Shown here: positions 1 to 56,429 of the stretch, one piece after another
Layout of the letters: each line of letters starts with the position of its first letter
Numbering within the stretch: the first letter of the stretch is position 1
Assembly (NCBI RefSeq): GCF_014378415.1
Contig: NZ_JACMNS010000011.1
Span: 1 to 56,429 of the forward strand
Source: Aquabacterium sp.
GTDB lineage: Bacteria; Pseudomonadota; Gammaproteobacteria; Burkholderiales; Burkholderiaceae_C
Reading direction: 5' to 3'
DNA: 56,429 nt
Position numbers and translations under genes: made by a program
Notes under the pieces: generated by a model
Told to the model about the DNA's origin: nothing
Seen by the model: the letters and a program-made list of their open reading frames with translations, nothing else
Databases searched by the model: none

Positions 1-135
1 GTGCAGGCGCTGGAAGCTGCCGGCGCCCAGGTGATTGCCAGTGCCAACATTGGGTGCATCTCGCACCTGCAGGGCGGCACCGCCACGCCGGTCAAGCACT
101 GGGTGGAGTTGCTGGACGAAGCCCTGAGCGGCTGA
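1..135 (+). CDS. glcF: Glycolate oxidase iron-sulfur subunit, C-terminal end (partial)
   Basis: Frame 1 is open from the window edge to a TGA at 133-135 and gives the last 44 residues of a protein. The segment ASANIGCISHLQ followed by TPVKHWVELLDEAL matches the end of the second CCG cysteine-rich domain of GlcF, the Fe-S subunit that passes electrons from the GlcD/GlcE flavoprotein during oxidation of glycolate to glyoxylate. The single Cys in ANIGC is the expected cluster or quinone-site ligand. The rest of the gene lies outside the window. It runs tail to tail into pilY1, with only 10 bases between the stops and no terminator visible there. The identity rests on a short but characteristic segment. 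Confidence 0.8.
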   Translation: MQALEAAGAQVIASANIGCISHLQGGTATPVKHWVELLDEALSG

Positions 136-145
136 GCTGCCCGCT

Positions 146-3100
146 TCAGTTCAACAACTCGCGCCACGCCGTGCGTTGCAGGCTCCCTGGCTTCGGCGGC
201 GGTGGCGGCGGTGTGTCAATGGTTTGCTTGCCGTCGCTGTAGGTCGTGATGGTGCGGGGTCCCTGGCTGGTCTGAACCCAGGCCAGTCCCACGGCGATGG
301 TGTTGCCCAGGTAGGTGCCGGCCACGCCACCCGTCGCATTGGACAGCGCTGAGCCCGTGGCGATGTCGATGAAATAACGCCAGGAGCTGCCCGACGCCAC
401 ACAGGTACTGGCACCCGGGATGGCCGAAAGAACGCCCAGGATGCCGTACTGCAGGACGGGGTCGAACGCCACCCGCTCGCCCGAGGTTGGCAAGTCCAGC
501 CGCCAGCCAATCCCGGTGGTCCAGTTCACGGCATTGGTGCTGGTTGTCCGCACCTGGGATGTGCCTGATCCGGTGGTGGTGAAGGCCTGGGCCACCAATC
601 GCGCATCGGTCCGGATGTCGCCCCAGCTGGTGTTGGTCAGGGGGTCCTTGATGGCATAAATGGTCTGCATGGTGGTGTCGGTGAGGTCGGTGGCGCCCAG
701 GTAGCGCCCGGTGCCCAGGAACACCACCGGGTACTTGATCCCGTTGTACGTGACCGATGCCAGCTCCATCTGTGTGGTGATGGGTTGCGCGGTGACCGAA
801 GCGATCTTGAGTTTGGCCAGCTGCAAGGATGCCTGGTTGGGCAGGACCACATTGTCCAGGTCAAAGCGCCAGACATTGCCCAGCATGTCGCCACCATAAA
901 CACGCTTGGCGGTGTTGTCGGTGAGGTCGTCGATCCACGCGTTGATCTTGCCCAGGCCGCTGGGGGTGGCCGCAGTGCCGACGTTGACGCCGCTGGTGTC
1001 CTTGGTCGCGATCTTGAGGAGCTGCACGCCCGTGTTCGCGTCCACCACGTACAGGTAGCCCACGCCGGTGTTGTTGTAGCCCGAACTGAAGATCACCACC
1101 CAGGTGCCATCGGCCCGCTTGGTGATGACGGGGTTGCCCACGGTCAAGCCCAGGTCCGTATCGGTGAACTCCCACAGGGGCAAGGGGCTGGTGGGGTTGC
1201 TCACATCCAGTGCGAAGTAGCCTTTGCCTCCGACGCCCAGTCCTGACACCACGATGCTTTTCCAAACCCCGGCTGATGACTTGACATCGCCCGCCACCGG
1301 CGTGGCATCGACCATGAAGATGTGGTTGTTCGGGTAGCCGGAGCTGGCCAATTTGTACATGTTGGGCATCACCATGGTGGGCACATAAGCCCACATCTCC
1401 TTGCCGCCGGTGCCGCCCGAGGCGATGTCGGCCGAGAAGGCGTGCAGCATGCCGTCGTTGCCCCCGACGTACACCATGCCCGAGCGAGTGGCGTTGTTCT
1501 TCACATACGTGGCATAGCCGGCATCGCCATAGCTGAAGCCGGGGGAGCCGATGTAGATGGGCGATGAGCCAATGATGTCGCCCAGAATGTGCTCCCGGGT
1601 CCGGAACAGTGGATTGCTCGTGTTGGTCTGCTCGTAGGTGCGGTCGCCCCTCAGCCAGTTGACCACGTTGGTGCCCGCGTTGGCGATGGCCTTTTGCGCG
1701 GTGCTCAAGCTGGCGCACTGGCTGGGGACTCCGCCGGCCTGGGTGCAGAAGTTGTCAAAGGATCCCGCTTGGCCATCTGCCGACAGGTTGGTGTAGTTGA
1801 AGCCCCGCAATGTGCGGGTGGCACTCGCGCCGCTGCCCGTCGTCTTCATGTAGTAGATGTTGCGGCTGGTCGGGAGCACGCTGTTCAGCTGCGTCTGGAC
1901 ACTCCAGCTGCTGGTATACGTGATATCGCCCGTGAAGCTGTTGATGTTGGTGATGTTGGATTGCAGCTCACCCGTCCAGGCCATCGACTTGTAGCTGGTC
2001 TGGAACACCTGGTCGCTGCCTGACGCCGGGATGAGGGAGCTGCTGCTCGCCGCGCCCCCGGTGCCCAGCGCCTGGTTGACCCCGTTGAGCACGCCACTGA
2101 GGGCGGCGATCAAGGTGGCGGGGTCGCCGGCCGAGAAGAACTGCCCACGCCCATTCACCGCGGCATGCCAGAGGTCGTCCACCGCCGTGACGCCGTCGGC
2201 GGTGGGGGCAGGCCAGTCTGGCCGCGCACCCACGCCGTTGGCGATGTTGTAGAAATCGCCAGAGGTCTGGGTCAGGTAGTTCTTGTCGTAGGTGACCAGG
2301 CCGCTGACCCCCAGACCCACGGTGAAGGTGGTCATGTGCTGGGTGCTGATGGTGTCACGGCCTGAGCTTGGAACCTGATTGGTGCAGACATCGGCGCCGC
2401 CATTGCCCGTGCAGTTGCTCAGGCTGCTGTCGCGCAGATCCGTCTTGTAGTAGTACTGCGCCACGTCGGCCAGGGTGTTGGTGGCGCCTCCGGAGGTCTG
2501 GGTGGTGGTGTTCGTGGATGAGGCGGGCACGGAGGTGCTGACGATGGTCACGACCGCGGGTGCGCTGGTGGCGCTCGGCGTGCCTTTGATGTACGTGGTG
2601 CCCACGGCGGGCGGAAAAATGTTGCAGTAAGGGGTGCCGCTGCTGGCGGTAGGGCTCCAGTTGATGGTGTCGCTGTTGGTGGCCGTGTTGTTGGACACCT
2701 GGCTGGTGCTGGACGATGTGCTGCTGGTGTCATTTGTCACGCTGCCGTTGGTCGTGACCACGGTGCGCACCACCGAGTAAGTCACGTCGTTCACCACGGT
2801 TTGTGTTTGAACCAGCGTTTCCGTGCCCGTGCCCGAGCTGTCCGTCTGGTTGGGCTGCAGGAAGAAGGGGCACGAGGATGAGATCACCACGGATTTCGTG
2901 CCCAAAGAGTAGAGCGATGTCTTGACCGTTTCCACCTTTTGTCGTTGCACATAGCTGGTGGTGGTCTTGTCCGTGACGATGTTTTTGGAACCGTCGTACA
3001 TGGGGCGAACGTCGAACCCGTCTTGCTGGCCGACCTGGGTGGTCCCATCCAGCTTGGTGGCGTCGGCATCGGTGTCGTTCCAGTAGCCGTCGGTGGTCAG

Positions 3101-4267
3101 GATGGCGTAGTTGCGTTGGCAGCTGTTTTGCATCGGGTCATAGGTTTGCCCCGAGGCTTTCTTGGCGAAATAGCGGCCCACCTTGGACAAAGACCTGCGC
3201 AGTGGGGTGCTTGAAATCGGGGCGGCGGAATAGAGGTCGCTGTAGAACTTGGTTTTCTGCGTTGAGCCGAAGTCATCGACATCCACAAAGGTGCCCGATG
3301 GGGTAACGGAGTTGTCGCTGATGGTGGTGAAGCCAACGCGGTAGTTCGAGGTCAATGACTGGAATGCCAGCCCCGTGGCCGAGCGCATCATGTTGATGCG
3401 GGTGCGGTAATACGAGTACCAGTTGGCGTAGTTCTGCGCGTCACTCGACCCGGTGGTGAGCGTGGTTTTGGTCAGGACGGTGGTGAGCCCATTCTTTCCG
3501 GTCAGGCATTCGGAGTAGAAGGTGGTGTTGGTCAAGACGCTGCTGGTGGCCGAATCGTAGGTCCAGGACAGGGCTGGGACCGATCCGGTGTACTTGTAGT
3601 AGTAGTTCTTGGTGGCGTCGGAGGCGAGGTTCACGGTGGACGGCTTGCCGATCGTCCATGAGGAAAACGTGCCTGATCCCGTGACAGACGTGACGTTGAC
3701 GGTGATGGTCTGGCTGACCGGAAAGATAAAAAGGGTGTAGTTGGTCGTGGCGTTTGTGACGGTGCCCGACATCGTGTTGGACCCATTGGAGATCAACAGC
3801 GTGTCGCCCACGGCATAAGAGGTGACCGACCCCGTGGTGAATGTCTTTGATCCCGTGCCAATCGCCATGGACGACGAGCTCGAGGATGTGGACGTGACCG
3901 TCAGGTTGTAGCCGTCATCGGCGGCCGCCGTCAGGCTCATGTTGCTGTAGTAGCTTCCATCGGCCTTGACCGGGGCTGCGTAGGTGGACGATGGGTTGTA
4001 GGCCACGCCGTTGCATTGGTAGGCCTTCAGGCCGATGTCGCCCACGCCACCCGCAGCATCGGGCATGTAGTCTCTGGCCATGCTCCCGGAGTCGTCCAGG
4101 ATGAGCATGATGTTGGGTTTGGACGCGGTTGAGGTGTTGATCAGCGGTGTGTTGGAAATGTCGGTGAGCGCGGACCAGGCGTTGGGGCTGGCCATCAGCA
4201 GGCAGGCTGTGCTCCACACTGCGATCAGTCCATGGCGACCCGGGGTCGATATTTTCGAGCAAGACAT
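146..4267 (-). CDS. pilY1: PilY1 type IV pilus tip adhesin / biogenesis factor
   Basis: Encodes 1373 residues from ATG 4267, which has AAGGAAG about 6 bases upstream; upstream ATG 4288 is less well placed. A signal-like hydrophobic stretch (about 13-33) is followed by DDSGSM at 58-63, a von Willebrand A metal-site motif (DxSxS). A long Ser/Thr-rich middle follows. The C-terminal third is the PilY1 beta-propeller, with VYVGGNDGMLHAF near residue 930, then WEFTDTDLG and FSSGYNN. PilY1 sits at the pilus tip with the minor pilins, promotes extension against PilT and can act as adhesin or surface sensor. The protein ends in six prolines followed by a conserved-looking tail, RTAWRELLN. It is last in the minor-pilin operon, 28 bases after pilX. 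Confidence 0.93.
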   Translation of the reverse strand: MSCSKISTPGRHGLIAVWSTACLLMASPNAWSALTDISNTPLINTSTASKPNIMLILDDSGSMARDYMPDAAGGVGDIGLKAYQCNGVAYNPSSTYAAPVKADGSYYSNMSLTAAADDGYNLTVTSTSSSSSSMAIGTGSKTFTTGSVTSYAVGDTLLISNGSNTMSGTVTNATTNYTLFIFPVSQTITVNVTSVTGSGTFSSWTIGKPSTVNLASDATKNYYYKYTGSVPALSWTYDSATSSVLTNTTFYSECLTGKNGLTTVLTKTTLTTGSSDAQNYANWYSYYRTRINMMRSATGLAFQSLTSNYRVGFTTISDNSVTPSGTFVDVDDFGSTQKTKFYSDLYSAAPISSTPLRRSLSKVGRYFAKKASGQTYDPMQNSCQRNYAILTTDGYWNDTDADATKLDGTTQVGQQDGFDVRPMYDGSKNIVTDKTTTSYVQRQKVETVKTSLYSLGTKSVVISSSCPFFLQPNQTDSSGTGTETLVQTQTVVNDVTYSVVRTVVTTNGSVTNDTSSTSSSTSQVSNNTATNSDTINWSPTASSGTPYCNIFPPAVGTTYIKGTPSATSAPAVVTIVSTSVPASSTNTTTQTSGGATNTLADVAQYYYKTDLRDSSLSNCTGNGGADVCTNQVPSSGRDTISTQHMTTFTVGLGVSGLVTYDKNYLTQTSGDFYNIANGVGARPDWPAPTADGVTAVDDLWHAAVNGRGQFFSAGDPATLIAALSGVLNGVNQALGTGGAASSSSLIPASGSDQVFQTSYKSMAWTGELQSNITNINSFTGDITYTSSWSVQTQLNSVLPTSRNIYYMKTTGSGASATRTLRGFNYTNLSADGQAGSFDNFCTQAGGVPSQCASLSTAQKAIANAGTNVVNWLRGDRTYEQTNTSNPLFRTREHILGDIIGSSPIYIGSPGFSYGDAGYATYVKNNATRSGMVYVGGNDGMLHAFSADIASGGTGGKEMWAYVPTMVMPNMYKLASSGYPNNHIFMVDATPVAGDVKSSAGVWKSIVVSGLGVGGKGYFALDVSNPTSPLPLWEFTDTDLGLTVGNPVITKRADGTWVVIFSSGYNNTGVGYLYVVDANTGVQLLKIATKDTSGVNVGTAATPSGLGKINAWIDDLTDNTAKRVYGGDMLGNVWRFDLDNVVLPNQASLQLAKLKIASVTAQPITTQMELASVTYNGIKYPVVFLGTGRYLGATDLTDTTMQTIYAIKDPLTNTSWGDIRTDARLVAQAFTTTGSGTSQVRTTSTNAVNWTTGIGWRLDLPTSGERVAFDPVLQYGILGVLSAIPGASTCVASGSSWRYFIDIATGSALSNATGGVAGTYLGNTIAVGLAWVQTSQGPRTITTYSDGKQTIDTPPPPPPKPGSLQRTAWRELLN

Positions 4268-4295
4268 GGCGCTTCCTTTTCGGTTCATGCGCGGA

Positions 4296-4949
4296 TCACT
4301 GGTGCACGATGGTTTCAGTGAAGCTGGTCGTGTCGCGCGAACTTTTGACCCGCACAACGATGCGGTAGTACGCGCCAGAGGTGAGGGACAGGCGCCCGCC
4401 TTTGCCGTAGCCGAGGTTGCCCTTGGTGTTGGTGTCCCCGCCCGTGGCCGTGGGCGGGCGGCTGCACATATTGCCCCCCGTGTTGGCGGCCCCCACGACG
4501 GGGCACAGGCGCAGGATGATGTATTTTTGCTCGATCCCGGCAAAGCCGGTGGTCAGGGTGGCTGGCAGCAGGCAAAGCCCGCTGCCGCTGGCGCAGTTGT
4601 TGCCCTCCCAGTCCACCATGGTTCGGTTGGCCGGCGTTGAGTACTGCTGGCCGGTCACGTCGACGATCTCGGGGTTTTGGTCGTGGCTGGAGGCGTAGTA
4701 GCCATTTGGGGCGGTGCCCGACGAGTCATTGGCGTCCGCTGAGGTCGCGTTCCTGATGTAGGTGATGGCCGCTTCGGTGGCTTGTTCCGCCACAGCGGTG
4801 GCCTCTTGCCGGAAACCAAGGTTGCCCAGGATCAAGGTCGCGGTTTCAGATGAGCGCACCAGCGCCAGTGCGGCCAATGACAGTGCCGTCAGCGCGATCA
4901 GTGCAAACATCAGTGCCGAGCCTCTGGAGGCGTGTGCGGTGGTTCTCAT
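4296..4949 (-). CDS. pilX: PilX-type minor pilin assembly protein
   Basis: Encodes 217 residues if translation starts at ATG 4949, which overlaps the pilW stop as ATGA and suggests translational coupling; GTG 4958 is an alternative. The N-terminus has the PilX_N pattern: a short charged leader, RGSALMFALIALTALSLAAL as one hydrophobic helix (about 9-30), then RSSE. The canonical GF-E prepilin motif is not present in the usual form, as in other PilX proteins of this order. PilX joins PilV, PilW, PilE and FimT in the priming complex that initiates pilus assembly. The rest is a poorly conserved globular domain with several cysteines. Confidence 0.88.
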   Translation of the reverse strand: MRTTAHASRGSALMFALIALTALSLAALALVRSSETATLILGNLGFRQEATAVAEQATEAAITYIRNATSADANDSSGTAPNGYYASSHDQNPEIVDVTGQQYSTPANRTMVDWEGNNCASGSGLCLLPATLTTGFAGIEQKYIILRLCPVVGAANTGGNMCSRPPTATGGDTNTKGNLGYGKGGRLSLTSGAYYRIVVRVKSSRDTTSFTETIVHQ

Positions 4950-6064
4950 GAGTTCCACAGCATGTTGCGCAAGGGGATGACGGTGTCAAACACCTTGTAG
5001 CGGTAGTGCTGCCAGTCGGCGCCGGGCATGGTGAGTGTCAGGCATTGGTCCGAGCCGCAGGTGGTGGCGCCGGTGACCGCGATGGTGGCGCCCACTCGCC
5101 ACACTGGCGCGGTGGTGGTCACGTTGTCTTTCTCGTACAGGCCACTGCGCACCACCAGGACCAGGCGTATGCCCAGGACTTGCTGCCATTCGGCGTTGTT
5201 GGCCGGGGGCACGGCATCGTAGGTGTCGATCACGCCGGGCACGGCCTTGCCTTTGCCGTACAAAGCTTTCATGACCACGACCTGCGGAAACAAGGTGCGG
5301 GTGACCGGATTGCCACCGCCGAGGCCCGTGGTGGCATTGACCTCGGTCAGGGTCAGCCCATCCGTTCCGATGGCGTAGTCGCGGTAAAGCGTCTTGCCCA
5401 AGTTGATGAGTTGACTGCCTGAACTGAACCCGCCGGCCGGGAAGGTATTGGCCTGGTTCCAGCCTGAGTCCGCCACGTGCGGGATGGTGGTTGACGTCAC
5501 CGTCGTGGAGGCATCGGATTTGACGGAGAAAATGGAGCAACCCGTGGCCAGGGTGTCGGGCACCGCGATCATCAGATCCGTGTCGCTCGCACCATTCGAA
5601 GATTGAACGATGAAGCTGGTGTCTGTCTGCGTGTGGGCCGAGGTCAGCTTGGTCGGCACCGAGTAGTTGGCCTTGTCGCTGGACATGACCCTGACGCGGT
5701 CTGTGGTGGCACCTGTGGTGATGACCACCGGTGCCAGGGTCAATGACGCGGTGATGGTGGGCACGAGCGCGGTGCCGTTGAAGCTGCCGGTGATGGCGCA
5801 GCCGATGACCGTTGGGTCGTTGATCAGTCCGTAGCCCGCTTTCTGAATGTCCTGTTGCAGGGCATAGATGGCCAATGCCCCATTGGTCTGGGCATCGCCG
5901 CCGTTCGTGGTCGTGCGCTTTTGCGACTCATAGTTCACCATGACCTGGGCAATGATGAGTGTGGTGAGCAGGCCCAGGGCCAGGCCCACCATCAATTCGA
6001 TCAGGGTGAAGCCAGCGAGGCGTCGGCGGGGTGTCGGGGCGGGCACGGACATGGTGGAGGGCAT
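4946..6064 (-). CDS. pilW: PilW minor pilin
   Basis: Encodes 372 residues from ATG 6064, three bases after the pilV stop codon; a second ATG four codons in is possible. A basic leader (RRRLAG) precedes [10 protein letters not shown] at 18-27, the prepilin peptidase site with the +5 glutamate at residue 23, and then a hydrophobic helix. The length and the early NGALAIYALQQDIQKAGYG segment are typical of PilW. It is cleaved by PilD and enters the minor-pilin priming complex in the inner membrane. It overlaps pilX by four bases. Confidence 0.92.
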   Translation of the reverse strand: MPSTMSVPAPTPRRRLAGFTLIELMVGLALGLLTTLIIAQVMVNYESQKRTTTNGGDAQTNGALAIYALQQDIQKAGYGLINDPTVIGCAITGSFNGTALVPTITASLTLAPVVITTGATTDRVRVMSSDKANYSVPTKLTSAHTQTDTSFIVQSSNGASDTDLMIAVPDTLATGCSIFSVKSDASTTVTSTTIPHVADSGWNQANTFPAGGFSSGSQLINLGKTLYRDYAIGTDGLTLTEVNATTGLGGGNPVTRTLFPQVVVMKALYGKGKAVPGVIDTYDAVPPANNAEWQQVLGIRLVLVVRSGLYEKDNVTTTAPVWRVGATIAVTGATTCGSDQCLTLTMPGADWQHYRYKVFDTVIPLRNMLWNS

Positions 6065-6067
6065 GGC

Positions 6068-6508
6068 TCAGAGGGCGGCGGCGGACTTGACCACCGTGGT
6101 GGTCGTGAACGTGTGTGCGTCCTCGTTGGGCAGTGTCCAGGTGATGGTGACGCTGACCGAGGTGGCGCTGGCCGCGATCACGGGTGTCGCGGTCGGCAGC
6201 GTGGCCGCCACCTTGTTTTGCCAGTCCTTGCACAGGCCATACGAAGCGCAACTGCTGCCGTTGTAGTTGAGGACGTGCGCGGTGTCGGTCCGCATCACGC
6301 CAATGATTTCGCTGGTGAGGTAGACCGCATCGGCGCGGCCTTTGGCCGAGGTGTTGGCCCGGGTCATGGACGTTTGCAGTTTGACCAGGCCCAGGACGCC
6401 CAGGCTGAAGATCAAGATGCTGACCAGTACTTCAATCAGCATGAAGCCCCGCGAGCCATGGGGGGGGCTGCTGGGAGACGCGATGCGCTTCATCTTGTGA
6501 TGTTCCAT
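6068..6508 (-). CDS. pilV: PilV minor pilin
   Basis: Encodes 146 residues from ATG 6508, which overlaps the fimT stop as ATGA; ATG 6493 is an equally plausible start because GGAA lies about 12 bases before it. The prepilin site is SRGFMLIEVLVS, with Gly 21, Phe 22 and the +5 Glu at 26, followed by ILIFSLGVLGLVKLQ, the signature of the PilV/type II pseudopilin class. Two cysteines (SSCASYGLCKD) may form a small disulfide loop. It is expected to act in the pilus-priming complex with PilW, PilX and FimT. Confidence 0.92.
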   Translation of the reverse strand: MEHHKMKRIASPSSPPHGSRGFMLIEVLVSILIFSLGVLGLVKLQTSMTRANTSAKGRADAVYLTSEIIGVMRTDTAHVLNYNGSSCASYGLCKDWQNKVAATLPTATPVIAASATSVSVTITWTLPNEDAHTFTTTTVVKSAAAL

Positions 6509-7131
6509 CAAGACGGTGTCGGGCAGGCGCCTACTGCGGTCGCGGCCAAGGCCGGATCGCACAGCGCGATCATGCCCGCAGAGGACACCACGATGCGCAG
6601 TGCGCGGCTGTCAGTGTCCGAGGCCGCCACCACGAAGTTGATCACGCCAATCGGAACGCTGCCATCGGCCGCGGTGGTGAGCACCCGCCCCAAACCATTG
6701 AAGGTCACGGCCTGGGCGGCGGTGTTCTGGTCGATCTGTCGGGCGACCACGGACAAGGACTGCGCGTTGCCTTCGGCCGAAGAGCGCGAAATCACGATGC
6801 GGGGTGTCGTCGTCTTGGACGGGTCGGCTGCACACGCGCCTGCGGGCGAATCCTGGCTGACGACCCATGAAGCGCCCGTGGACGACAAGGCACAGGTGCT
6901 GTCCAGTGCGCCAGACGAGGGGGTGGACACCATCCAGAATGACACGGAGGTGTTGCGGCGAATCGCCTCCATGCGGGCCCGCTGCAGCCCGTTCTGCATG
7001 GACTCGGCGGTGGAGCGCAGGCGCATGTTGCGGATCCAGGATGCGCCGCTGGGCATCACCGCAGCCAACAACAGGCCGAGCACGCCCATCGTCACCGCCA
7101 TCTCGATCATTGAAAAGCCGCGTTGGCGCAT
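6508..7131 (-). CDS. fimT: FimT/GspH-type minor pseudopilin
   Basis: Encodes 207 residues from ATG 7131, six bases after the pilE stop. A very short leader MRQRG is followed by FSMIEMAVTMGVLGLLLA, so cleavage would follow Gly 5 and the +5 Glu is residue 10. The C-terminal part has the GspH/FimT layout (RIVISRSS, then VTFNGLGRV and ALRIVVSSAG). FimT proteins are minor pilins; some bind DNA for natural transformation. A C-terminal cysteine pair (LCDPALAATAVGAC) could form a loop. It lies second in the operon. Confidence 0.9.
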   Translation of the reverse strand: MRQRGFSMIEMAVTMGVLGLLLAAVMPSGASWIRNMRLRSTAESMQNGLQRARMEAIRRNTSVSFWMVSTPSSGALDSTCALSSTGASWVVSQDSPAGACAADPSKTTTPRIVISRSSAEGNAQSLSVVARQIDQNTAAQAVTFNGLGRVLTTAADGSVPIGVINFVVAASDTDSRALRIVVSSAGMIALCDPALAATAVGACPTPS

Positions 7132-7137
7132 GTCTTC

Positions 7138-7620
7138 TCAATTGCAGTCGGTGGTGGACTTGACGGCCCAGCAGTTGCTCAGGGCGACCGTCGCATTGGC
7201 ATATTGGGTAGTGGCCTTGGTGCCAGCGTCATTGATTGTGTAGGTGTAACCAGACGCCAGAGCAGAACTCCCTGTGGCAGTCAGGGTGTAGTTCTGAGCA
7301 GTGTTGGATGTCGAGCAAATAATGCTGAAGTACTTGAGCGCGGACGAGCTGATCGGGGCCGCCCAGCTGGCGGGCGTGCCATTGGATCCGCAGGCCGAGG
7401 TGCCGTAGCTTCGGTTGTCCTGGTAGAACTGCTCCATCTTGATCCGAAGATCCGACAAGGTGGTGAAGGCTTCGACCAACTGGCCGCGCCGGATGTAGTT
7501 GGTGTATGCCGGGTAGGCCACGGCCGACAGGATGCCGATGATGGCCACCACGATCATCAACTCGATCAGTGTGAACCCGTTCAGGTCGCGGCGACGCAGG
7601 TGGTCGGTGTTGAGTGCCAT
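7138..7620 (-). CDS. pilE: PilE-like type IV (minor) pilin, first gene of the pilin operon
   Basis: Encodes 160 residues from ATG 7620, with AAAGGAT six bases upstream; the in-frame extension further upstream lacks a better start. [25 protein letters not shown] begins at Gly 15, giving PilD cleavage before Phe 16 and the +5 Glu at 20. The C-terminal domain has four cysteines (77, 102, 150, 159); the last two would close a D-region loop as in other type IVa pilins. It heads the operon pilE-fimT-pilV-pilW-pilX-pilY1. In many relatives pilE is the last gene of this cluster, so the order here is somewhat unusual. It may be a minor pilin rather than the major PilA. Confidence 0.9.
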
Positions 7621-7682
7621 GGGGCATCCTTTGATGAAATGGAGCCCTGTCAAGGCCCCTTGCTTCATTTTAGGAATGCGCG

Positions 7683-7705
7683 GCTTTTCCCAGTGGTGGA
7701 AAAGC
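7683..7705. repeat. Perfect 8-bp inverted repeat upstream of pilE
   Basis: GCTTTTCC at 7683-7690 and GGAAAAGC at 7698-7705 form a perfect hairpin with a 7-base loop, 63 bases before the pilE start. No T-run follows on either strand, so it is unlikely to be a terminator. It could be a regulator site or a leader hairpin. The remaining 7621-7781 interval holds the pilE ribosome site and presumably its promoter, but I could not assign convincing -35/-10 or sigma-54 elements. Confidence 0.5.
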
Positions 7706-7781
7706 AGTCCCAATCTGGCCCTAATTCACAGGTTTGTGTTGCCTGACGGCGTTGATTGTTAACACCGACAAAATCTGGCGG

Positions 7782-8630
7782 TCAAAGATCCTGGTCCGCA
7801 CACCATTCACTCCACGACCCCGCGTACAAGCGCGATCCTTCCAGCCCCGCGTGCGCCATCGCCAGCAGGTTGTGACAAGCCGTCACGCCCGAGCCACATT
7901 GATGCACCACCGTGCCAACCGGCCGCGAGCCCAGTAGCGCCGTGAACTCATCGCGCAACACCTGCGCGGGCTTGAAGCGCCCATCGGCCGCCAGGTTCAA
8001 CTGAAAGAAGCGGTTGATGGCCCCCGGGATGTGGCCACCCACCGGGTCGAGCGTTTCGTTCTCGCCGCGAAACCGATCGGGCGCTCGGGCATCGATCAAT
8101 TGCATCACGCTGCGGTTGCCCAGGTTGGTTTGCACAAAGTCGATGCGGCTCAAGTGCTCGTCGTGAGGGCTCAGCTGGATGTGCGACGGTGCGCGCAACT
8201 TGGCCTCCGTGCTGATGACCTGGCCGCCGTGCCCTTGCCACGCCGCCCAACCGCCATCCAACACCCGCACCAACGGGTGCCCCATCCAGCGCAACATCCA
8301 CCAGGCCCGCGCGGCAAACATCCCGCCAGCGTCGTCGTAGGCGATGACTTCGGTGTGGGCTTGCAGGCCCCAGCGGCGCAGGGTGGCCAGGAAGGCTTCG
8401 GGCGTGGGCAAAGGGTGTCGGCCGTTCAACCCGGTCTTGGGCCCCGACAAATCCGTGTCCAGGTTGGCGTAGACGGCGCCGGGCACATGGCCTTGTGCGT
8501 AAGCTTGCTGGCCAGCCTCTGGCGCGGCCAGGCTGAAGCGGCAATCCAGCACCAGCACCTCGTCGCCAGCCTGCTTCAACAAGTCGGCCAGCTCGGCGGC
8601 CGAGATCAAGGTGTGTTGATGAGGGCTCAT
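7782..8630 (-). CDS. sseA: Two-domain sulfurtransferase (3-mercaptopyruvate/thiosulfate type)
   Basis: Encodes 282 residues with two rhodanese domains, the N-terminal one inactive and the C-terminal one catalytic. The active-site loop QCGSGVTACHN places the nucleophilic cysteine at 245. The CGSGVTA form is the one seen in 3-mercaptopyruvate sulfurtransferases rather than classical CRKGVTA rhodaneses. The conserved GHIPGAIN and YAGSWSEW segments are present. The enzyme would transfer sulfane sulfur in the cytoplasm. Its ATG overlaps the stop of the preceding hydrolase (ATGA), so the two are coupled. The exact donor cannot be settled from sequence. Confidence 0.88.
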   Translation of the reverse strand: MSPHQHTLISAAELADLLKQAGDEVLVLDCRFSLAAPEAGQQAYAQGHVPGAVYANLDTDLSGPKTGLNGRHPLPTPEAFLATLRRWGLQAHTEVIAYDDAGGMFAARAWWMLRWMGHPLVRVLDGGWAAWQGHGGQVISTEAKLRAPSHIQLSPHDEHLSRIDFVQTNLGNRSVMQLIDARAPDRFRGENETLDPVGGHIPGAINRFFQLNLAADGRFKPAQVLRDEFTALLGSRPVGTVVHQCGSGVTACHNLLAMAHAGLEGSRLYAGSWSEWCADQDL

Positions 8631-9532
8631 GCGGATCGGTTCAAGGCGATTTGAAGCGCATGGATCACGGCGGCAGGCTCTTCATGCACCAGCCAGTGAG
8701 TGGCTTCTGGCAAACGGGTGACGTGCAGGTTGGGCACATAAGCCTCCAGCCCATCCAGCAGGCTGGGCGGCAGGGCCAGGTCGGCCTCGCCCCAGATCAC
8801 CGTGGTGGGGATGTTGACGTGCAGCATGGCCTCGGGCAAGGTCAAATGCATGACCGCGTCGGTGGGCGCCGTGGGCGGGTGCAGGGGTGAGGCGCGGTAG
8901 TAGTTCAGCGGGCCACTCAAGCCTGCCGACCAGGCCTGGCGGTATTGACCTCGCAGCTCGGGCGTGAGCCAGTCGGCGCTGCCAAAGCGCTCGAAGAACG
9001 ACCACATCTTGGCGAAATCATCGGCCTGCAAATAGGCTTCAACACCCGGGCGGCGCAGCAGGTTCATGTACTCGCTGGCGGCCTGTTGCGCGGGGTCGTG
9101 GCGCAGCGCTTGCATGAACAAGGCCGGGTGGGGCGCGTTCAAGATCACCAGGCGCTCCATCATCTGCGGCGCCATGGCGGCCAGGCCCCAGGCAATGGCA
9201 CCGCCCCAGTCGTGCGCGATCAGGGCGGCGGCGGGGGCGCCCAAGGCCTGGATCAAACCCAGCACATCGCCCCCAACCAACTGCGCGCGGTAGTCCTTCA
9301 CCTCGGGGGGCGAGTACGAGCCTGGGTAGCCGCGCAGGTTGGGCGCCACGCAGCGGTAGTGCTCGCCAAAGTGCGCCAGCAGTTCGTCCCAGGCAAAGGC
9401 CGCTTCCGGAAAGCCATGCAGGAACACCAGCAGCGGCGCATCGTCCGGGCCGGCCATGCGGCAATCCAGCCAGGCCTCGGGCTGGTTCGCGCCCGGCGAG
9501 GGCAGGGCGATGCGGCGGCTGGTGATGTCCAT
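8627..9532 (-). CDS. Alpha/beta hydrolase, epoxide hydrolase / haloalkane dehalogenase-like
   Basis: Encodes 301 residues. HGFPE (39-43) supplies the oxyanion residues, AHDWGG has the nucleophilic Asp at 108, and THWL has the catalytic His at 279. An Asp nucleophile in HDWGG is typical of soluble epoxide hydrolases and dehalogenases, not of serine esterases. A cap domain rich in aromatic residues lies between about 135 and 225. It sits between the thioredoxin-like gene (21 bases upstream) and the sulfurtransferase (4-base overlap), probably in one minus-strand operon. The substrate is unknown. Confidence 0.85.
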   Translation of the reverse strand: MDITSRRIALPSPGANQPEAWLDCRMAGPDDAPLLVFLHGFPEAAFAWDELLAHFGEHYRCVAPNLRGYPGSYSPPEVKDYRAQLVGGDVLGLIQALGAPAAALIAHDWGGAIAWGLAAMAPQMMERLVILNAPHPALFMQALRHDPAQQAASEYMNLLRRPGVEAYLQADDFAKMWSFFERFGSADWLTPELRGQYRQAWSAGLSGPLNYYRASPLHPPTAPTDAVMHLTLPEAMLHVNIPTTVIWGEADLALPPSLLDGLEAYVPNLHVTRLPEATHWLVHEEPAAVIHALQIALNRSA

Positions 9533-9553
9533 GGGGTGCTTTCGTGAGGGCGG

Positions 9554-10522
9554 TCAGAACAGCGCCATGCTCAGTTTGCGGCGGTATTGGTCGATGACGG
9601 GGTCGGCGCTGGCGACCTCGTGCTTGCCGGCAATCTCCAGCTTGCCCTTGGTGTCGGCGGGCGCGGCCACTGGCTTGGCCGAGGCCTTGGGGATGGGCTT
9701 GGTCATCACTTCCAAGATGGCCACGTAGGTCTTGCGGGCCAGCTCGTCCGACCAGGCCTTGTCGCGCATGATGATCTCGATCAACTCATCCATGGCGTGG
9801 GTGAAGTGCCCGGCCGCGAAGTTTTGCTGGGCCAGCTCGAAGCGGGCGGCGAAGTCGCGCTTGTTGGCGGCGATGGCCTCGTTCAATGCCGCGGCTGGGC
9901 GCGTGCCGGGTGCCACGAGGGCCGCTGCGACGTAGCGGCCAAAAGCGGCCACCCGGGGTTCGGCCAACAAGCCGGTGGCGCGCGCGGCCACGGGCGCGAA
10001 CACGGCCTGCGCGGCGGTGGCATTGCCCGCGACCAGCAGCCACTTGATCAACTCGAAGCGCGCTTCGTCATTGCCGGGGTCGCGGGCCACGGCGTCTTGC
10101 AACAAGTCCACAGCCGATGCGGTGTCGCCCGAATCGGCCAATTGCTCGGCCTGGGCGACTTCCATCTCGGCCTCAATGGCCTCTTCGCTGGGCACATGCT
10201 TGTCCAGAAACTCGCGGATCTGGGCCTCGGGCAGGGCGCCCACGAAGCCGTCTACCGGCTGGCCACCCACAAAAATCACGCAGAAGGGGATGGAGCGCAC
10301 GCCGAACATCTCGGACAGCTGCCCGGAGATCTCTTGCTGCTCGTCGGCATTGAGTTTGGCCAACTGAAAGCGCCCGGCATAGTCCACTTCGAGCTTCTCC
10401 AGCACCGGGCCCAGCGCCTTGCACGGGCCGCACCAGGGCGCCCAGATGTCCAGCAAGATGGGCTGTTGGGCAGAGCCGGCCAACAAGTCGGTTTCAAAGT
10501 TCTCGAGGGTGATGTCGATCAT
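9554..10522 (-). CDS. cnoX: Thioredoxin-TPR chaperedoxin (CnoX/YbbN-like)
   Basis: Encodes 322 residues: an N-terminal thioredoxin fold (1-108) with the complete redox site W30-CGPC-34 and cis-Pro at 79 (SIPF), then a C-terminal helical TPR-like region (about 120-285). This architecture is that of CnoX (YbbN), a holdase that protects substrates from oxidation and hands them to GroEL or DnaK. Escherichia coli CnoX lacks the CXXC pair, so this homologue should also be able to do thiol-disulfide exchange. It begins the minus-strand operon with the hydrolase and sulfurtransferase and diverges from purE. Confidence 0.88.
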   Translation of the reverse strand: MIDITLENFETDLLAGSAQQPILLDIWAPWCGPCKALGPVLEKLEVDYAGRFQLAKLNADEQQEISGQLSEMFGVRSIPFCVIFVGGQPVDGFVGALPEAQIREFLDKHVPSEEAIEAEMEVAQAEQLADSGDTASAVDLLQDAVARDPGNDEARFELIKWLLVAGNATAAQAVFAPVAARATGLLAEPRVAAFGRYVAAALVAPGTRPAAALNEAIAANKRDFAARFELAQQNFAAGHFTHAMDELIEIIMRDKAWSDELARKTYVAILEVMTKPIPKASAKPVAAPADTKGKLEIAGKHEVASADPVIDQYRRKLSMALF

Positions 10523-10538
10523 GGTGGCAGCTAGCGCC

Positions 10539-10544
10539 TAAAAT
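10539..10544 (+). promoter_or_regulatory. Candidate -10 element for purE
   Basis: TAAAAT lies 27 bases before the purE GTG, with no good -35 at 16-18 bases. Transcription would start near 10551 and give a short leader that includes AGGAG at 10561-10565, the purE ribosome site. Confidence 0.4.
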
Positions 10545-10571
10545 TGCAGGTTTTACAGTGAGGAGCGAGCC

Positions 10572-11081
10572 GTGAATAACGCGACTCCCTTGATTGGCGT
10601 GGTGATGGGTTCCAGCAGTGACTGGGACGTGATGCGCCATGCAGCCGACATTCTCACCGAGTTCGGTGTCCCCTTTGAGGCGAAGGTGGTTTCAGCCCAC
10701 CGCATGCCCGACGACATGTTCGCCTACGCCGAGGCGGCGCGCCAGCGTGGGCTGGTGGCCATCATCGCGGGGGCGGGCGGTGCGGCCCACCTGCCGGGCA
10801 TGCTGGCGGCCAAAACCACGGTGCCCGTGCTGGGCGTGCCCGTGCCGTCGCGGCACCTCCAGGGCGTCGATTCGCTGCATTCCATCGTGCAGATGCCCAA
10901 AGGCATCCCCGTGGCCACGTTTGCCATCGGCACGGCGGGCGCGGGCAACGCGGCCTTGTTCGCCGTGGCCATGCTGGCCCAGAACGATGCCCGCCTGCGC
11001 GAAGCCTTGGATGCTTTCCGCGCCCGCCAGACCGAAGTTGCCCGCAACATGACGCAAGACCTGACCCTGGATCCCCAATGA
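10572..11081 (+). CDS. purE: 5-(carboxyamino)imidazole ribonucleotide mutase PurE
   Basis: Encodes 169 residues from a GTG start, supported by AGGAG six bases before it. PurE class I converts N5-CAIR to CAIR in de novo purine synthesis. GSSSDW (13-18), SAHR with the active-site His 43, and [12 protein letters not shown] with His 73 are all intact. Length and motifs are standard. Its TGA overlaps the purK ATG, so PurE and PurK are translationally coupled, as expected for the two-step N5-CAIR route. Confidence 0.97.
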
Positions 11082-12271
11082 CGGCTGATGTGATCTTGCC
11101 CGGCGCCACGCTGGGCGGCAGCGGGGCCACCACCCTGGGCGTGGTGGGCGGTGGCCAATTGGGCCGGATGTTCGTGCACGCCGCCCAGTCCATGGGCTAC
11201 GCCACGGCGGTGCTCGACCCCGATCCCGCCAGCCCGGCGGGTTTGGTGTCCCACCACCACCTGAAAGCCGACTACCTGGACGCGGCCGCTTTGGCCGAGA
11301 TGGCCCGCCTGTGCGCGGCCATCACCACCGAATTCGAGAACGTGCCCGCCCAGGCTTTGGACACCCTGGCGCAAACGCGGCCCGTGGCGCCCACCGGCTC
11401 GGCGGTGCGGGTCTGCCAAGACCGTGCCCGCGAAAAAGCCCACTTCGTGGCCAGCGGCGTGCCCTGCGCGCCCCACGCCCTGATCGAAACGCCCGAGCAA
11501 CTGGCCGCCATCGCCGACGACCTGCTGCCCGGCATCCTCAAAACCGCCCGCCTGGGCTACGACGGCAAGGGTCAGGTCCGCGTCAAGACCCGGGCCGAGC
11601 TGGTGCAGGCCTGGGACGAACTCAAGCGCGTGCCCTGCGTGCTTGAGAAAATGCTGCCCTTGGCGTTTGAAGTCAGCGTGATCGTGGCCCGGGGCCGCGA
11701 CGGCCAGATCGTGCACTTCCCCGTTCAGCACAACCTGCACCGCGACGGCATCCTGGCCGTGACCACCGTGCCCGCCCCCGGTGTCAGCGAAGCCCTGTCC
11801 GCCCAAGTGGTCAACGCCGCGCAAACCCTGGCCGCGTCCTTGAACTACGTCGGCGTGCTGTGCCTGGAGTTTTTCATCCTGCAGGATGGCAGCCTGGTGG
11901 CCAACGAGATGGCGCCCCGCCCGCACAACTCTGGCCACCACACGATTGACGCCTGCGACCTCTCGCAATTCGAGATGCAGGTGCGTGCCATGACCGGCCT
12001 GCCCCTGGTGGCGCCGCAACTGCACAGCCCTTGCTTCATGCTCAACCTGCTGGGCGATTTGTGGTTCGAGGGCATCGCATCCACCGTGCAGCGTGAGCCC
12101 GACTGGCCCGCCGTGGTGGCCCTGCCCGGCACCCACCTGCACCTGTATGGCAAAACCGACGCACGCCGTGGCCGCAAGATGGGCCACCTCACGGTGACTG
12201 CCGCCACCGCCGACCTTGCGCGCGAAGTGGCCTTGAAAGCCGCGGCCGTCCTGGGCATCGAGCCTTTCTAA
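11078..12271 (+). CDS. purK: 5-(carboxyamino)imidazole ribonucleotide synthase PurK
   Basis: Encodes 397 residues in the ATP-grasp fold. [10 protein letters not shown] (21-30) is the N-terminal nucleotide-fold loop, TEFENV (84-89) the AIR-binding segment, [12 protein letters not shown] (155-166) the ATP-grasp loop, and [12 protein letters not shown] (276-287) the metal and carboxylate site. PurK carboxylates AIR with ATP and bicarbonate to give N5-CAIR, the substrate of PurE. It starts with ATGA on the purE stop and is followed by tsaC after 10 bases. Confidence 0.97.
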
Positions 12272-12274
12272 ACT
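12269..12274 (+). promoter_or_regulatory. Candidate -10 giving a leaderless tsaC transcript
   Basis: TAAACT overlaps the purK stop codon and ends seven bases before the tsaC ATG. If used, transcription would start at or next to the A of ATG. No Shine-Dalgarno is visible before tsaC. The -35 region is weak. Confidence 0.3.
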
Positions 12275-12281
12275 GTCACCC

Positions 12282-13343
12282 ATGCGACTGCTCGATCCCG
12301 ACACACAAACCGATGCCATCGAACAAGCCGCCCAGCGCCTGGCCGATGGCGGCCTGCTGGCCCTGCCCACCGAAACCGTCTACGGCCTGGGCGCCCGCGC
12401 CGATGACGATGCCGCCGTGGCCCGCATCTTCGAAGCCAAGGGCCGGCCCAGCAACCACCCGCTGATCGTGCACGTGGCCAACGCTGAAGCCGCCTGGCAG
12501 TTCGCCGCCGCCGTGCCTTTGGTGGCCCAGCAGTTGATGGACCGCTTTTGGCCCGGCCCCTTGACGGTGATCGTGCCGCGCGCCCCCGGCATGGCCGCCG
12601 CCTCCGCCGGTGGGCAAGACACCATCGGCCTGCGCTGCCCCGATCACCCCGTGGCCTTGAAGCTGCTGCAAGCCGCCGCGCGCCTGGGCGTGATGGGCGT
12701 GGCCGCGCCCAGCGCCAACCGCTTTGGCCGCATCAGCCCCACGCGCGCCGAACACGTCATCGACGAGTTCCAGGACCAAGGCAGCGGCTTGGACGAAGTC
12801 TGGGTGCTGCAAGGCGGCCTGTGCGATGTGGGCATCGAGTCCACCATCGTCGACTGCACGCGCGCCCACCCAGTCATCCTGCGCCCCGGCCGCCTGACCC
12901 GCGACGAGATCGAAGCTGCCGCTGGCGAGCCCGTGGCCCTGTCCACGCCTGAATCCCGCGATGCCGGCGCCCCGCGCGCCTCTGGCACCCTGGCCGCGCA
13001 CTACGCCCCGCGCGCCAAGCTGCGCCTGATGAGCGACCTGCAACTGTCGTCGGCGCTCGACCTGATCGAACCCGAGCTGACCGCCAAGGCGCTGGCCAAC
13101 AAAGCGGTCACGCCACCGGGCATCGCCGTGTACTCGCGTAGCCTGTGGGCGCACCGCCCGGCCAGCCCCGGCGTGGTGCAGCGCGCCATGCCCGCCGACG
13201 CCATCAGCGCCGCGCACCACCTGTTTTCTGACCTGCGCGAACTCGACGCCCTGGGCGTGGAGCTGATCTGGGTTGAAAAACCCCCGGTCGACGCTGTCTG
13301 GGACGGCGTTCGCGACCGGCTGGCCCGCGCGTCGGCGGCTTAA
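12282..13343 (+). CDS. tsaC: L-threonylcarbamoyladenylate synthase (TsaC with C-terminal Sua5 domain)
   Basis: Encodes 353 residues. The YrdC catalytic domain spans about 10-215, with PTETVYGLG (29-37), KGRPSNHPL (53-61) and APSANRFGRIS (142-152). A linker and a Sua5-type domain follow to the C-terminus, making this the long form. It makes threonylcarbamoyl-AMP from Thr, bicarbonate and ATP, the first step of t6A formation at tRNA position 37. The second-step partner TsaB lies 3.4 kb downstream at 16735. It follows purK by 10 bases and has no clear ribosome site. Confidence 0.95.
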   Translation: MRLLDPDTQTDAIEQAAQRLADGGLLALPTETVYGLGARADDDAAVARIFEAKGRPSNHPLIVHVANAEAAWQFAAAVPLVAQQLMDRFWPGPLTVIVPRAPGMAAASAGGQDTIGLRCPDHPVALKLLQAAARLGVMGVAAPSANRFGRISPTRAEHVIDEFQDQGSGLDEVWVLQGGLCDVGIESTIVDCTRAHPVILRPGRLTRDEIEAAAGEPVALSTPESRDAGAPRASGTLAAHYAPRAKLRLMSDLQLSSALDLIEPELTAKALANKAVTPPGIAVYSRSLWAHRPASPGVVQRAMPADAISAAHHLFSDLRELDALGVELIWVEKPPVDAVWDGVRDRLARASAA

Positions 13344-13350
13344 CACGCCC

Positions 13351-13379
13351 TTAACACCCGCACAGCGCGACTCTAGTAA
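13351..13379 (+). promoter_or_regulatory. Candidate sigma-70 promoter for the SGNH-like lipoprotein gene
   Basis: TTAACA at 13351-13356 and TAGTAA at 13374-13379 are separated by 17 bases. The -10 is a weak match. It would give a leader of about 35 bases containing GGAG before ATG 13423. Confidence 0.3.
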
Positions 13380-13422
13380 GCTTCGGCCCTGCTTGACCGC
13401 CTCTCATCCTTTTGGAGTGTCC

Positions 13423-14844
13423 ATGTTCCGCATCCCTGATACCGCCCGACTCCTGAACTCACGCCGCACGGGCGTGGCGGTGGCCGCCTGCTTGAGCGCG
13501 GCCGCTTTGGTGGCGGGCTGTGGGGGTGGTGCGCGGGTCAAGCCGTTTCAGCCCCAGCAGATCATCGCGTTCGGGGATGAGAACAGTGCGTTTGATGACA
13601 CCGCGACGCTCGGGGCGCCGTTGGTGGATTTCAAGACCATCCCGGGCGCGCCAACTTCGACGGCGGATGTGCCTTACCGGGCGAGGTACACCATCAACGT
13701 GATCGCCGACAGGCCGAATTTTTGCAAGACCAGCTTGCCCACGGATGTTTTCTGCGCATCCAGTGCCGCCTTGATCGCGGCTGACTACCCAAGCGACAAG
13801 TCGTTCTTTGTCCCGCAATCGTCCATTCCTGGGGTGTACCGCTACAGCGTTGCCAGCAGCATCATTCCCGTCGTGAATGAGGTTTTCACCGGGTCATTCA
13901 ACGATGGCGGTTCGTCGCCTCCGACCATCTACCTCACCACCGATCACACCTACTACTGCTCCACGGACTTCGCCGACGACTACGGCAACTGGGTGCAGCG
14001 CCTGGCCCATGGCCTGGGCGGCGGCGGGTTGAACCTCGGCGGCGCCACTGGTGGTTGCCCGCAGGATGGCGGTGGCAGCCGTTCTTACGCCAAGTGGGGC
14101 GCCAAGGTGGCCGACGTGGTTGAACAGTTCAACACCAACCGTGGGGAGTTGCGAGACGGCGTCCTGGTGACTCTGCTGGCCGGCCAGAACGACATCATGG
14201 CGGCCTACGCCGAGGTGGTGGCTACACCGTCGACCGAAGAAGCCGCCAAGATTCGGATGAGCGAACAAGGGGCGATCCTGGGGGCGCTCATCAAGAGCAT
14301 TGTGGCCACGGGCGCCCGCGTGGTGTACCTGACGGTGCCAGACATGGGCAAAACGCCCAAGGCGGTGAGTGATGGCAAAACCACACTGGCCAACGACTTG
14401 ACAAAGGCCTTCAACGAGGGGTATCTCGACAAGGGGGGCCTGACCTTCAGCACGGGGACCAACGGCCACAAGATTGTGAAAGTGGACGGCTACAGCCTGA
14501 TCGCGTCACTCGGCGCCAGCCATTCCGCCGCCGCTTGCCAATCAGACCCAACCACAGTCACGATGCCCAATGGCAAGACATTGACGGCTGCCTTTCCCAG
14601 CATCGATTTCGGTGCGCTTGTGAATGCTGACTTCAGGGCCAAGGCACTGTTGCTCAATTGTCGGTCCAACAATTTGCGCGTGCTCACGCCAAGGGTTTTG
14701 AACCCCATATCGCCTGCCGTGCCCAACGACGAAGTCCGCGCTTTTTACCGTGACTACCTGTGGGCCGATGACCTGCGCCTTGCCCCATTGGGCCATGGCA
14801 GCCTGGCCAACCTGGCCGCCTCCCGCATCCGCGATCAGCTCTGA
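13423..14844 (+). CDS. SGNH/GDSL-like lipoprotein with a non-canonical nucleophile block
   Basis: Encodes 473 residues from ATG 13423, which has GGAG nine bases before it. The N-terminus is a lipoprotein signal with lipobox LVAGC and lipidated Cys 33. The family's GDS block reads AFGDENSAF, with Gly-Asp at 51-52 and Glu where the catalytic Ser is normally found. Other blocks survive: SYAKWGAKV (about 221-229), AGQND with Asn 256, and a C-terminal DDLRLAPLGHGSLA with His 458. The fold is therefore SGNH-like, but activity is uncertain: Ser 55 might substitute, or the protein may be a pseudoenzyme. It would sit on a membrane facing the periplasm. It converges on the SemiSWEET gene with a 10-base overlap. 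Confidence 0.8.
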   Translation: MFRIPDTARLLNSRRTGVAVAACLSAAALVAGCGGGARVKPFQPQQIIAFGDENSAFDDTATLGAPLVDFKTIPGAPTSTADVPYRARYTINVIADRPNFCKTSLPTDVFCASSAALIAADYPSDKSFFVPQSSIPGVYRYSVASSIIPVVNEVFTGSFNDGGSSPPTIYLTTDHTYYCSTDFADDYGNWVQRLAHGLGGGGLNLGGATGGCPQDGGGSRSYAKWGAKVADVVEQFNTNRGELRDGVLVTLLAGQNDIMAAYAEVVATPSTEEAAKIRMSEQGAILGALIKSIVATGARVVYLTVPDMGKTPKAVSDGKTTLANDLTKAFNEGYLDKGGLTFSTGTNGHKIVKVDGYSLIASLGASHSAAACQSDPTTVTMPNGKTLTAAFPSIDFGALVNADFRAKALLLNCRSNNLRVLTPRVLNPISPAVPNDEVRAFYRDYLWADDLRLAPLGHGSLANLAASRIRDQL

Positions 14845-15140
14845 TCCCGGCGCATGAACCTCACCTTCATCCCCAAAATGGCCACCGCCAAGCTGAGGGT
14901 GACGGTGTTGGCCACGGTCATGGGCCACGAGCCCAACGCCAGGCCGTAGACCAGCCACAGCAGCACGCCCACCGTGAAGGCGCTGTACATCCCCAGCGAG
15001 ATCCCGCTGACATCGCGCGTGCGAAACGTCAGCAGGGCCTGGGGGATGAAGGCGCCGGTGGTCAGCATGGCCGCCGCCGAGCCAATCGTCTCCACGCAGG
15101 TGGGATCCAGAAAAGTCACCAGGGTTTGAAGCGCGTTCAT
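14835..15140 (-). CDS. SemiSWEET family sugar transporter
   Basis: Encodes 101 residues from ATG 15140, which overlaps the dacB stop (ATGA). Three transmembrane helices form one MtN3/saliva (PQ-loop) unit: GSAAAMLTTGAFIPQALLTF carries the Pro-Gln at 33-34, followed by TRDVSGISLGMYSAFTVGVLLWLVYGL and a third helix near 75-92. SemiSWEETs dimerise in the inner membrane and pass small sugars by facilitated diffusion. The coupling to dacB looks positional and need not be functional. Length and motifs fit the family. Confidence 0.9.
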   Translation of the reverse strand: MNALQTLVTFLDPTCVETIGSAAAMLTTGAFIPQALLTFRTRDVSGISLGMYSAFTVGVLLWLVYGLALGSWPMTVANTVTLSLAVAILGMKVRFMRRDQS

Positions 15141-16693
15141 TGGTCGTGCACCGTCCACTCGATCAGCGCCTTCAGCAAGGGCCGGGCAGCGTCGGCCTTG
15201 GGGTCGTTGACCACGCCCACGACCACGTAACGTCGGCCTGAATCACCCAGCACCACGCCGGCCACCGAGGCCACGCCGTCCAGCGAGCCGGTCTTCAGGT
15301 GGGCTCGGCCCGCCACCGACGCCATCCTGCGCGCCGTGCCATCCACACCCGCCATGGGCAAGGAGGCCAGCAGGTCGGGCATGGCCGGGCTGGCCCACAG
15401 CGCCTGCAGCCAGCGCCCCACGCACGCGGCCGAGGCCTGCTCCGTGCGCGACAAGCCCGAACCGTTGTCCATCACCAGCACCCCGTTGCCGCAGGGCGAT
15501 GTGCCCGTGGACGACTCGGTGGTGGCCTGCACCACATGCTTCGTCACCCGGGCGCGGGCGGCGTCCAGCGTGGCCGGGCCCAGCGGGCTGAGTTCGGTCG
15601 GGGCGGCATCGCGGCCCAGGGTCAGGAACAACTGCCGGGCCATCACGTTGTTGCTGAACTTGTTGATGTCGCGCACCACGGTGGCCAGCGGCGGCGATTC
15701 CCAGGTGAACCAGGCGGGCGTCTCGAAGGGCCACGGGCCCGAAGCCTGGACCTGGCCTTTGAGCAGGCCGCCCGCGCGGCGCCAGGCCATGTCCAGCACG
15801 CGCTCGGTGTGGTCCTGATGCACGCCACCGGGCCAGTGCACGGGCCAGTCGCGCTCGCCACAGGCCGTGGGGTAGCGGCCTTTCAGGGTGATGGTCCAAC
15901 CCAGTGCGGGCGGCGCATCCGGGCGCAGCTCCAGGGCCATGGACTCGCGCCAGTCGCTGCAGGCCGCCTTGTCGTCCAGCGGGACCTTGGCGTCCAGGCG
16001 CACGCCGCCCAACTCGGGCTCCATGCTGACCCTGGCCCAACCCGGGTTGGCCACGTCGGGCCGCAGCCTCAGGGTCAGGGCCTGGTGGGCGACCAGCAGG
16101 GCGTCGGGGCCGGCGTTGTGGGTTTTCAACGGTTGCTTGTCAAACGCGGCGGCATCGTGCTCTGGCACGGCGGCAAAGGCCGATCGGTCCAGCAGCCAGT
16201 CGCCATGAATATCGCGCAGGCCGGCGGCGCGCAGGCGGCTCATCATCAGCGCCACCCGCTCGATCACCAGGCTGGGGTCGCCATCGCCGCGCATCAACAG
16301 CGGGCCTTCCAGCACGCCGTTGGGCCGCAGCCGCCCACCCAGCGCCACCTGCGTGCGCCAGGTGAAGGCGGGCCCCAGGGTTTGCAGCGCCACGCCGGTG
16401 GTGAACAGCTTCATCACCGAAGCCATGGTGCGTACCGTGTCGGCGCCCGTGCTGAGTCGGGGCGGCCCCCCATCCACCGGGATCACCAGCAGCGACACCG
16501 CCGAGGCGGGGACCGCGGTGGCTTGCAAGGCCTGCTGGAGGGCCGGTGGCCAGCGCGGCTCATCGGTCGGCGTGGCGGGGGGCTGGGGCGCGGCCTGGGC
16601 TTGGCAGACCGCGCTCTGTGGGGCTAAAAGCAGTGCCAGAATAAGTGCGCCCAGCCAAGGCGCGGTGGGGCGATGTGAACAAGTGACCGTCAT
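15137..16693 (-). CDS. dacB: D-alanyl-D-alanine carboxypeptidase/endopeptidase (PBP4 family)
   Basis: Encodes 518 residues with a signal peptide (about 1-33). The three serine-type motifs are present: SVMK with Ser 92 and Lys 95, SNN at 347-349, and KTG at 467-469. The spacing between the first two, with a large inserted region, is that of peptidase family S13. PBP4 enzymes trim the terminal D-Ala of pentapeptides and cleave 4-3 crosslinks in the periplasm. It is followed directly by the SemiSWEET gene and diverges from tsaB with 41 bases between start codons. Confidence 0.93.
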   Translation of the reverse strand: MTVTCSHRPTAPWLGALILALLLAPQSAVCQAQAAPQPPATPTDEPRWPPALQQALQATAVPASAVSLLVIPVDGGPPRLSTGADTVRTMASVMKLFTTGVALQTLGPAFTWRTQVALGGRLRPNGVLEGPLLMRGDGDPSLVIERVALMMSRLRAAGLRDIHGDWLLDRSAFAAVPEHDAAAFDKQPLKTHNAGPDALLVAHQALTLRLRPDVANPGWARVSMEPELGGVRLDAKVPLDDKAACSDWRESMALELRPDAPPALGWTITLKGRYPTACGERDWPVHWPGGVHQDHTERVLDMAWRRAGGLLKGQVQASGPWPFETPAWFTWESPPLATVVRDINKFSNNVMARQLFLTLGRDAAPTELSPLGPATLDAARARVTKHVVQATTESSTGTSPCGNGVLVMDNGSGLSRTEQASAACVGRWLQALWASPAMPDLLASLPMAGVDGTARRMASVAGRAHLKTGSLDGVASVAGVVLGDSGRRYVVVGVVNDPKADAARPLLKALIEWTVHDQ

Positions 16694-16699
16694 GGCCGC

Positions 16700-16727
16700 A
16701 TCATAGAAGGGCGGCGTTGGCTACACT
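16700..16727. promoter_or_regulatory. Divergent candidate -10 elements between dacB and tsaB
   Basis: On the minus strand TATGAT (16705-16700) ends six bases before the dacB ATG. On the plus strand TACACT (16722-16727) ends seven bases before the tsaB ATG. Both genes lack a Shine-Dalgarno sequence, so both transcripts may be leaderless. The -35 regions are weak. Confidence 0.35.
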
Positions 16728-16734
16728 TCCGGCC

Positions 16735-17508
16735 ATGTCGCTTGCTGATTCGATTTCCTCTTTGCCCACCGCCGCCAGCGCTGCCCTGGCCAAGCCCCGC
16801 CTGCTGGTGCTGGACACCGCGACCGAGCTGGTGCACCTGGCCCTGGTGCTGGGGGATGAAGTGCAGGCGCTGCACGTGGGCGGCGGCGCGCAGGCGTCCA
16901 GCACCACCTTGCCGGCCCTGCAAAAGCTGCTGGCCGACGCGGGCTTGAGCTGGTCTCAACTCGACGCCATCGCTTTTGGCCGAGGCCCCGGCGCGTTCAC
17001 CGGCCTGCGCACCGCCTGTTCACTGGCGCAAGGCCTGGCCCTGGCGGCCGGCTGTCCCGTCATCTCGCTGGACACCCTGATGGCCGTGGCCGAAGACGCC
17101 CGCCAGTCCGATCCCGCCGCCTGGTCTGAGGGTGACACCCTGTGGGTGGCCCAGGATGCGCGCATGGGTGAGTTGTACGTGGCGGCTTACCGTTGGCAAG
17201 GCGCCCACTGGCAAGCCCAGACCGACCCCAGCCTGTGGGCCCTGGGCGTGCCCCGTGATCGATGGGCCGAGACCCCCGGCGTGCACCGCGTGGCCGGCAA
17301 CGCCCTGCTGGCGCACCCTGCGGCGTTCGACGGACTAACGCAGATGACCTGGCCACAAGCCGCGCCCCGTGGCGCCGCGCTGGCCGCCCTGGCCCGACAA
17401 GCCTGGGCGCGCGATGAGCTGCTCGACGCCGCCCTGGCCCTGCCCATGTACGTGCGCGACAAAGTGGCGCAAACCACTGCCGAGCGCCTGGCGGCCAAGC
17501 GCCTGTGA
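16735..17508 (+). CDS. tsaB: tRNA threonylcarbamoyladenosine biosynthesis protein TsaB
   Basis: Encodes 257 residues from ATG 16735. The start of the actin-like ATPase fold is LLVLDTATELVHLAL (about 23-37), and GRGPGAFTGLR (82-92) is the TsaB signature. TsaB is the inactive partner of TsaD and TsaE in the complex that moves threonylcarbamoyl from TsaC product to tRNA A37. Its stop overlaps a GTG that could start rimI. The pairing tsaB-rimI is common in proteobacteria. Confidence 0.94.
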   Translation: MSLADSISSLPTAASAALAKPRLLVLDTATELVHLALVLGDEVQALHVGGGAQASSTTLPALQKLLADAGLSWSQLDAIAFGRGPGAFTGLRTACSLAQGLALAAGCPVISLDTLMAVAEDARQSDPAAWSEGDTLWVAQDARMGELYVAAYRWQGAHWQAQTDPSLWALGVPRDRWAETPGVHRVAGNALLAHPAAFDGLTQMTWPQAAPRGAALAALARQAWARDELLDAALALPMYVRDKVAQTTAERLAAKRL

Positions 17509-17525
17509 GCGCGACAATCCACCCC

Positions 17526-18062
17526 ATGTCCGCGCCCTCACGCTCAACGTCACCCTTCAGCGCATTGGCCGAGGTGGCCGAGGCGTCGGCCTTCGCCGAC
17601 CGGGCCATGACCGAGGCCGACATCCCCGCCGTGCTCGACATGGAGCGCCTGGCCTGCCCGCACCCAGCGCACGCCTGGTCCGAAGACAACTACCGATCCT
17701 CACTGCGCAGTGGCTATTGGACGCGGGTGCGCACCGGGCCTGACACTGACCGCATCGTCGGCGTGTGTGTGGCCATGGATGGATTCGAGGAAATGCACCT
17801 GCTCAACATCGCGGTCGATAAAACCCTGCATGGGGCTGGCCTGGCGCGTGGCCTGCTGGACACCTTGTACGCGTTTTGCCGTCAGGCCGGAGTGCCCTTG
17901 CTGTGGCTGGAGGTGCGTCCCTCCAACGAGCGCGCGCTGGGGGTGTACCGGCGCCAGGGCTTTGTGCAAGTCGGCGTGCGCAAGGGCTACTACCCCGCGC
18001 CCGGCGGCCGCGAAGACGCGCTGGTGATGCGCCTGGATTTGAACAAGGCGGCCCAGCCATGA
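17526..18062 (+). CDS. rimI: Ribosomal protein S18 alanine N-acetyltransferase RimI
   Basis: Encodes 178 residues from ATG 17526; GTG 17505, which overlaps the tsaB stop, is an alternative. A GNAT domain begins near residue 28. The acetyl-CoA loop is HGAGLARGLL (102-111), and LEVRPSNERALGVYRRQGF (129-147) is the RimI-type C-terminal segment. It acetylates the N-terminal Ala of S18 or similar targets. The stop codon overlaps the udg ATG (ATGA), so tsaB, rimI and udg form one operon. Confidence 0.93.
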   Translation: MSAPSRSTSPFSALAEVAEASAFADRAMTEADIPAVLDMERLACPHPAHAWSEDNYRSSLRSGYWTRVRTGPDTDRIVGVCVAMDGFEEMHLLNIAVDKTLHGAGLARGLLDTLYAFCRQAGVPLLWLEVRPSNERALGVYRRQGFVQVGVRKGYYPAPGGREDALVMRLDLNKAAQP

Positions 18063-18907
18063 GTTGGTCCGAACGCCAACGCGCCATGCTGCGCGAAATG
18101 GGCATCCCGGCGTTCTGGCCGGTGCCGCCTTCCGCGCCGGCGGAAGACGTGCCGATGGTGGCAGCCGCTGTTGCTGACGTGGCCCCAATTGCACCTGCGC
18201 CCGCGCCTACTCCTACGCCTACGCCCCCATTGGCCAGGCCGGCCCGCCCCGAAGTCAAGCCCCCGGTGTCGATTGCGGCCGCCGCCACGGCGGGCATCCA
18301 AGCCATCCTGCGCGAACGCCCCGAAGGCATCGACCAGATGGACTGGCCCACTCTGCGCCAGGCCGTGTCCGGCTGCACCGCCTGCGGCCTGTGCGAAAGC
18401 CGCAAACAGACCGTCTTCGGTGTGGGCCACCAACACGCCAGCGTGATGATCATTGGCGAAGCCCCCGACGAGCAGGAAGACAGCCAGGGCGAGCCCTTCG
18501 TGGGCCGCGCCGGCCAGTTGCTCGACCGCATGCTCAGCCCCATCGGCCTGACCCGCGCCGACGCGGATGCCAACAGCCAGGTCTTCATCGCCAACGTGCT
18601 CAAGTGCCGCCCGCCCGGCGACCGCAACCCGCTGCCCGCCGAAGTCGCGCAGTGCGAGCCCTACCTGATGCGCCAGATCGCGCTGGTCAAGCCGCGCATC
18701 ATCATCGCCATGGGGCGCTTCGCGGCGCAATCATTGCTCAAGACCAGCGAGCCCATCGGCCGCCTGCGCGGGCGCCTGCACGATTTGCAGGGCACACCGG
18801 TCATCGTCACCTACCACCCCGCTTACTTGCTGCGCAACCCGGTCGACAAGGGCCTGGTGTGGGATGACCTGTGCCGGGTGCGCGAGCAACTCAATCAGCC
18901 GACCTGA
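18059..18907 (+). CDS. Family 4 (Fe-S) uracil-DNA glycosylase
   Basis: Encodes 282 residues. A Pro/Ala/Thr-rich N-terminal extension (about 25-70) precedes the catalytic domain. Candidate cluster ligands are Cys 106 and 109 (CTACGLC), Cys 183 (KCRPP) and Cys 199 (QCEP), matching the four-cysteine spacing of family 4. GEAPDEQED (133-141) is motif A and HPAYLLR (253-259) motif B. It removes uracil from DNA to start base-excision repair. The long low-complexity N-terminus is common in beta-proteobacterial homologues and probably disordered. Confidence 0.94.
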   Translation: MSWSERQRAMLREMGIPAFWPVPPSAPAEDVPMVAAAVADVAPIAPAPAPTPTPTPPLARPARPEVKPPVSIAAAATAGIQAILRERPEGIDQMDWPTLRQAVSGCTACGLCESRKQTVFGVGHQHASVMIIGEAPDEQEDSQGEPFVGRAGQLLDRMLSPIGLTRADADANSQVFIANVLKCRPPGDRNPLPAEVAQCEPYLMRQIALVKPRIIIAMGRFAAQSLLKTSEPIGRLRGRLHDLQGTPVIVTYHPAYLLRNPVDKGLVWDDLCRVREQLNQPT

Positions 18908-18924
18908 CCCGAGCGCTCAATGCG

Positions 18925-20037
18925 TCATTGCGCCAGGTAGCGCTTGCGCCTGAACAGCATCACCAAGGCGAGCACCACCCCCGCCATCAAGCCACACGCC
19001 ACCCAGAAGCCAAGCTTGGTGTGGATCAGCGGCAAGAAATCGAAGTTCATGCCAAAAACGCCGGTGATCAGGTTCAGCGGCAGGAACACCGCCGTCATCA
19101 CCGTGAGGGTGCGCATGATGTCGTTGGTGCGGTTGCCCTGCAACGAAAAATGCATCTGCACCGCGCCTTCCGACGACGACTCCAGACGCCGCACATGGCC
19201 CAGCACCCGCTCGATGTGTTCCTGCACGTCGCGCGAACGCACGCGCAGCACCTCGCGTTCGCGCGCGGCAGTGGGCTCGGTCGGCATGGGCCAGTCGTCC
19301 AGCGCGTCGATCCACTCTTGCACGGCGCTGCGCTGATCCTCGCACGTGTCTTCCAGCAAGTGCAGGGTGTTGCGCGCCTCCAGCAGCGACTGCCAGTGGT
19401 TGAACTGCTTGCGGTCGCTCAGCAGTTCTTGCTGCAGATAGGCCGACTGCTTTGTCAGCAGGCGGCGCAGGTCCAGGTAGCTGTCGACCATGTGGTTGAC
19501 GATGCGCACCATCAGGTCGGCCGAGCTGGGCGGCAGGCGGCTGACCGAGCCGCGCCCGTCGGTGCGGTTCTCGTTGCGCTCGTCGGCGCTGACCATCTGG
19601 TTGAGTCGGGCCTCGAAGAAGTCGCGCACCGAGCAATCGGCCGGGTGCACGGTCAGTAGAACGCGGTCAAACACCACGAAGCCCACCGGGCTGGTGTCGA
19701 TGCTGGCCAGGGCTTGCCTCGCACTGCTGGCGGTGCCATGCGTGTCGTCCAGGAACATGCCCTCCGTGCCTTGTGCGGCGGCCAGGCGGCGGAACACCAG
19801 CATGTCGTACCAGGAGGTGTAGTCGTACTGGGATGGCAACTGCGAGTTCAGCAAGTCCATGACGTGCAGGTCCACCAGATTGCCGCCGGCCAGGTGCAGC
19901 AACTGCGCTTGGACTTTGTCCAGGCCGACCTCGAACTCACGACGGGCTGTGGTCACCCACAAAAAGCCTTGGGTGGGCGGGGTGTCCGGCCAATCCGGCA
20001 GCTCCTGGAAGCGATCATTGATCAGGAAAAAACGCAC
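18925..20037 (-). CDS. CorA-family divalent cation transporter
   Basis: Encodes 370 residues: a long cytoplasmic N-domain with a helical stalk, then two C-terminal membrane helices. The selectivity signature GMN is at 329-331 (TGVFGMNFDFLPL). A basic tail (FRRKRYLAQ) ends the protein. CorA-type pentamers move Mg2+ or related divalent ions; the ZntB branch exports or imports Zn2+, and I cannot separate the two here. It follows hemB on the same strand after 29 bases. Confidence 0.9.
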   Translation of the reverse strand: MRFFLINDRFQELPDWPDTPPTQGFLWVTTARREFEVGLDKVQAQLLHLAGGNLVDLHVMDLLNSQLPSQYDYTSWYDMLVFRRLAAAQGTEGMFLDDTHGTASSARQALASIDTSPVGFVVFDRVLLTVHPADCSVRDFFEARLNQMVSADERNENRTDGRGSVSRLPPSSADLMVRIVNHMVDSYLDLRRLLTKQSAYLQQELLSDRKQFNHWQSLLEARNTLHLLEDTCEDQRSAVQEWIDALDDWPMPTEPTAAREREVLRVRSRDVQEHIERVLGHVRRLESSSEGAVQMHFSLQGNRTNDIMRTLTVMTAVFLPLNLITGVFGMNFDFLPLIHTKLGFWVACGLMAGVVLALVMLFRRKRYLAQ

Positions 20038-20066
20038 TCAGACAACTCCAGCGTTCATTCGTTCAT

Positions 20067-21315
<1,249 letters not shown>

Positions 21316-21346
21316 GTGTCGGCCATGTTGCGCCGCGCAATCAGTC

Positions 21347-21375
21347 TTCAAATCGATCCCCGCGTTGGCCATAAT
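21347..21375 (+). promoter_or_regulatory. Candidate hemJ promoter, leaderless spacing
   Basis: TTCAAA (21347-21352) and CATAAT (21370-21375) are spaced by 17 bases, and the -10 ends five bases before the hemJ ATG. The mRNA would then begin at or very near the start codon. No Shine-Dalgarno is seen. Confidence 0.45.
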
Positions 21376-21380
21376 CGGCC

Positions 21381-21809
21381 ATGCTCTGGATCAAAGCCTT
21401 TCACATCGTCTTCGTCGCCAGCTGGTTTGCCGGCCTGTTCTACCTGCCGCGGTTGTTCGTCAACCTGGCCATGGTGCCGGGCGACAGCCACGCCGAGCGC
21501 GAGCGCCTGTTGCTCATGGCGCGCAAGCTGTACCGCTTCACGTCCCTCTTGATGATCCCGGGCGTGGCGCTGGGCCTGTTCCTGTGGCTGTACTACGGCA
21601 TCGGCAAGGGGCCAGGCAACGGCTGGATGCACGCCAAGCTGCTGCTGGTGGTCGGCGCCATTGGCTACCACCACGTCTGCCGCAAGATCCTGCGTGAGTT
21701 CGAGCAGCTCAGCAAGCGCCGCACGCACCAATGGCTGCGGGTGTTCAACGAGGGGGCGGTTGTCATTTTCACGCTCATCGTCATCCTCGTGGTGGTCAAG
21801 CCTTTCTGA
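21381..21809 (+). CDS. hemJ: HemJ-like protoporphyrinogen IX oxidase (CopD/UPF0093 family)
   Basis: Encodes 142 residues with four predicted membrane helices. MLWIKAFHIVF with His 8, WFAGLFYLPRLFV, GWMHAKLLLV with His 84 and Lys 86, and the C-terminal ILVVVKPF are the features of HemJ, the haem-binding membrane enzyme that oxidises protoporphyrinogen IX to protoporphyrin IX. Proximity to hemB supports this role. Many annotations call the family only 'CopD family protein', so the enzymatic assignment rests on motif similarity. Confidence 0.85.
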   Translation: MLWIKAFHIVFVASWFAGLFYLPRLFVNLAMVPGDSHAERERLLLMARKLYRFTSLLMIPGVALGLFLWLYYGIGKGPGNGWMHAKLLLVVGAIGYHHVCRKILREFEQLSKRRTHQWLRVFNEGAVVIFTLIVILVVVKPF

Positions 21810-21834
21810 TCCGCCCTCGCTTGAAGGCCTGCTG

Positions 21835-22983
21835 ATGTCTTTGCACCGCAGCACCGCCTGGCCGCTTACCTGGGTGGCGGTGGCCCTGATCGTCTACGCC
21901 ACCTTGTTCCCCTTGGCCGGCTGGCATTGGCCGGATCGCCACGTGTTCACCTGGGAGCTGCCCAAGCTGCCCCACGAGGTGCCGTCTGATTTGGTGGCCA
22001 ACCTGTTGGGCTACTTGCCTCTGGGCCTGATCCTGACGGTGGCCCACCTGCGCAGCGGGCGGGGTGCTTTCGTGGCGGCGGTGCTGGCCTTGCTGTCGGG
22101 CTCGGCCTTGTCCTACCTGCTGGAGCTGGCCCAGTTCACGGTGCCCAACCGCGTGCCCTCGATTTCCGACTGGGCGCTCAACACCCTGGGCATGGCCTGG
22201 GGCGCCCTGGCCGCCGTCACCCTGAGCGCCCTGGGCCTGGTGGACGTGTGGCACCGGCTGCGCGAGCGCTGGTTCATCCCCCAGGCGGGTTTTGGCCTGG
22301 CCTTGATCTGGATGTGGCCGCTGGGCCTGCTGTTCCCGCCGCCGCTGCCCCTGGGCGAAGGGCAGTTCCTGCCGCACCTGCTCATCGGCCTGATGGAGTT
22401 GACCCGCGACACGCCGTGGCAGGCGTGGGTGCTGCCCGCCGACCCCTTGAGCCTGTGGACCGACAACATCTCCGCTGACCCCGGGTCGCTGTGGCTGCCC
22501 GCGCGCGAGGCCTCCACCGTGGCACTGGGCCTGCTGGCCCCCATGTGCGTGGCCTGCGCCCTGGCCCGCCCGCGCAACACCCGCGTTTTTCTGTTGGTGG
22601 GGGCCGTGGTGATGGGCGTGGGCACCACGGCGCTGTCCACCGCCATGAACTTCGGCCCCGAGCACGCCCTGACCTGGATGAGCGTGCCCACCATCACCGG
22701 CTTGCTGGTCGGTGCGCTGGCGGGCACCTTGTTGCTGGAGCGCAGCCGCACCACCTGCGCCAGCCTGGGCGTGGTGACGCTGGCCGGGCTCATCGCCCTG
22801 GTGCACCAGGTGCCGCCCGACCCCTATTACGCCCTGGCGCTGGAATCGTGGGAGCATGGGCGCTTCATCCGCTTCCACGGCTTGTCGCGCTGGTTCGGCA
22901 TCTTGTGGCCCTACGTGGCCATGGCCTGGCTGATCACCCGCATCTTCGGGCGCGAAAGCCGGCAGGCCGATGCGCCCACCTAA
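21835..22983 (+). CDS. VanZ-like family membrane protein
   Basis: Encodes 382 residues from ATG 21835. The first third has the VanZ-like pattern: helix 1, YATLFPLAGWHWPD, then LPHEVPSDLVANLLGYLPLG and ELAQFTVPNRVPSISDWALNTLG. The remainder contains further membrane helices (about 240-380), giving roughly nine or ten in total. VanZ domains occur in teicoplanin resistance and in many uncharacterised envelope proteins; no specific function can be assigned. It follows hemJ by 25 bases and probably shares its transcript. Confidence 0.8.
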   Translation: MSLHRSTAWPLTWVAVALIVYATLFPLAGWHWPDRHVFTWELPKLPHEVPSDLVANLLGYLPLGLILTVAHLRSGRGAFVAAVLALLSGSALSYLLELAQFTVPNRVPSISDWALNTLGMAWGALAAVTLSALGLVDVWHRLRERWFIPQAGFGLALIWMWPLGLLFPPPLPLGEGQFLPHLLIGLMELTRDTPWQAWVLPADPLSLWTDNISADPGSLWLPAREASTVALGLLAPMCVACALARPRNTRVFLLVGAVVMGVGTTALSTAMNFGPEHALTWMSVPTITGLLVGALAGTLLLERSRTTCASLGVVTLAGLIALVHQVPPDPYYALALESWEHGRFIRFHGLSRWFGILWPYVAMAWLITRIFGRESRQADAPT

Positions 22984-23012
22984 AATCCACCCACCCACCT
23001 TCGGAGCAATGC

Positions 23013-23291
23013 ATGGCCCAGGTCCTCAAGATTTTCGGACAGCAGCTTGAGCGGATCACGTTGAAAGTGTTCAATCCCGAAAGCTGTCTGGCCGACCACG
23101 CGAAGACCGGCGAGGTCATGCAGGTGTCACGCATGGCGGACCTGGCCATCGTGCTGATCGCCTATGCCGACGACACCACCGCCACGACCTACGTCGGCAA
23201 GTTCTCGGATTGGACCGGCCCGAAGCTGGACGAAGGCATGAGCCAGATGTCCTCGCCGTGGGATGAGCCCAGCGAGGAGCCTCTGGATTGA
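23013..23291 (+). CDS. Conserved-looking hypothetical protein, 92 aa
   Basis: Begins at ATG 23013 with GGAG eight bases upstream. The protein is soluble and mixed in charge, with an acidic C-terminus (DEPSEEPLD) and no signal peptide or membrane helix. A central VSRMADLAIVLIAYADDTTATTYVGKF could form a beta-rich core. I do not recognise the family. A TAAAAT -10 element overlaps the end of the VanZ-like gene at 22981-22986, so it may open a new transcript with the ferredoxin 17 bases downstream. Length, ribosome site and codon use support a real gene. Confidence 0.7.
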   Translation: MAQVLKIFGQQLERITLKVFNPESCLADHAKTGEVMQVSRMADLAIVLIAYADDTTATTYVGKFSDWTGPKLDEGMSQMSSPWDEPSEEPLD

Positions 23292-23308
23292 CCACTGAAT
23301 CGAACGCC

Positions 23309-23632
23309 ATGTACTACGAACGCCACATCTTTTTCTGCCTCAACCAGCGCATCAGCGGTGAAAGCTCCTGCGGCGACCACGGGGCCCAGGATGGTTTCGA
23401 CCACTGCAAGAAGCTGGTGAAAAGCGCCGGCTTGAGCGGCCCGGGCCAGGTGCGCGTCAACAAGGCCGGTTGCCTGGACCGCTGCGCTGGCGGCCCGGTG
23501 GCCGTGGTCTACCCCGAAGGCACCTGGTACACCTTCGTCGACCAATCCGACATCGAAGAGATCGTCGAATCACACCTGGTCAAAGGCCAGGTCGTTGAGC
23601 GCCTGGTGCTGCCGCCGGACGTGGGCCGTTGA
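23309..23632 (+). CDS. (2Fe-2S) ferredoxin, thioredoxin-like fold
   Basis: Encodes 107 residues from ATG 23309. Five cysteines lie at 10, 21, 33, 55 and 59; the arrangement FFCLNQR, then AGCLDRCAGGPVAVVYPEGTWY is that of thioredoxin-like [2Fe-2S] ferredoxins related to the NuoE C-terminal domain and Shethna protein I. It would carry one electron in the cytoplasm; the partner is not evident here. It follows the 92-aa gene by 17 bases and precedes a small hydrolase by 22 bases. Confidence 0.88.
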   Translation: MYYERHIFFCLNQRISGESSCGDHGAQDGFDHCKKLVKSAGLSGPGQVRVNKAGCLDRCAGGPVAVVYPEGTWYTFVDQSDIEEIVESHLVKGQVVERLVLPPDVGR

Positions 23633-23654
23633 ACCCGCGCGCCAAAGCAAAACC

Positions 23655-24290
23655 ATGATCGGACGCCCTGACTCCACCACCATTGACGGCCCGGCCGGCT
23701 TGCTCGAGGTCGTGCTTGAAGACCCCGCCACCGCGCCCATCGGCCTGGTGGTGATCGCCCACCCGCATCCGCAGATGGGTGGCACCATGGACAACAAGGT
23801 GGTGCACACCTTGTCGAAAGCCTTTGTGCTGGCGGGCTGGCGGGCTGTGCGCTTCAACTTCCGGGGCATCGGCCAGTCCGAAGGCGCCTGGAACGAAGGC
23901 GTGGGCGAGGTCGATGACCTGCTGGCCGTGCTGGCCCACCACCGCACCGACCCGGCCGTGCAAAGCTTGCCCCTGGCGCTGGCCGGGTTCTCCTTTGGTG
24001 GGTTCATTGCGGCCAGTGCCAGCGCGCGGCTGACCGAGCCGCCCAGTGAGCTGGTGCTGGTCAGCCCGGCCACCCGCTACGCCTTGCCGCATGTGCCGGC
24101 CCACACCCTGGTGGTGCAGGGCGAGCAGGATGATGTGGTGTCGATGGCAAGCGTGCTTGATTGGGCGCGGCCCCAGGCCTTGCCGGTCACGGTGGTGCCG
24201 GGCGTGGGCCATTTTTTCCATGGCCAGCTCGGCGTCCTGCGCGACCGCGTGCTGCGCCACCTGCGCGGCACTTCGGGCACTTCGGCCTGA
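23655..24290 (+). CDS. Small alpha/beta serine hydrolase (YsgA/YfhR-like)
   Basis: Encodes 211 residues from ATG 23655. HPHPQMGGTMDNKVV (36-50) carries the oxyanion region, GFSFGG holds the nucleophile Ser 113, QGEQDD an acid near 159-160 and GVGHFFHG the His at 186. There is no cap domain insert. The family, often annotated only as alpha/beta hydrolase, is widespread in Burkholderiales next to ferredoxin-like genes; its natural substrate is not known. It lacks a signal peptide, so it should be cytoplasmic. Confidence 0.87.
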   Translation: MIGRPDSTTIDGPAGLLEVVLEDPATAPIGLVVIAHPHPQMGGTMDNKVVHTLSKAFVLAGWRAVRFNFRGIGQSEGAWNEGVGEVDDLLAVLAHHRTDPAVQSLPLALAGFSFGGFIAASASARLTEPPSELVLVSPATRYALPHVPAHTLVVQGEQDDVVSMASVLDWARPQALPVTVVPGVGHFFHGQLGVLRDRVLRHLRGTSGTSA

Positions 24291-24316
24291 TTGACCTCAC
24301 CTGATTGCCTGATCCC

Positions 24317-25531
24317 ATGCTGTTTTCCCTGTCCCGACGCGGCCTGCTGGTCGCGCTGACCGGCGCATTGTGCTGGCCCCTGGCCTGGTCCCAAGCGGCG
24401 CCCGTGGCCCCGCCCGTGTTTCCCTTCGCCGCGCCCAGCGCCACCATGCCGCTGCCGCCCGAGCTGGCCGCGCGCGCCTTTGTCCTGCAAGACCTGAGCA
24501 GCCAGCAAACCCTGGCCGCGCGCAACGCCGACCAGCCGGTCGAGCCCGCCTCGCTGACCAAGCTGATGACCGCCTACCTGGCGTTCCAGGCCGTGCAGTC
24601 GGGCAAGCTGACTCTGGTGCAAGAAGTGCCCGTGTCCGAGCGTGCCTGGCGAGTCGGCATCACGGGCACGTCGCGCAGCTTTCTCGCCGCCAATAGCCGC
24701 GTCAAGGTCGACGACCTGCTCAAGGGCATGATCGTGCAGAGCGGCAACGACGCCAGCGTGGCCTTGGCAGAAGCGGTGGGCGGCACGGTCGAGAATTTCG
24801 TGTCCATGATGAACCGGCAAGCCCAGGCCTTTGGCCTGAAGGCCACCACGTTCAAGAACCCGGAAGGCCAGACCGCGCCCGGGCACCGCAGCACGGCGCG
24901 CGAGTTGTCCGTCATCGCCCTGCGATTGGTCACCGATTTCCCGCAGGCCCTGCCTTACTACGCCAGCAGGGAATTCACCTTCGGCGGCATCCGCCAGCCC
25001 AACCGCAATCTGCTGCTGTGGCGCGACCCCACGGTCGATGGCTTGAAGACCAGCTACACCGACGCCTCCGGCTATTGCCTGATCGCCACAGCCTTGCGCG
25101 CCACGCCCGCCGGTCCGCGCCGCCTCTTGAGCGTGGTGATCGGCGCGACCTCGCCCGAGACCCGCGCCAACGAAAGCCAGAAGCTGTTGAACTGGGGCTA
25201 CGGCGCGTTTGACATGGTCAAGCTGTTCGATGCGAACAAGGCCGTGGCCAATGCGCCGGTGTGGAAAGGCCAGTCGTCCACCGTGCGCCTGGGGCGCGTC
25301 CAACCCGTCGTGGTGGTGGTGCCGCGTGGCCAGGCCGGCGGCCTGAAAGCCACCGTGGCCCGCAACGATCCCCTGGTGGCCCCCTTGGCGCAGGGCCAGA
25401 CCGTTGGCTCGCTCAAAATCACCCTGGCCAGCCATCCCTGGCAGGATGTGCCCCTGCAAACCCTGGACGCCGTGCCCAGCGCCGGCTGGTTCGGTCGCCT
25501 GTGGGACGCCATCCGCCTGGGCGTCAAGTGA
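24317..25531 (+). CDS. dacC: D-alanyl-D-alanine carboxypeptidase (PBP5/6 family, S11)
   Basis: Encodes 404 residues from ATG 24317 with a signal peptide (about 1-27). SLTK (79-82) holds the catalytic serine, and SGN is at 142-144. The third motif reads KTS (244-246) instead of the usual KTG. A C-terminal beta domain ends in an amphipathic helix (WFGRLWDAIRLGVK) that would anchor the enzyme to the outer face of the inner membrane. It trims terminal D-Ala from peptidoglycan pentapeptides. It is followed by ybeD after 30 bases; that pair is commonly linked. Confidence 0.93.
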   Translation: MLFSLSRRGLLVALTGALCWPLAWSQAAPVAPPVFPFAAPSATMPLPPELAARAFVLQDLSSQQTLAARNADQPVEPASLTKLMTAYLAFQAVQSGKLTLVQEVPVSERAWRVGITGTSRSFLAANSRVKVDDLLKGMIVQSGNDASVALAEAVGGTVENFVSMMNRQAQAFGLKATTFKNPEGQTAPGHRSTARELSVIALRLVTDFPQALPYYASREFTFGGIRQPNRNLLLWRDPTVDGLKTSYTDASGYCLIATALRATPAGPRRLLSVVIGATSPETRANESQKLLNWGYGAFDMVKLFDANKAVANAPVWKGQSSTVRLGRVQPVVVVVPRGQAGGLKATVARNDPLVAPLAQGQTVGSLKITLASHPWQDVPLQTLDAVPSAGWFGRLWDAIRLGVK

Positions 25532-25561
25532 AGCAAGAAGCCGTGAGCAAGGAGTAGCCGC

Positions 25562-25855
25562 ATGAATGAACCCGTTGTTCCCCCCGAGATCCCGCCCGAA
25601 GAGTCGCTGATCAAATACCCCTGCGCCTTCCCGATCAAGGTGATGGGCCTGCACGAGCCGCCTTTCCTGGAAACCATGGTCGCGTTGGCCATTCAGCACG
25701 ATCCCGAATTCGACGCCAAGACGCTGGAACTGCGCCCCAGCAGCGGCGGCAAGTACATGGGTTTGACCATCACGGTCAACGCCACCAGCCGCGCACACCT
25801 GGACGGCATTTACCGCGCTTTCACCGGGCATCCCCTGGTCAAGTACGTGCTCTGA
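25562..25855 (+). CDS. ybeD: YbeD/DUF493 family protein
   Basis: Encodes 97 residues with the DUF493 pattern: LIKYPCAFPIKVMG, SSGGKYMGLTITVNATS and a C-terminal HPLVKYVL. It is a small cytoplasmic ACT-like fold protein of unknown role. In many gammaproteobacteria and Burkholderiales it sits between dacA/dacC and lipB-lipA; here dacC is adjacent but lipB-lipA lie 15 kb downstream at 40503, so this locus has been split relative to that order. Confidence 0.9.
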   Translation: MNEPVVPPEIPPEESLIKYPCAFPIKVMGLHEPPFLETMVALAIQHDPEFDAKTLELRPSSGGKYMGLTITVNATSRAHLDGIYRAFTGHPLVKYVL

Positions 25856-25876
25856 AAGGGACTCACCCCCACGGCA

Positions 25877-25882
25877 TACAAT
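25877..25882 (+). promoter_or_regulatory. Candidate -10 element for yajC-secD-secF
   Basis: TACAAT lies 51 bases before the yajC GTG. The -35 region is not convincing. If used, the leader would be about 45 bases. Confidence 0.35.
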
Positions 25883-25932
25883 CGAATGGATTTGGCCCGC
25901 CTTGGTGGCCGTCCGTTTGAAGGATTTTTACC

Positions 25933-26259
25933 GTGTTCATTTCCGACGCTTTCGCCCAAGCCGCTGCCCCTGCCGCCAGCGGCCCCGCAGGTCTGCTCAA
26001 CAGCATGTTGCTGCCGATCGTGATGATCGTGGTCCTGTACTTCGTCATGATCCGCCCGCAGATGAAGCGCCAAAAAGAGACCAAGGCCATGATGGACAGC
26101 CTGGCCAAGGGCGACGAAGTGGTCACCCAAGGTGGCGTGATCGGCAAGATCAGCAAGCTGGGCGAAACCTTCGCCACCGTTGAGGTGGCCAATGGCGTCG
26201 AGCTCCAAGTGCAGCGTTCGGCCATCGTCCAGGTCTTGCCCAAGGGCAGCTACAAGTAA
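25933..26259 (+). CDS. yajC: Preprotein translocase subunit YajC
   Basis: Encodes 108 residues from a GTG start with AGGA 10 bases upstream. A single membrane helix (LLPIVMIVVLYFVMI, about 26-40) is followed by RPQMKRQKETKAMMDSLAKGDEVVTQGGVIGKI, the YajC signature. YajC associates with SecDF and YidC. The queA and tgt genes often found just upstream are absent. It is followed by secD after 24 bases. Confidence 0.96.
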   Translation: MFISDAFAQAAAPAASGPAGLLNSMLLPIVMIVVLYFVMIRPQMKRQKETKAMMDSLAKGDEVVTQGGVIGKISKLGETFATVEVANGVELQVQRSAIVQVLPKGSYK

Positions 26260-26283
26260 TCAATAAATCGCAGGATTACAACC

Positions 26284-28188
26284 ATGAACCGCTACCCCTG
26301 GTGGAAGCACCTGATCATCGCCGTCGCCTTGTTGGTGGGCCTGATCTACACCTTGCCCAACTTCTTTGGCGAGGCGCCGGCTGTGCAACTGTCCAGCGGC
26401 AAGTCCACGGTCAAACTTGACGACAGCTCGCTGGCCAAGGTCAACGCCGCTTTGGCCGAGGCCAAGATCACGCCTGATTTCGTCGAGTTCGACGGTGCGT
26501 CCATCAAGGCGCGGTTCGCCGACACCGACACACAGCTGAAGGCCCGCGACGTTCTCGGCCGCAGCTTCAATCCTGATCCGCAAAACGAGCGCTACATCGT
26601 GGCGCTGAACCTGGTGTCGCGCTCGCCGCATTGGTTGCGCACCCTGCACGCCAACCCCATGTTCCTGGGCCTGGACTTGCGCGGTGGCGTGCACTTCCTG
26701 ATGCAGGTCGACATGAAGGGCGCGCTCACGCAGAAGATCGAAAGCCTGACCGGCGACATCCGCAGCTTGCTGCGCGACAAGGACATCCGGCACAGTGGTA
26801 TCCGCCGTGATGGCCAAGCCATCACCGTGCGCTTTCAAGACGAAGCCGGGCGCAAGGCCGCGCGCAACCTGCTGACCGACGGCCTGGTCGACCTGCAATG
26901 GGCTGACGGCACCGACAGCGATGGCAGTGGCGCCCTGACCCTGGTCGGCAAGCTCAAGCCCCAATCCGAGCGCACCATCCAGGAAAACGCGCTCAAGCAG
27001 AACATCACCACGCTGCACAACCGGATCAATGAGCTGGGCGTGTCTGAGCCCATCATCCAGCAGCAAGGCCTGGACCGCGTGGTGGTGCAGTTGCCCGGCG
27101 TGCAAGACACCGCCAAGGCCAAGGACATCATCGGCCGCACTGCCACGCTTGAAGTGCGCATGGTCGATGACAGCACCGAGGCCCACGCGGCCCTGGCTGG
27201 TGGCACGGTGCCCTTTGGCACCGAGAAATTCGCCGACCGCCAAGGCGTGCCCGTCATCGTCAAGCGCCAGGTGGTGCTGACCGGCGACAACCTGACCGAC
27301 GCGCAACCCGGCTTCGATGAGAACCACGAAGCCGCCGTGCACTTGACCCTGGACGCCCGTGGCGCCCGGATTTTCAAGGACGTGACCCGCGAGAGCATCG
27401 GCAAGCGCATGGCCATCATCCTGTTCGAAAAGGGCAAGGGCGAGGTGGTGACGGCCCCGGTCATCCGCTCTGAAATCTCGGGCGGACGCGTGCAGATCTC
27501 CGGCAGCATGCAAGGCGACGAAGCCGCCGATACCGCGCTGCTGCTGCGCGCCGGCAGTCTGGCCGCGCCCATGGACATCATTGAAGAGCGCACCGTCGGC
27601 CCCAGCTTGGGCGCCGCCAACATCGACCAGGGCTTCAAAAGTCTGCTGTACGGTTTTTGCGCCATCGCCGTTTTCATGATGGCGTACTACCTGCTGTTCG
27701 GCGTGTTCTCCACGCTGGCGCTGGGCGTTAACCTGCTGCTGCTGGTGGCGGTGCTGTCGATGCTGCAAGCCACGTTGACCTTGCCCGGCATCGCGGCCAT
27801 CGCTTTGACGCTGGGCATGGCCATTGACGCCAACGTGCTGATCAACGAGCGCGTGCGCGAAGAACTGCGCAACGGCGCGGCGCCGCAGTCGGCCATCCAG
27901 GCCGGTTACGAGCACGCCTGGGCCACCATCCTTGACTCCAACGTCACCACCATGATCGTGGGCCTGGCCTTGCTGATGTTCGGCTCGGGCCCGGTCAAGG
28001 GCTTTGCCGTGGTGCATTGCCTGGGCATCCTGACCTCGATGTTCTCGGCGGTGTTTTTCTCGCGTGGGCTGGTCAACCTTTGGTATGGCCGTCAGAAAAA
28101 GCTCAAGAGCGTGTCCATCGGTCAGGTCTGGAAGGCCGCTGCCAAGCCCGGCAGCCTGTCGACCGACGTCGACCCCGTGGACCAATGA
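26284..28188 (+). CDS. secD: Protein translocase subunit SecD
   Basis: Encodes 634 residues. Helix 1 (about 9-25) leads into a large periplasmic region with LGLDLRGG (128-135), the SecD motif, and a second LDARGARIFKDVT motif near 355. Five C-terminal helices belong to the RND-like fold, with GMAIDANVLINERVREE between helices 4 and 5. SecDF uses the proton gradient to pull translocated proteins on the periplasmic side. Length is normal for the order. Confidence 0.97.
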   Translation: MNRYPWWKHLIIAVALLVGLIYTLPNFFGEAPAVQLSSGKSTVKLDDSSLAKVNAALAEAKITPDFVEFDGASIKARFADTDTQLKARDVLGRSFNPDPQNERYIVALNLVSRSPHWLRTLHANPMFLGLDLRGGVHFLMQVDMKGALTQKIESLTGDIRSLLRDKDIRHSGIRRDGQAITVRFQDEAGRKAARNLLTDGLVDLQWADGTDSDGSGALTLVGKLKPQSERTIQENALKQNITTLHNRINELGVSEPIIQQQGLDRVVVQLPGVQDTAKAKDIIGRTATLEVRMVDDSTEAHAALAGGTVPFGTEKFADRQGVPVIVKRQVVLTGDNLTDAQPGFDENHEAAVHLTLDARGARIFKDVTRESIGKRMAIILFEKGKGEVVTAPVIRSEISGGRVQISGSMQGDEAADTALLLRAGSLAAPMDIIEERTVGPSLGAANIDQGFKSLLYGFCAIAVFMMAYYLLFGVFSTLALGVNLLLLVAVLSMLQATLTLPGIAAIALTLGMAIDANVLINERVREELRNGAAPQSAIQAGYEHAWATILDSNVTTMIVGLALLMFGSGPVKGFAVVHCLGILTSMFSAVFFSRGLVNLWYGRQKKLKSVSIGQVWKAAAKPGSLSTDVDPVDQ

Positions 28189-28217
28189 CCCCCCGCACCC
28201 CCTGAAGGACACTCGCC

Positions 28218-29243
28218 ATGGAATTTTTCCGCATCAAGCGCGACATCCCGTTCATGCGGCATGCGCTGATTTTCAACATTGTTTCGTTCCTGACTTTCGC
28301 CGCCGCCGTGTTCTTCCTGGTCACCCGGGGATTGCACCTGTCGATCGAGTTCACCGGCGGTTCGGTCATCGAGGTGCAGTACGCCCAAAGCGCCGACCTT
28401 GAGAAAGTGCGTCACGCCGTCGATTCGCTGGGCTATGGCGAAGTGCAGGTGCAGAACTTCGGCACCTCGCGCGATGTGCTGATCCGCCTGCCTTTGCGGG
28501 GCAGCCTCAAGCAGGCCGAGGTGGTGGACAAAGTGTTCGGCACCCTGTGCACCGCTGAAAAGGGCGTGGTCACGATGCTGGCGCCCACGCCCGGCCACCC
28601 CTCATCGACCAAGGCCTGCCAGGCCGCCGGCCAGACCAACCTGACCTTGCAGCGCAGTGAGTTCGTCGGCCCGCAAGTGGGCAGTGAGCTGGCCCGCGAC
28701 GGCGCCTTGGCGCTGGGCGTGTCGGTGCTGGGCATCATGATCTACCTGGCCTTCCGCTTCGAGTGGAAGTTCTCGGTCGCGGCCATCATCGCCAACCTGC
28801 ACGACGTCATCATCATCCTGGGCTTCTTCGCCTACTTCCAGTGGGAGTTCTCGCTGTCGGTGCTGGCAGCGGTGCTGGCTGTGTTGGGGTACTCGGTCAA
28901 TGAGTCGGTGGTGATTTTTGACCGGATCCGCGAAACCTTCCGCCGTTACCGCAAGCTGAGCACGGCTCAGGTCATCGACCACGCCATCACCAGCACGACG
29001 AGCCGCACCATCATCACGCACGGCTCGACCCAGATGATGGTCCTGTCCATGCTGATCTTTGGTGGCCCGACTTTGCACTACTTTGCGGTGGCGTTGACCA
29101 TCGGCATCCTGTTCGGCATTTATTCCTCTGTCTTCGTGGCGGCGGCGATTGCGATGTGGTTGGGCGTGACCCGTGAAGACCTCATGAAAAGCACTCAGAA
29201 AGAGGTCGATCCCAACGATCCGAACTCTGGGGCCGTGGTGTAG
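28218..29243 (+). CDS. secF: Protein translocase subunit SecF
   Basis: Encodes 341 residues with six membrane helices. GLHLSIEFTGGSVIEV is the periplasmic SecF motif, and YSVNESVVIFDRIRE lies before helix 5. The periplasmic loop (roughly 105-140) is longer than in many SecF proteins and has two cysteines in a Thr/Pro-rich insert, which could form a disulfide. It follows secD by 29 bases with a GAAGGA ribosome site. Confidence 0.96.
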   Translation: MEFFRIKRDIPFMRHALIFNIVSFLTFAAAVFFLVTRGLHLSIEFTGGSVIEVQYAQSADLEKVRHAVDSLGYGEVQVQNFGTSRDVLIRLPLRGSLKQAEVVDKVFGTLCTAEKGVVTMLAPTPGHPSSTKACQAAGQTNLTLQRSEFVGPQVGSELARDGALALGVSVLGIMIYLAFRFEWKFSVAAIIANLHDVIIILGFFAYFQWEFSLSVLAAVLAVLGYSVNESVVIFDRIRETFRRYRKLSTAQVIDHAITSTTSRTIITHGSTQMMVLSMLIFGGPTLHYFAVALTIGILFGIYSSVFVAAAIAMWLGVTREDLMKSTQKEVDPNDPNSGAVV

Positions 29244-29244
29244 A

Positions 29245-29300
29245 GTTGATCAACCATGAAATGTTCGGCCAGGAAGGCCAGGCCGAACCCCGTTGATCAA
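29245..29300. repeat. Nested palindromic structure between secF and the DUF1631 gene
   Basis: GTTGATCAAC (29245-29254), itself a palindrome, recurs as GTTGATCAA at 29292-29300. Between the copies GTTCGGCC (29263-29270) and GGCCGAAC (29281-29288) form a perfect 8-bp stem with a 10-base loop. The whole can fold as one two-part hairpin with a 9-bp outer stem. No T-run follows, so it may be a Rho-type or processing structure, a regulator site, or a translation-control element: it ends eight bases before the next ATG, which has no clear ribosome site. Confidence 0.6.
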
Positions 29301-29308
29301 TTGACCAC

Positions 29309-31654
29309 ATGTCATCCATAGGCTCTTCGCGTGCATTGGCCATCACGGCCCGAAAAACCTATTTGGAAACCCTCTTGCGGGGCGCCTCCGGGTTGATCCA
29401 CGCCTGTGCCAACGGTGGCAAGTTGCTGGCCTCGCAAACGGCGGAACCCGGGCTGTACATGCGCCGACGCGATCTGGTGCTGGACATGCCGCTGAGCCTG
29501 GATGCCTGGCAGCGTGGGTTTGAGCAGCGCATCCAGTCTGCCTTGACGGCAGTGCGTCTGGCCCGACCCTTGGACACCAAGCCCGTGGGGCAGTTGGTGT
29601 CCAACCTCACCCTGGTCGAAGACAGCGCGGTCGAACAAGACATGATGGCTTCCCGCCTGGGGCAGGCCATCGCCGACCGGGCTGGTTGGGAGTACACCGA
29701 CCTGTGCTCGCGCCTGAATGCCCTGGAGGCCGGCAGCACCAACCACATTGACCCCGCAGGCGACGTGCTGCGCCCACAAGTGCTGGCGCGCTGGCTGATC
29801 GACAGCTGGACCGACGCTGGCCTGGGCGCCACGCACTGGATGACCTTGCAAACCGTGCTGCATGACGAGGCCACGCACCTGGCGCAAGAGGCCTATCACG
29901 ACGCCAACCATGTGCTGTTGGACCACGGCGTCAAGCCTGAAATCGATTTGCGGCCCTTCATCCGGCGGACCAAGGACACGGGTGTGGGCCCGACCATTCA
30001 TCGCTCCGCCTCGCCCTATGTGAGCGGCAGCGCCGCGCCGATGTTGAACTCCGGGCTGGGTGGCGCCTCGCAGATGGGCGGCAACAGCGGCTTGCAGCCC
30101 ATGGGCGGCGCCCATGAAGAAACCCGATTGATGACGCAAACGCCCGCCTTGCGCCGCTCGGCGGTGCCGGCCCAAGCGGTGTTGGGCAAGCTCAACCAGT
30201 TCGTGTCCCACAAGGTGCCCGGCTTCGCGCTCACGCAGGTGCTGGGCAGCGCCAACGTCGTGGTGGGCGTGGTCGCGCCGGCGTTGGGCCAGGCCATCCA
30301 GGACGCCGGCCAGGCGGTGCGTCGCCACGCTGATGGCGAGTCGGGCGTGCCCACGGGCACCCCTGCGGCCTTGCTGCAAGATCTGCAGGACAGCAGGCGT
30401 GCCCTCAAGCAAGCGGCCAGCACGCCCAACGAGCGCGCCGTCATCGAGATCGTGGCGCTGCTGTTTCAAAGCATCCTGACCGAAGAGCGCTTGCCGGCCG
30501 CCATCCGCGTCTGGTTCGCCCGCCTGCAGATGCCGGTGCTGCGCGTGGCCGTCACCGAGCCCGATTTTTTCGCCACCATTGACCACCCGGCCCGTGCCCT
30601 GATCGACCGCATGGGCGCCTGCGTGATGGGGTTTGCCGCCAGCACCCGCGAGCAGGAAGACACCTTGCCCGGCGAGATCAAGCGCATCGTGCAGGTGGTC
30701 GAGGCTTACCCCGACACCGGTCGGCGCGTGTTCCAGACCGTGCTGCTCGAGTTCGAAAAATTCCTCGAGCGCTATTTCCGCGACGAGAACGAATCCAGTC
30801 GCAAGGGTGTGTCCCTGGCGCAGCAGGTTGAGCAGCGCGAAACTTGGGCGATCCAGTACACCATTGAGCTGCGCAAGATGCTGGCCGATGTGCCGGTGCA
30901 CGAAGGCGTGCGCGAATTCCTGTTCCGCGTCTGGGCCGATGTGCTGGCCCACAGCGCGGTGCAGACCAGCCCGTCGAGTGAAGAAACCCGCGTGCTCAAG
31001 CGTGCTGCTGCCGACCTGATCTGGTCGGCCAGCGCCAAGCATTCGCGCGAAGACCGCGCCGACGTGCTGCGCCGCCTGCCGCCTTTGCTCAAGAAGGTGC
31101 GTGATGGCATGGGGCGCGCCGGCATGTCCGTCGAAAAGCAGGACGAGCACGTGCACGTGCTCAACGCTGCGCTGGCCGCGGCCTTCTCGGCCCGCTCGGC
31201 CACGATCTCGTCCGCCCATTTGAAGGAAGTGACCGAACGCCTGGAGGCGCTGGACGACATCCTGCCCAACCTGGCCGAGGTTGAACTCGACGCGCAAACT
31301 TTGCGCGACCTGTCGGGCCACGAAAGCGACGACCTCGAGGTGGTGGCCGAAGGCGGCACGATGCCCACGCCCGCCATGATGGCCTGGGCCCGCGAGTTGC
31401 AAATTGGCGCCTGGTTCCAGCTGGACTACCGGGGCAGCCAGGAGCCGGTGCAGTTCGCCTGGTCAGGCCTGCAAAAACAACTGGCTTTGTTCGTGACGCC
31501 GCAGGGGCGGGGCGTGCTGTTCCAGTTGCACCGCTTGGCAGCTTTTCTGCAAGCGGGGTTGCTGGTGCCGGTGGAGGATGAATCCCTCACTGTGCGTGCC
31601 ACGCGTGAGGCCTTGGCCAAGTTGGATGCTGATCCGGCGCGGTTGCTGAATTAG
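29309..31654 (+). CDS. DUF1631 family protein
   Basis: Encodes 781 residues. The N-terminal YMRRRDLVLDMPLSLDAWQRGFEQRI, the central RALIDRMGACVMGF followed by IKRIVQVVEAYPDTGRRVFQTVLLEFEKFL, and the C-terminal LQIGAWFQLDYRG.. LQKQLALFVTPQGRG region are hallmarks of DUF1631. The C-terminal 90 residues resemble a PilZ-like beta domain, though I cannot see the RxxxR and DxSxxG ligand set for c-di-GMP. The protein is predicted cytoplasmic and largely helical. Function is unknown. It converges on a GGDEF-EAL gene 474 bases downstream. Confidence 0.88.
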   Translation: MSSIGSSRALAITARKTYLETLLRGASGLIHACANGGKLLASQTAEPGLYMRRRDLVLDMPLSLDAWQRGFEQRIQSALTAVRLARPLDTKPVGQLVSNLTLVEDSAVEQDMMASRLGQAIADRAGWEYTDLCSRLNALEAGSTNHIDPAGDVLRPQVLARWLIDSWTDAGLGATHWMTLQTVLHDEATHLAQEAYHDANHVLLDHGVKPEIDLRPFIRRTKDTGVGPTIHRSASPYVSGSAAPMLNSGLGGASQMGGNSGLQPMGGAHEETRLMTQTPALRRSAVPAQAVLGKLNQFVSHKVPGFALTQVLGSANVVVGVVAPALGQAIQDAGQAVRRHADGESGVPTGTPAALLQDLQDSRRALKQAASTPNERAVIEIVALLFQSILTEERLPAAIRVWFARLQMPVLRVAVTEPDFFATIDHPARALIDRMGACVMGFAASTREQEDTLPGEIKRIVQVVEAYPDTGRRVFQTVLLEFEKFLERYFRDENESSRKGVSLAQQVEQRETWAIQYTIELRKMLADVPVHEGVREFLFRVWADVLAHSAVQTSPSSEETRVLKRAAADLIWSASAKHSREDRADVLRRLPPLLKKVRDGMGRAGMSVEKQDEHVHVLNAALAAAFSARSATISSAHLKEVTERLEALDDILPNLAEVELDAQTLRDLSGHESDDLEVVAEGGTMPTPAMMAWARELQIGAWFQLDYRGSQEPVQFAWSGLQKQLALFVTPQGRGVLFQLHRLAAFLQAGLLVPVEDESLTVRATREALAKLDADPARLLN

Positions 31655-31686
31655 TTTTTGCTTTGCTTAGCGCGCGAGGCTGGGCT

Positions 31687-32076
31687 GAGCCGGTGGCTGG
31701 CAGGGCGCCGATGGTGGCGGCGTCGTCGCCCTGCCACCCACCGGCTCATCCTTTGACGCCTCGCTGGTGGCGTGGCCCGAGGTGGCGTGCCACCAGCGGC
31801 AAGATTCTCGCCAAGGGGGCCGTGCCACACCACCAGCGGGGCGAAAAAGGGCTGGGGCGGTCTTCGGCGGGGCGCCTGGCTTGGTGCTGAGAAGCGCAGT
31901 GCCAAGGTGGGCGTGCGCAGCACGCATCAATAACTGACTGGCCGTGGTTGTTTGAACGAAGCGGATGCAATCCGCGCAGTGAGTTCCACGGCCCCACCTT
32001 GGCACGAGCATCGCAAGGCAGTCCCGCTAACAGCGGGACCACCAAGCTGAAGCCCTGCCGGAGACCGCCCCAGCCC
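31687..32076 (+). other. Highly structured 390-bp intergenic element (possible RNA or cruciform element)
   Basis: The gene-free stretch 31655-32128 contains many long inverted repeats that nest without conflict. Helix A: 31687-31707 with 31727-31747, 20 of 21 pairs. Helix B: 31762-31771 with 31789-31798, 10 of 10. Helix C: 31849-31873 with 32052-32076, 25 continuous pairs, two of them G-U on the plus strand. Inside C: helix D 31879-31886/32040-32047 (8), helix E 31899-31911/31993-32005 (13), hairpin F 31911-31925, helix G 31940-31947/31986-31993 (8), hairpin H 31961-31975 and hairpin I 32021-32039. The two G-U pairs favour a plus-strand RNA. No promoter, ribosome site or credible gene is seen. 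It lies between converging genes, so a termination or nucleoid role, or a dispersed repeat, is also possible. Confidence 0.75.
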
Positions 32077-32128
32077 GCGCCCCGCGCTGAATAACCAAGC
32101 GCCACAACGGTTGCCAAGCACCAGAACC

Positions 32129-35100
32129 CTACGAAGCCGGATTCTTCGCCGTGGCCGCGATGCGCGCCAGCGCATCCTTCGCCGCGCTGTCCCGGCTGTG
32201 CTCCATCAGCAAAGCCTCAAAAGCAGGCTCGGCCATCGGGCGGGCCAGGAAATAACCCTGGCACTCGTCGCACCCGTGCGCCTTCAAAAACGAGTACTGC
32301 GCGTCGTTCTCCACACCCTCGGCCACGATGCCCACTTCCAGCCGATGAGCCATCGCGATCAAGGCAGCGGCCAGGCGGCTGTCGCCGGGCGAGCTCGGTA
32401 CATTGCTCAAGAATGAGCGGTCCATCTTGAGCCGGTCTACCGGCAACTCGCGCAAGTACGAGAAGCTGGAATAGCCCACGCCAAAGTCGTCAATGGCAAT
32501 GCCCACACCCAAGGAGCGCAACTGCGTCAACACAGCGGCAGCGCGCAGCGATTCACGCACCACCACGCTTTCGGTGATCTCCAGCTCCAGCGCGGTCGGC
32601 GGCAATCCGGTTTCCTTCAACACGCGGTCCACCACATCGACGATGTCGGGCTGGTCCAGCTGGATGGCCGACAGGTTGACGGCGATGCGCATGGGCCAGC
32701 CGCTGCGCTCACGCCAGGCCTGGGCCTTCTGGCAGGCGCGGCGCAGCACCCATTCGCCCATGGGCACGATCAGCCCAGTCTCTTCGGCCAGGGGGATGAA
32801 ATCGGCCGGGGGCACCAGCTTGCCGCCATGCTCCCATCGCACCAGCGCTTCGGCACCCGTGATGCGGCCGGTCATGCAGTCGAACTGGGGCTGGAAGTGC
32901 AGGCGCAACTCGTCGCGCTCCAACGCCTTGTACAGGTCGTTTTCCAGGCGCAGGGTGTCCAGCGTGGGCGACTCCATGTGCTCGGTGTACATCTGCACGC
33001 GGTTTCGGCCGTGGCTCTTGGCCTGGTACATGGCCAGGTCAGCGTGGCGCATCAGCGTGATCGCGTCGGTGCCGTGCGCAGGGTAAATCACCAGGCCGAT
33101 GCTGGGCGTGACGCGCAACTCGTGCGGGCCCACACGCAGTGGTTCGGCAAAGATGTCCAGCAGCTTTTGCGCGACCACGGCGCCGTCTTCCGCCAAGGCG
33201 ATGCGCGGCAGCATCACCACGAATTCGTCGCCGCCCAGGCGGGCCACGATGTCGGAGGTGCGCATCTCGGAGCGCAGGCGGCGCGCCACCTCGATCAGCA
33301 CGCTGTCGCCGATGTGGTGGCCCAGCGTGTCGTTGATTTTCTTGAAGCGGTCCAGGTCCAGGAACATCAGCGCCAGGCTGTTGCCGTCGCGCTCGGCCAG
33401 GGTCACCGAGGCCTTGAGCTGCTCCTGCAGCATGTTGCGGTTGGGCAGGCCGGTCAGCGAGTCGTGCAGGGCCAGGTGCTGCAACTGGCTCTCGGCTTCG
33501 CGGCGCGAGGTCACGTCCGAGGCCATGGCCAGGTAGCCGGTCATCTCATCGATCTCGTTGCACAGGATGGTGACGGTGACCTCGGCGGTGAGGTGGCGGC
33601 CATCGCAGCGCACCAGGGTCCACTCGCTGGGCAGGCCGGGCGATTCGTGCGCCAGGTGGGACAGCACCTGCATGTGCTCGATCGGGCGGTTCAGGCGCAG
33701 GGCCAGCATGCGGGCGCGCTCGTTCACCTCGTCGGGCTCGAAGAAGCGCTCGGCGGTGCTCTTGCCGATCAACTCGTTGGATTTGTAGCCCAGCAAGGCC
33801 TCGCCCGCCGGGTTGACGGTCTGGATGATGCCGTGGCGGTTGAGCACGAAGATGGCGTACGGCGCGTTGTGCACGATGACGCGGCGCATCTCGTCCACCT
33901 CGTTGAGCTGGCGTTGCGCCTCTTGGACGGACTGCTCCGCCAAGTATTCGGAACTAAGGTCGCGCAGGATGCCGACGCATTGTTTTTCGCCATTGACGTC
34001 CATGTGGCTGACGGCCAAGTCCAGCGGCAAGGTACGGCCGTCCTGGTGCTTACCCTCCACGCGGTGCCCCACGCCGTCAAAGCTCATCTGCTGGGTCAGC
34101 AGGAAGTCTTCCATGGGTTGGTCCAGGCCGTGGCTGCGGATGCCGGGAATCAGGCGGCTCAAGGGCTGGCCCACCATCTCGTCTGCGTCATGCCCGAAGA
34201 TGCGGCTGATGGCCGGATTGACCGTCAGCACGGTGCCGGCTTCGTTCACGGTGACGATGCCATCGACCGTGTTGTCGATCACCGAGCGCAGGTGTTTTTC
34301 GCTGGACAGGGCTTGGCTGCTCAAGCGGTGCGCCATGCGCGTGGCCCGGCCGTATTGCGTGGCAAAGCCGCGCAGTGCCAACCACAAACCGGCGGTGACC
34401 AGCAGGCCGCTGATCAGCAGTGTCATCGGGTAGCGCTGCCATGCCGCATTGACCGGCGGGCGCACCATGATCAACTCCCAGCGGCGGCCGGCCGCTTCCA
34501 CGGTTTGCAAGCGGTGGTCCTCATCGGCCACAGGCCGTTGGGGCTTGAAGGCGGTGCTTGCCAGTTGCGCAGTGTCGAACAACTGCTGCGGCTGAGCCAA
34601 CGCCACGGTGCGCTCGGCAGGACCGACATCGCGCACCACCCACCGGCGTGAAGCCCAGTCGTCGGGGTTGATGATGGTGCCCAGGATGGACTCGGCCTGG
34701 AAGGCCGCGCCAATCTGCCCGATGAAAGCCTGGCGGCGTTGCTCCACGGTGGCCAGCGGGCTGTGGGGCTGGTAGAGGGGCGCGCGGATCACGAAGCCCA
34801 GGGCCTGGCGGTCGCCGGACACCAGGGTCAAGGGCGCCGATGCTGTGGGTTTGCCGCTATCACGTGCCAGCTCGGTGGTTTCGCGCCGGCTGGTTTCATG
34901 GATCTGGTCATAGCCCAGGACTTTCTCATTGTTGACCGTGGGCTCCACATAGGTCACCGCCATGTACTCTGGGCGCTTGCCCGGGGGGTGAATGGCATAG
35001 CCAGGGTTGCCTTGCTCGCTCAAACTTTTGTCGGCGCGCACCGAGGCCTCAAACGCGGATTTTTTTTCTTGCGGCACCCGTTTGGAGAACTGCACGGCCA

Positions 35101-35416
35101 CCAGGCCCGGGTAGCCGCTGTCCACGTTCAGGCCCAGAAAATGGCGGTGAAAGTCGCTGCGGGAGACCGCGTCCGTGGACGTGAACAGGGCCTGAAAACT
35201 GCCAATCAAGTTGACGTAATAAATCAGCGCCTCGTTGAGCCGGTAGGTGCTCTCCATGGCGTCGCGGTTAAACCGGTCGTCCGCGTCGCGTTGCACTTGC
35301 CTGGCCGCGTTCTGCCAGGCCAGCAGGCTCAAGCAGATGCCCACGATCAGGGTCACCCGGGACAGCAGTTTCCAACGGTCCGACCAGCGGGTGACTTGAT
35401 CCAACGTTTGATCCAT
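32129..35416 (-). CDS. Membrane sensor with CHASE, two PAS, GGDEF and EAL domains
   Basis: Encodes 1095 residues. TM helix 1 (about 21-37), a periplasmic CHASE-like domain (about 75-310), TM helix 2 (331-350), PAS domains near 375-490 and 510-640, GGDEF 645-805 and EAL 825-1065. GGDEF is intact at 728-732 and an inhibitory RxxD site precedes it at 719-722. EAL is intact at 856-858, with DDFGVGYSS and EGVEN present. Both diguanylate cyclase and c-di-GMP phosphodiesterase activity are therefore possible, set by a periplasmic ligand. With the minor pilins and the DUF1631 protein it may link c-di-GMP to surface behaviour, but that is inference. AAGGA precedes the ATG. Confidence 0.93.
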   Translation of the reverse strand: MDQTLDQVTRWSDRWKLLSRVTLIVGICLSLLAWQNAARQVQRDADDRFNRDAMESTYRLNEALIYYVNLIGSFQALFTSTDAVSRSDFHRHFLGLNVDSGYPGLVAVQFSKRVPQEKKSAFEASVRADKSLSEQGNPGYAIHPPGKRPEYMAVTYVEPTVNNEKVLGYDQIHETSRRETTELARDSGKPTASAPLTLVSGDRQALGFVIRAPLYQPHSPLATVEQRRQAFIGQIGAAFQAESILGTIINPDDWASRRWVVRDVGPAERTVALAQPQQLFDTAQLASTAFKPQRPVADEDHRLQTVEAAGRRWELIMVRPPVNAAWQRYPMTLLISGLLVTAGLWLALRGFATQYGRATRMAHRLSSQALSSEKHLRSVIDNTVDGIVTVNEAGTVLTVNPAISRIFGHDADEMVGQPLSRLIPGIRSHGLDQPMEDFLLTQQMSFDGVGHRVEGKHQDGRTLPLDLAVSHMDVNGEKQCVGILRDLSSEYLAEQSVQEAQRQLNEVDEMRRVIVHNAPYAIFVLNRHGIIQTVNPAGEALLGYKSNELIGKSTAERFFEPDEVNERARMLALRLNRPIEHMQVLSHLAHESPGLPSEWTLVRCDGRHLTAEVTVTILCNEIDEMTGYLAMASDVTSRREAESQLQHLALHDSLTGLPNRNMLQEQLKASVTLAERDGNSLALMFLDLDRFKKINDTLGHHIGDSVLIEVARRLRSEMRTSDIVARLGGDEFVVMLPRIALAEDGAVVAQKLLDIFAEPLRVGPHELRVTPSIGLVIYPAHGTDAITLMRHADLAMYQAKSHGRNRVQMYTEHMESPTLDTLRLENDLYKALERDELRLHFQPQFDCMTGRITGAEALVRWEHGGKLVPPADFIPLAEETGLIVPMGEWVLRRACQKAQAWRERSGWPMRIAVNLSAIQLDQPDIVDVVDRVLKETGLPPTALELEITESVVVRESLRAAAVLTQLRSLGVGIAIDDFGVGYSSFSYLRELPVDRLKMDRSFLSNVPSSPGDSRLAAALIAMAHRLEVGIVAEGVENDAQYSFLKAHGCDECQGYFLARPMAEPAFEALLMEHSRDSAAKDALARIAATAKNPAS

Positions 35417-35437
35417 GCCTTGTCCTTGTGACGACGC

Positions 35438-35459
35438 AGCCTTCGGGAAGACGAAGGCT
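35438..35459. repeat. Perfect 8-bp hairpin in the leader of the GGDEF-EAL gene
   Basis: AGCCTTCG (35438-35445) and CGAAGGCT (35452-35459) surround a six-base loop, 21 bases upstream of the GGDEF-EAL start codon. It also lies 84 bases beyond the htpX stop on the same strand. No T-run follows it, so it is not a typical intrinsic terminator. A leader hairpin acting on translation is possible. Confidence 0.45.
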
Positions 35460-35543
35460 CGCTGTAAGGACTATCGGTAGGAATCAAGGGGCCTTGAACT
35501 CAAAACCGTTCGTTCGCCACACCTGGGTGCATGGCGTGTGACA

Positions 35544-36395
35544 TTAAGCCGCGCCGCGTGCCATGGCCATCAAACGCTCAACGCGCTCCTCGGTGGAAGG
35601 GTGCGTGGAAAAAAGGCCGCGCAATCCGCCCCCCGACAGCGGGTTCATGATCATCATCTGGGCGGTTTCAGGGTGGCGCTCGGCCGCTTCCATCGGCATG
35701 CCTTGGGCATGGCGGTGGATTTTTTGCAGGGCACTGGCCAGGGCGTGCGGGTCGCCGCTGATCTCGGCACCGCCCCGGTCGGCCTCGAACTCGCGGGCCC
35801 GGCTGATCGCCATCTGGATCAAACCAGCCGCCATCGGCGCCAAAATGGCCACGGCGATGCCGACCAGTGGATTGGAACGGCGGCCATCCTGGTCACGCCC
35901 GCCAAAAAACATGGCGAAATTGGCCAGCATCGAGATGGCACCGGCCATGGTGGCGCTGATGGTGCTGATCAGGATGTCGCGGTGCTTGACGTGGGCCAGC
36001 TCGTGCGCCATCACGCCGCGCAACTCGCGCTCGGTCAGCACGTTCAAGATGCCGGTGGTGGCGGCCACGGCGGCGTGCTCGGGGTTGCGGCCCGTGGCAA
36101 AAGCGTTTGGGGCCGATTCGTCGATCAGGTAAACGCGGGGCATGGGCAATTGGGCGCGCTGGGCCAACTCTTGCACCATGGCGTAAAAGTGTGGCGCGGT
36201 CGTGGCATCGACCTCGCGGGCCTTGTACATCTTCAGCACCATGGTGTCGCTGAACCAGTAGCTGAAAAAGTTCATGCCAATGGCCACCAGCAGCGCGATC
36301 ATCATGCCGCTGCGCCCGCCGATCATGGCGCCGATGGCCATGAACAGGCCCGTGATGGCGGCCATCAGAACAGCGGTTTTCAGAATGTTGAACAT
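35544..36395 (-). CDS. htpX: Membrane zinc metalloprotease HtpX
   Basis: Encodes 283 residues from ATG 36395, which has the strongest ribosome site in the window (AAGGAGG). Two N-terminal helices (about 5-45) precede HELAH at 131-135, the zinc site, with the third ligand Glu in [12 protein letters not shown] near 204. Two further helices lie between. HtpX degrades misfolded inner-membrane proteins with FtsH. It follows fmt on the same strand after 39 bases. Confidence 0.96.
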
Positions 36396-36434
36396 GGGGC
36401 GGGCCTCCTTGACCCAAAGGGTTTGGCAGTTAAA

Positions 36435-37412
36435 TCAGGGCTTGTTCTGTGATTTCAAGCCAAGGATGCGGGGGGCGGCGGGGCCATTGCGCAAAAAATC
36501 CTCTGCGCCCTGGCGTTTGCCGCCGGGGCGTTGCAGGGTGTGCAGGGCCAGCGCTTGCGCGCCGCAGGCCACCACCAGGGTCTCGCCCTGGGCATGCAGG
36601 ATGTCACCGGGCTTGCCCGAGGCCGGTACCACGCTGGCCGACCACAGCTTGATGGTGTCCGCGCCCGGGCCATCGGCCCACTGAAAGGTGGTGCCCGGAA
36701 AAGGATCGAAAGCGCGAACGCGCCGCGCGATCTGGCTGGCTGGCAGCGTCCAGTCGATGGCGGCCTCGGCCTTGCCGATCTTGTGGGCGTAGGTCACGCC
36801 GGCGTCGGGTTGCTTCACCGGCTTCAAGCCACCGCAGGCCGCCAGTTCAAGCGCCTCAACGATCATGCGGCCACCCAGGCTGGCCAGCCGGTCGTGCAGC
36901 AGCGCGGTGGTGTCCTCAGGCCGGATGGGCTCGCGCTCCATCAACAGCATGTCGCCGGTGTCCAGGCCCTCGTCCATCTGCATGATGGTGATGCCGGTCT
37001 CTGAATCGCCCGCCTCGATGGCCCGGTGGATGGGGGCGGCGCCCCGCCAACGTGGCAGCAGTGAGCCATGGATGTTCAGGCAGCCCAATCGCGGCAGGGC
37101 AAGCGTCCTCTTCGGCAGGATCAGGCCATAAGCGGCCACCACCATCACATCGGCCTGCACCGCTTCAAGCGTGGCTTGCGCGGCCTGGGCGGCTTCGGCG
37201 TGCTTGCCATCCAGCTTCAGGCTGGGCGGCTGCGCCACCGCGATGCCATGGTCCTGCGCAAACTGCTTGACCGGCGAGGCCTGCAATTTCATGCCCCGGC
37301 CCGCCGGTCGGTCGGGCTGGGTCAGCACCAAAGCGATCTCGAAACCCGCGGCGTGCAAGGCGGCCAGCGCTTCCCGGGCGAATTCGGGCGTGCCCGCGAA
37401 AACGATTTTCAT
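36435..37412 (-). CDS. fmt: Methionyl-tRNA formyltransferase
   Basis: Encodes 325 residues from ATG 37412. Fmt transfers formyl from 10-formyl-THF to Met-tRNAfMet. The catalytic triad is visible in [16 protein letters not shown] with Asn 113 and His 115 and in DEGLDTGD with Asp 151. The C-terminal tRNA-binding domain starts near 205. It follows def after eight bases; the def-fmt pair is conserved across bacteria and supports initiation and N-terminal processing. Confidence 0.97.
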
Positions 37413-37420
37413 GGAGGTGG

Positions 37421-37936
37421 TCAGTCCGAGGTCTCGTCGTCTTTGCCGCGTTTTTGCAGCTTGGTCTTGATGCGGTTGCGCTTGAGCGGCGACAAATACT
37501 CCACGAACACTTTGCCCATCAGGTGGTCCAGCTCGTGTTGAATGCACACGGCCAACAATTCGTCGGCGTCGAACTCATAGGTTTTGCCATCGCGGTTCAA
37601 AGCGCGCACCCGCACGCGGGCGTGGCGTTCCACCTTGTCGTAGATGGTGGGCACCGACAGGCAGCCTTCTTCCCAGATGATCATCTCGTCGCTGGCTTTG
37701 ATGATCTCCGGGTTGATCAGCACGCGCGGGTCGTCGCGCTCTTCGCTGGTGTCGATGACGACCAGGCGCTCGTGCACGTCGACCTGCGTGGCGGCCAGGC
37801 CGACCCCTTTGGCGTCGTACATGGTCTCCAGCATGTCATCGACCAACTGGCGGACGCGGTCATCGACCAGGGCGATCGGGCGTGCCACCTTGTGCAGGCG
37901 GGCATCGGGGTAGCAAAGGATGGACAACAGGGCCAT
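37421..37936 (-). CDS. def: Peptide deformylase
   Basis: Encodes 171 residues from ATG 37936. The three deformylase motifs are GVGLAATQ (44-51), EGCLSVP (90-96, with metal ligand Cys 92) and HELDH (134-138). It removes the N-formyl group of nascent proteins. A Lys/Arg-rich C-terminus ([15 protein letters not shown]) may contact the ribosome. It diverges from the LysM gene across 254 bases and leads the def-fmt-htpX operon. Confidence 0.97.
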
Positions 37937-38074
37937 GGGACTTCTCAGCGGGGAAAATGGCCGGTCAAGGGCCAGGTCGGACAAGGGCAGGGTGTTCCCG
38001 CTCGGATGTGGAAGCGGCGCAACGAACCCCAAGGCGCCCCGGTAAATTCACCGGGCCAGTGTGGACAATTTTCG

Positions 38075-38104
38075 TTGCGATCGCTCGTCTTTTGCGGGCA
38101 GAAT
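38075..38104 (+). promoter_or_regulatory. Candidate promoter for the LysM-dprA-lipBA unit
   Basis: TTGCGA (38075-38080) and CAGAAT (38099-38104) are spaced by 18 bases in the def/LysM divergent region. The match is moderate. The LysM ATG at 38191 has GGAGAG upstream. Confidence 0.3.
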
Positions 38105-38190
38105 CAAACGATCATTGACCAGATTTTGCCGGTTATTGGGAATCCTTATTGTCAGGGATCCCATCGGCGGGTGGATTGGAGAGAGTTTTC

Positions 38191-39360
38191 ATGACCCAGC
38201 GATTGCTGCCCCTTGCTCATGCCCTGGCCTTGTCGGCCCTGGCATCCCTGGGTATTTTGGCCCCCACCGCACAAGCTGCCGATGGCCCCAACTTCCCCAT
38301 CACCACCCAGCAAAAGGCCACGGCCAAGCAGGTGTCGCAAGCCGGGGTTCCGCTGTCCGAGCTGTCACCCAACGCGCCTGATTCGTACGTCGTCAAGCGT
38401 GGCGACACGCTGTGGGACATCTCCAAGATCTTCCTGAAAAGCCCTTGGCGCTGGCCCGAGCTGTGGGGCATGAACCTGCAGCAGATCCGCAACCCGCATT
38501 TGATCTTCCCTGGCCAGGTGCTGTACCTGGACAAGTCCAACGGCCGCGCACGCCTGCGCCTGGGTCAGCCGGTGGGCACCAATGGCGATGCCCGCCTGTC
38601 GCCCCGCGTGCGCGAAGGCTCGCTCGAAGACGCGATCACGGCCGTGCCCCTGCACCTGATCGAGCCTTTCTTCAACGAGGCCGTCATTTTTGACAGCAGC
38701 CAAGAATTGCTGAACGCGCCGCGCGTGGTCGCCACGCAAGAGGGCCGCGTGATGTTGTCGCGTGGTGAAACCGCCTATGTGCGCGGTGACCTGGGCGGCC
38801 GCCGCGAGTTCCGGATTTTCCGCGAACCCAAGCCCCTGCGCGACCCCACCACCAAGGAAGTGCTGGGCTACGAGGCTGCCTACGTGGGCACCATGAACCT
38901 GGTCCGCGAAGGCTTGGAAGGCACGGGCGCCGATGGCAAGCCCATGGTCATCCCCTCCACCTTCACTACCAGCATCCTGCGCCAGGAAGGCATGATTGGC
39001 GATCGCCTGGCCTCGGTGCCCCCGCGCGAATTCGACAATTTGGCCCCGCACGCGCCAACCCAAGATCTCAGCGGTCAGATCGTGTCCATCTACGGCGAAA
39101 GCCTGACGGCCGGCCAGAGCCAGATCGTGTCGCTGAACAAGGGTACCCGCGATGGCATGGAGCGTGGCCATGTGCTGGCCTTGTGGCGCGAAGGCAATAC
39201 CATCCGCGACATGACCTTGCCCGACAAACCCCAGATCAAGCTGCCCGATGAGCGCCATGGCCTGCTGTTCGTGTTTCGCACCTTTGACCGCATGTCCTAC
39301 GCCCTGATCCTGAGCGTGAAGGACCCGGTCAAGCCCGGGGACAAGTTCACCCAGCCCTGA
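38191..39360 (+). CDS. LysM peptidoglycan-binding protein
   Basis: Encodes 389 residues from ATG 38191. A signal peptide ends near AQAA (26-30). One LysM domain spans 65-113 (SYVVKRGDTLWDIS, then NPHLIFPGQVLYL). The rest is a long region without recognised domain, ending PVKPGDKFTQP. It should be periplasmic and bind glycan strands. The gene commonly sits divergently from def-fmt and upstream of dprA in Burkholderiales, as here; dprA starts 18 bases after its stop. Confidence 0.9.
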   Translation: MTQRLLPLAHALALSALASLGILAPTAQAADGPNFPITTQQKATAKQVSQAGVPLSELSPNAPDSYVVKRGDTLWDISKIFLKSPWRWPELWGMNLQQIRNPHLIFPGQVLYLDKSNGRARLRLGQPVGTNGDARLSPRVREGSLEDAITAVPLHLIEPFFNEAVIFDSSQELLNAPRVVATQEGRVMLSRGETAYVRGDLGGRREFRIFREPKPLRDPTTKEVLGYEAAYVGTMNLVREGLEGTGADGKPMVIPSTFTTSILRQEGMIGDRLASVPPREFDNLAPHAPTQDLSGQIVSIYGESLTAGQSQIVSLNKGTRDGMERGHVLALWREGNTIRDMTLPDKPQIKLPDERHGLLFVFRTFDRMSYALILSVKDPVKPGDKFTQP

Positions 39361-39378
39361 TGATCCTGTGAGTTGACG

Positions 39379-40503
39379 ATGGAACGCGACGAAATTGGCG
39401 CGTGGCTGCGGCTATTGCTGACGCCGCGCGTGGGGCCGGCCTCCGCCCGGCGGCTGTTGGCGGCGCTGGGCTCGCCCCAGGGGGTGTTTGCCGCCACCCG
39501 TGAAGCCCTGGCCCAGGTGGTGCCCGCCCGCGAAACCACCGAATTGCTGAAGACCCCGGCAGACCTGCCTGAGCAACTGGCCGCCACCTTGGCGTGGCTG
39601 GAGTCCGCCGTGCCTGGACAAGACCGCACCTTGGTCACCCTGGGCGACGAGCGTTACCCGGCCGCTTTGCTGGAAACTGCTGATCCACCTTTTTTGTTGT
39701 TCGCGCAAGGCCGGTTGGCGCTGCTGCAAAGGCCCAGCGTCGCCATCGTGGGCAGCCGCAATCCCACCGCGCAAGGCAAGGAAAACGCGTTTGCGTTCGC
39801 CCAGGCCTTGAGCCAGGCGGGCATCACCGTGGTATCGGGTCTGGCCCTGGGCATTGACGGGGCGGCGCACGAAGGGGCTTTGGCGGGCGGTCGCCTGGGC
39901 AGCACCGTGGCCGTGGTGGGCACCGGGCTGGACCGCGTCTACCCCAAAACGCACCGAGACCTGGCGCACCGCATCGCGCAAGACGGCCTGCTGATCAGCG
40001 AGTTCACCTTGGGCACGCCGCCGCTGGCCGCCAACTTCCCCAAGCGCAACCGCATCGTGGCGGGCCTGTCGCGCGGCACTTTGGTGGTCGAGGCGGCGGT
40101 GCAATCGGGCTCGCTGATCACCGCGCGCCTGGCCATGGAGATGGGCCGCGAGGTGCTGGCCATCCCCGGCTCCATCCATTCGCCGCAAGCCAAGGGCTGC
40201 CATGCCCTGATCAAGCAAGGCGCCAAGCTGGTGGAAACCGCGCAGGACGTGCTGGAAGAGATGAACTGGCGAGTCGCCACATTGGCATCGGCCGACCAGG
40301 GCGGCGACGAGGCCAACGAAGCGTCTGGCCACGAAGACCTGCTCCTCAACGCCATGGGCTACGACCCGGTGGGCCAGGACGCCTTGTCTGCCCGCACCGG
40401 CATGGGCCCGGCCGACCTGGGCGCGCGCTTGCTAGAGCTGGAAATGATGGGCCAGGTGGCCCGCCTGCCCGGTGCCTTGTTCCAGCGTGTGGGCTTGGGC
40501 TGA
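39379..40503 (+). CDS. dprA: DNA processing protein DprA
   Basis: Encodes 374 residues from ATG 39379; TTG 39373 is the alternative. A SAM-like N-terminal region precedes the Rossmann-like domain, with AIVGSRNPT (122-130) and [22 protein letters not shown] winged-helix C-terminal domain (about 305-370) is present. DprA loads RecA on incoming single strands during transformation. Together with the type IV pilus genes and FimT it suggests competence, though comEA/comEC are not in view. Its stop overlaps the lipB ATG. Confidence 0.95.
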
Positions 40504-41183
40504 TGTTGACCAAGCTGCTGGGCCGGGTGGATTACGCGCCCACGGCCCAGGCCATGCAGGCCTTCACCGAAGCGCGCACGCCCGAGACCCCCGATGAACT
40601 CTGGGTCTGCGAGCACCTGCCCGTGTTCACGCAAGGCTTGGCCGGCAAGGCCGACCATGTGCTGTTCAACCCGCCCGGCCCCGACCACATCCCCGTGGTG
40701 CAGGCCAACCGGGGCGGCCAGGTCACGTACCATGGACCGGGGCAGGTGGTGGCCTACCCGCTGGTCGATTTGAAGCGCCAGGGCATCTACGTCAAGGAAT
40801 ACGTGTTCCGCCTGGAGCAGGCGCTCATCAAAACGCTGGAAGCGCTGGGCGTGACCGGCCACCGCGTGGCGGGCGCGCCAGGCATCTACGTCAGGTTGGA
40901 CGACCCCGCCGGCCACTCGGCCCTGACCGCGCCGGCGGACCCTCGCGATCCCTTCAAAGGCCTGGGCAAGGTCGCGGCGCTGGGCATCAAGGTCAGCCGC
41001 CATTGCACCTACCATGGCGTGGCGCTGAACGTGGCCATGGACCTGTCACCCTACAGCCGCATCAACCCTTGCGGCTACACGGGCTTGAAGACGGTGGACC
41101 TGGCCTCGCTCGGGGTGAACGTGCCGTGGGATGAGGCCGCCGAGCTGCTGGGCGGCAAGCTGGGTACCTGGCTTTCGCCCTGA
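40503..41183 (+). CDS. lipB: Octanoyl-[acyl carrier protein]:protein transferase LipB
   Basis: Encodes 226 residues. [12 protein letters not shown] (70-81), [18 protein letters not shown] (155-172) with the catalytic Lys 156, and INPCGYTG with the nucleophilic Cys 190 match LipB. It moves octanoyl from ACP to apo-lipoyl domains. TGATG overlap with dprA implies coupling. lipA follows 17 bases later, giving the complete de novo lipoylation pair. Confidence 0.96.
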
Positions 41184-41188
41184 TCGGC

Positions 41189-41194
41189 TAAAGT
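41189..41194 (+). promoter_or_regulatory. Candidate -10 giving a leaderless lipA transcript
   Basis: TAAAGT lies six bases before the lipA ATG, in a 17-base gap with no Shine-Dalgarno. A start at the A of ATG is possible; no good -35 is seen, so lipA may rely on read-through from lipB. Confidence 0.3.
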
Positions 41195-41200
41195 CGCGGC

Positions 41201-42160
41201 ATGGCCACCGATCCCAAGCAGTACGACCCCACCATCAAGCAAAAAGCCGAGGCCAAAATGGCCCGCATCCCGATCAAGGTGGTGCCCATCGGCGAGGTGC
41301 TGAAAAAGCCCGACTGGATCCGCGTGCGCGCCGGTTCGCCCAGCACGCGTTTTTACGAGATCAAGAAGATCCTGCGCGAGCACAAGCTGCACACGGTTTG
41401 CGAAGAAGCCTCCTGCCCCAACATCGGCGAGTGCTTTGGCAAAGGCACGGCCACCTTCATGATCATGGGCGACAAGTGCACGCGCCGTTGCCCGTTTTGC
41501 GATGTGGGGCACGGCCGCCCCGACCCGCTGGATGCAGAAGAGCCCGCCAACCTGGCCAAGACCATTGCGGCTTTGAAGCTCAAGTACGTGGTGATCACCA
41601 GCGTAGACCGCGACGATCTGCGTGATGGTGGCGCCGCCCACTTCGTCGAATGCATCCGCCAGGTGCGCGAGCTCAGCCCGGGCACCCAGATCGAGATCCT
41701 GGTGCCCGACTTCCGTGGCCGTGACGAGCGCGCCCTGGAGATCCTCAAGGCCGCACCCCCCGATGTGATGAACCACAACCTGGAAACCGCGCCGCGCCTG
41801 TACAAGGAAGCGCGTCCCGGGTCCGACTACCAGTTCAGCCTGAACCTGCTCAAGAAGTTCAAGGCCCTGCACCCGAACGTGCCCACCAAGAGCGGCATCA
41901 TGGTGGGCCTGGGCGAGACCGATGAAGAGATCCTGCAGGTGATGCGCGACATGCGCGAGCACCACATCGACATGCTCACCATCGGCCAATACCTGGCGCC
42001 CAGCGGCCACCATTTGCCGGTGCGCCGTTATGTGCACCCGGACACCTTCAAGATGTTCGAGCAAGAGGCGTACGAGATGGGCTTCAGCCACGCGGCAGTC
42101 GGCGCCATGGTGCGGTCGAGCTACCACGCCGATCAACAGGCGGCGCATGCCGGGGTGTGA
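41201..42160 (+). CDS. lipA: Lipoyl synthase
   Basis: Encodes 319 residues. The auxiliary [4Fe-4S] cluster ligands are Cys 67, 72 and 78 ([12 protein letters not shown]). The radical-SAM ligands are Cys 93, 97 and 100 (CTRRCPFC). The C-terminal RSSYHA includes the serine that caps the auxiliary cluster. It inserts two sulfurs into protein-bound octanoyl groups made by LipB. All motifs are intact. Confidence 0.97.
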
Positions 42161-42187
42161 TGACGACGCCGTGAAGGGATCCGTGGC

Positions 42188-43612
42188 ATGGACATGCTCC
42201 ATGCCTGGGTAAGCCACCACCTGCTGTCCCTGCACGGGCTCATGGTGATCCTGGGCCTGGGCACCTACGTGATCGCCTCGCACGCACGCCGGCAGCGTCG
42301 GCATCCCTCGGCCGCGATTGCCTGGGTCGTGCTGCTGGCCTTGCTGCCCTACATTGCGCTGCCGCTGTACCTGCTGTTCGGCAACCGCAAGGTCTTGCGC
42401 GGGCAGCCCTTGCGCTTGGCGCCCGCCACGCTGTCCACCGACGAGCCCGGTGACCAAACGACCGTGGCCCGCTTCCAGCATTTGGCGGGCGCCTTGGGCG
42501 TGCCTCCTGCGGCGTCTTACCGGCAACTGGCCATCCACGACGATGGACAGGCTGCGTTGACGGCACTGCGCGCGGTGATCATGGGCGCCACCCGCACCCT
42601 GGACCTGTGCACCTTCCTGATGGGGCGGGATGCCCTGGGGCAGGAGATCACCACCTTGCTGATGCACAAAGCGCGCGGGGGCGTGCGCGTGCGCTTTCTG
42701 ATCGACGGCATCGGCGTGTACCTGGGTGGTCGCCCACCCTTGAGAGCGCTGAAAGCCTCCGGTGTCCAGGTGGCCCTGTTCGTGTCGCCCTGGCGCTCGC
42801 CCTTGCCGGGCCGCACCAACCTGCGCAACCACCGCAAGCTGGTCATCGCCGATGGCGTACGCTTGTGGACCGGGGGGCGCAACCTCGCCGCAGAGTATTT
42901 TGTGGGCGACCTCGACTGCCAAAAAACACCCTGGATCGACCTGAGCTTTGACCTGCGGGGCGAGCTGGTGCGCCAGACGCAGGCACGCTTCGACCAGGAC
43001 TGGGCCTTCGCGACCCGGGGGCCGAGACCGGCTGCGTGGCCTGTGCCCCAGGACATCGCCCCCGTGGCCAAGGCCGCCTGCCGCGCCCAGTTGATCGCCA
43101 GCGGCCCGGACCAGGCCGATGACACCCTCTACGCCTTGCTGGTGGCCAGTTGCTTCAACGCGCAGACCCGCATCCTGGCGGTGACGCCCTATTTCGTGCC
43201 CGACGCCACGCTGCTGATGGCCTTGACCCTGGCCGCCCGGCGTGGTGTGGCCGTGGACCTGATCCTGCCAGCCCAGTCCAACCACCGGCTGGCCGACCTG
43301 TCGCGGCACGCGGCCCTGCGCGAGATGTCGCAAGCCGGGGCCCGCGTCTGGCTGGCCCCGCGCATGGTCCACGCCAAGGCCATCGTCATCGACAGCCACC
43401 TGGCTTTGGTGGGCTCGGCCAACCTCGACGAACGAAGCCTGTTTCTGAACTACGAGCTGATGGTGGCCTTTGATGACCCGGCCGATGTGCGGCGATTTGC
43501 GCAGTGGGCCGAGCGGCCACGCGCCGGTGCAGCGCTGTACCGCGCGCAAGCCCCTGGCGTGGTGCGAGGGATCGCCGAAGGCCTGATCCGCTGGTTGGCC
43601 TTTCAGCTTTGA
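42188..43612 (+). CDS. cls: Cardiolipin synthase (phospholipase D family)
   Basis: Encodes 474 residues. Two N-terminal membrane helices (about 15-32 and 43-64) with the PLDc_N pattern LLPYIALPLYLLFGNRK are followed by two HKD motifs: NHRKLVIADG (His 215, Lys 217, Asp 222) and VHAKAIVID (His 395, Lys 397, Asp 402). This is the ClsA layout, joining two phosphatidylglycerol molecules to cardiolipin and glycerol. It follows lipA by 27 bases. The 156 bases after it, up to the tetR stop, hold no gene or clear terminator. Confidence 0.9.
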   Translation: MDMLHAWVSHHLLSLHGLMVILGLGTYVIASHARRQRRHPSAAIAWVVLLALLPYIALPLYLLFGNRKVLRGQPLRLAPATLSTDEPGDQTTVARFQHLAGALGVPPAASYRQLAIHDDGQAALTALRAVIMGATRTLDLCTFLMGRDALGQEITTLLMHKARGGVRVRFLIDGIGVYLGGRPPLRALKASGVQVALFVSPWRSPLPGRTNLRNHRKLVIADGVRLWTGGRNLAAEYFVGDLDCQKTPWIDLSFDLRGELVRQTQARFDQDWAFATRGPRPAAWPVPQDIAPVAKAACRAQLIASGPDQADDTLYALLVASCFNAQTRILAVTPYFVPDATLLMALTLAARRGVAVDLILPAQSNHRLADLSRHAALREMSQAGARVWLAPRMVHAKAIVIDSHLALVGSANLDERSLFLNYELMVAFDDPADVRRFAQWAERPRAGAALYRAQAPGVVRGIAEGLIRWLAFQL

Positions 43613-43768
43613 GACCAGCGGCGTTGCACACGCGTTTTGTAAAAATTGGAGATCCCTCCTGTCAATCCGATCCAATGGCGGGTGTCATGGTTCGAGGACG
43701 CCTTCCTCTGATCGTTCACTTGATCAGCTGACGATGGGCAGGGCATGGGTTGATCGCAGCCTATTTTT

Positions 43769-44461
43769 TCATGGCGGGGTGGTGGTGCCGCGCCGGGCCA
43801 TTTCAATGCAGGCCTTGAAAATACTCAGGCAGTTGTGCAGCACTTCGTCCAGCGGCGTCTTGCATTTCTCGGCCACCCATTGCGTGGCAATGCGGTTGCT
43901 GGAGCCCACCAGGCCGTCGGCGATGATGGTGGGGTTCAGGCCCAGTTCGGCCATGTTCGGGAAGAACTGGTGCACGAAGGTGCTCACCAGTTGGGCGTAG
44001 TCCTGGCTGGCCTTGTTGGCCAACGAGTTCATGCCTTCGCCCACGTTCAGGGCATCGATCAGGGCCACGCGGGCGCGGCGCGGATCCTCCTGGATGAACC
44101 CCAGGAACGTGCGCAAGGCCGCCTCGGTCAGCTTCTCGGGGTCGGGCGGGCACTGGGCCAAGGCCATGATGGTGGCCTGCATCAGTTCGCGGCTGATCGA
44201 GGCGTAGACCGAGCGGAACAGCGCCTCCATGCTGTCGAATGACTCGTAGAAATAGCGCGATGTGAGTTTCGCCTCCTTGCACACGTCCCGCACCGTGGCC
44301 GGATGGAAGCCCTTTTCGCCAAACACCGCCAGCGCGCCTTCAACCAGGCGCGCCTTGCGCTGGCGTTGGCGCTCTTCTGGATCGACCCCCGCGTAACGCC
44401 GGCCGGTTGTCCCCGAAGTAGAGGGTGATTCGGGGTTAACCCTGATTCTGGAAACGGCCAT
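43769..44461 (-). CDS. TetR/AcrR family transcriptional regulator
   Basis: Encodes 230 residues from ATG 44461. The helix-turn-helix spans about 45-78 (ALAVFGEKGFHPATVRDVCKEAKLTSRYFYESF). The first 25 residues are a polar extension whose DNA coincides with a motif also found at 51867. The ligand domain is helical with no recognised specificity. It diverges from the monooxygenase operon across 72 bases that hold a palindromic operator overlapping its own promoter, so auto-repression and control of the BVMO-SDR-esterase genes are likely. Confidence 0.9.
   Translation of the reverse strand: MAVSRIRVNPESPSTSGTTGRRYAGVDPEERQRQRKARLVEGALAVFGEKGFHPATVRDVCKEAKLTSRYFYESFDSMEALFRSVYASISRELMQATIMALAQCPPDPEKLTEAALRTFLGFIQEDPRRARVALIDALNVGEGMNSLANKASQDYAQLVSTFVHQFFPNMAELGLNPTIIADGLVGSSNRIATQWVAEKCKTPLDEVLHNCLSIFKACIEMARRGTTTPP
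44418..44444 (+). promoter_or_regulatory. Copy A of a motif shared with 51867-51895
   Basis: The stretch reads GTAGAG, then GGTGATTCGG, then GGTTAACCCTG. The same order recurs at 51867. CCCCGAA (44411-44417) and TTCGGGG (44429-44435) form an inverted repeat across it, and GGGTTAACCC (44433-44442) is a palindrome. It lies in the first codons of tetR, about 100 bases before the monooxygenase start, a suitable place for an activator such as a LuxR-type protein. Confidence 0.45.
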
Positions 44462-44467
44462 TGTCAA

Positions 44468-44496
44468 ATACTATTTTTGATGTTGACCATTGTCAA
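44468..44496 (-). promoter_or_regulatory. tetR promoter, leaderless spacing
   Basis: On the minus strand TTGACA (44496-44491) and TAGTAT (44473-44468) are exactly 17 bases apart. The -10 ends six bases before the tetR ATG, so the transcript should start at the A of ATG. No Shine-Dalgarno fits in the remaining space. Confidence 0.65.
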
Positions 44497-44502
44497 AATG
44501 GT
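44483..44502. promoter_or_regulatory. Candidate TetR operator
   Basis: Two overlapping palindromes: TTGAC-CATT-GTCAA (44483-44496) and ACCATT-GTCAA-AATGGT (44486-44502). A third ATTGTCAAA half-site recurs at 44460-44468. The palindromes cover the tetR -35, so binding would block tetR and probably the divergent monooxygenase genes. Confidence 0.55.
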
Positions 44503-44533
44503 GCAGTGCGGCAGTGGACTCGGAGACAGATGC

Positions 44534-46000
44534 ATGAGTGAGCGAGCAGGTGTGGTGATCGTGGGCACGGGCTTTTCGGGCCTGTGCATGGCGATCCGAT
44601 TGAAGCAGTCGGGTGTGGATGATTTTGTCATCCTGGAAAGGGCCGACGACGTGGGCGGTACTTGGCGTGACAACCACTACCCGGGTTGTGCGTGTGATGT
44701 CCAGTCGCACCTGTATTCGTATTCATTCGAGCCCAATCCCGATTGGTCGCGGCAGTTCGCACCCCAGCCCGAAATCTGGGCCTACCTGCAGCGCTGTGCT
44801 GAAAAGTACGGCATCTTGCCCCACATTCGCTACAACGCCAATGTGGTGGCGTCGCGTTTTGACGAAGCCACCTCCACTTGGGTGGTGTCCACCGAAGACG
44901 GCCGCCAGTTCAACGGCCAGGTGTTCGTCTCGGGCGCTGGCGCCTTGAGCAATCCTTTCGTCCCCAAGACCGAAGGCAGCGAAACCTTTGCTGGCGAGAT
45001 GTTCCACTCGGCCGATTGGCGCCACGACGTTGACCTGCTTGGCAAGCGCGTGGCCGTGATCGGCTCGGGCGCCAGCGCCATCCAGTTCGTACCCCAGATC
45101 GCGCCCAAGGTGGCCCGCCTGGATTACTTCCAGCGCACGGCGCCGTGGGTCATGCCCAAGCCCGACTGGAAGCGCTCGGAGCTGGCCAAGCACATCACGC
45201 GCCTGATTCCCTTCACCCAAAAGCTGCACCGCTGGACCACCTACTGGATCCTCGAAGGCCGCGTGCTGGGCTTCGTGATCTCGCCCAAGATCCTGAAGGT
45301 GCTCGAGGTTTTGGGCCGCCGCCACATCAACAAGCACGTGAAGGATCCGGCCAAGCGCAAGGCGCTGACGCCCAACTTCAGCGCCGGTTGCAAGCGCGTG
45401 CTGGTGTCCAACGACTATTACCCCGCTCTGGCGCGCGACAACGTCAAAATCGTCTCCGACAACATCCAGCGCATCACGCCCCAAGGCATCGTCACGGCCG
45501 ATGGGGTGGAGCACCCCGCCGACGTCATCATCTGGGGCACGGGCTTTCGCGTGCAGGAGCTGGTGCCCCGTGGCGCCTACACCGGCCTGGGCGGGCGCGA
45601 CCTGTCCGATGGCTGGGCCAAGCAAGGTGGGCCGGAGGCTTTCCTGGGCATGTCGGTGTCGGGCTTCCCCAATTTGTTCTTCCTGATGGGCCCCAACACG
45701 GGCCTGGGCCACAGCTCCATGGTCTACATGATCGAGTCGCAAGTGCAGTACGCCCTCGACGCGATCCTGAAGATGCGCAAGGAAGGCATGGCGGTGGTGA
45801 ACGTGCGCGCGGAAGCGCAGCAACAGTTCGTCGAGAACATGCAGTCGCGCCTGAAGGGCACCGTGTGGGCTTCGGGCTGCAAGAGTTGGTATGTCAACGA
45901 CAGCGGCAAGAACACCACCTTGTGGCCAGGCTTCACCTTCCGCTACCGCCAGGCCACCAGCTCTTTCAAGCTGGCCGATTACGTCATCAAAACCAAATAA
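44534..46000 (+). CDS. Flavin-containing Baeyer-Villiger monooxygenase
   Basis: Encodes 488 residues from ATG 44534 with GGAG upstream. FAD loop GTGFSG (11-16), GGTW (41-44), the type I BVMO fingerprint FAGEMFHSADW (152-162) and NADPH loop GSGASA (177-182) are intact. Such enzymes insert oxygen next to a ketone to give an ester or lactone. Its nearest context analogue is MymA (Rv3083) of Mycobacterium tuberculosis, also followed by an SDR and an acetyl-hydrolase-type esterase. It heads a plus-strand operon with those genes, 9 and 3 bases apart, ending at a strong terminator. Substrate is unknown. Confidence 0.93.
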   Translation: MSERAGVVIVGTGFSGLCMAIRLKQSGVDDFVILERADDVGGTWRDNHYPGCACDVQSHLYSYSFEPNPDWSRQFAPQPEIWAYLQRCAEKYGILPHIRYNANVVASRFDEATSTWVVSTEDGRQFNGQVFVSGAGALSNPFVPKTEGSETFAGEMFHSADWRHDVDLLGKRVAVIGSGASAIQFVPQIAPKVARLDYFQRTAPWVMPKPDWKRSELAKHITRLIPFTQKLHRWTTYWILEGRVLGFVISPKILKVLEVLGRRHINKHVKDPAKRKALTPNFSAGCKRVLVSNDYYPALARDNVKIVSDNIQRITPQGIVTADGVEHPADVIIWGTGFRVQELVPRGAYTGLGGRDLSDGWAKQGGPEAFLGMSVSGFPNLFFLMGPNTGLGHSSMVYMIESQVQYALDAILKMRKEGMAVVNVRAEAQQQFVENMQSRLKGTVWASGCKSWYVNDSGKNTTLWPGFTFRYRQATSSFKLADYVIKTK

Positions 46001-46009
46001 GAAAAACTC

Positions 46010-46852
46010 ATGAAAAACTTCAAGAACAAAGTGGCGGCCATCACGGGCGCCGCGTCCGGCATGGGCCGCACGCTGGCGCTGCAACTGGCCGCCAAAGGCT
46101 GCCACCTGGCTTTGAGCGACGTCAATGAAGCCGGCTTGGCCGAGACGGGCGCCATGGCGGGCAAGCTGGGCGTCAAGGTCACCACGCACAAGCTGAACGT
46201 GTCCGACCGCGAAGCCATGAACGCCTGGGCCGACCAAGTGGTGCTCGACCACGGCAAGGTCAACCTGATCTTCAACAACGCGGGCGTGGCCTTGGGGGCC
46301 TTGATCGAGAGCGTCAAGCCCGCTGACTTTGAATGGATCATGGACATCAACTTCTGGGGCGTGGTCTGGGGCACGCAAGCCTTCCTGCCGCACCTCAAGA
46401 AGTCGGGCGAAGGCCACATCATCAACACCTCCAGCCTGTTTGGCCTGCTGGCCTTGCCCACCCAGGGTTGCTACAACGCCAGCAAATTCGCGGTGCGCGG
46501 CTTCACCGAAGCCCTGCGCCAGGAGCTGGACATCGACAAGTGCGGCGTCAGCGCCACCTGCGTGCACCCCGGTGGCATCCGCACCAACATTGCCCGCGAT
46601 GCCAAGATGGACCCGGCCATGAACGCCAAGACAGGCGGTGACGCCGAGAAGGCCCGCGAGCGTTTCGACAAGCTGCTCAACACCACCACCGCCGAAAGCG
46701 CGGCCCGTCAGATCATCCGCGCAGTGGAGGGCAACAAGCGCCGCGCGCTGGTGGGCCCCGATGCCAAGTTCCTGGACCTGGTGGTGCGCCTGTTCGGGTC
46801 CTGGTACCAGCCGATGACGACCTTGTTTGCCAAAAAAGGCATGATGGGCTAA
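46010..46852 (+). CDS. Short-chain dehydrogenase/reductase (SadH-like)
   Basis: Encodes 280 residues. GAASGMG (13-19) binds NAD(P), NNAG is at 89-92, and the catalytic Ser 141/142, Tyr 155 and Lys 159 are present (YNASK). Asp 37 after beta-2 (ALSDVNEAG) suggests NAD preference. The C-terminus has a hydrophobic stretch near 245-275 that could associate with membrane. It would interconvert an alcohol and the ketone used by the monooxygenase. It lies 9 bases after that gene and 3 before the esterase. Confidence 0.9.
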   Translation: MKNFKNKVAAITGAASGMGRTLALQLAAKGCHLALSDVNEAGLAETGAMAGKLGVKVTTHKLNVSDREAMNAWADQVVLDHGKVNLIFNNAGVALGALIESVKPADFEWIMDINFWGVVWGTQAFLPHLKKSGEGHIINTSSLFGLLALPTQGCYNASKFAVRGFTEALRQELDIDKCGVSATCVHPGGIRTNIARDAKMDPAMNAKTGGDAEKARERFDKLLNTTTAESAARQIIRAVEGNKRRALVGPDAKFLDLVVRLFGSWYQPMTTLFAKKGMMG

Positions 46853-46855
46853 TCC

Positions 46856-47872
46856 ATGAGCGACTCCAATGCTTTGAATGCCGAAGGCCCTGACGTGTCT
46901 GACGACGCAGCTTCCACGGCCTCGTCCGAGCCCGTGATCCGCCGCTACCCGCCGCTGCCCGGTTTGCTCGAATCGGTGACAGCGTTGGCCATGCGCACCA
47001 GCTTGCGCGTGTTCTTCAAATCGATCATGAAGCCGCCCTTGCCGCCGCAATTGCAGCGTGCCGTGCTGCACATGCTGTCGGTCGTCATGCCGGGCACGGG
47101 CGGCGTCACGGTTGAGAAGACCAAGGTGGGCAACATGACGGCCGAGCGCCTGACGCCCAAGGGCCTGAGCAAGCCCCAGCATGCCGTGTTGTACCTGCAC
47201 GGCGGTGCGTTTGTGGCGGGCAGCCCGCGCAGCCACCGCAGCATCACCAGCCGCCTGGCCAAGTTCGCCAATTGCCAGGTGCTGGCCATTCACTATCGCC
47301 GCGTGCCCGAGGCACCGTTCCCTGCGCAGATCAACGACTCAGTGACCGGCTACAAGCAGTTGTTGAAAGACGGCTTCAAGCCCGAGAACATCGCGATCGC
47401 GGGCGATTCGGCCGGTGGCACGCTGACCTTGCTGGTCACCAAGGCGCTGGAGCTGGAAGGCATCGCGGGCCCCAAGTGCCTGGTGATGATGTCGCCCGCC
47501 TTCGATGCCAAGCTCGACAGTCAGAGCGTGAAGAAGTATCGCAAGCTCGATCCGATGATCAACATCGAGTGGGGCCACCAAGGCTTCACGTGGTACCGCC
47601 CGCAGCACGATCATCCGCTGGCCTTCCCCAAGCGCCAGAACCTGGCCACCTTGCCGCCCACGCTGGTGCAGGTCGGCGAGATCGAGGTGCTGCACGATGA
47701 CTCGGTCTGGCTGGCGCACGCCGCCAAGCGCTTTGACCGCCAGGTCGAGCTGGAGATCTACGAGGGCCGCTGGCACGTGTTCCAGATCCACGCGGGCATC
47801 ATGCCCAGCGCCACGCTGGCCTTGCAACGGCAGGCGGCGTTTTTGAAGAAGCAATGGGGCGTTGTCTCCTGA
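46856..47872 (+). CDS. Hormone-sensitive-lipase-type esterase (LipR/acetyl-hydrolase-like)
   Basis: Encodes 338 residues. HGGAF (115-119) is the oxyanion motif and GDSAGG (183-188) holds the nucleophile Ser 185; a catalytic His is likely in GRWHVFQ. This is the HSL family, which prefers short-chain esters. In the operon it would hydrolyse the ester made by the monooxygenase. The N-terminal 30 residues are polar and may be disordered. A perfect 12-bp terminator follows 22 bases after the stop. Confidence 0.9.
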   Translation: MSDSNALNAEGPDVSDDAASTASSEPVIRRYPPLPGLLESVTALAMRTSLRVFFKSIMKPPLPPQLQRAVLHMLSVVMPGTGGVTVEKTKVGNMTAERLTPKGLSKPQHAVLYLHGGAFVAGSPRSHRSITSRLAKFANCQVLAIHYRRVPEAPFPAQINDSVTGYKQLLKDGFKPENIAIAGDSAGGTLTLLVTKALELEGIAGPKCLVMMSPAFDAKLDSQSVKKYRKLDPMINIEWGHQGFTWYRPQHDHPLAFPKRQNLATLPPTLVQVGEIEVLHDDSVWLAHAAKRFDRQVELEIYEGRWHVFQIHAGIMPSATLALQRQAAFLKKQWGVVS

Positions 47873-47894
47873 GCCACTGACTGACCGCCCCATG

Positions 47895-47929
47895 AAAGAA
47901 GGCCGCATCAAGCGGCCTTCTTTGTTTTT
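47895..47929 (+). terminator. Bidirectional-looking terminator between the esterase and fadD
   Basis: AAAGAAGGCCGC (47895-47906) pairs with GCGGCCTTCTTT (47912-47923) around ATCAA, a perfect 12-bp stem, followed by G and five T. The A-rich left side gives a weaker signal for fadD coming from the other strand. Confidence 0.9.
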
Positions 47930-47953
47930 GCAGGGGCACAGGCCCCCCGGGCC

Positions 47954-49684
47954 TCAGGCCGCTTTCTGAGCCTTCTGGCGCAACGCCATGTCGCGGATGG
48001 CTTCATCGCGCAGGTCCTTGCGCAGGATCTTGCCCACGTTGGTCATGGGCAGGTCTTCGCGGAACTCCACGTACTTGGGCCGCTTGTAGCCAGTCAACTG
48101 CGCCTTGCAGTAATCGGCCACCATCTTCTCGGTCAGGCTGTAGTCCTTGCGCACCACGAACAGCATCACGGCCTCGCCGGCGCGGTCGTCGGGCACGCCC
48201 ACCACCGCGCACTCGGTCACGCCGGGGTGCAGGCTCACCACCTGTTCGATCTCGTTGGGGTACACATTGAAGCCCGACACCAGGATCATGTCCTTCTTGC
48301 GGTCCACGATCTTGATCAGGCCCGTCTCGTCGAACAAGCCGATGTCGCCAGTGCGGAAGAAACCATCGGCGGTCATGACCTTGGCGGTTTCGTCCGGGCG
48401 ATTCCAGTAGCCGGACATCACTTGTGGGCCGCGCACCGCGATTTCGCCGGGCGTGCCGGTGGGTTGCACGTTGCCGTCGTCGTCCAGCAGCACGATCTCG
48501 GTGGAGGGCAGTGGAAAGCCGATGGCGGCGTTGTAGTGCGTGTTGTCCAGCCGGTTGACGGTGAGCACGGGCGCGGTCTCGGACAGGCCGTAGCCTTCAA
48601 CGATGGCCACGCCGGTGATGCGCTTCCACTCTTCGGCGGTCGACTGCTGCACGGCCATGCCGCCGCCATTGCACACGCGCAGGCGCGAGAAATCAAGGCT
48701 GGCGAAATCGGGCTCTTCAACCAGCGCGTTGTACAGCGTGTTGACCGCTGGGAACTGCGTGATCTTGTACTTCTTGAGCGTCTTGATCAGGCCAGGGATG
48801 TCGCGTGCATTGGGGATCAGCACGTTCATCGTGCCCATGCGCGCACTCAGGAAGAAGCACACCGTCAAAGCGAAGATGTGGTACAGCGGCAAGGCCACCA
48901 CGTTGATCAACTGGCCGCCCAGCTTGTCGAGCTCGGGCTTGAACCAGGCCTCGCACTGCAGGATGTTGGCGGTGACGTTGCGGTGCGACAGCGTGGCGCC
49001 TTTGGACACGCCGGTGGTGCCGCCCGTGTACTGCAAGAAGGCCGGGTCGGCGCCTTGGATGGCGGGTCGCACGTACTGGCCTGAGCGGCCCTTGGCCAGC
49101 GCCGTCTTCAAGGGCGTTTGCTTGCAACGCTCGTTGTCAGGCAGGGTGAAGGCCACCACGTTCTTCTCAAGGTGGCGCGTGTTGAAGGTGACCAGCGGGC
49201 CTTTGATGGCGCCGAAGACATCGCCCATGGCGCTCAGCACGATGTGCTTGAGGGGCGTGCGCTCGACCACCTCTTGCAGGGTCACGGCGAAGTTTTCGAG
49301 GACGATGATGACCTCGGCGCCCGAGTCGGTGAGCTGGTGCTCCAGCTCGCGCGGCGTGTACATCGGGTTGACGTTGACCACCACCATGCCCGCGCGCAGC
49401 ACGCCGGCGATGGCCACGGTGTATTGCGGCACGTTGGGCATCATGATTGCCACGCGCGTGCCCTTGGCCAGGTTCAATGATTGCAGCCAGGTGGCCAGGG
49501 CCTTGGAGTGCGCATCAATCTCGGCGAAGGTCCAGCGGGAATCCATGAACGCGGCCATGTCGCGCTTGGCGTGCGTCTTGAAGGCGGCTTCCAGCAGGTC
49601 AACGAGCGAGGCGTACTCGTCGGGGTTGATCGTGGCGGGCACACCTTCGCCGTACTGAGTCAACCAAGGTTTGGCAATCGACAT
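47954..49684 (-). CDS. fadD: Long-chain fatty-acid-CoA ligase (FadD-like)
   Basis: Encodes 576 residues in the ANL superfamily. The P-loop YTGGTTGVSKG is at 219-229, GYGLSETAP is the A5 motif, TGDIGLFDETGLIKIVDRKKDMI the hinge and the C-terminal TNVGKILRKDL the catalytic lysine segment. It forms acyl-AMP then acyl-CoA, activating acids released by the esterase or taken up. FadD13 plays this role beside MymA in mycobacteria. It converges on the monooxygenase operon. Confidence 0.93.
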   Translation of the reverse strand: MSIAKPWLTQYGEGVPATINPDEYASLVDLLEAAFKTHAKRDMAAFMDSRWTFAEIDAHSKALATWLQSLNLAKGTRVAIMMPNVPQYTVAIAGVLRAGMVVVNVNPMYTPRELEHQLTDSGAEVIIVLENFAVTLQEVVERTPLKHIVLSAMGDVFGAIKGPLVTFNTRHLEKNVVAFTLPDNERCKQTPLKTALAKGRSGQYVRPAIQGADPAFLQYTGGTTGVSKGATLSHRNVTANILQCEAWFKPELDKLGGQLINVVALPLYHIFALTVCFFLSARMGTMNVLIPNARDIPGLIKTLKKYKITQFPAVNTLYNALVEEPDFASLDFSRLRVCNGGGMAVQQSTAEEWKRITGVAIVEGYGLSETAPVLTVNRLDNTHYNAAIGFPLPSTEIVLLDDDGNVQPTGTPGEIAVRGPQVMSGYWNRPDETAKVMTADGFFRTGDIGLFDETGLIKIVDRKKDMILVSGFNVYPNEIEQVVSLHPGVTECAVVGVPDDRAGEAVMLFVVRKDYSLTEKMVADYCKAQLTGYKRPKYVEFREDLPMTNVGKILRKDLRDEAIRDMALRQKAQKAA

Positions 49685-49797
49685 GAATGTGTCCTGTGGA
49701 AAAGGCGGGGATCAATCTGAAAACAACTGCTGTCATTTTGCAATGAATCCGGACTTTTGCCATCCCTCAGTCAAGTGCGGGGTTGTGCCCAGGCATG

Positions 49798-49820
49798 AAA
49801 AAGGCCCTCCGAAGAGGGCC
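49798..49820 (-). terminator. Terminator downstream of the acyl-CoA dehydrogenase
   Basis: On the minus strand GGCCCTC (49820-49814) and GAGGGCC (49809-49803) surround a TTCG tetraloop and are followed by five T (49802-49798). It separates the dehydrogenase gene from fadD, which therefore has its own promoter. Confidence 0.85.
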
Positions 49821-49849
49821 TGTCGCATGGTGCGTTGCACCAAAGGCGA

Positions 49850-51673
49850 TCACTGGAAGGTGAAGTGATCGTTGTTCATCTGCATGATCGAGCTGGTGGG
49901 CGAGAGCATGGTGGCCTTGTGGCCATCGGCGCGGGGCAGCAGTCGCTCGAAGAAGAACTCTGCTGTCTGTCCCTTGGCGGTGTAGAACTCCTTAGACTCA
50001 GCGCCCTTGCCCGACGACAGCGCCTTGCTGGCGACGATGGCCTGCTTGAGCCAGAAGTGGCCCATCATCATGTAGCCCGCGTACATCAGGAAGTCGTAGG
50101 AGGCCGCGCCGACGACATCGCGGTCCTTTTTAGCGCGCAGCATCAGTCGCACCGTCAGCACTTTCCACTGGATGGCGCGCTTGAAGGCGGTACGCGCCAT
50201 CTTGCCGAGCGGGCCACCGTCCAGCAGGTAGGGCTTGGCCTGGTCGATCATTTCGCCGGTAAAGCCGAAGACGACCTTGCCACGCGATTGCAGCAGCACC
50301 TTGCGGCCCAGCAGGTCGAGCGCCTGGATGCCGGTGGTGCCTTCGTACAGGGTCGAGATGCGCGCGTCGCGGGCGATCTGTTCCATACCGTAGTCCTTGA
50401 CGTAGCCGTGGCCGCCGAAGACCTGCATGCCCAGGTTGGCACACTCCAGACCCAGTTCGGTCAGGAAACCCTTGAGGATGGGGGTGTAGAAGCCCAGCCG
50501 GTCGTCGTATTCTGCGTACTTGGCATTGTCGCCCTCGGCCAGGCTCGCGACCATGTGGTCGGCCAGCTTGGCAGCGTGGTAAATCATGGCGCGGCCACCC
50601 TCGGCCACAGCGCGTTGCGTCAGCAGCATGCGGCGCACGTCGGCGTGCCAGATCAGGGCATCGTTCGGGTGGTCCGTGTCTTTCTTGCCGGTCAGGGCGC
50701 GCATGGAGCGGCGGTCCTTGGCATACGGCACGGCGCCTTGGTAGGACAACTCGGCGTGGGCCACGCCTTGCAGAGCGGTACCAATGCGGGCTGTGTTCAT
50801 GAAGGTGAACATGGCTTCGAGGCCCTTGTTCTGCTCGCTGATCATGAAGCCGGTGGCACCGTCGAAGTTCATCACGCAGGTGGCCGAGGCGCGGATGCCC
50901 ATCTTGTGCTCGAGCGCGCCAGCCTTGACGCTGTTGCGCTCGCCCAGGCTACGGTCCGCGTTGACCATGAACTTGGGCACGATGAACAGCGAGATGCCAC
51001 GGGTGCCCTTGGGGGCGTCGGGCAGGCGAGCCAGCACGATGTGGATGATGTTCTCGGCCAGGTCGTGTTCGCCCGACGAGATGTAGATCTTGGTGCCGTA
51101 GAGCTTGTAGGTGCCGTCGGCCTGGGGTTCGGCCTTGGTGCGGATCTGCGCCAGGTCGGTGCCGCACTGGGGCTCGGTCAGGCACATGGTGCCCGTCCAC
51201 TCGCCGCTGACCAGAGGGGGCATGTACAGGTTCTTCTGCTCGGTGTTGCCGAACTGAAAGACGGTGTTCATGCAGCCCAAGCTCAAGCCGGGGTACATGG
51301 TGAAGGGCCAGTTGGCCGTGCCCATCATTTCCGACTTCAGCAGGTTCAGCGACATGGGCAGGCCCTGGCCGCCGTATTCCTGTGGGTGCGACAGGCCTTG
51401 CCAGCCGCCAGCCACGTACTGGGCGTAAGCTTCCTTGTATCCCTTGGGTGTGGTCACCACGCCGTCGGTGATCGAACAGCCTTCGTGGTCTCCGGTGGCG
51501 TACAGGGGGGCCAGCACCTCTTCGCAGAGGGTGGCGCAGCCCTCAAGGATGGCGTCGACCATGTCTGGCGTGGCGTCGCCACCGTTGGACAGGCTGGCGT
51601 AGTGGCCGGCATAGTCAAACACTTCGTTGAGTTGGAAGCGCATGTCGCGCAAGGGCGCTTTGTACTGCGGCAT
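49850..51673 (-). CDS. Large acyl-CoA dehydrogenase (DmdC/FadE-type, 607 aa)
   Basis: Encodes 607 residues from ATG 51673 with AGAGGTGA upstream. The acyl-CoA dehydrogenase core has TEPQCGTDL (166-174) for FAD contact and the catalytic Glu 444 in YEGTTGIQALD. An N-terminal lid extension (MPQYKAPLRDMRFQLNEV) and an extra C-terminal domain (about 475-600) mark the long class that includes 3-methylmercaptopropionyl-CoA dehydrogenase. In this context oxidation of ordinary acyl-CoA is more likely than DMSP use, since no other dmd gene is present. Its upstream region has a palindromic operator. Confidence 0.93.
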   Translation of the reverse strand: MPQYKAPLRDMRFQLNEVFDYAGHYASLSNGGDATPDMVDAILEGCATLCEEVLAPLYATGDHEGCSITDGVVTTPKGYKEAYAQYVAGGWQGLSHPQEYGGQGLPMSLNLLKSEMMGTANWPFTMYPGLSLGCMNTVFQFGNTEQKNLYMPPLVSGEWTGTMCLTEPQCGTDLAQIRTKAEPQADGTYKLYGTKIYISSGEHDLAENIIHIVLARLPDAPKGTRGISLFIVPKFMVNADRSLGERNSVKAGALEHKMGIRASATCVMNFDGATGFMISEQNKGLEAMFTFMNTARIGTALQGVAHAELSYQGAVPYAKDRRSMRALTGKKDTDHPNDALIWHADVRRMLLTQRAVAEGGRAMIYHAAKLADHMVASLAEGDNAKYAEYDDRLGFYTPILKGFLTELGLECANLGMQVFGGHGYVKDYGMEQIARDARISTLYEGTTGIQALDLLGRKVLLQSRGKVVFGFTGEMIDQAKPYLLDGGPLGKMARTAFKRAIQWKVLTVRLMLRAKKDRDVVGAASYDFLMYAGYMMMGHFWLKQAIVASKALSSGKGAESKEFYTAKGQTAEFFFERLLPRADGHKATMLSPTSSIMQMNNDHFTFQ

Positions 51674-51735
51674 AGGGAATCACCTCTTTGTGAGCCGCGT
51701 GAACAGCGGCCGGGCCATGGGAGCAATCTGGGATT

Positions 51736-51770
51736 TTCGAACGACCGTGCTTTTCAAACGATCGTTCGAA
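51736..51770. promoter_or_regulatory. Candidate operator upstream of the acyl-CoA dehydrogenase
   Basis: TTCAAACGATCGTTCGAA (51753-51770) is an 18-bp near-perfect palindrome with the perfect core AACGATCGTT. A matching half-site TTCGAACGA lies at 51736-51744. A related CAACGATCGC occurs at 51918-51927. Such sites suit a TetR-type fatty-acid regulator (FadR/PsrA-like), which is not encoded nearby unless the 43769 repressor also binds here; its own operator looks different. Confidence 0.55.
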
Positions 51771-51866
51771 TTAAGGTCGCATTTATACCGCAGAGTGGAG
51801 CGTTCGGGGGATGTCTTGACGCCGCAAGGTCAAATTTGCTGGCCTTGTCGACAGTTTCCGCCCCCT

Positions 51867-51895
51867 GTAGAGGGGGGTGATTCGGAGATACCCTG
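51867..51895 (+). promoter_or_regulatory. Copy B of a motif shared with 44418-44444
   Basis: GTAGAG, four G residues, then GTGATTCGG and ACCCTG occur in the same order as at 44418. It sits 98 bases before the ATG at 51965. CCCCCT (51861-51866) and AGGGGG (51871-51876) form a small hairpin at its left end. A shared activator site for two genes is plausible; similarity by chance in GC-rich DNA cannot be excluded. Confidence 0.4.
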
Positions 51896-51964
51896 CCTGG
51901 CTTGAATGCCTTGCGTGCAACGATCGCTTTCGTAACGCGGATCCGAATCGAGGAAGTGGCAGTC

Positions 51965-52675
51965 ATGTTAATGATCAAAAAACAGCGCTCAAAAATCGTT
52001 TGGGTGGTGGGTGGGGCCGTGGTGGCCATGCTGGGTGGCGCGTACTACGCCAGCCGCACGCATTCGGCCGATGCCCAGCCCACGCCGCCGCACGTCGAGG
52101 CCTACGCCAAGATGCTGGACAGCGAGCCGCCGGCCGCGGCGGACTCGTCCTCAGGCACCCACGATCTGGAGCGCCCGGCCGACATCGACCCCAAGGAGTG
52201 GCAGCAGCTGGTGGATGCCTTGCGCAACCATCCGCAGCGCGACCAGGAACTCAAACGCCTGGTGGGCTACCTGCGCTTCAAGCGCGACATGGACAAATGG
52301 ACCGCGCTGAAGGACCAGCCCAATGCGCTGGAGCGCGCGCAAGTGGGCCAGCGCATCCTGGACGCCTTGCCGGTGCGCTTTGCCAATCAGGAGGTGACCG
52401 GGCCTGAAGCCTTGATGCTGCAGGCCGCGATCTACGCCGACATGATCCCCGACGAGGCGCAGCGCAGGCCCATGGAAGAGGCCGCGCGCCAATCCCTGAT
52501 GCGCGCCCTGGAGCACGACGCGGCCATGGATGCCAAGCTCAAGTCAGAGGATGCCCAGACCGCCGACTACAAGGAGCGTGAGGCGGTGATCATGAAGCGC
52601 TTCAAGGATCAGCTGATTGACCAGGGGCAGATGGAAAAAGAGTTGGACGTGGCTCGGGTGGCGGCTTACCAGTGA
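51965..52675 (+). CDS. Hypothetical membrane-anchored helical protein, 236 aa
   Basis: Starts at ATG 51965 with GGAAG upstream; ATG 51971 is an alternative. A basic N-terminus (MLMIKKQRSK) precedes one membrane helix (about 11-28), then a Pro/Ser-rich linker and a long charged helical region (about 70-230) exposed to the periplasm. The layout of an N-terminal anchor and extended helices recalls lipase or phospholipase chaperones, but I see no family motif, so function is unknown. It overlaps the end of the PEP-CTERM gene tail to tail by 10 bases. Confidence 0.75.
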   Translation: MLMIKKQRSKIVWVVGGAVVAMLGGAYYASRTHSADAQPTPPHVEAYAKMLDSEPPAAADSSSGTHDLERPADIDPKEWQQLVDALRNHPQRDQELKRLVGYLRFKRDMDKWTALKDQPNALERAQVGQRILDALPVRFANQEVTGPEALMLQAAIYADMIPDEAQRRPMEEAARQSLMRALEHDAAMDAKLKSEDAQTADYKEREAVIMKRFKDQLIDQGQMEKELDVARVAAYQ

Positions 52676-53490
52676 GGCCCGCTGGCTGAGCGGCGTGTAC
52701 GGCGGCTGAAAGCCAGAAGGGGCAACAGGCCCACGACGATCAGCGCTTGGGTGGATGCTTCCGGCACCGGGGATGCGAATGTGCCCGAGGCGCTGGCACT
52801 GCCCCACAGCGCGCTCATGACGCCCTTGTACAGGGTGGATTGCGGATCCACGGGCGGTTCGCCTGCCAGCCGGTACAAGCCATTGATCACGATGTCTGCG
52901 GCGGCCGAGGTTAGCATCAGGTCTGCGGCGGTGCTGCCACTGGCCTGGCCATTGACAATCAGTCCTTGTGTGCCATTTGCAATCGGTGCCATGCTTTTGA
53001 ACACCGCGAGCCTGCCGAAATCGGCGTAGATGGGAAAGTCTTCACCCGTGCCGTAGTAGCTTGACACATTGGCGTATACCGAGGCGTTGCCGAGATCGAC
53101 CGCGATGTTGTCGAGCGCGATCACACGGTAGAGCGTTGACAGCGGGTTGCCATCATTGTCTTCCCTCGTCATGCCGAAAAACAATTCCACGTGGGAGTTG
53201 GCGGCGCTGAAGGTGACTTTGCCATCGGCCGCAGAGACGGTGGCACCGTCGTAGGCGAGCGAGACCACCCTGGTGTCTCGGTCATAGCTGGCCGTATTGG
53301 CAGGTAGGCTGCCAGGATTGATGAGCTTGGGTGTTGTGCTGATCCACAAAATACCCCCTCTGCGCAGGTAATTGTCCTGAAAGTTCAGGGTGCCGGTGCC
53401 CGACAAGAATGTCTCGGTGGGGGCCGCGATGGCCGTGCCCACGCTGAGCCAAATGGCCAAAGCCATTGTGAATTTGAATGTGGTTTTCAT
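52666..53490 (-). CDS. PEP-CTERM sorting-domain protein (PEAST variant)
   Basis: Encodes 274 residues from ATG 53490 with GGGAG upstream. A signal peptide (1-22, ending AIA) precedes a beta-rich region, and the C-terminus is a PEP-CTERM-like tripartite tail: VPEAST (242-247), a hydrophobic helix (248-261) and a basic cluster RRTRR (263-267). The third residue of the motif is Ala instead of Pro. Such proteins are processed by exosortase and often relate to exopolysaccharide; no exosortase gene lies in the window. The mature domain is not recognised. Confidence 0.82.
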   Translation of the reverse strand: MKTTFKFTMALAIWLSVGTAIAAPTETFLSGTGTLNFQDNYLRRGGILWISTTPKLINPGSLPANTASYDRDTRVVSLAYDGATVSAADGKVTFSAANSHVELFFGMTREDNDGNPLSTLYRVIALDNIAVDLGNASVYANVSSYYGTGEDFPIYADFGRLAVFKSMAPIANGTQGLIVNGQASGSTAADLMLTSAAADIVINGLYRLAGEPPVDPQSTLYKGVMSALWGSASASGTFASPVPEASTQALIVVGLLPLLAFSRRTRRSASGPHW

Positions 53491-53625
53491 CTGTCTCCCT
53501 TGAAATGCTTGGGCAGTCTAGCGGCAATTCGCCCCTGCGCCTTCCCCTTGCCTGGAGGGGCGAGGCGATCCGACTGATCCGCTTCTCCTTGCCCCGGGTT
53601 CACTGGATAAAAAGGAAACAGCACC

Positions 53626-53912
53626 ATGGCACACGGCGTGGCCCGCATCGGGTGCGATCAGTACAGCAAGCGAATTGAGGTTGGAGGCCATGACCTGGTT
53701 TCTGGCGAGCCTGAGGCCCTGGGTGGCGCCAACGCAGGCCCCTCGCCCTGCGACCTTTTGTTGGTCAGCCTGAGCGCTTGCACGGCCATACCCTTCGCAT
53801 GTACGCGGACCGCAAGGCCTGGCCGCTGGAACACGTTGAGGTGGGGCTGCGTTTCTCGCGCGGCGACGATGGTGCGTTTGGGACGAATGGGCATGAATCC
53901 TGTACGGAATGA
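53626..53912 (+). pseudogene. OsmC family protein, frameshifted and truncated
   Basis: ATG 53626 has AAAGGAA upstream. The first 54 codons read VGGHDLVSGEPEALGGANAGPSP.. LLVSLSACTA, the OsmC/Ohr-type hydroperoxide reductase start. After ACTAI the frame is lost: one base seems missing near 53789, where the expected ATC ACC reads AT ACC. In the +1 frame the protein continues TLRMYADRKAWPLEHVEVG and LRFSRGDDGAFG, then stops at 53910-53912, short of the second catalytic Cys region. Both the frameshift and the missing C-terminus argue for a decayed gene. A sequencing error would explain only the first defect. Confidence 0.85.
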
Positions 53913-53972
53913 ACCCACGGGTTCATGATGCGCCGGGACACTGAGGGCTCCATTCACCACCAAGGAAGCACC

Positions 53973-54527
53973 ATGTCCCGCGTCACTCTTCTCCAAGCCG
54001 CTCATGCACCCGCTGCCAGCCAGGCCATCCTGGGCCAGATCCAGCAGGCCTTTGGCGCCATGCCCAACATGTTCAAGGCCGTGGCCAACTCGCCCGTCGC
54101 ACTGCAAAGCATGTGGGCTGCCTTTGGCGCCTTGAGCAAGGGCAGCCTCGGTGCCACTTTGGGCGAGCAGATCGCCGTGGCGATTGCCAACCGCAACCAC
54201 TGTGAATACTGCCTGGCGGCCCACACGGCGCTGGGCCAGAAAGCCGGTGCGTCAGCGCAGCAGATGGCGGATGCGCAGATCGGCCAGTCCACCGACCAGC
54301 GCTCGGCCGCTGCCTTGCGTTTTGCGCTGAAGGTGGTCAGCGAGCGCGGCCAGGTCACGGAGGGTGATGTGGCCGCCCTGCATGAAGTGGGTTTCAAGGA
54401 TGAGCAGGTGGTCGAGATCCTGGCCCATGTGGCCTTGAACCTCTTCACCAACTACATCAACGTGGCCTTGAACGTGCCCGTCGACTTCCCCAAGGTGGCC
54501 TTGCAGCATGGCGACTCAGCCCATTGA
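53973..54527 (+). CDS. Carboxymuconolactone decarboxylase family protein (AhpD-like)
   Basis: Encodes 184 residues from ATG 53973 with AAGGAAG upstream. The AhpD-like motif HCEYCLAAHT has the redox cysteines 77 and 80 and His 84. Members reduce peroxides or act as thiol oxidoreductases; this one is probably cytoplasmic. Its neighbour is the broken osmC, also a peroxide gene, and it overlaps the AraC regulator by 20 bases, so that regulator may control it. Confidence 0.9.
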   Translation: MSRVTLLQAAHAPAASQAILGQIQQAFGAMPNMFKAVANSPVALQSMWAAFGALSKGSLGATLGEQIAVAIANRNHCEYCLAAHTALGQKAGASAQQMADAQIGQSTDQRSAAALRFALKVVSERGQVTEGDVAALHEVGFKDEQVVEILAHVALNLFTNYINVALNVPVDFPKVALQHGDSAH

Positions 54528-55374
54528 TCGACTGTCCTCGCTGCTCGAACGTTTCAGCGTTCGGGCGCACCTGTTCCACACCGGGCCTTTGTGCGGCGTG
54601 ACCACCTACGCCGCCAAGCCCGGGCGTGGCTTTCTGCATGTGCTGCGGCAAGGCGAGATGGCGGTCACGCACCGCGCCAGCAAGGGGCTGTGCAAGCGCA
54701 TCCAGGTGTCTGAGCCCAGCCTGCTGTTCTACCCCAGGCCGCTGGCGCACCAGTTCCACAATGCCCCGGCGGATGGCGCCGACTTCGCCTGCGCCACGCT
54801 CGATTTCGAAGGCGGCCCCACGCACCCGCTGGTGCGGGCCTTGCCGTCCCTGGTGCTCTTGCCTTTGAGCCGGGTCGAGGGGTTGGCGCCCGCGCTGGCC
54901 TTGCTGTTTGCCGAAACCGAGCGCGTTCAGTGTGGCCAACGGCTGCTGGCCGATCGCCTGTTCGAAGTCGTCTTGCTGCAGATGCTGCGCTGGCTGCTGG
55001 ACCACCCCGAAGACGGTGGTGTGCCTGTCGGCATGCTGACCGGTTTGGCCGATTCGCGGTTGGCACGCGCCCTGGTTGCCATGCACGACCACCCCGGCCA
55101 GCCATGGAGCCTGGACACGCTGGCGCAAGAGGCCGGCATGTCGCGCACCGCTTTCGCGGCCCGGTTCAAAAGCGTGGTGGGCGCCACCCCGGGCGACTAC
55201 CTGGCCAACTGGCGCATGAGCCTGGCCCAGACCGGACTGCGCCAGGGCAAGGCGGTCAAGCTGCTGGCCTCGGAGCTGGGGTATGCCAACGCGTCGGCCC
55301 TGTCGCGGGGCTTTGCGCAAAGGATCGGGGTATCGCCAAGGCAGTGGCTGGCGCAGTCGCGCGAAGAGATTTGA
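54508..55374 (+). CDS. AraC family regulator with N-terminal cupin domain
   Basis: Encodes 288 residues. The N-terminal half is an AraC cupin_6-type sensor (GLCKRIQVSEPSLLFYPRPLAHQF). The C-terminal 100 residues carry two helix-turn-helix motifs, LDTLAQEAGMSRTAFAARFKSVVGATPGDYL and VKLLASELGYANASALSRGFAQRIGVSPRQW. It overlaps the AhpD-like gene by 20 bases. The bufferin genes begin 119 bases downstream on the same strand; regulation of either is possible but not shown. Confidence 0.92.
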   Translation: MATQPIDRLSSLLERFSVRAHLFHTGPLCGVTTYAAKPGRGFLHVLRQGEMAVTHRASKGLCKRIQVSEPSLLFYPRPLAHQFHNAPADGADFACATLDFEGGPTHPLVRALPSLVLLPLSRVEGLAPALALLFAETERVQCGQRLLADRLFEVVLLQMLRWLLDHPEDGGVPVGMLTGLADSRLARALVAMHDHPGQPWSLDTLAQEAGMSRTAFAARFKSVVGATPGDYLANWRMSLAQTGLRQGKAVKLLASELGYANASALSRGFAQRIGVSPRQWLAQSREEI

Positions 55375-55493
55375 TTTTTGACCGGTGAGGTGTGAGAACT
55401 GGCGGGTGGCCCCGACTACCTCCTTGTCCAGAACGAAAAACAGCGTTCGGGCCTTGTTCACAAACCCATTTTTGACCCCATCGGAGAATCACC

Positions 55494-55793
55494 ATGACCC
55501 AACGCACCACCTCTTCTTTCGCTGGCCTGGCCGCCGCTGCTGCCCTGATCGCCATGTCGGGCGCCGCCTTCGCAGCCGAAGCACCTGCCGGCAGCATGGG
55601 CTCGGCCGTGGCCGCCAGCGACAAAGTGCATTGCTACGGCGTGCATTCTTGCAAGGGCAACAGCGATTGCAAGACCACGGAAAGCGCTTGCAAGGGCCAG
55701 AACGCCTGCAAGGGCCACGGCTTCAAGGCCATGGACGCCAAGGCCTGCCTGAGCAAGGGCGGCACCATTGGTGATCTGGGCGCGGCCAAGTAA
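55494..55793 (+). CDS. bufA2: BufA2-type bufferin precursor (periplasmic copper-binding RiPP)
   Basis: Encodes 99 residues from ATG 55494 with GGAG upstream. A signal peptide ends AFA-A (25-28). The mature part has six cysteines (47, 53, 59, 66, 72, 85) in HCYG, SCKG, DCKT, ACKG, ACKG and ACLS contexts, the BufA2 pattern. In known bufferins cysteines are converted to thiooxazole groups by the MNIO enzyme BufB with partner BufC, and the product binds copper in the periplasm. bufB starts four bases downstream, and bufC would lie outside the window. Confidence 0.88.
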
Positions 55794-55797
55794 TCCC

Positions 55798-56429
55798 ATG
55801 ACCACGCGGCCTGCCGCGCTGACGCGGCCCTCGCCCGGATTCGGGTTGGGGCTGCGCACCGTGCACTACCCCGACTTTCTGGCCGAACCGCAAAAAGTGG
55901 ACTGGCTGGAGATCATTTCCGAGAATTACATGGTGCCCGGCGGCAAGCCCTTGCGCATGCTTGATGCCCTGCGCGAGCGCTACCCCATGGCCATGCACGG
56001 CGTCTCGCTGTCCATCGGCTCGGTGGCAGGGCCCGATCCCGATTACTTGAAGAAACTGGCCGCGCTGGTGCAACGCGTCGATCCTCTGTAGGTGTCAGAC
56101 CACCTGTGCTGGACCGGTGTGCATGGCCGCCAGCTGCATGACCTCATGCCCTTGCCCTACACCGACGAAGCGCTGGCGCTGGTCGTGCGCAATGTGCGCC
56201 AGGTGCAAGACGCGCTGGGCCGGCGCCTGGTGCTGGAAAACGTGTCCAGCTATGTTCAATTTCAAAGCTCGCACATGACGGAGTGGGACTTCATTGCCCG
56301 CCTGTGTGACGAGGCCGATTGCCTGTTGCTGCTGGATGTGAACAACATCCACGTCAGCAGCGTGAACCATGGCTTTGATGCTTTGGACTTCATCAATCAC
56401 ATCCCCGTGGGCCGCGTGCAGCAGATCCA
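55798..56429 (+). pseudogene. bufB: MNIO family (DUF692) bufferin maturase BufB, in-frame amber, 3' end outside window
   Basis: ATG 55798 lies four bases after the bufA2 stop. The protein begins [15 protein letters not shown] and [10 protein letters not shown], typical of DUF692 multinuclear iron oxidative enzymes. Codon 98 (56089-56091) is TAG, between RVDPL and VSDHLCW; relatives usually have Trp here, so TGG to TAG is the simplest change. The same frame then stays open to the window edge, with SDHLCW, LENVSSY and LLDVNNIHV, which carry metal ligands. The first 97 residues alone could not form the iron site. A GTG follows the stop directly and might allow restart. A real nonsense mutation or a read error are both possible. 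Confidence 0.85.

Follow-up and report, generated by a model that had tools for sequence, protein, structure and literature searches.

Repetitive extragenic palindromes of the REP/BIME/REPIN type are dispersed through bacterial genomes at 3' ends and between convergent genes, where they form inverted palindromic pairs; the REPIN unit measures ~20–40 nt, and REPINs are held to move in trans via RAYTs. ERIC, NEMIS/Correia elements and MITEs are intergenic inverted-repeat elements able to fold in mRNA, built as simpler hairpins and in some cases bearing the terminal repeats of a transposase family. The HEARO/omega RNA is a large structured RNA that is dispersed with mobile elements. Here, we compare with these systems an intergenic element from Aquabacterium sp., at positions 31687–32076 of a 56,429-nt stretch of contig NZ_JACMNS010000011.1 (the whole stretch analysed, herein referred to as the window), which lies within a 474-bp gap between the tail-to-tail genes for a DUF1631 protein (ending at 31654 with a TAG stop) and a CHASE/PAS/GGDEF/EAL protein (minus strand, stop at 32129).

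The likeness to REP/BIME/REPIN repeats is one of architecture: both consist of palindromic units in inverted pairs, and the Aquabacterium loci analysed contain 67 (minus, plus) neighbours less than 900 bp apart, a count into which one locus enters twice. However, each half of the element spans 220–269 nt (138 unique full-length halves) and holds a multi-branched conserved core instead of a short hairpin, there are at most 37 model matches per Aquabacterium genome and not >100 copies, and the element shows no association with Y1_Tnp (PF01797) genes in 42 genomes. It differs from ERIC, NEMIS/Correia and MITEs in its compensated multi-helix core and in that no target-site duplication was seen, and from the HEARO/omega RNA in its inverted pairs and in giving no Rfam match. 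By description, the nearest published repeat that we found is BRE, a G+C-rich, usually intergenic repeat of Bordetella, Polaromonas, Delftia and others, 75–91 bp long, in tandem arrays of variable number and present at a locus that expresses a small RNA (PMC3110155). The element is longer than BRE and comes in inverted pairs. Rfam 15 gave no match over the gathering score on the window element, nor on the element in the 16 loci examined of 52 from other genera and orders; permissive matches fell far below the family cut-offs and were nearly all to microRNA models. No published description was found in the open-access literature, and the repeat is apparently undescribed so far.

Anatomy of the window copy and of the family in Aquabacterium

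An earlier note, made from the letters of the window, had proposed a 390-bp structured intergenic element at 31687–32076. The structured element is real, but the full unit is bigger, extending from 31655 to ~32105 (table 1), and each of the nested helices that had been named was found in place, including the 25-nt stem 31849–31873/32052–32076 (92% complementary). The minimum free energy of the plus strand of the interval is −265.6 kcal/mol, against −185.5 ± 5.9 kcal/mol for 100 dinucleotide shuffles, none of which folded as well (z −13.6); the minus strand behaves similarly (z −13.9), and because both strands fold about equally, energy alone does not pick one.

Table 1. Features of the window copy, in window coordinates.
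Feature	Position	Strand	Remarks
Left 3' tail	31655–31668	−	directly after the DUF1631 TAG; compared with outer ends of other copies
Left (inverted) half, remnant	31669–31774	−	outer stem kept, ~190-nt core gone; hairpin 31683–31751
5' hairpin	31683–31711/31723–31751		predicted earlier, found in place
Second 5' hairpin	31762–31771/31789–31798		predicted earlier, found in place
Spacer	31775–31826	.	52-nt gap separating the halves
Central hairpin from both 5' ends	31750–31779/31821–31850		inverted repeat I2, 83% complementary
Intact right half, type I, 262 nt	31827–32088	+	nhmmer 234 bits
Conserved core, covariance model R1 (165 positions)	31881–32045	+	R1 190.4 bits (window copy among the 49 copies from which R1 was built); R2 78.3 bits
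Long closing stem, 5' strand	31849–31873	+	pairs with 32052–32076 (I3)
Long closing stem, 3' strand	32052–32076	+	pairs with 31849–31873 (I3)
Helix	31879–31886/32040–32047	+	predicted earlier, found in place
Inner stem, 5' strand	31899–31911	+	pairs with 31993–32005 (I5)
Small hairpin	31911–31925	+	helix 8 of A1: both-side change in 4/6 pairs, 100% of cells paired
Apical arm with conserved TGTTTGA, GAGTT	31940–31993	+	helices 9–11 of A1; letters kept in other genera
Apical-arm helix	31940–31947/31986–31993	+	predicted earlier, found in place
Hairpin inside apical arm	31961–31975	+	helices 9–11 of A1
8-bp hairpin 3' of apical arm	32021–32039	+	32021–32028/32032–32039 (I15)
Right 3' tail	32089–32105	+	degenerate copy of GCCCCGACAAAGCGC; right end approximate; 134 outer ends compared

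The window element comprises one intact 262-nt half, a central hairpin and a left half that has shrunk to a hairpin. We read it as a copy, in part decayed, of a structured repeat that is dispersed and non-autonomous. The left half was recognized from a half-profile nhmmer match (L001 1571–1620, corresponding to 31725–31774), from the inverted repeat I1 and from the similarities D1 and I4 to the right half. The window core is the sole match in the window to covariance model R1 at E ≤ 0.01, and it is matched at E 6.0e-14 by model R2, which was built only from copies in other orders. Elsewhere in the window, 21227–21314 (+) matches the Rfam family anti-hemB (RF02837, Burkholderia RNA 7) with 60.7 bits against a gathering score of 49.5.

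The 3.83-Mb draft genome to which the window belongs holds eight near-full core copies, the window's included, that are 85–100% identical, together with shorter pieces of the element (blastn of 31655–32130). An exact-pattern scan of genomes returned 39 stretches, 32 of them from Aquabacterium, and iterated nhmmer over 80 fetched stretches and 16 others gave 324 matches (reverse-strand self-matches included), or 170 once overlaps were removed. Full-length matches numbered 141, of which 138 were unique (104 type I, scoring at least 140 bits, and 34 type II). The usual Aquabacterium element is an inverted, outward-pointing (minus, plus) pair with facing 5' ends, and the few remaining neighbours less than 900 bp apart represent either fragments of a split half or an incomplete second copy. 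The gap across the facing 5' ends measures 15–194 nt in 60 of the 67 pairs, and the two 5' ends form a central hairpin. Solo halves exist, as 27 loci have a single match, and internally deleted as well as solo halves are seen at further loci. Some genomes of the genus carry variants (L048, L049 and L050) that match the window family in the core only and have different outer stems.

Each half bears a 3' tail with the consensus GCCCCGACAAAGCGC (134 ends). The outer ends were also considered as a covarying closing stem, for which there was a weak excess only, within 40 pairs (0.57 identity over the first five letters versus 0.495 in shuffles, 8 of 2000 shuffles being as high), and they are hence taken as conserved 3' tails. 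Longer spacers in three loci carry genes enclosed between the minus and plus halves, which encode PEP-CTERM (L128 1356–2069, −), PIN7 (L132 292–930, +) and DUF1963 (L099 1730–3562, +) proteins; as candidates for an autonomous part they were rejected, since the three proteins are mutually unrelated and the genes would be passengers or chance neighbours. Spacer frames in L101 (1258–1697), L099 (1263–1730) and L096 (1264–2096) translate to repetitive peptides, so some elements may contain short tandem repeats.

Distribution in Betaproteobacteria and Gammaproteobacteria

Model R1 was derived from alignment A2 (47 of the 60 halves of alignment A1, described below, plus L048 and L049). At E ≤ 0.01 it has matches in 25 of the 42 Aquabacterium genomes (0–37 per genome); in the order, 49 of 300 genomes are matched at 1e-3 and, in the class, 18 of 369 at 1e-4, the window's own genome being included in all three counts. 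Model R2 was built from 31 matches, all outside the order, in a search that used 23 of the 26 loci of the R1 class search and left out copies from the own family. At 1e-4, R2 matches 95 of the 300 order genomes (52 of 135 genera) and 64 of the 369 class genomes (50 of 272 genera), own genome included in each, that is, about a third of the sampled Burkholderiales genomes and about a sixth of the class-level sample; its per-genome counts in these searches are lower bounds, as about ten candidates were scored. Because R2 derives from R1 matches, it serves as a check of consistency and not as a blind discovery, and two genomes (G134 and G174) have an R1 match and no R2 match. The specificity of both models rests on the rest of the window being without a match, on there being several copies in a genome and on their arrangement in pairs. 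That the family is dispersed in other Burkholderiales, as had been tentatively suggested, is borne out by the R1 and R2 matches in genomes of the order, and other orders are reached too. A first blastn comparison had pointed to a family confined to the genus (20 of 61 genomes, and 0 of 24 outside it), a view overturned by the covariance models.

The modelled core spans ~105–190 nt outside Aquabacterium, compared with the ~262-nt half within it. Model-confirmed hosts comprise Aquabacterium, Leptothrix sp. PB2.3.27 and, with (minus, plus) pairs, a Stagnimonas MAG (Nevskiales) and plasmid records of Variovorax paradoxus and Comamonas odontotermitis, for which the gene table, itself incomplete, lists nothing at the pairs. 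Phages and plasmids had been considered as carriers and rejected, the window core being unmatched there at E ≤ 1e-3, yet plasmids do carry these distant pairs; three viral-contig pattern hits and one Knoellia hit gave no R1 match. The mirrored arrangement recurs in the loci from other genera, where, of 22 adjacencies, 20 have the (minus, plus) order and the other two are (minus, minus) and (plus, plus). Among the R2 matches listed, neighbours within ~2 kb were counted by eye: nine (minus, plus), two of which take their partner from the R1 order search, and three (plus, minus) in the order, and 14 (minus, plus) and no (plus, minus) in the class outside the own genome. The (plus, minus) exceptions all belong to genus g33; in one of its loci (L353, 1501–1620 on the plus and 1903–2016 on the minus strand) the tails are on the inside of the two halves, the layout that two solo halves next to each other would have.

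Three further observations concern the distant loci. The outer tail in distant hosts (L322, L359 and L353) has a pyrimidine-rich hairpin, CTTTTCTTTG..CAAAGAAAAG and the like. Taken on its own, the opening 60-letter stretch of the L322 query has matches in plasmid records of Aeromonas, Pasteurella and Burkholderia. L257 1924–2293 (+) resembles the cspA thermoregulator family with 75.6 bits, just under the gathering score of 78.

Compensatory change and strand asymmetry

Alignment A1 holds 60 of 68 type I halves (below 90% identity), the 68 having been picked from the 104. The structure given by RNAalifold has 78 pairs, 62 of which change on both sides among the 60 copies, including 15 of 19 pairs in the long closing stem (helix 3), 10 of 12 in the inner stem (helix 7) and six of eight in the hairpin at 32021–32039 (helix 12). 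Across A1, 97.2% of cells are paired, as against 81.7% in shuffles (0 of 500 as high) and 37–44% in slid-partner controls; the shuffles ignore relatedness, whereas the slid controls keep it but favour a structure drawn from the same sequences. Twelve sequences less than 75% identical retain both-side change in 53 of the 78 pairs (shuffle mean 26.8, maximum 35). The base pairs of the half are maintained by compensatory change, and the covariation among aligned homologues that the earlier note had proposed as a check is strong.

The strand on which the fold is selected was assessed from G-U and A-C pairs. The structure derived from the plus strand of A1 contains 222 G-U versus 14 A-C (170 versus 14 without one U-G column); this structure, however, was itself picked on the plus strand. 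Over the 66 strand-neutral type I pairs, which are found from both strands, there are 111 G-U versus 12 A-C, in agreement with the plus-strand selection that had been proposed for the long stem; the 51 pairs common to both strands in type II give 34 versus 12. Plus-derived type II pairs give 73 versus 13, whereas the asymmetry of minus-derived pairs is weak in type I (112 versus 74) and reversed in type II (35 versus 53), as expected from how those pairs are chosen. Model-fitted alignments of copies from other genera give 102 versus 27 (A3) and 62 versus 14 (A4). G-U is thus tolerated far more than A-C, so that the sense strand of each half is the one constrained, as a folded single strand, and both RNA and single-stranded DNA fit such a constraint. 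Replication polarity does not readily account for the asymmetry, as the two halves of a pair occupy opposite DNA strands.

Outside Aquabacterium, letters are kept in one internal loop (5' side, GAGNANCNNAG; 3' side, GAGNANCGCAG) and in the apical arm (TGT, GA and GAGTT), while the stems vary in A3 and A4. These letters are unpaired or loop-closing and are present in at least 85% of A3/A4 rows (a few positions in A4 only), the rows having come from a model that itself favours kept loop letters; as a sequence pattern, they point to a specific fold or a protein site. Palindromes could also be kept perfect at the DNA level by template-switch correction, with no selection on structure; this would suit the near-equal folding of the two strands and the match of each half to its own reverse complement. 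However, it predicts neither a G-U/A-C asymmetry relative to the sense strand of the half, observed at 111 versus 12, nor conservation of unpaired letters across genera, which are kept, and we consider it very improbable.

Long open frames on the minus strand overlap the interval 31687–32076, as a degenerate protein-coding sequence would have it, and such stretches may stand as spurious proteins in Comamonadaceae. No frame, however, stays open in more than 50 of the 104 related halves, and the three minus-strand frames are alike in this respect (44, 50 and 40), so that an interval without a gene, as first read, is upheld and a coding origin is barely credible. The first interpretation stands in its strand, its covariation, its absence of a frame and its dispersal, and is amended in the unit, which is an inverted pair of ~262-nt halves.

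Gene context, site occupancy and origin

Aquabacterium pairs lie behind gene ends, mostly between convergent genes. A simple codon-usage scan placed 42 of 57 resolved pairs between convergent genes, 15 between tandem genes and none between divergent genes; 26 resolved solo halves were convergent in 20 cases, tandem in five and divergent in one, and in 22 of them the half is approached in its sense direction by the gene 5' of it (orthologous sites count separately here, and one solo contig counts twice). In other genera and orders, a rough scan trained on the window's genes resolved 26 of 44 units on both sides, with 10 convergent, 15 tandem and one divergent. This context, in particular the absence of divergent pairs and the sense reading into solo halves, is what would be expected of a resident RNA element of mRNA 3' ends, in which the folded sense half blocks 3' exonucleases, or terminates or insulates convergent transcription; a transcript of either convergent gene would cross one half antisense and then the other half sense. 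The plus-strand G-U/A-C asymmetry also fits such a role, although the Aquabacterium outer ends show by eye no T run typical of an intrinsic terminator.

Occupancy of the window site was compared among relatives. The two flanking genes are 474 bp apart in the window genome and 586 bp apart in G015, versus −4 to 51 bp in six relatives that keep the gene pair without the element (a 4-bp overlap in G031, and 18–51 bp in G030, G034, G017, G035 and G006). Distances were measurable in eight of the 10 loci compared, two having no neighbour match; these 10 were taken from 30, and the remaining 20 comprise four with an EAL-gene match further off or unmeasured (L208–L211) and 16 without one. The G034 proteins at this site are 92–98% identical to the window's, and the 45-bp gap between their genes holds a piece matching the outer end of G004, so the absence looks like loss; as the G034 site, and perhaps one empty site, retain such scraps, some absences appear to be losses. 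In G004, the halves at the window site are ~890 bp apart with a PEP-CTERM gene in between. Of six sites occupied in G015, three correspond, when their flanks are joined, to contiguous empty places in the genome that holds the window, and neither a target-site duplication nor a clean junction was seen at these three empty sites, where 20–30 bp at the junctions align poorly.

Where the site is occupied, the element changes in a compensatory manner. Three comparisons of window-site orthologues, sharing three sequences, show 4, 4 and 8 both-side changes, 3, 4 and 5 one-side G-U changes, and no broken pair. In total, 32 site comparisons, for which similar flanks were the criterion of choice and which overlap in part (three are of a contig with itself and one was made twice), contain 207 both-side changes, 95 one-side changes that keep the pair and 88 pairs broken in one copy. 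At some site pairs the flanks resemble each other more closely than the elements do, as if other copies had replaced the original ones. A cell function in place could underlie the compensatory change seen at fixed sites. The window-site orthologues hence favour the resident 3'-end element, whereas its frequent absence disfavours it: besides the six relatives, 17 of the 42 Aquabacterium genomes have no R1 match (the filters lose weak matches), and the number of R1 matches varies between genomes from none to 37. On balance, we judge a resident 3'-end element possible but rather unlikely.

The reading that we favour, at about an even chance of being correct, is a non-autonomous REPIN/BIME-like element that is moved in trans and is far larger and more RNA-like than the known ones. 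The folded sense strand of each half would be read by an enzyme that moves or copies the unit in trans, as RAYTs are held to do for REPINs; movement in trans is suggested by the presence/absence of the element at sites, by the 0–37 matches per genome and by the clustering of copies by lineage. Its location at gene ends may mean that insertion is harmless there, or that the structure shields mRNA 3' ends, and the mobile and 3'-end readings can hold together. Two candidate mobilizers were rejected: RAYT genes (Y1_Tnp, PF01797) occur in 11 of 25 genomes with the element versus nine of 17 without, and reverse transcriptases in eight of 25 versus six of 17. Neither is singled out by association, and G025 has 36 R1 matches and no RAYT match.

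Site occupancy that varies, and a core with conserved loops and variable stems, would also suit a guide or scaffold RNA of a mobile system (the omega RNA of IscB/TnpB or the bridge RNA of IS110) present as solo copies. We consider this improbable, as there is no Rfam match, HEARO included, and the IscB domain PF14239 is found in 0 of 42 genomes, a weak point since the control was silent too; neither omega RNA nor bridge RNA is known to occur in mirrored pairs. Returning to the element moved in trans, a wider and more tentative proposition, for which we hold somewhat less than an even chance, is that it belongs to a class-wide and so far unrecognized group of selfish structured nucleic acids, mirrored RNA or single-stranded DNA pairs that share a conserved core fold and are spread by an enzyme that recognizes the folded strand.

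The absence from Rfam of a repeat this big, structurally conserved and broadly distributed points to a considerable blind spot in genome annotation. Mobility would call for an as yet undiscovered enzyme that moves folded units of 260 nt, frequently as mirrored pairs; action at mRNA ends would make the element a large, shared 3'-end module for convergent genes. The many natural compensatory variants would make structure–function tests straightforward in laboratory strains.
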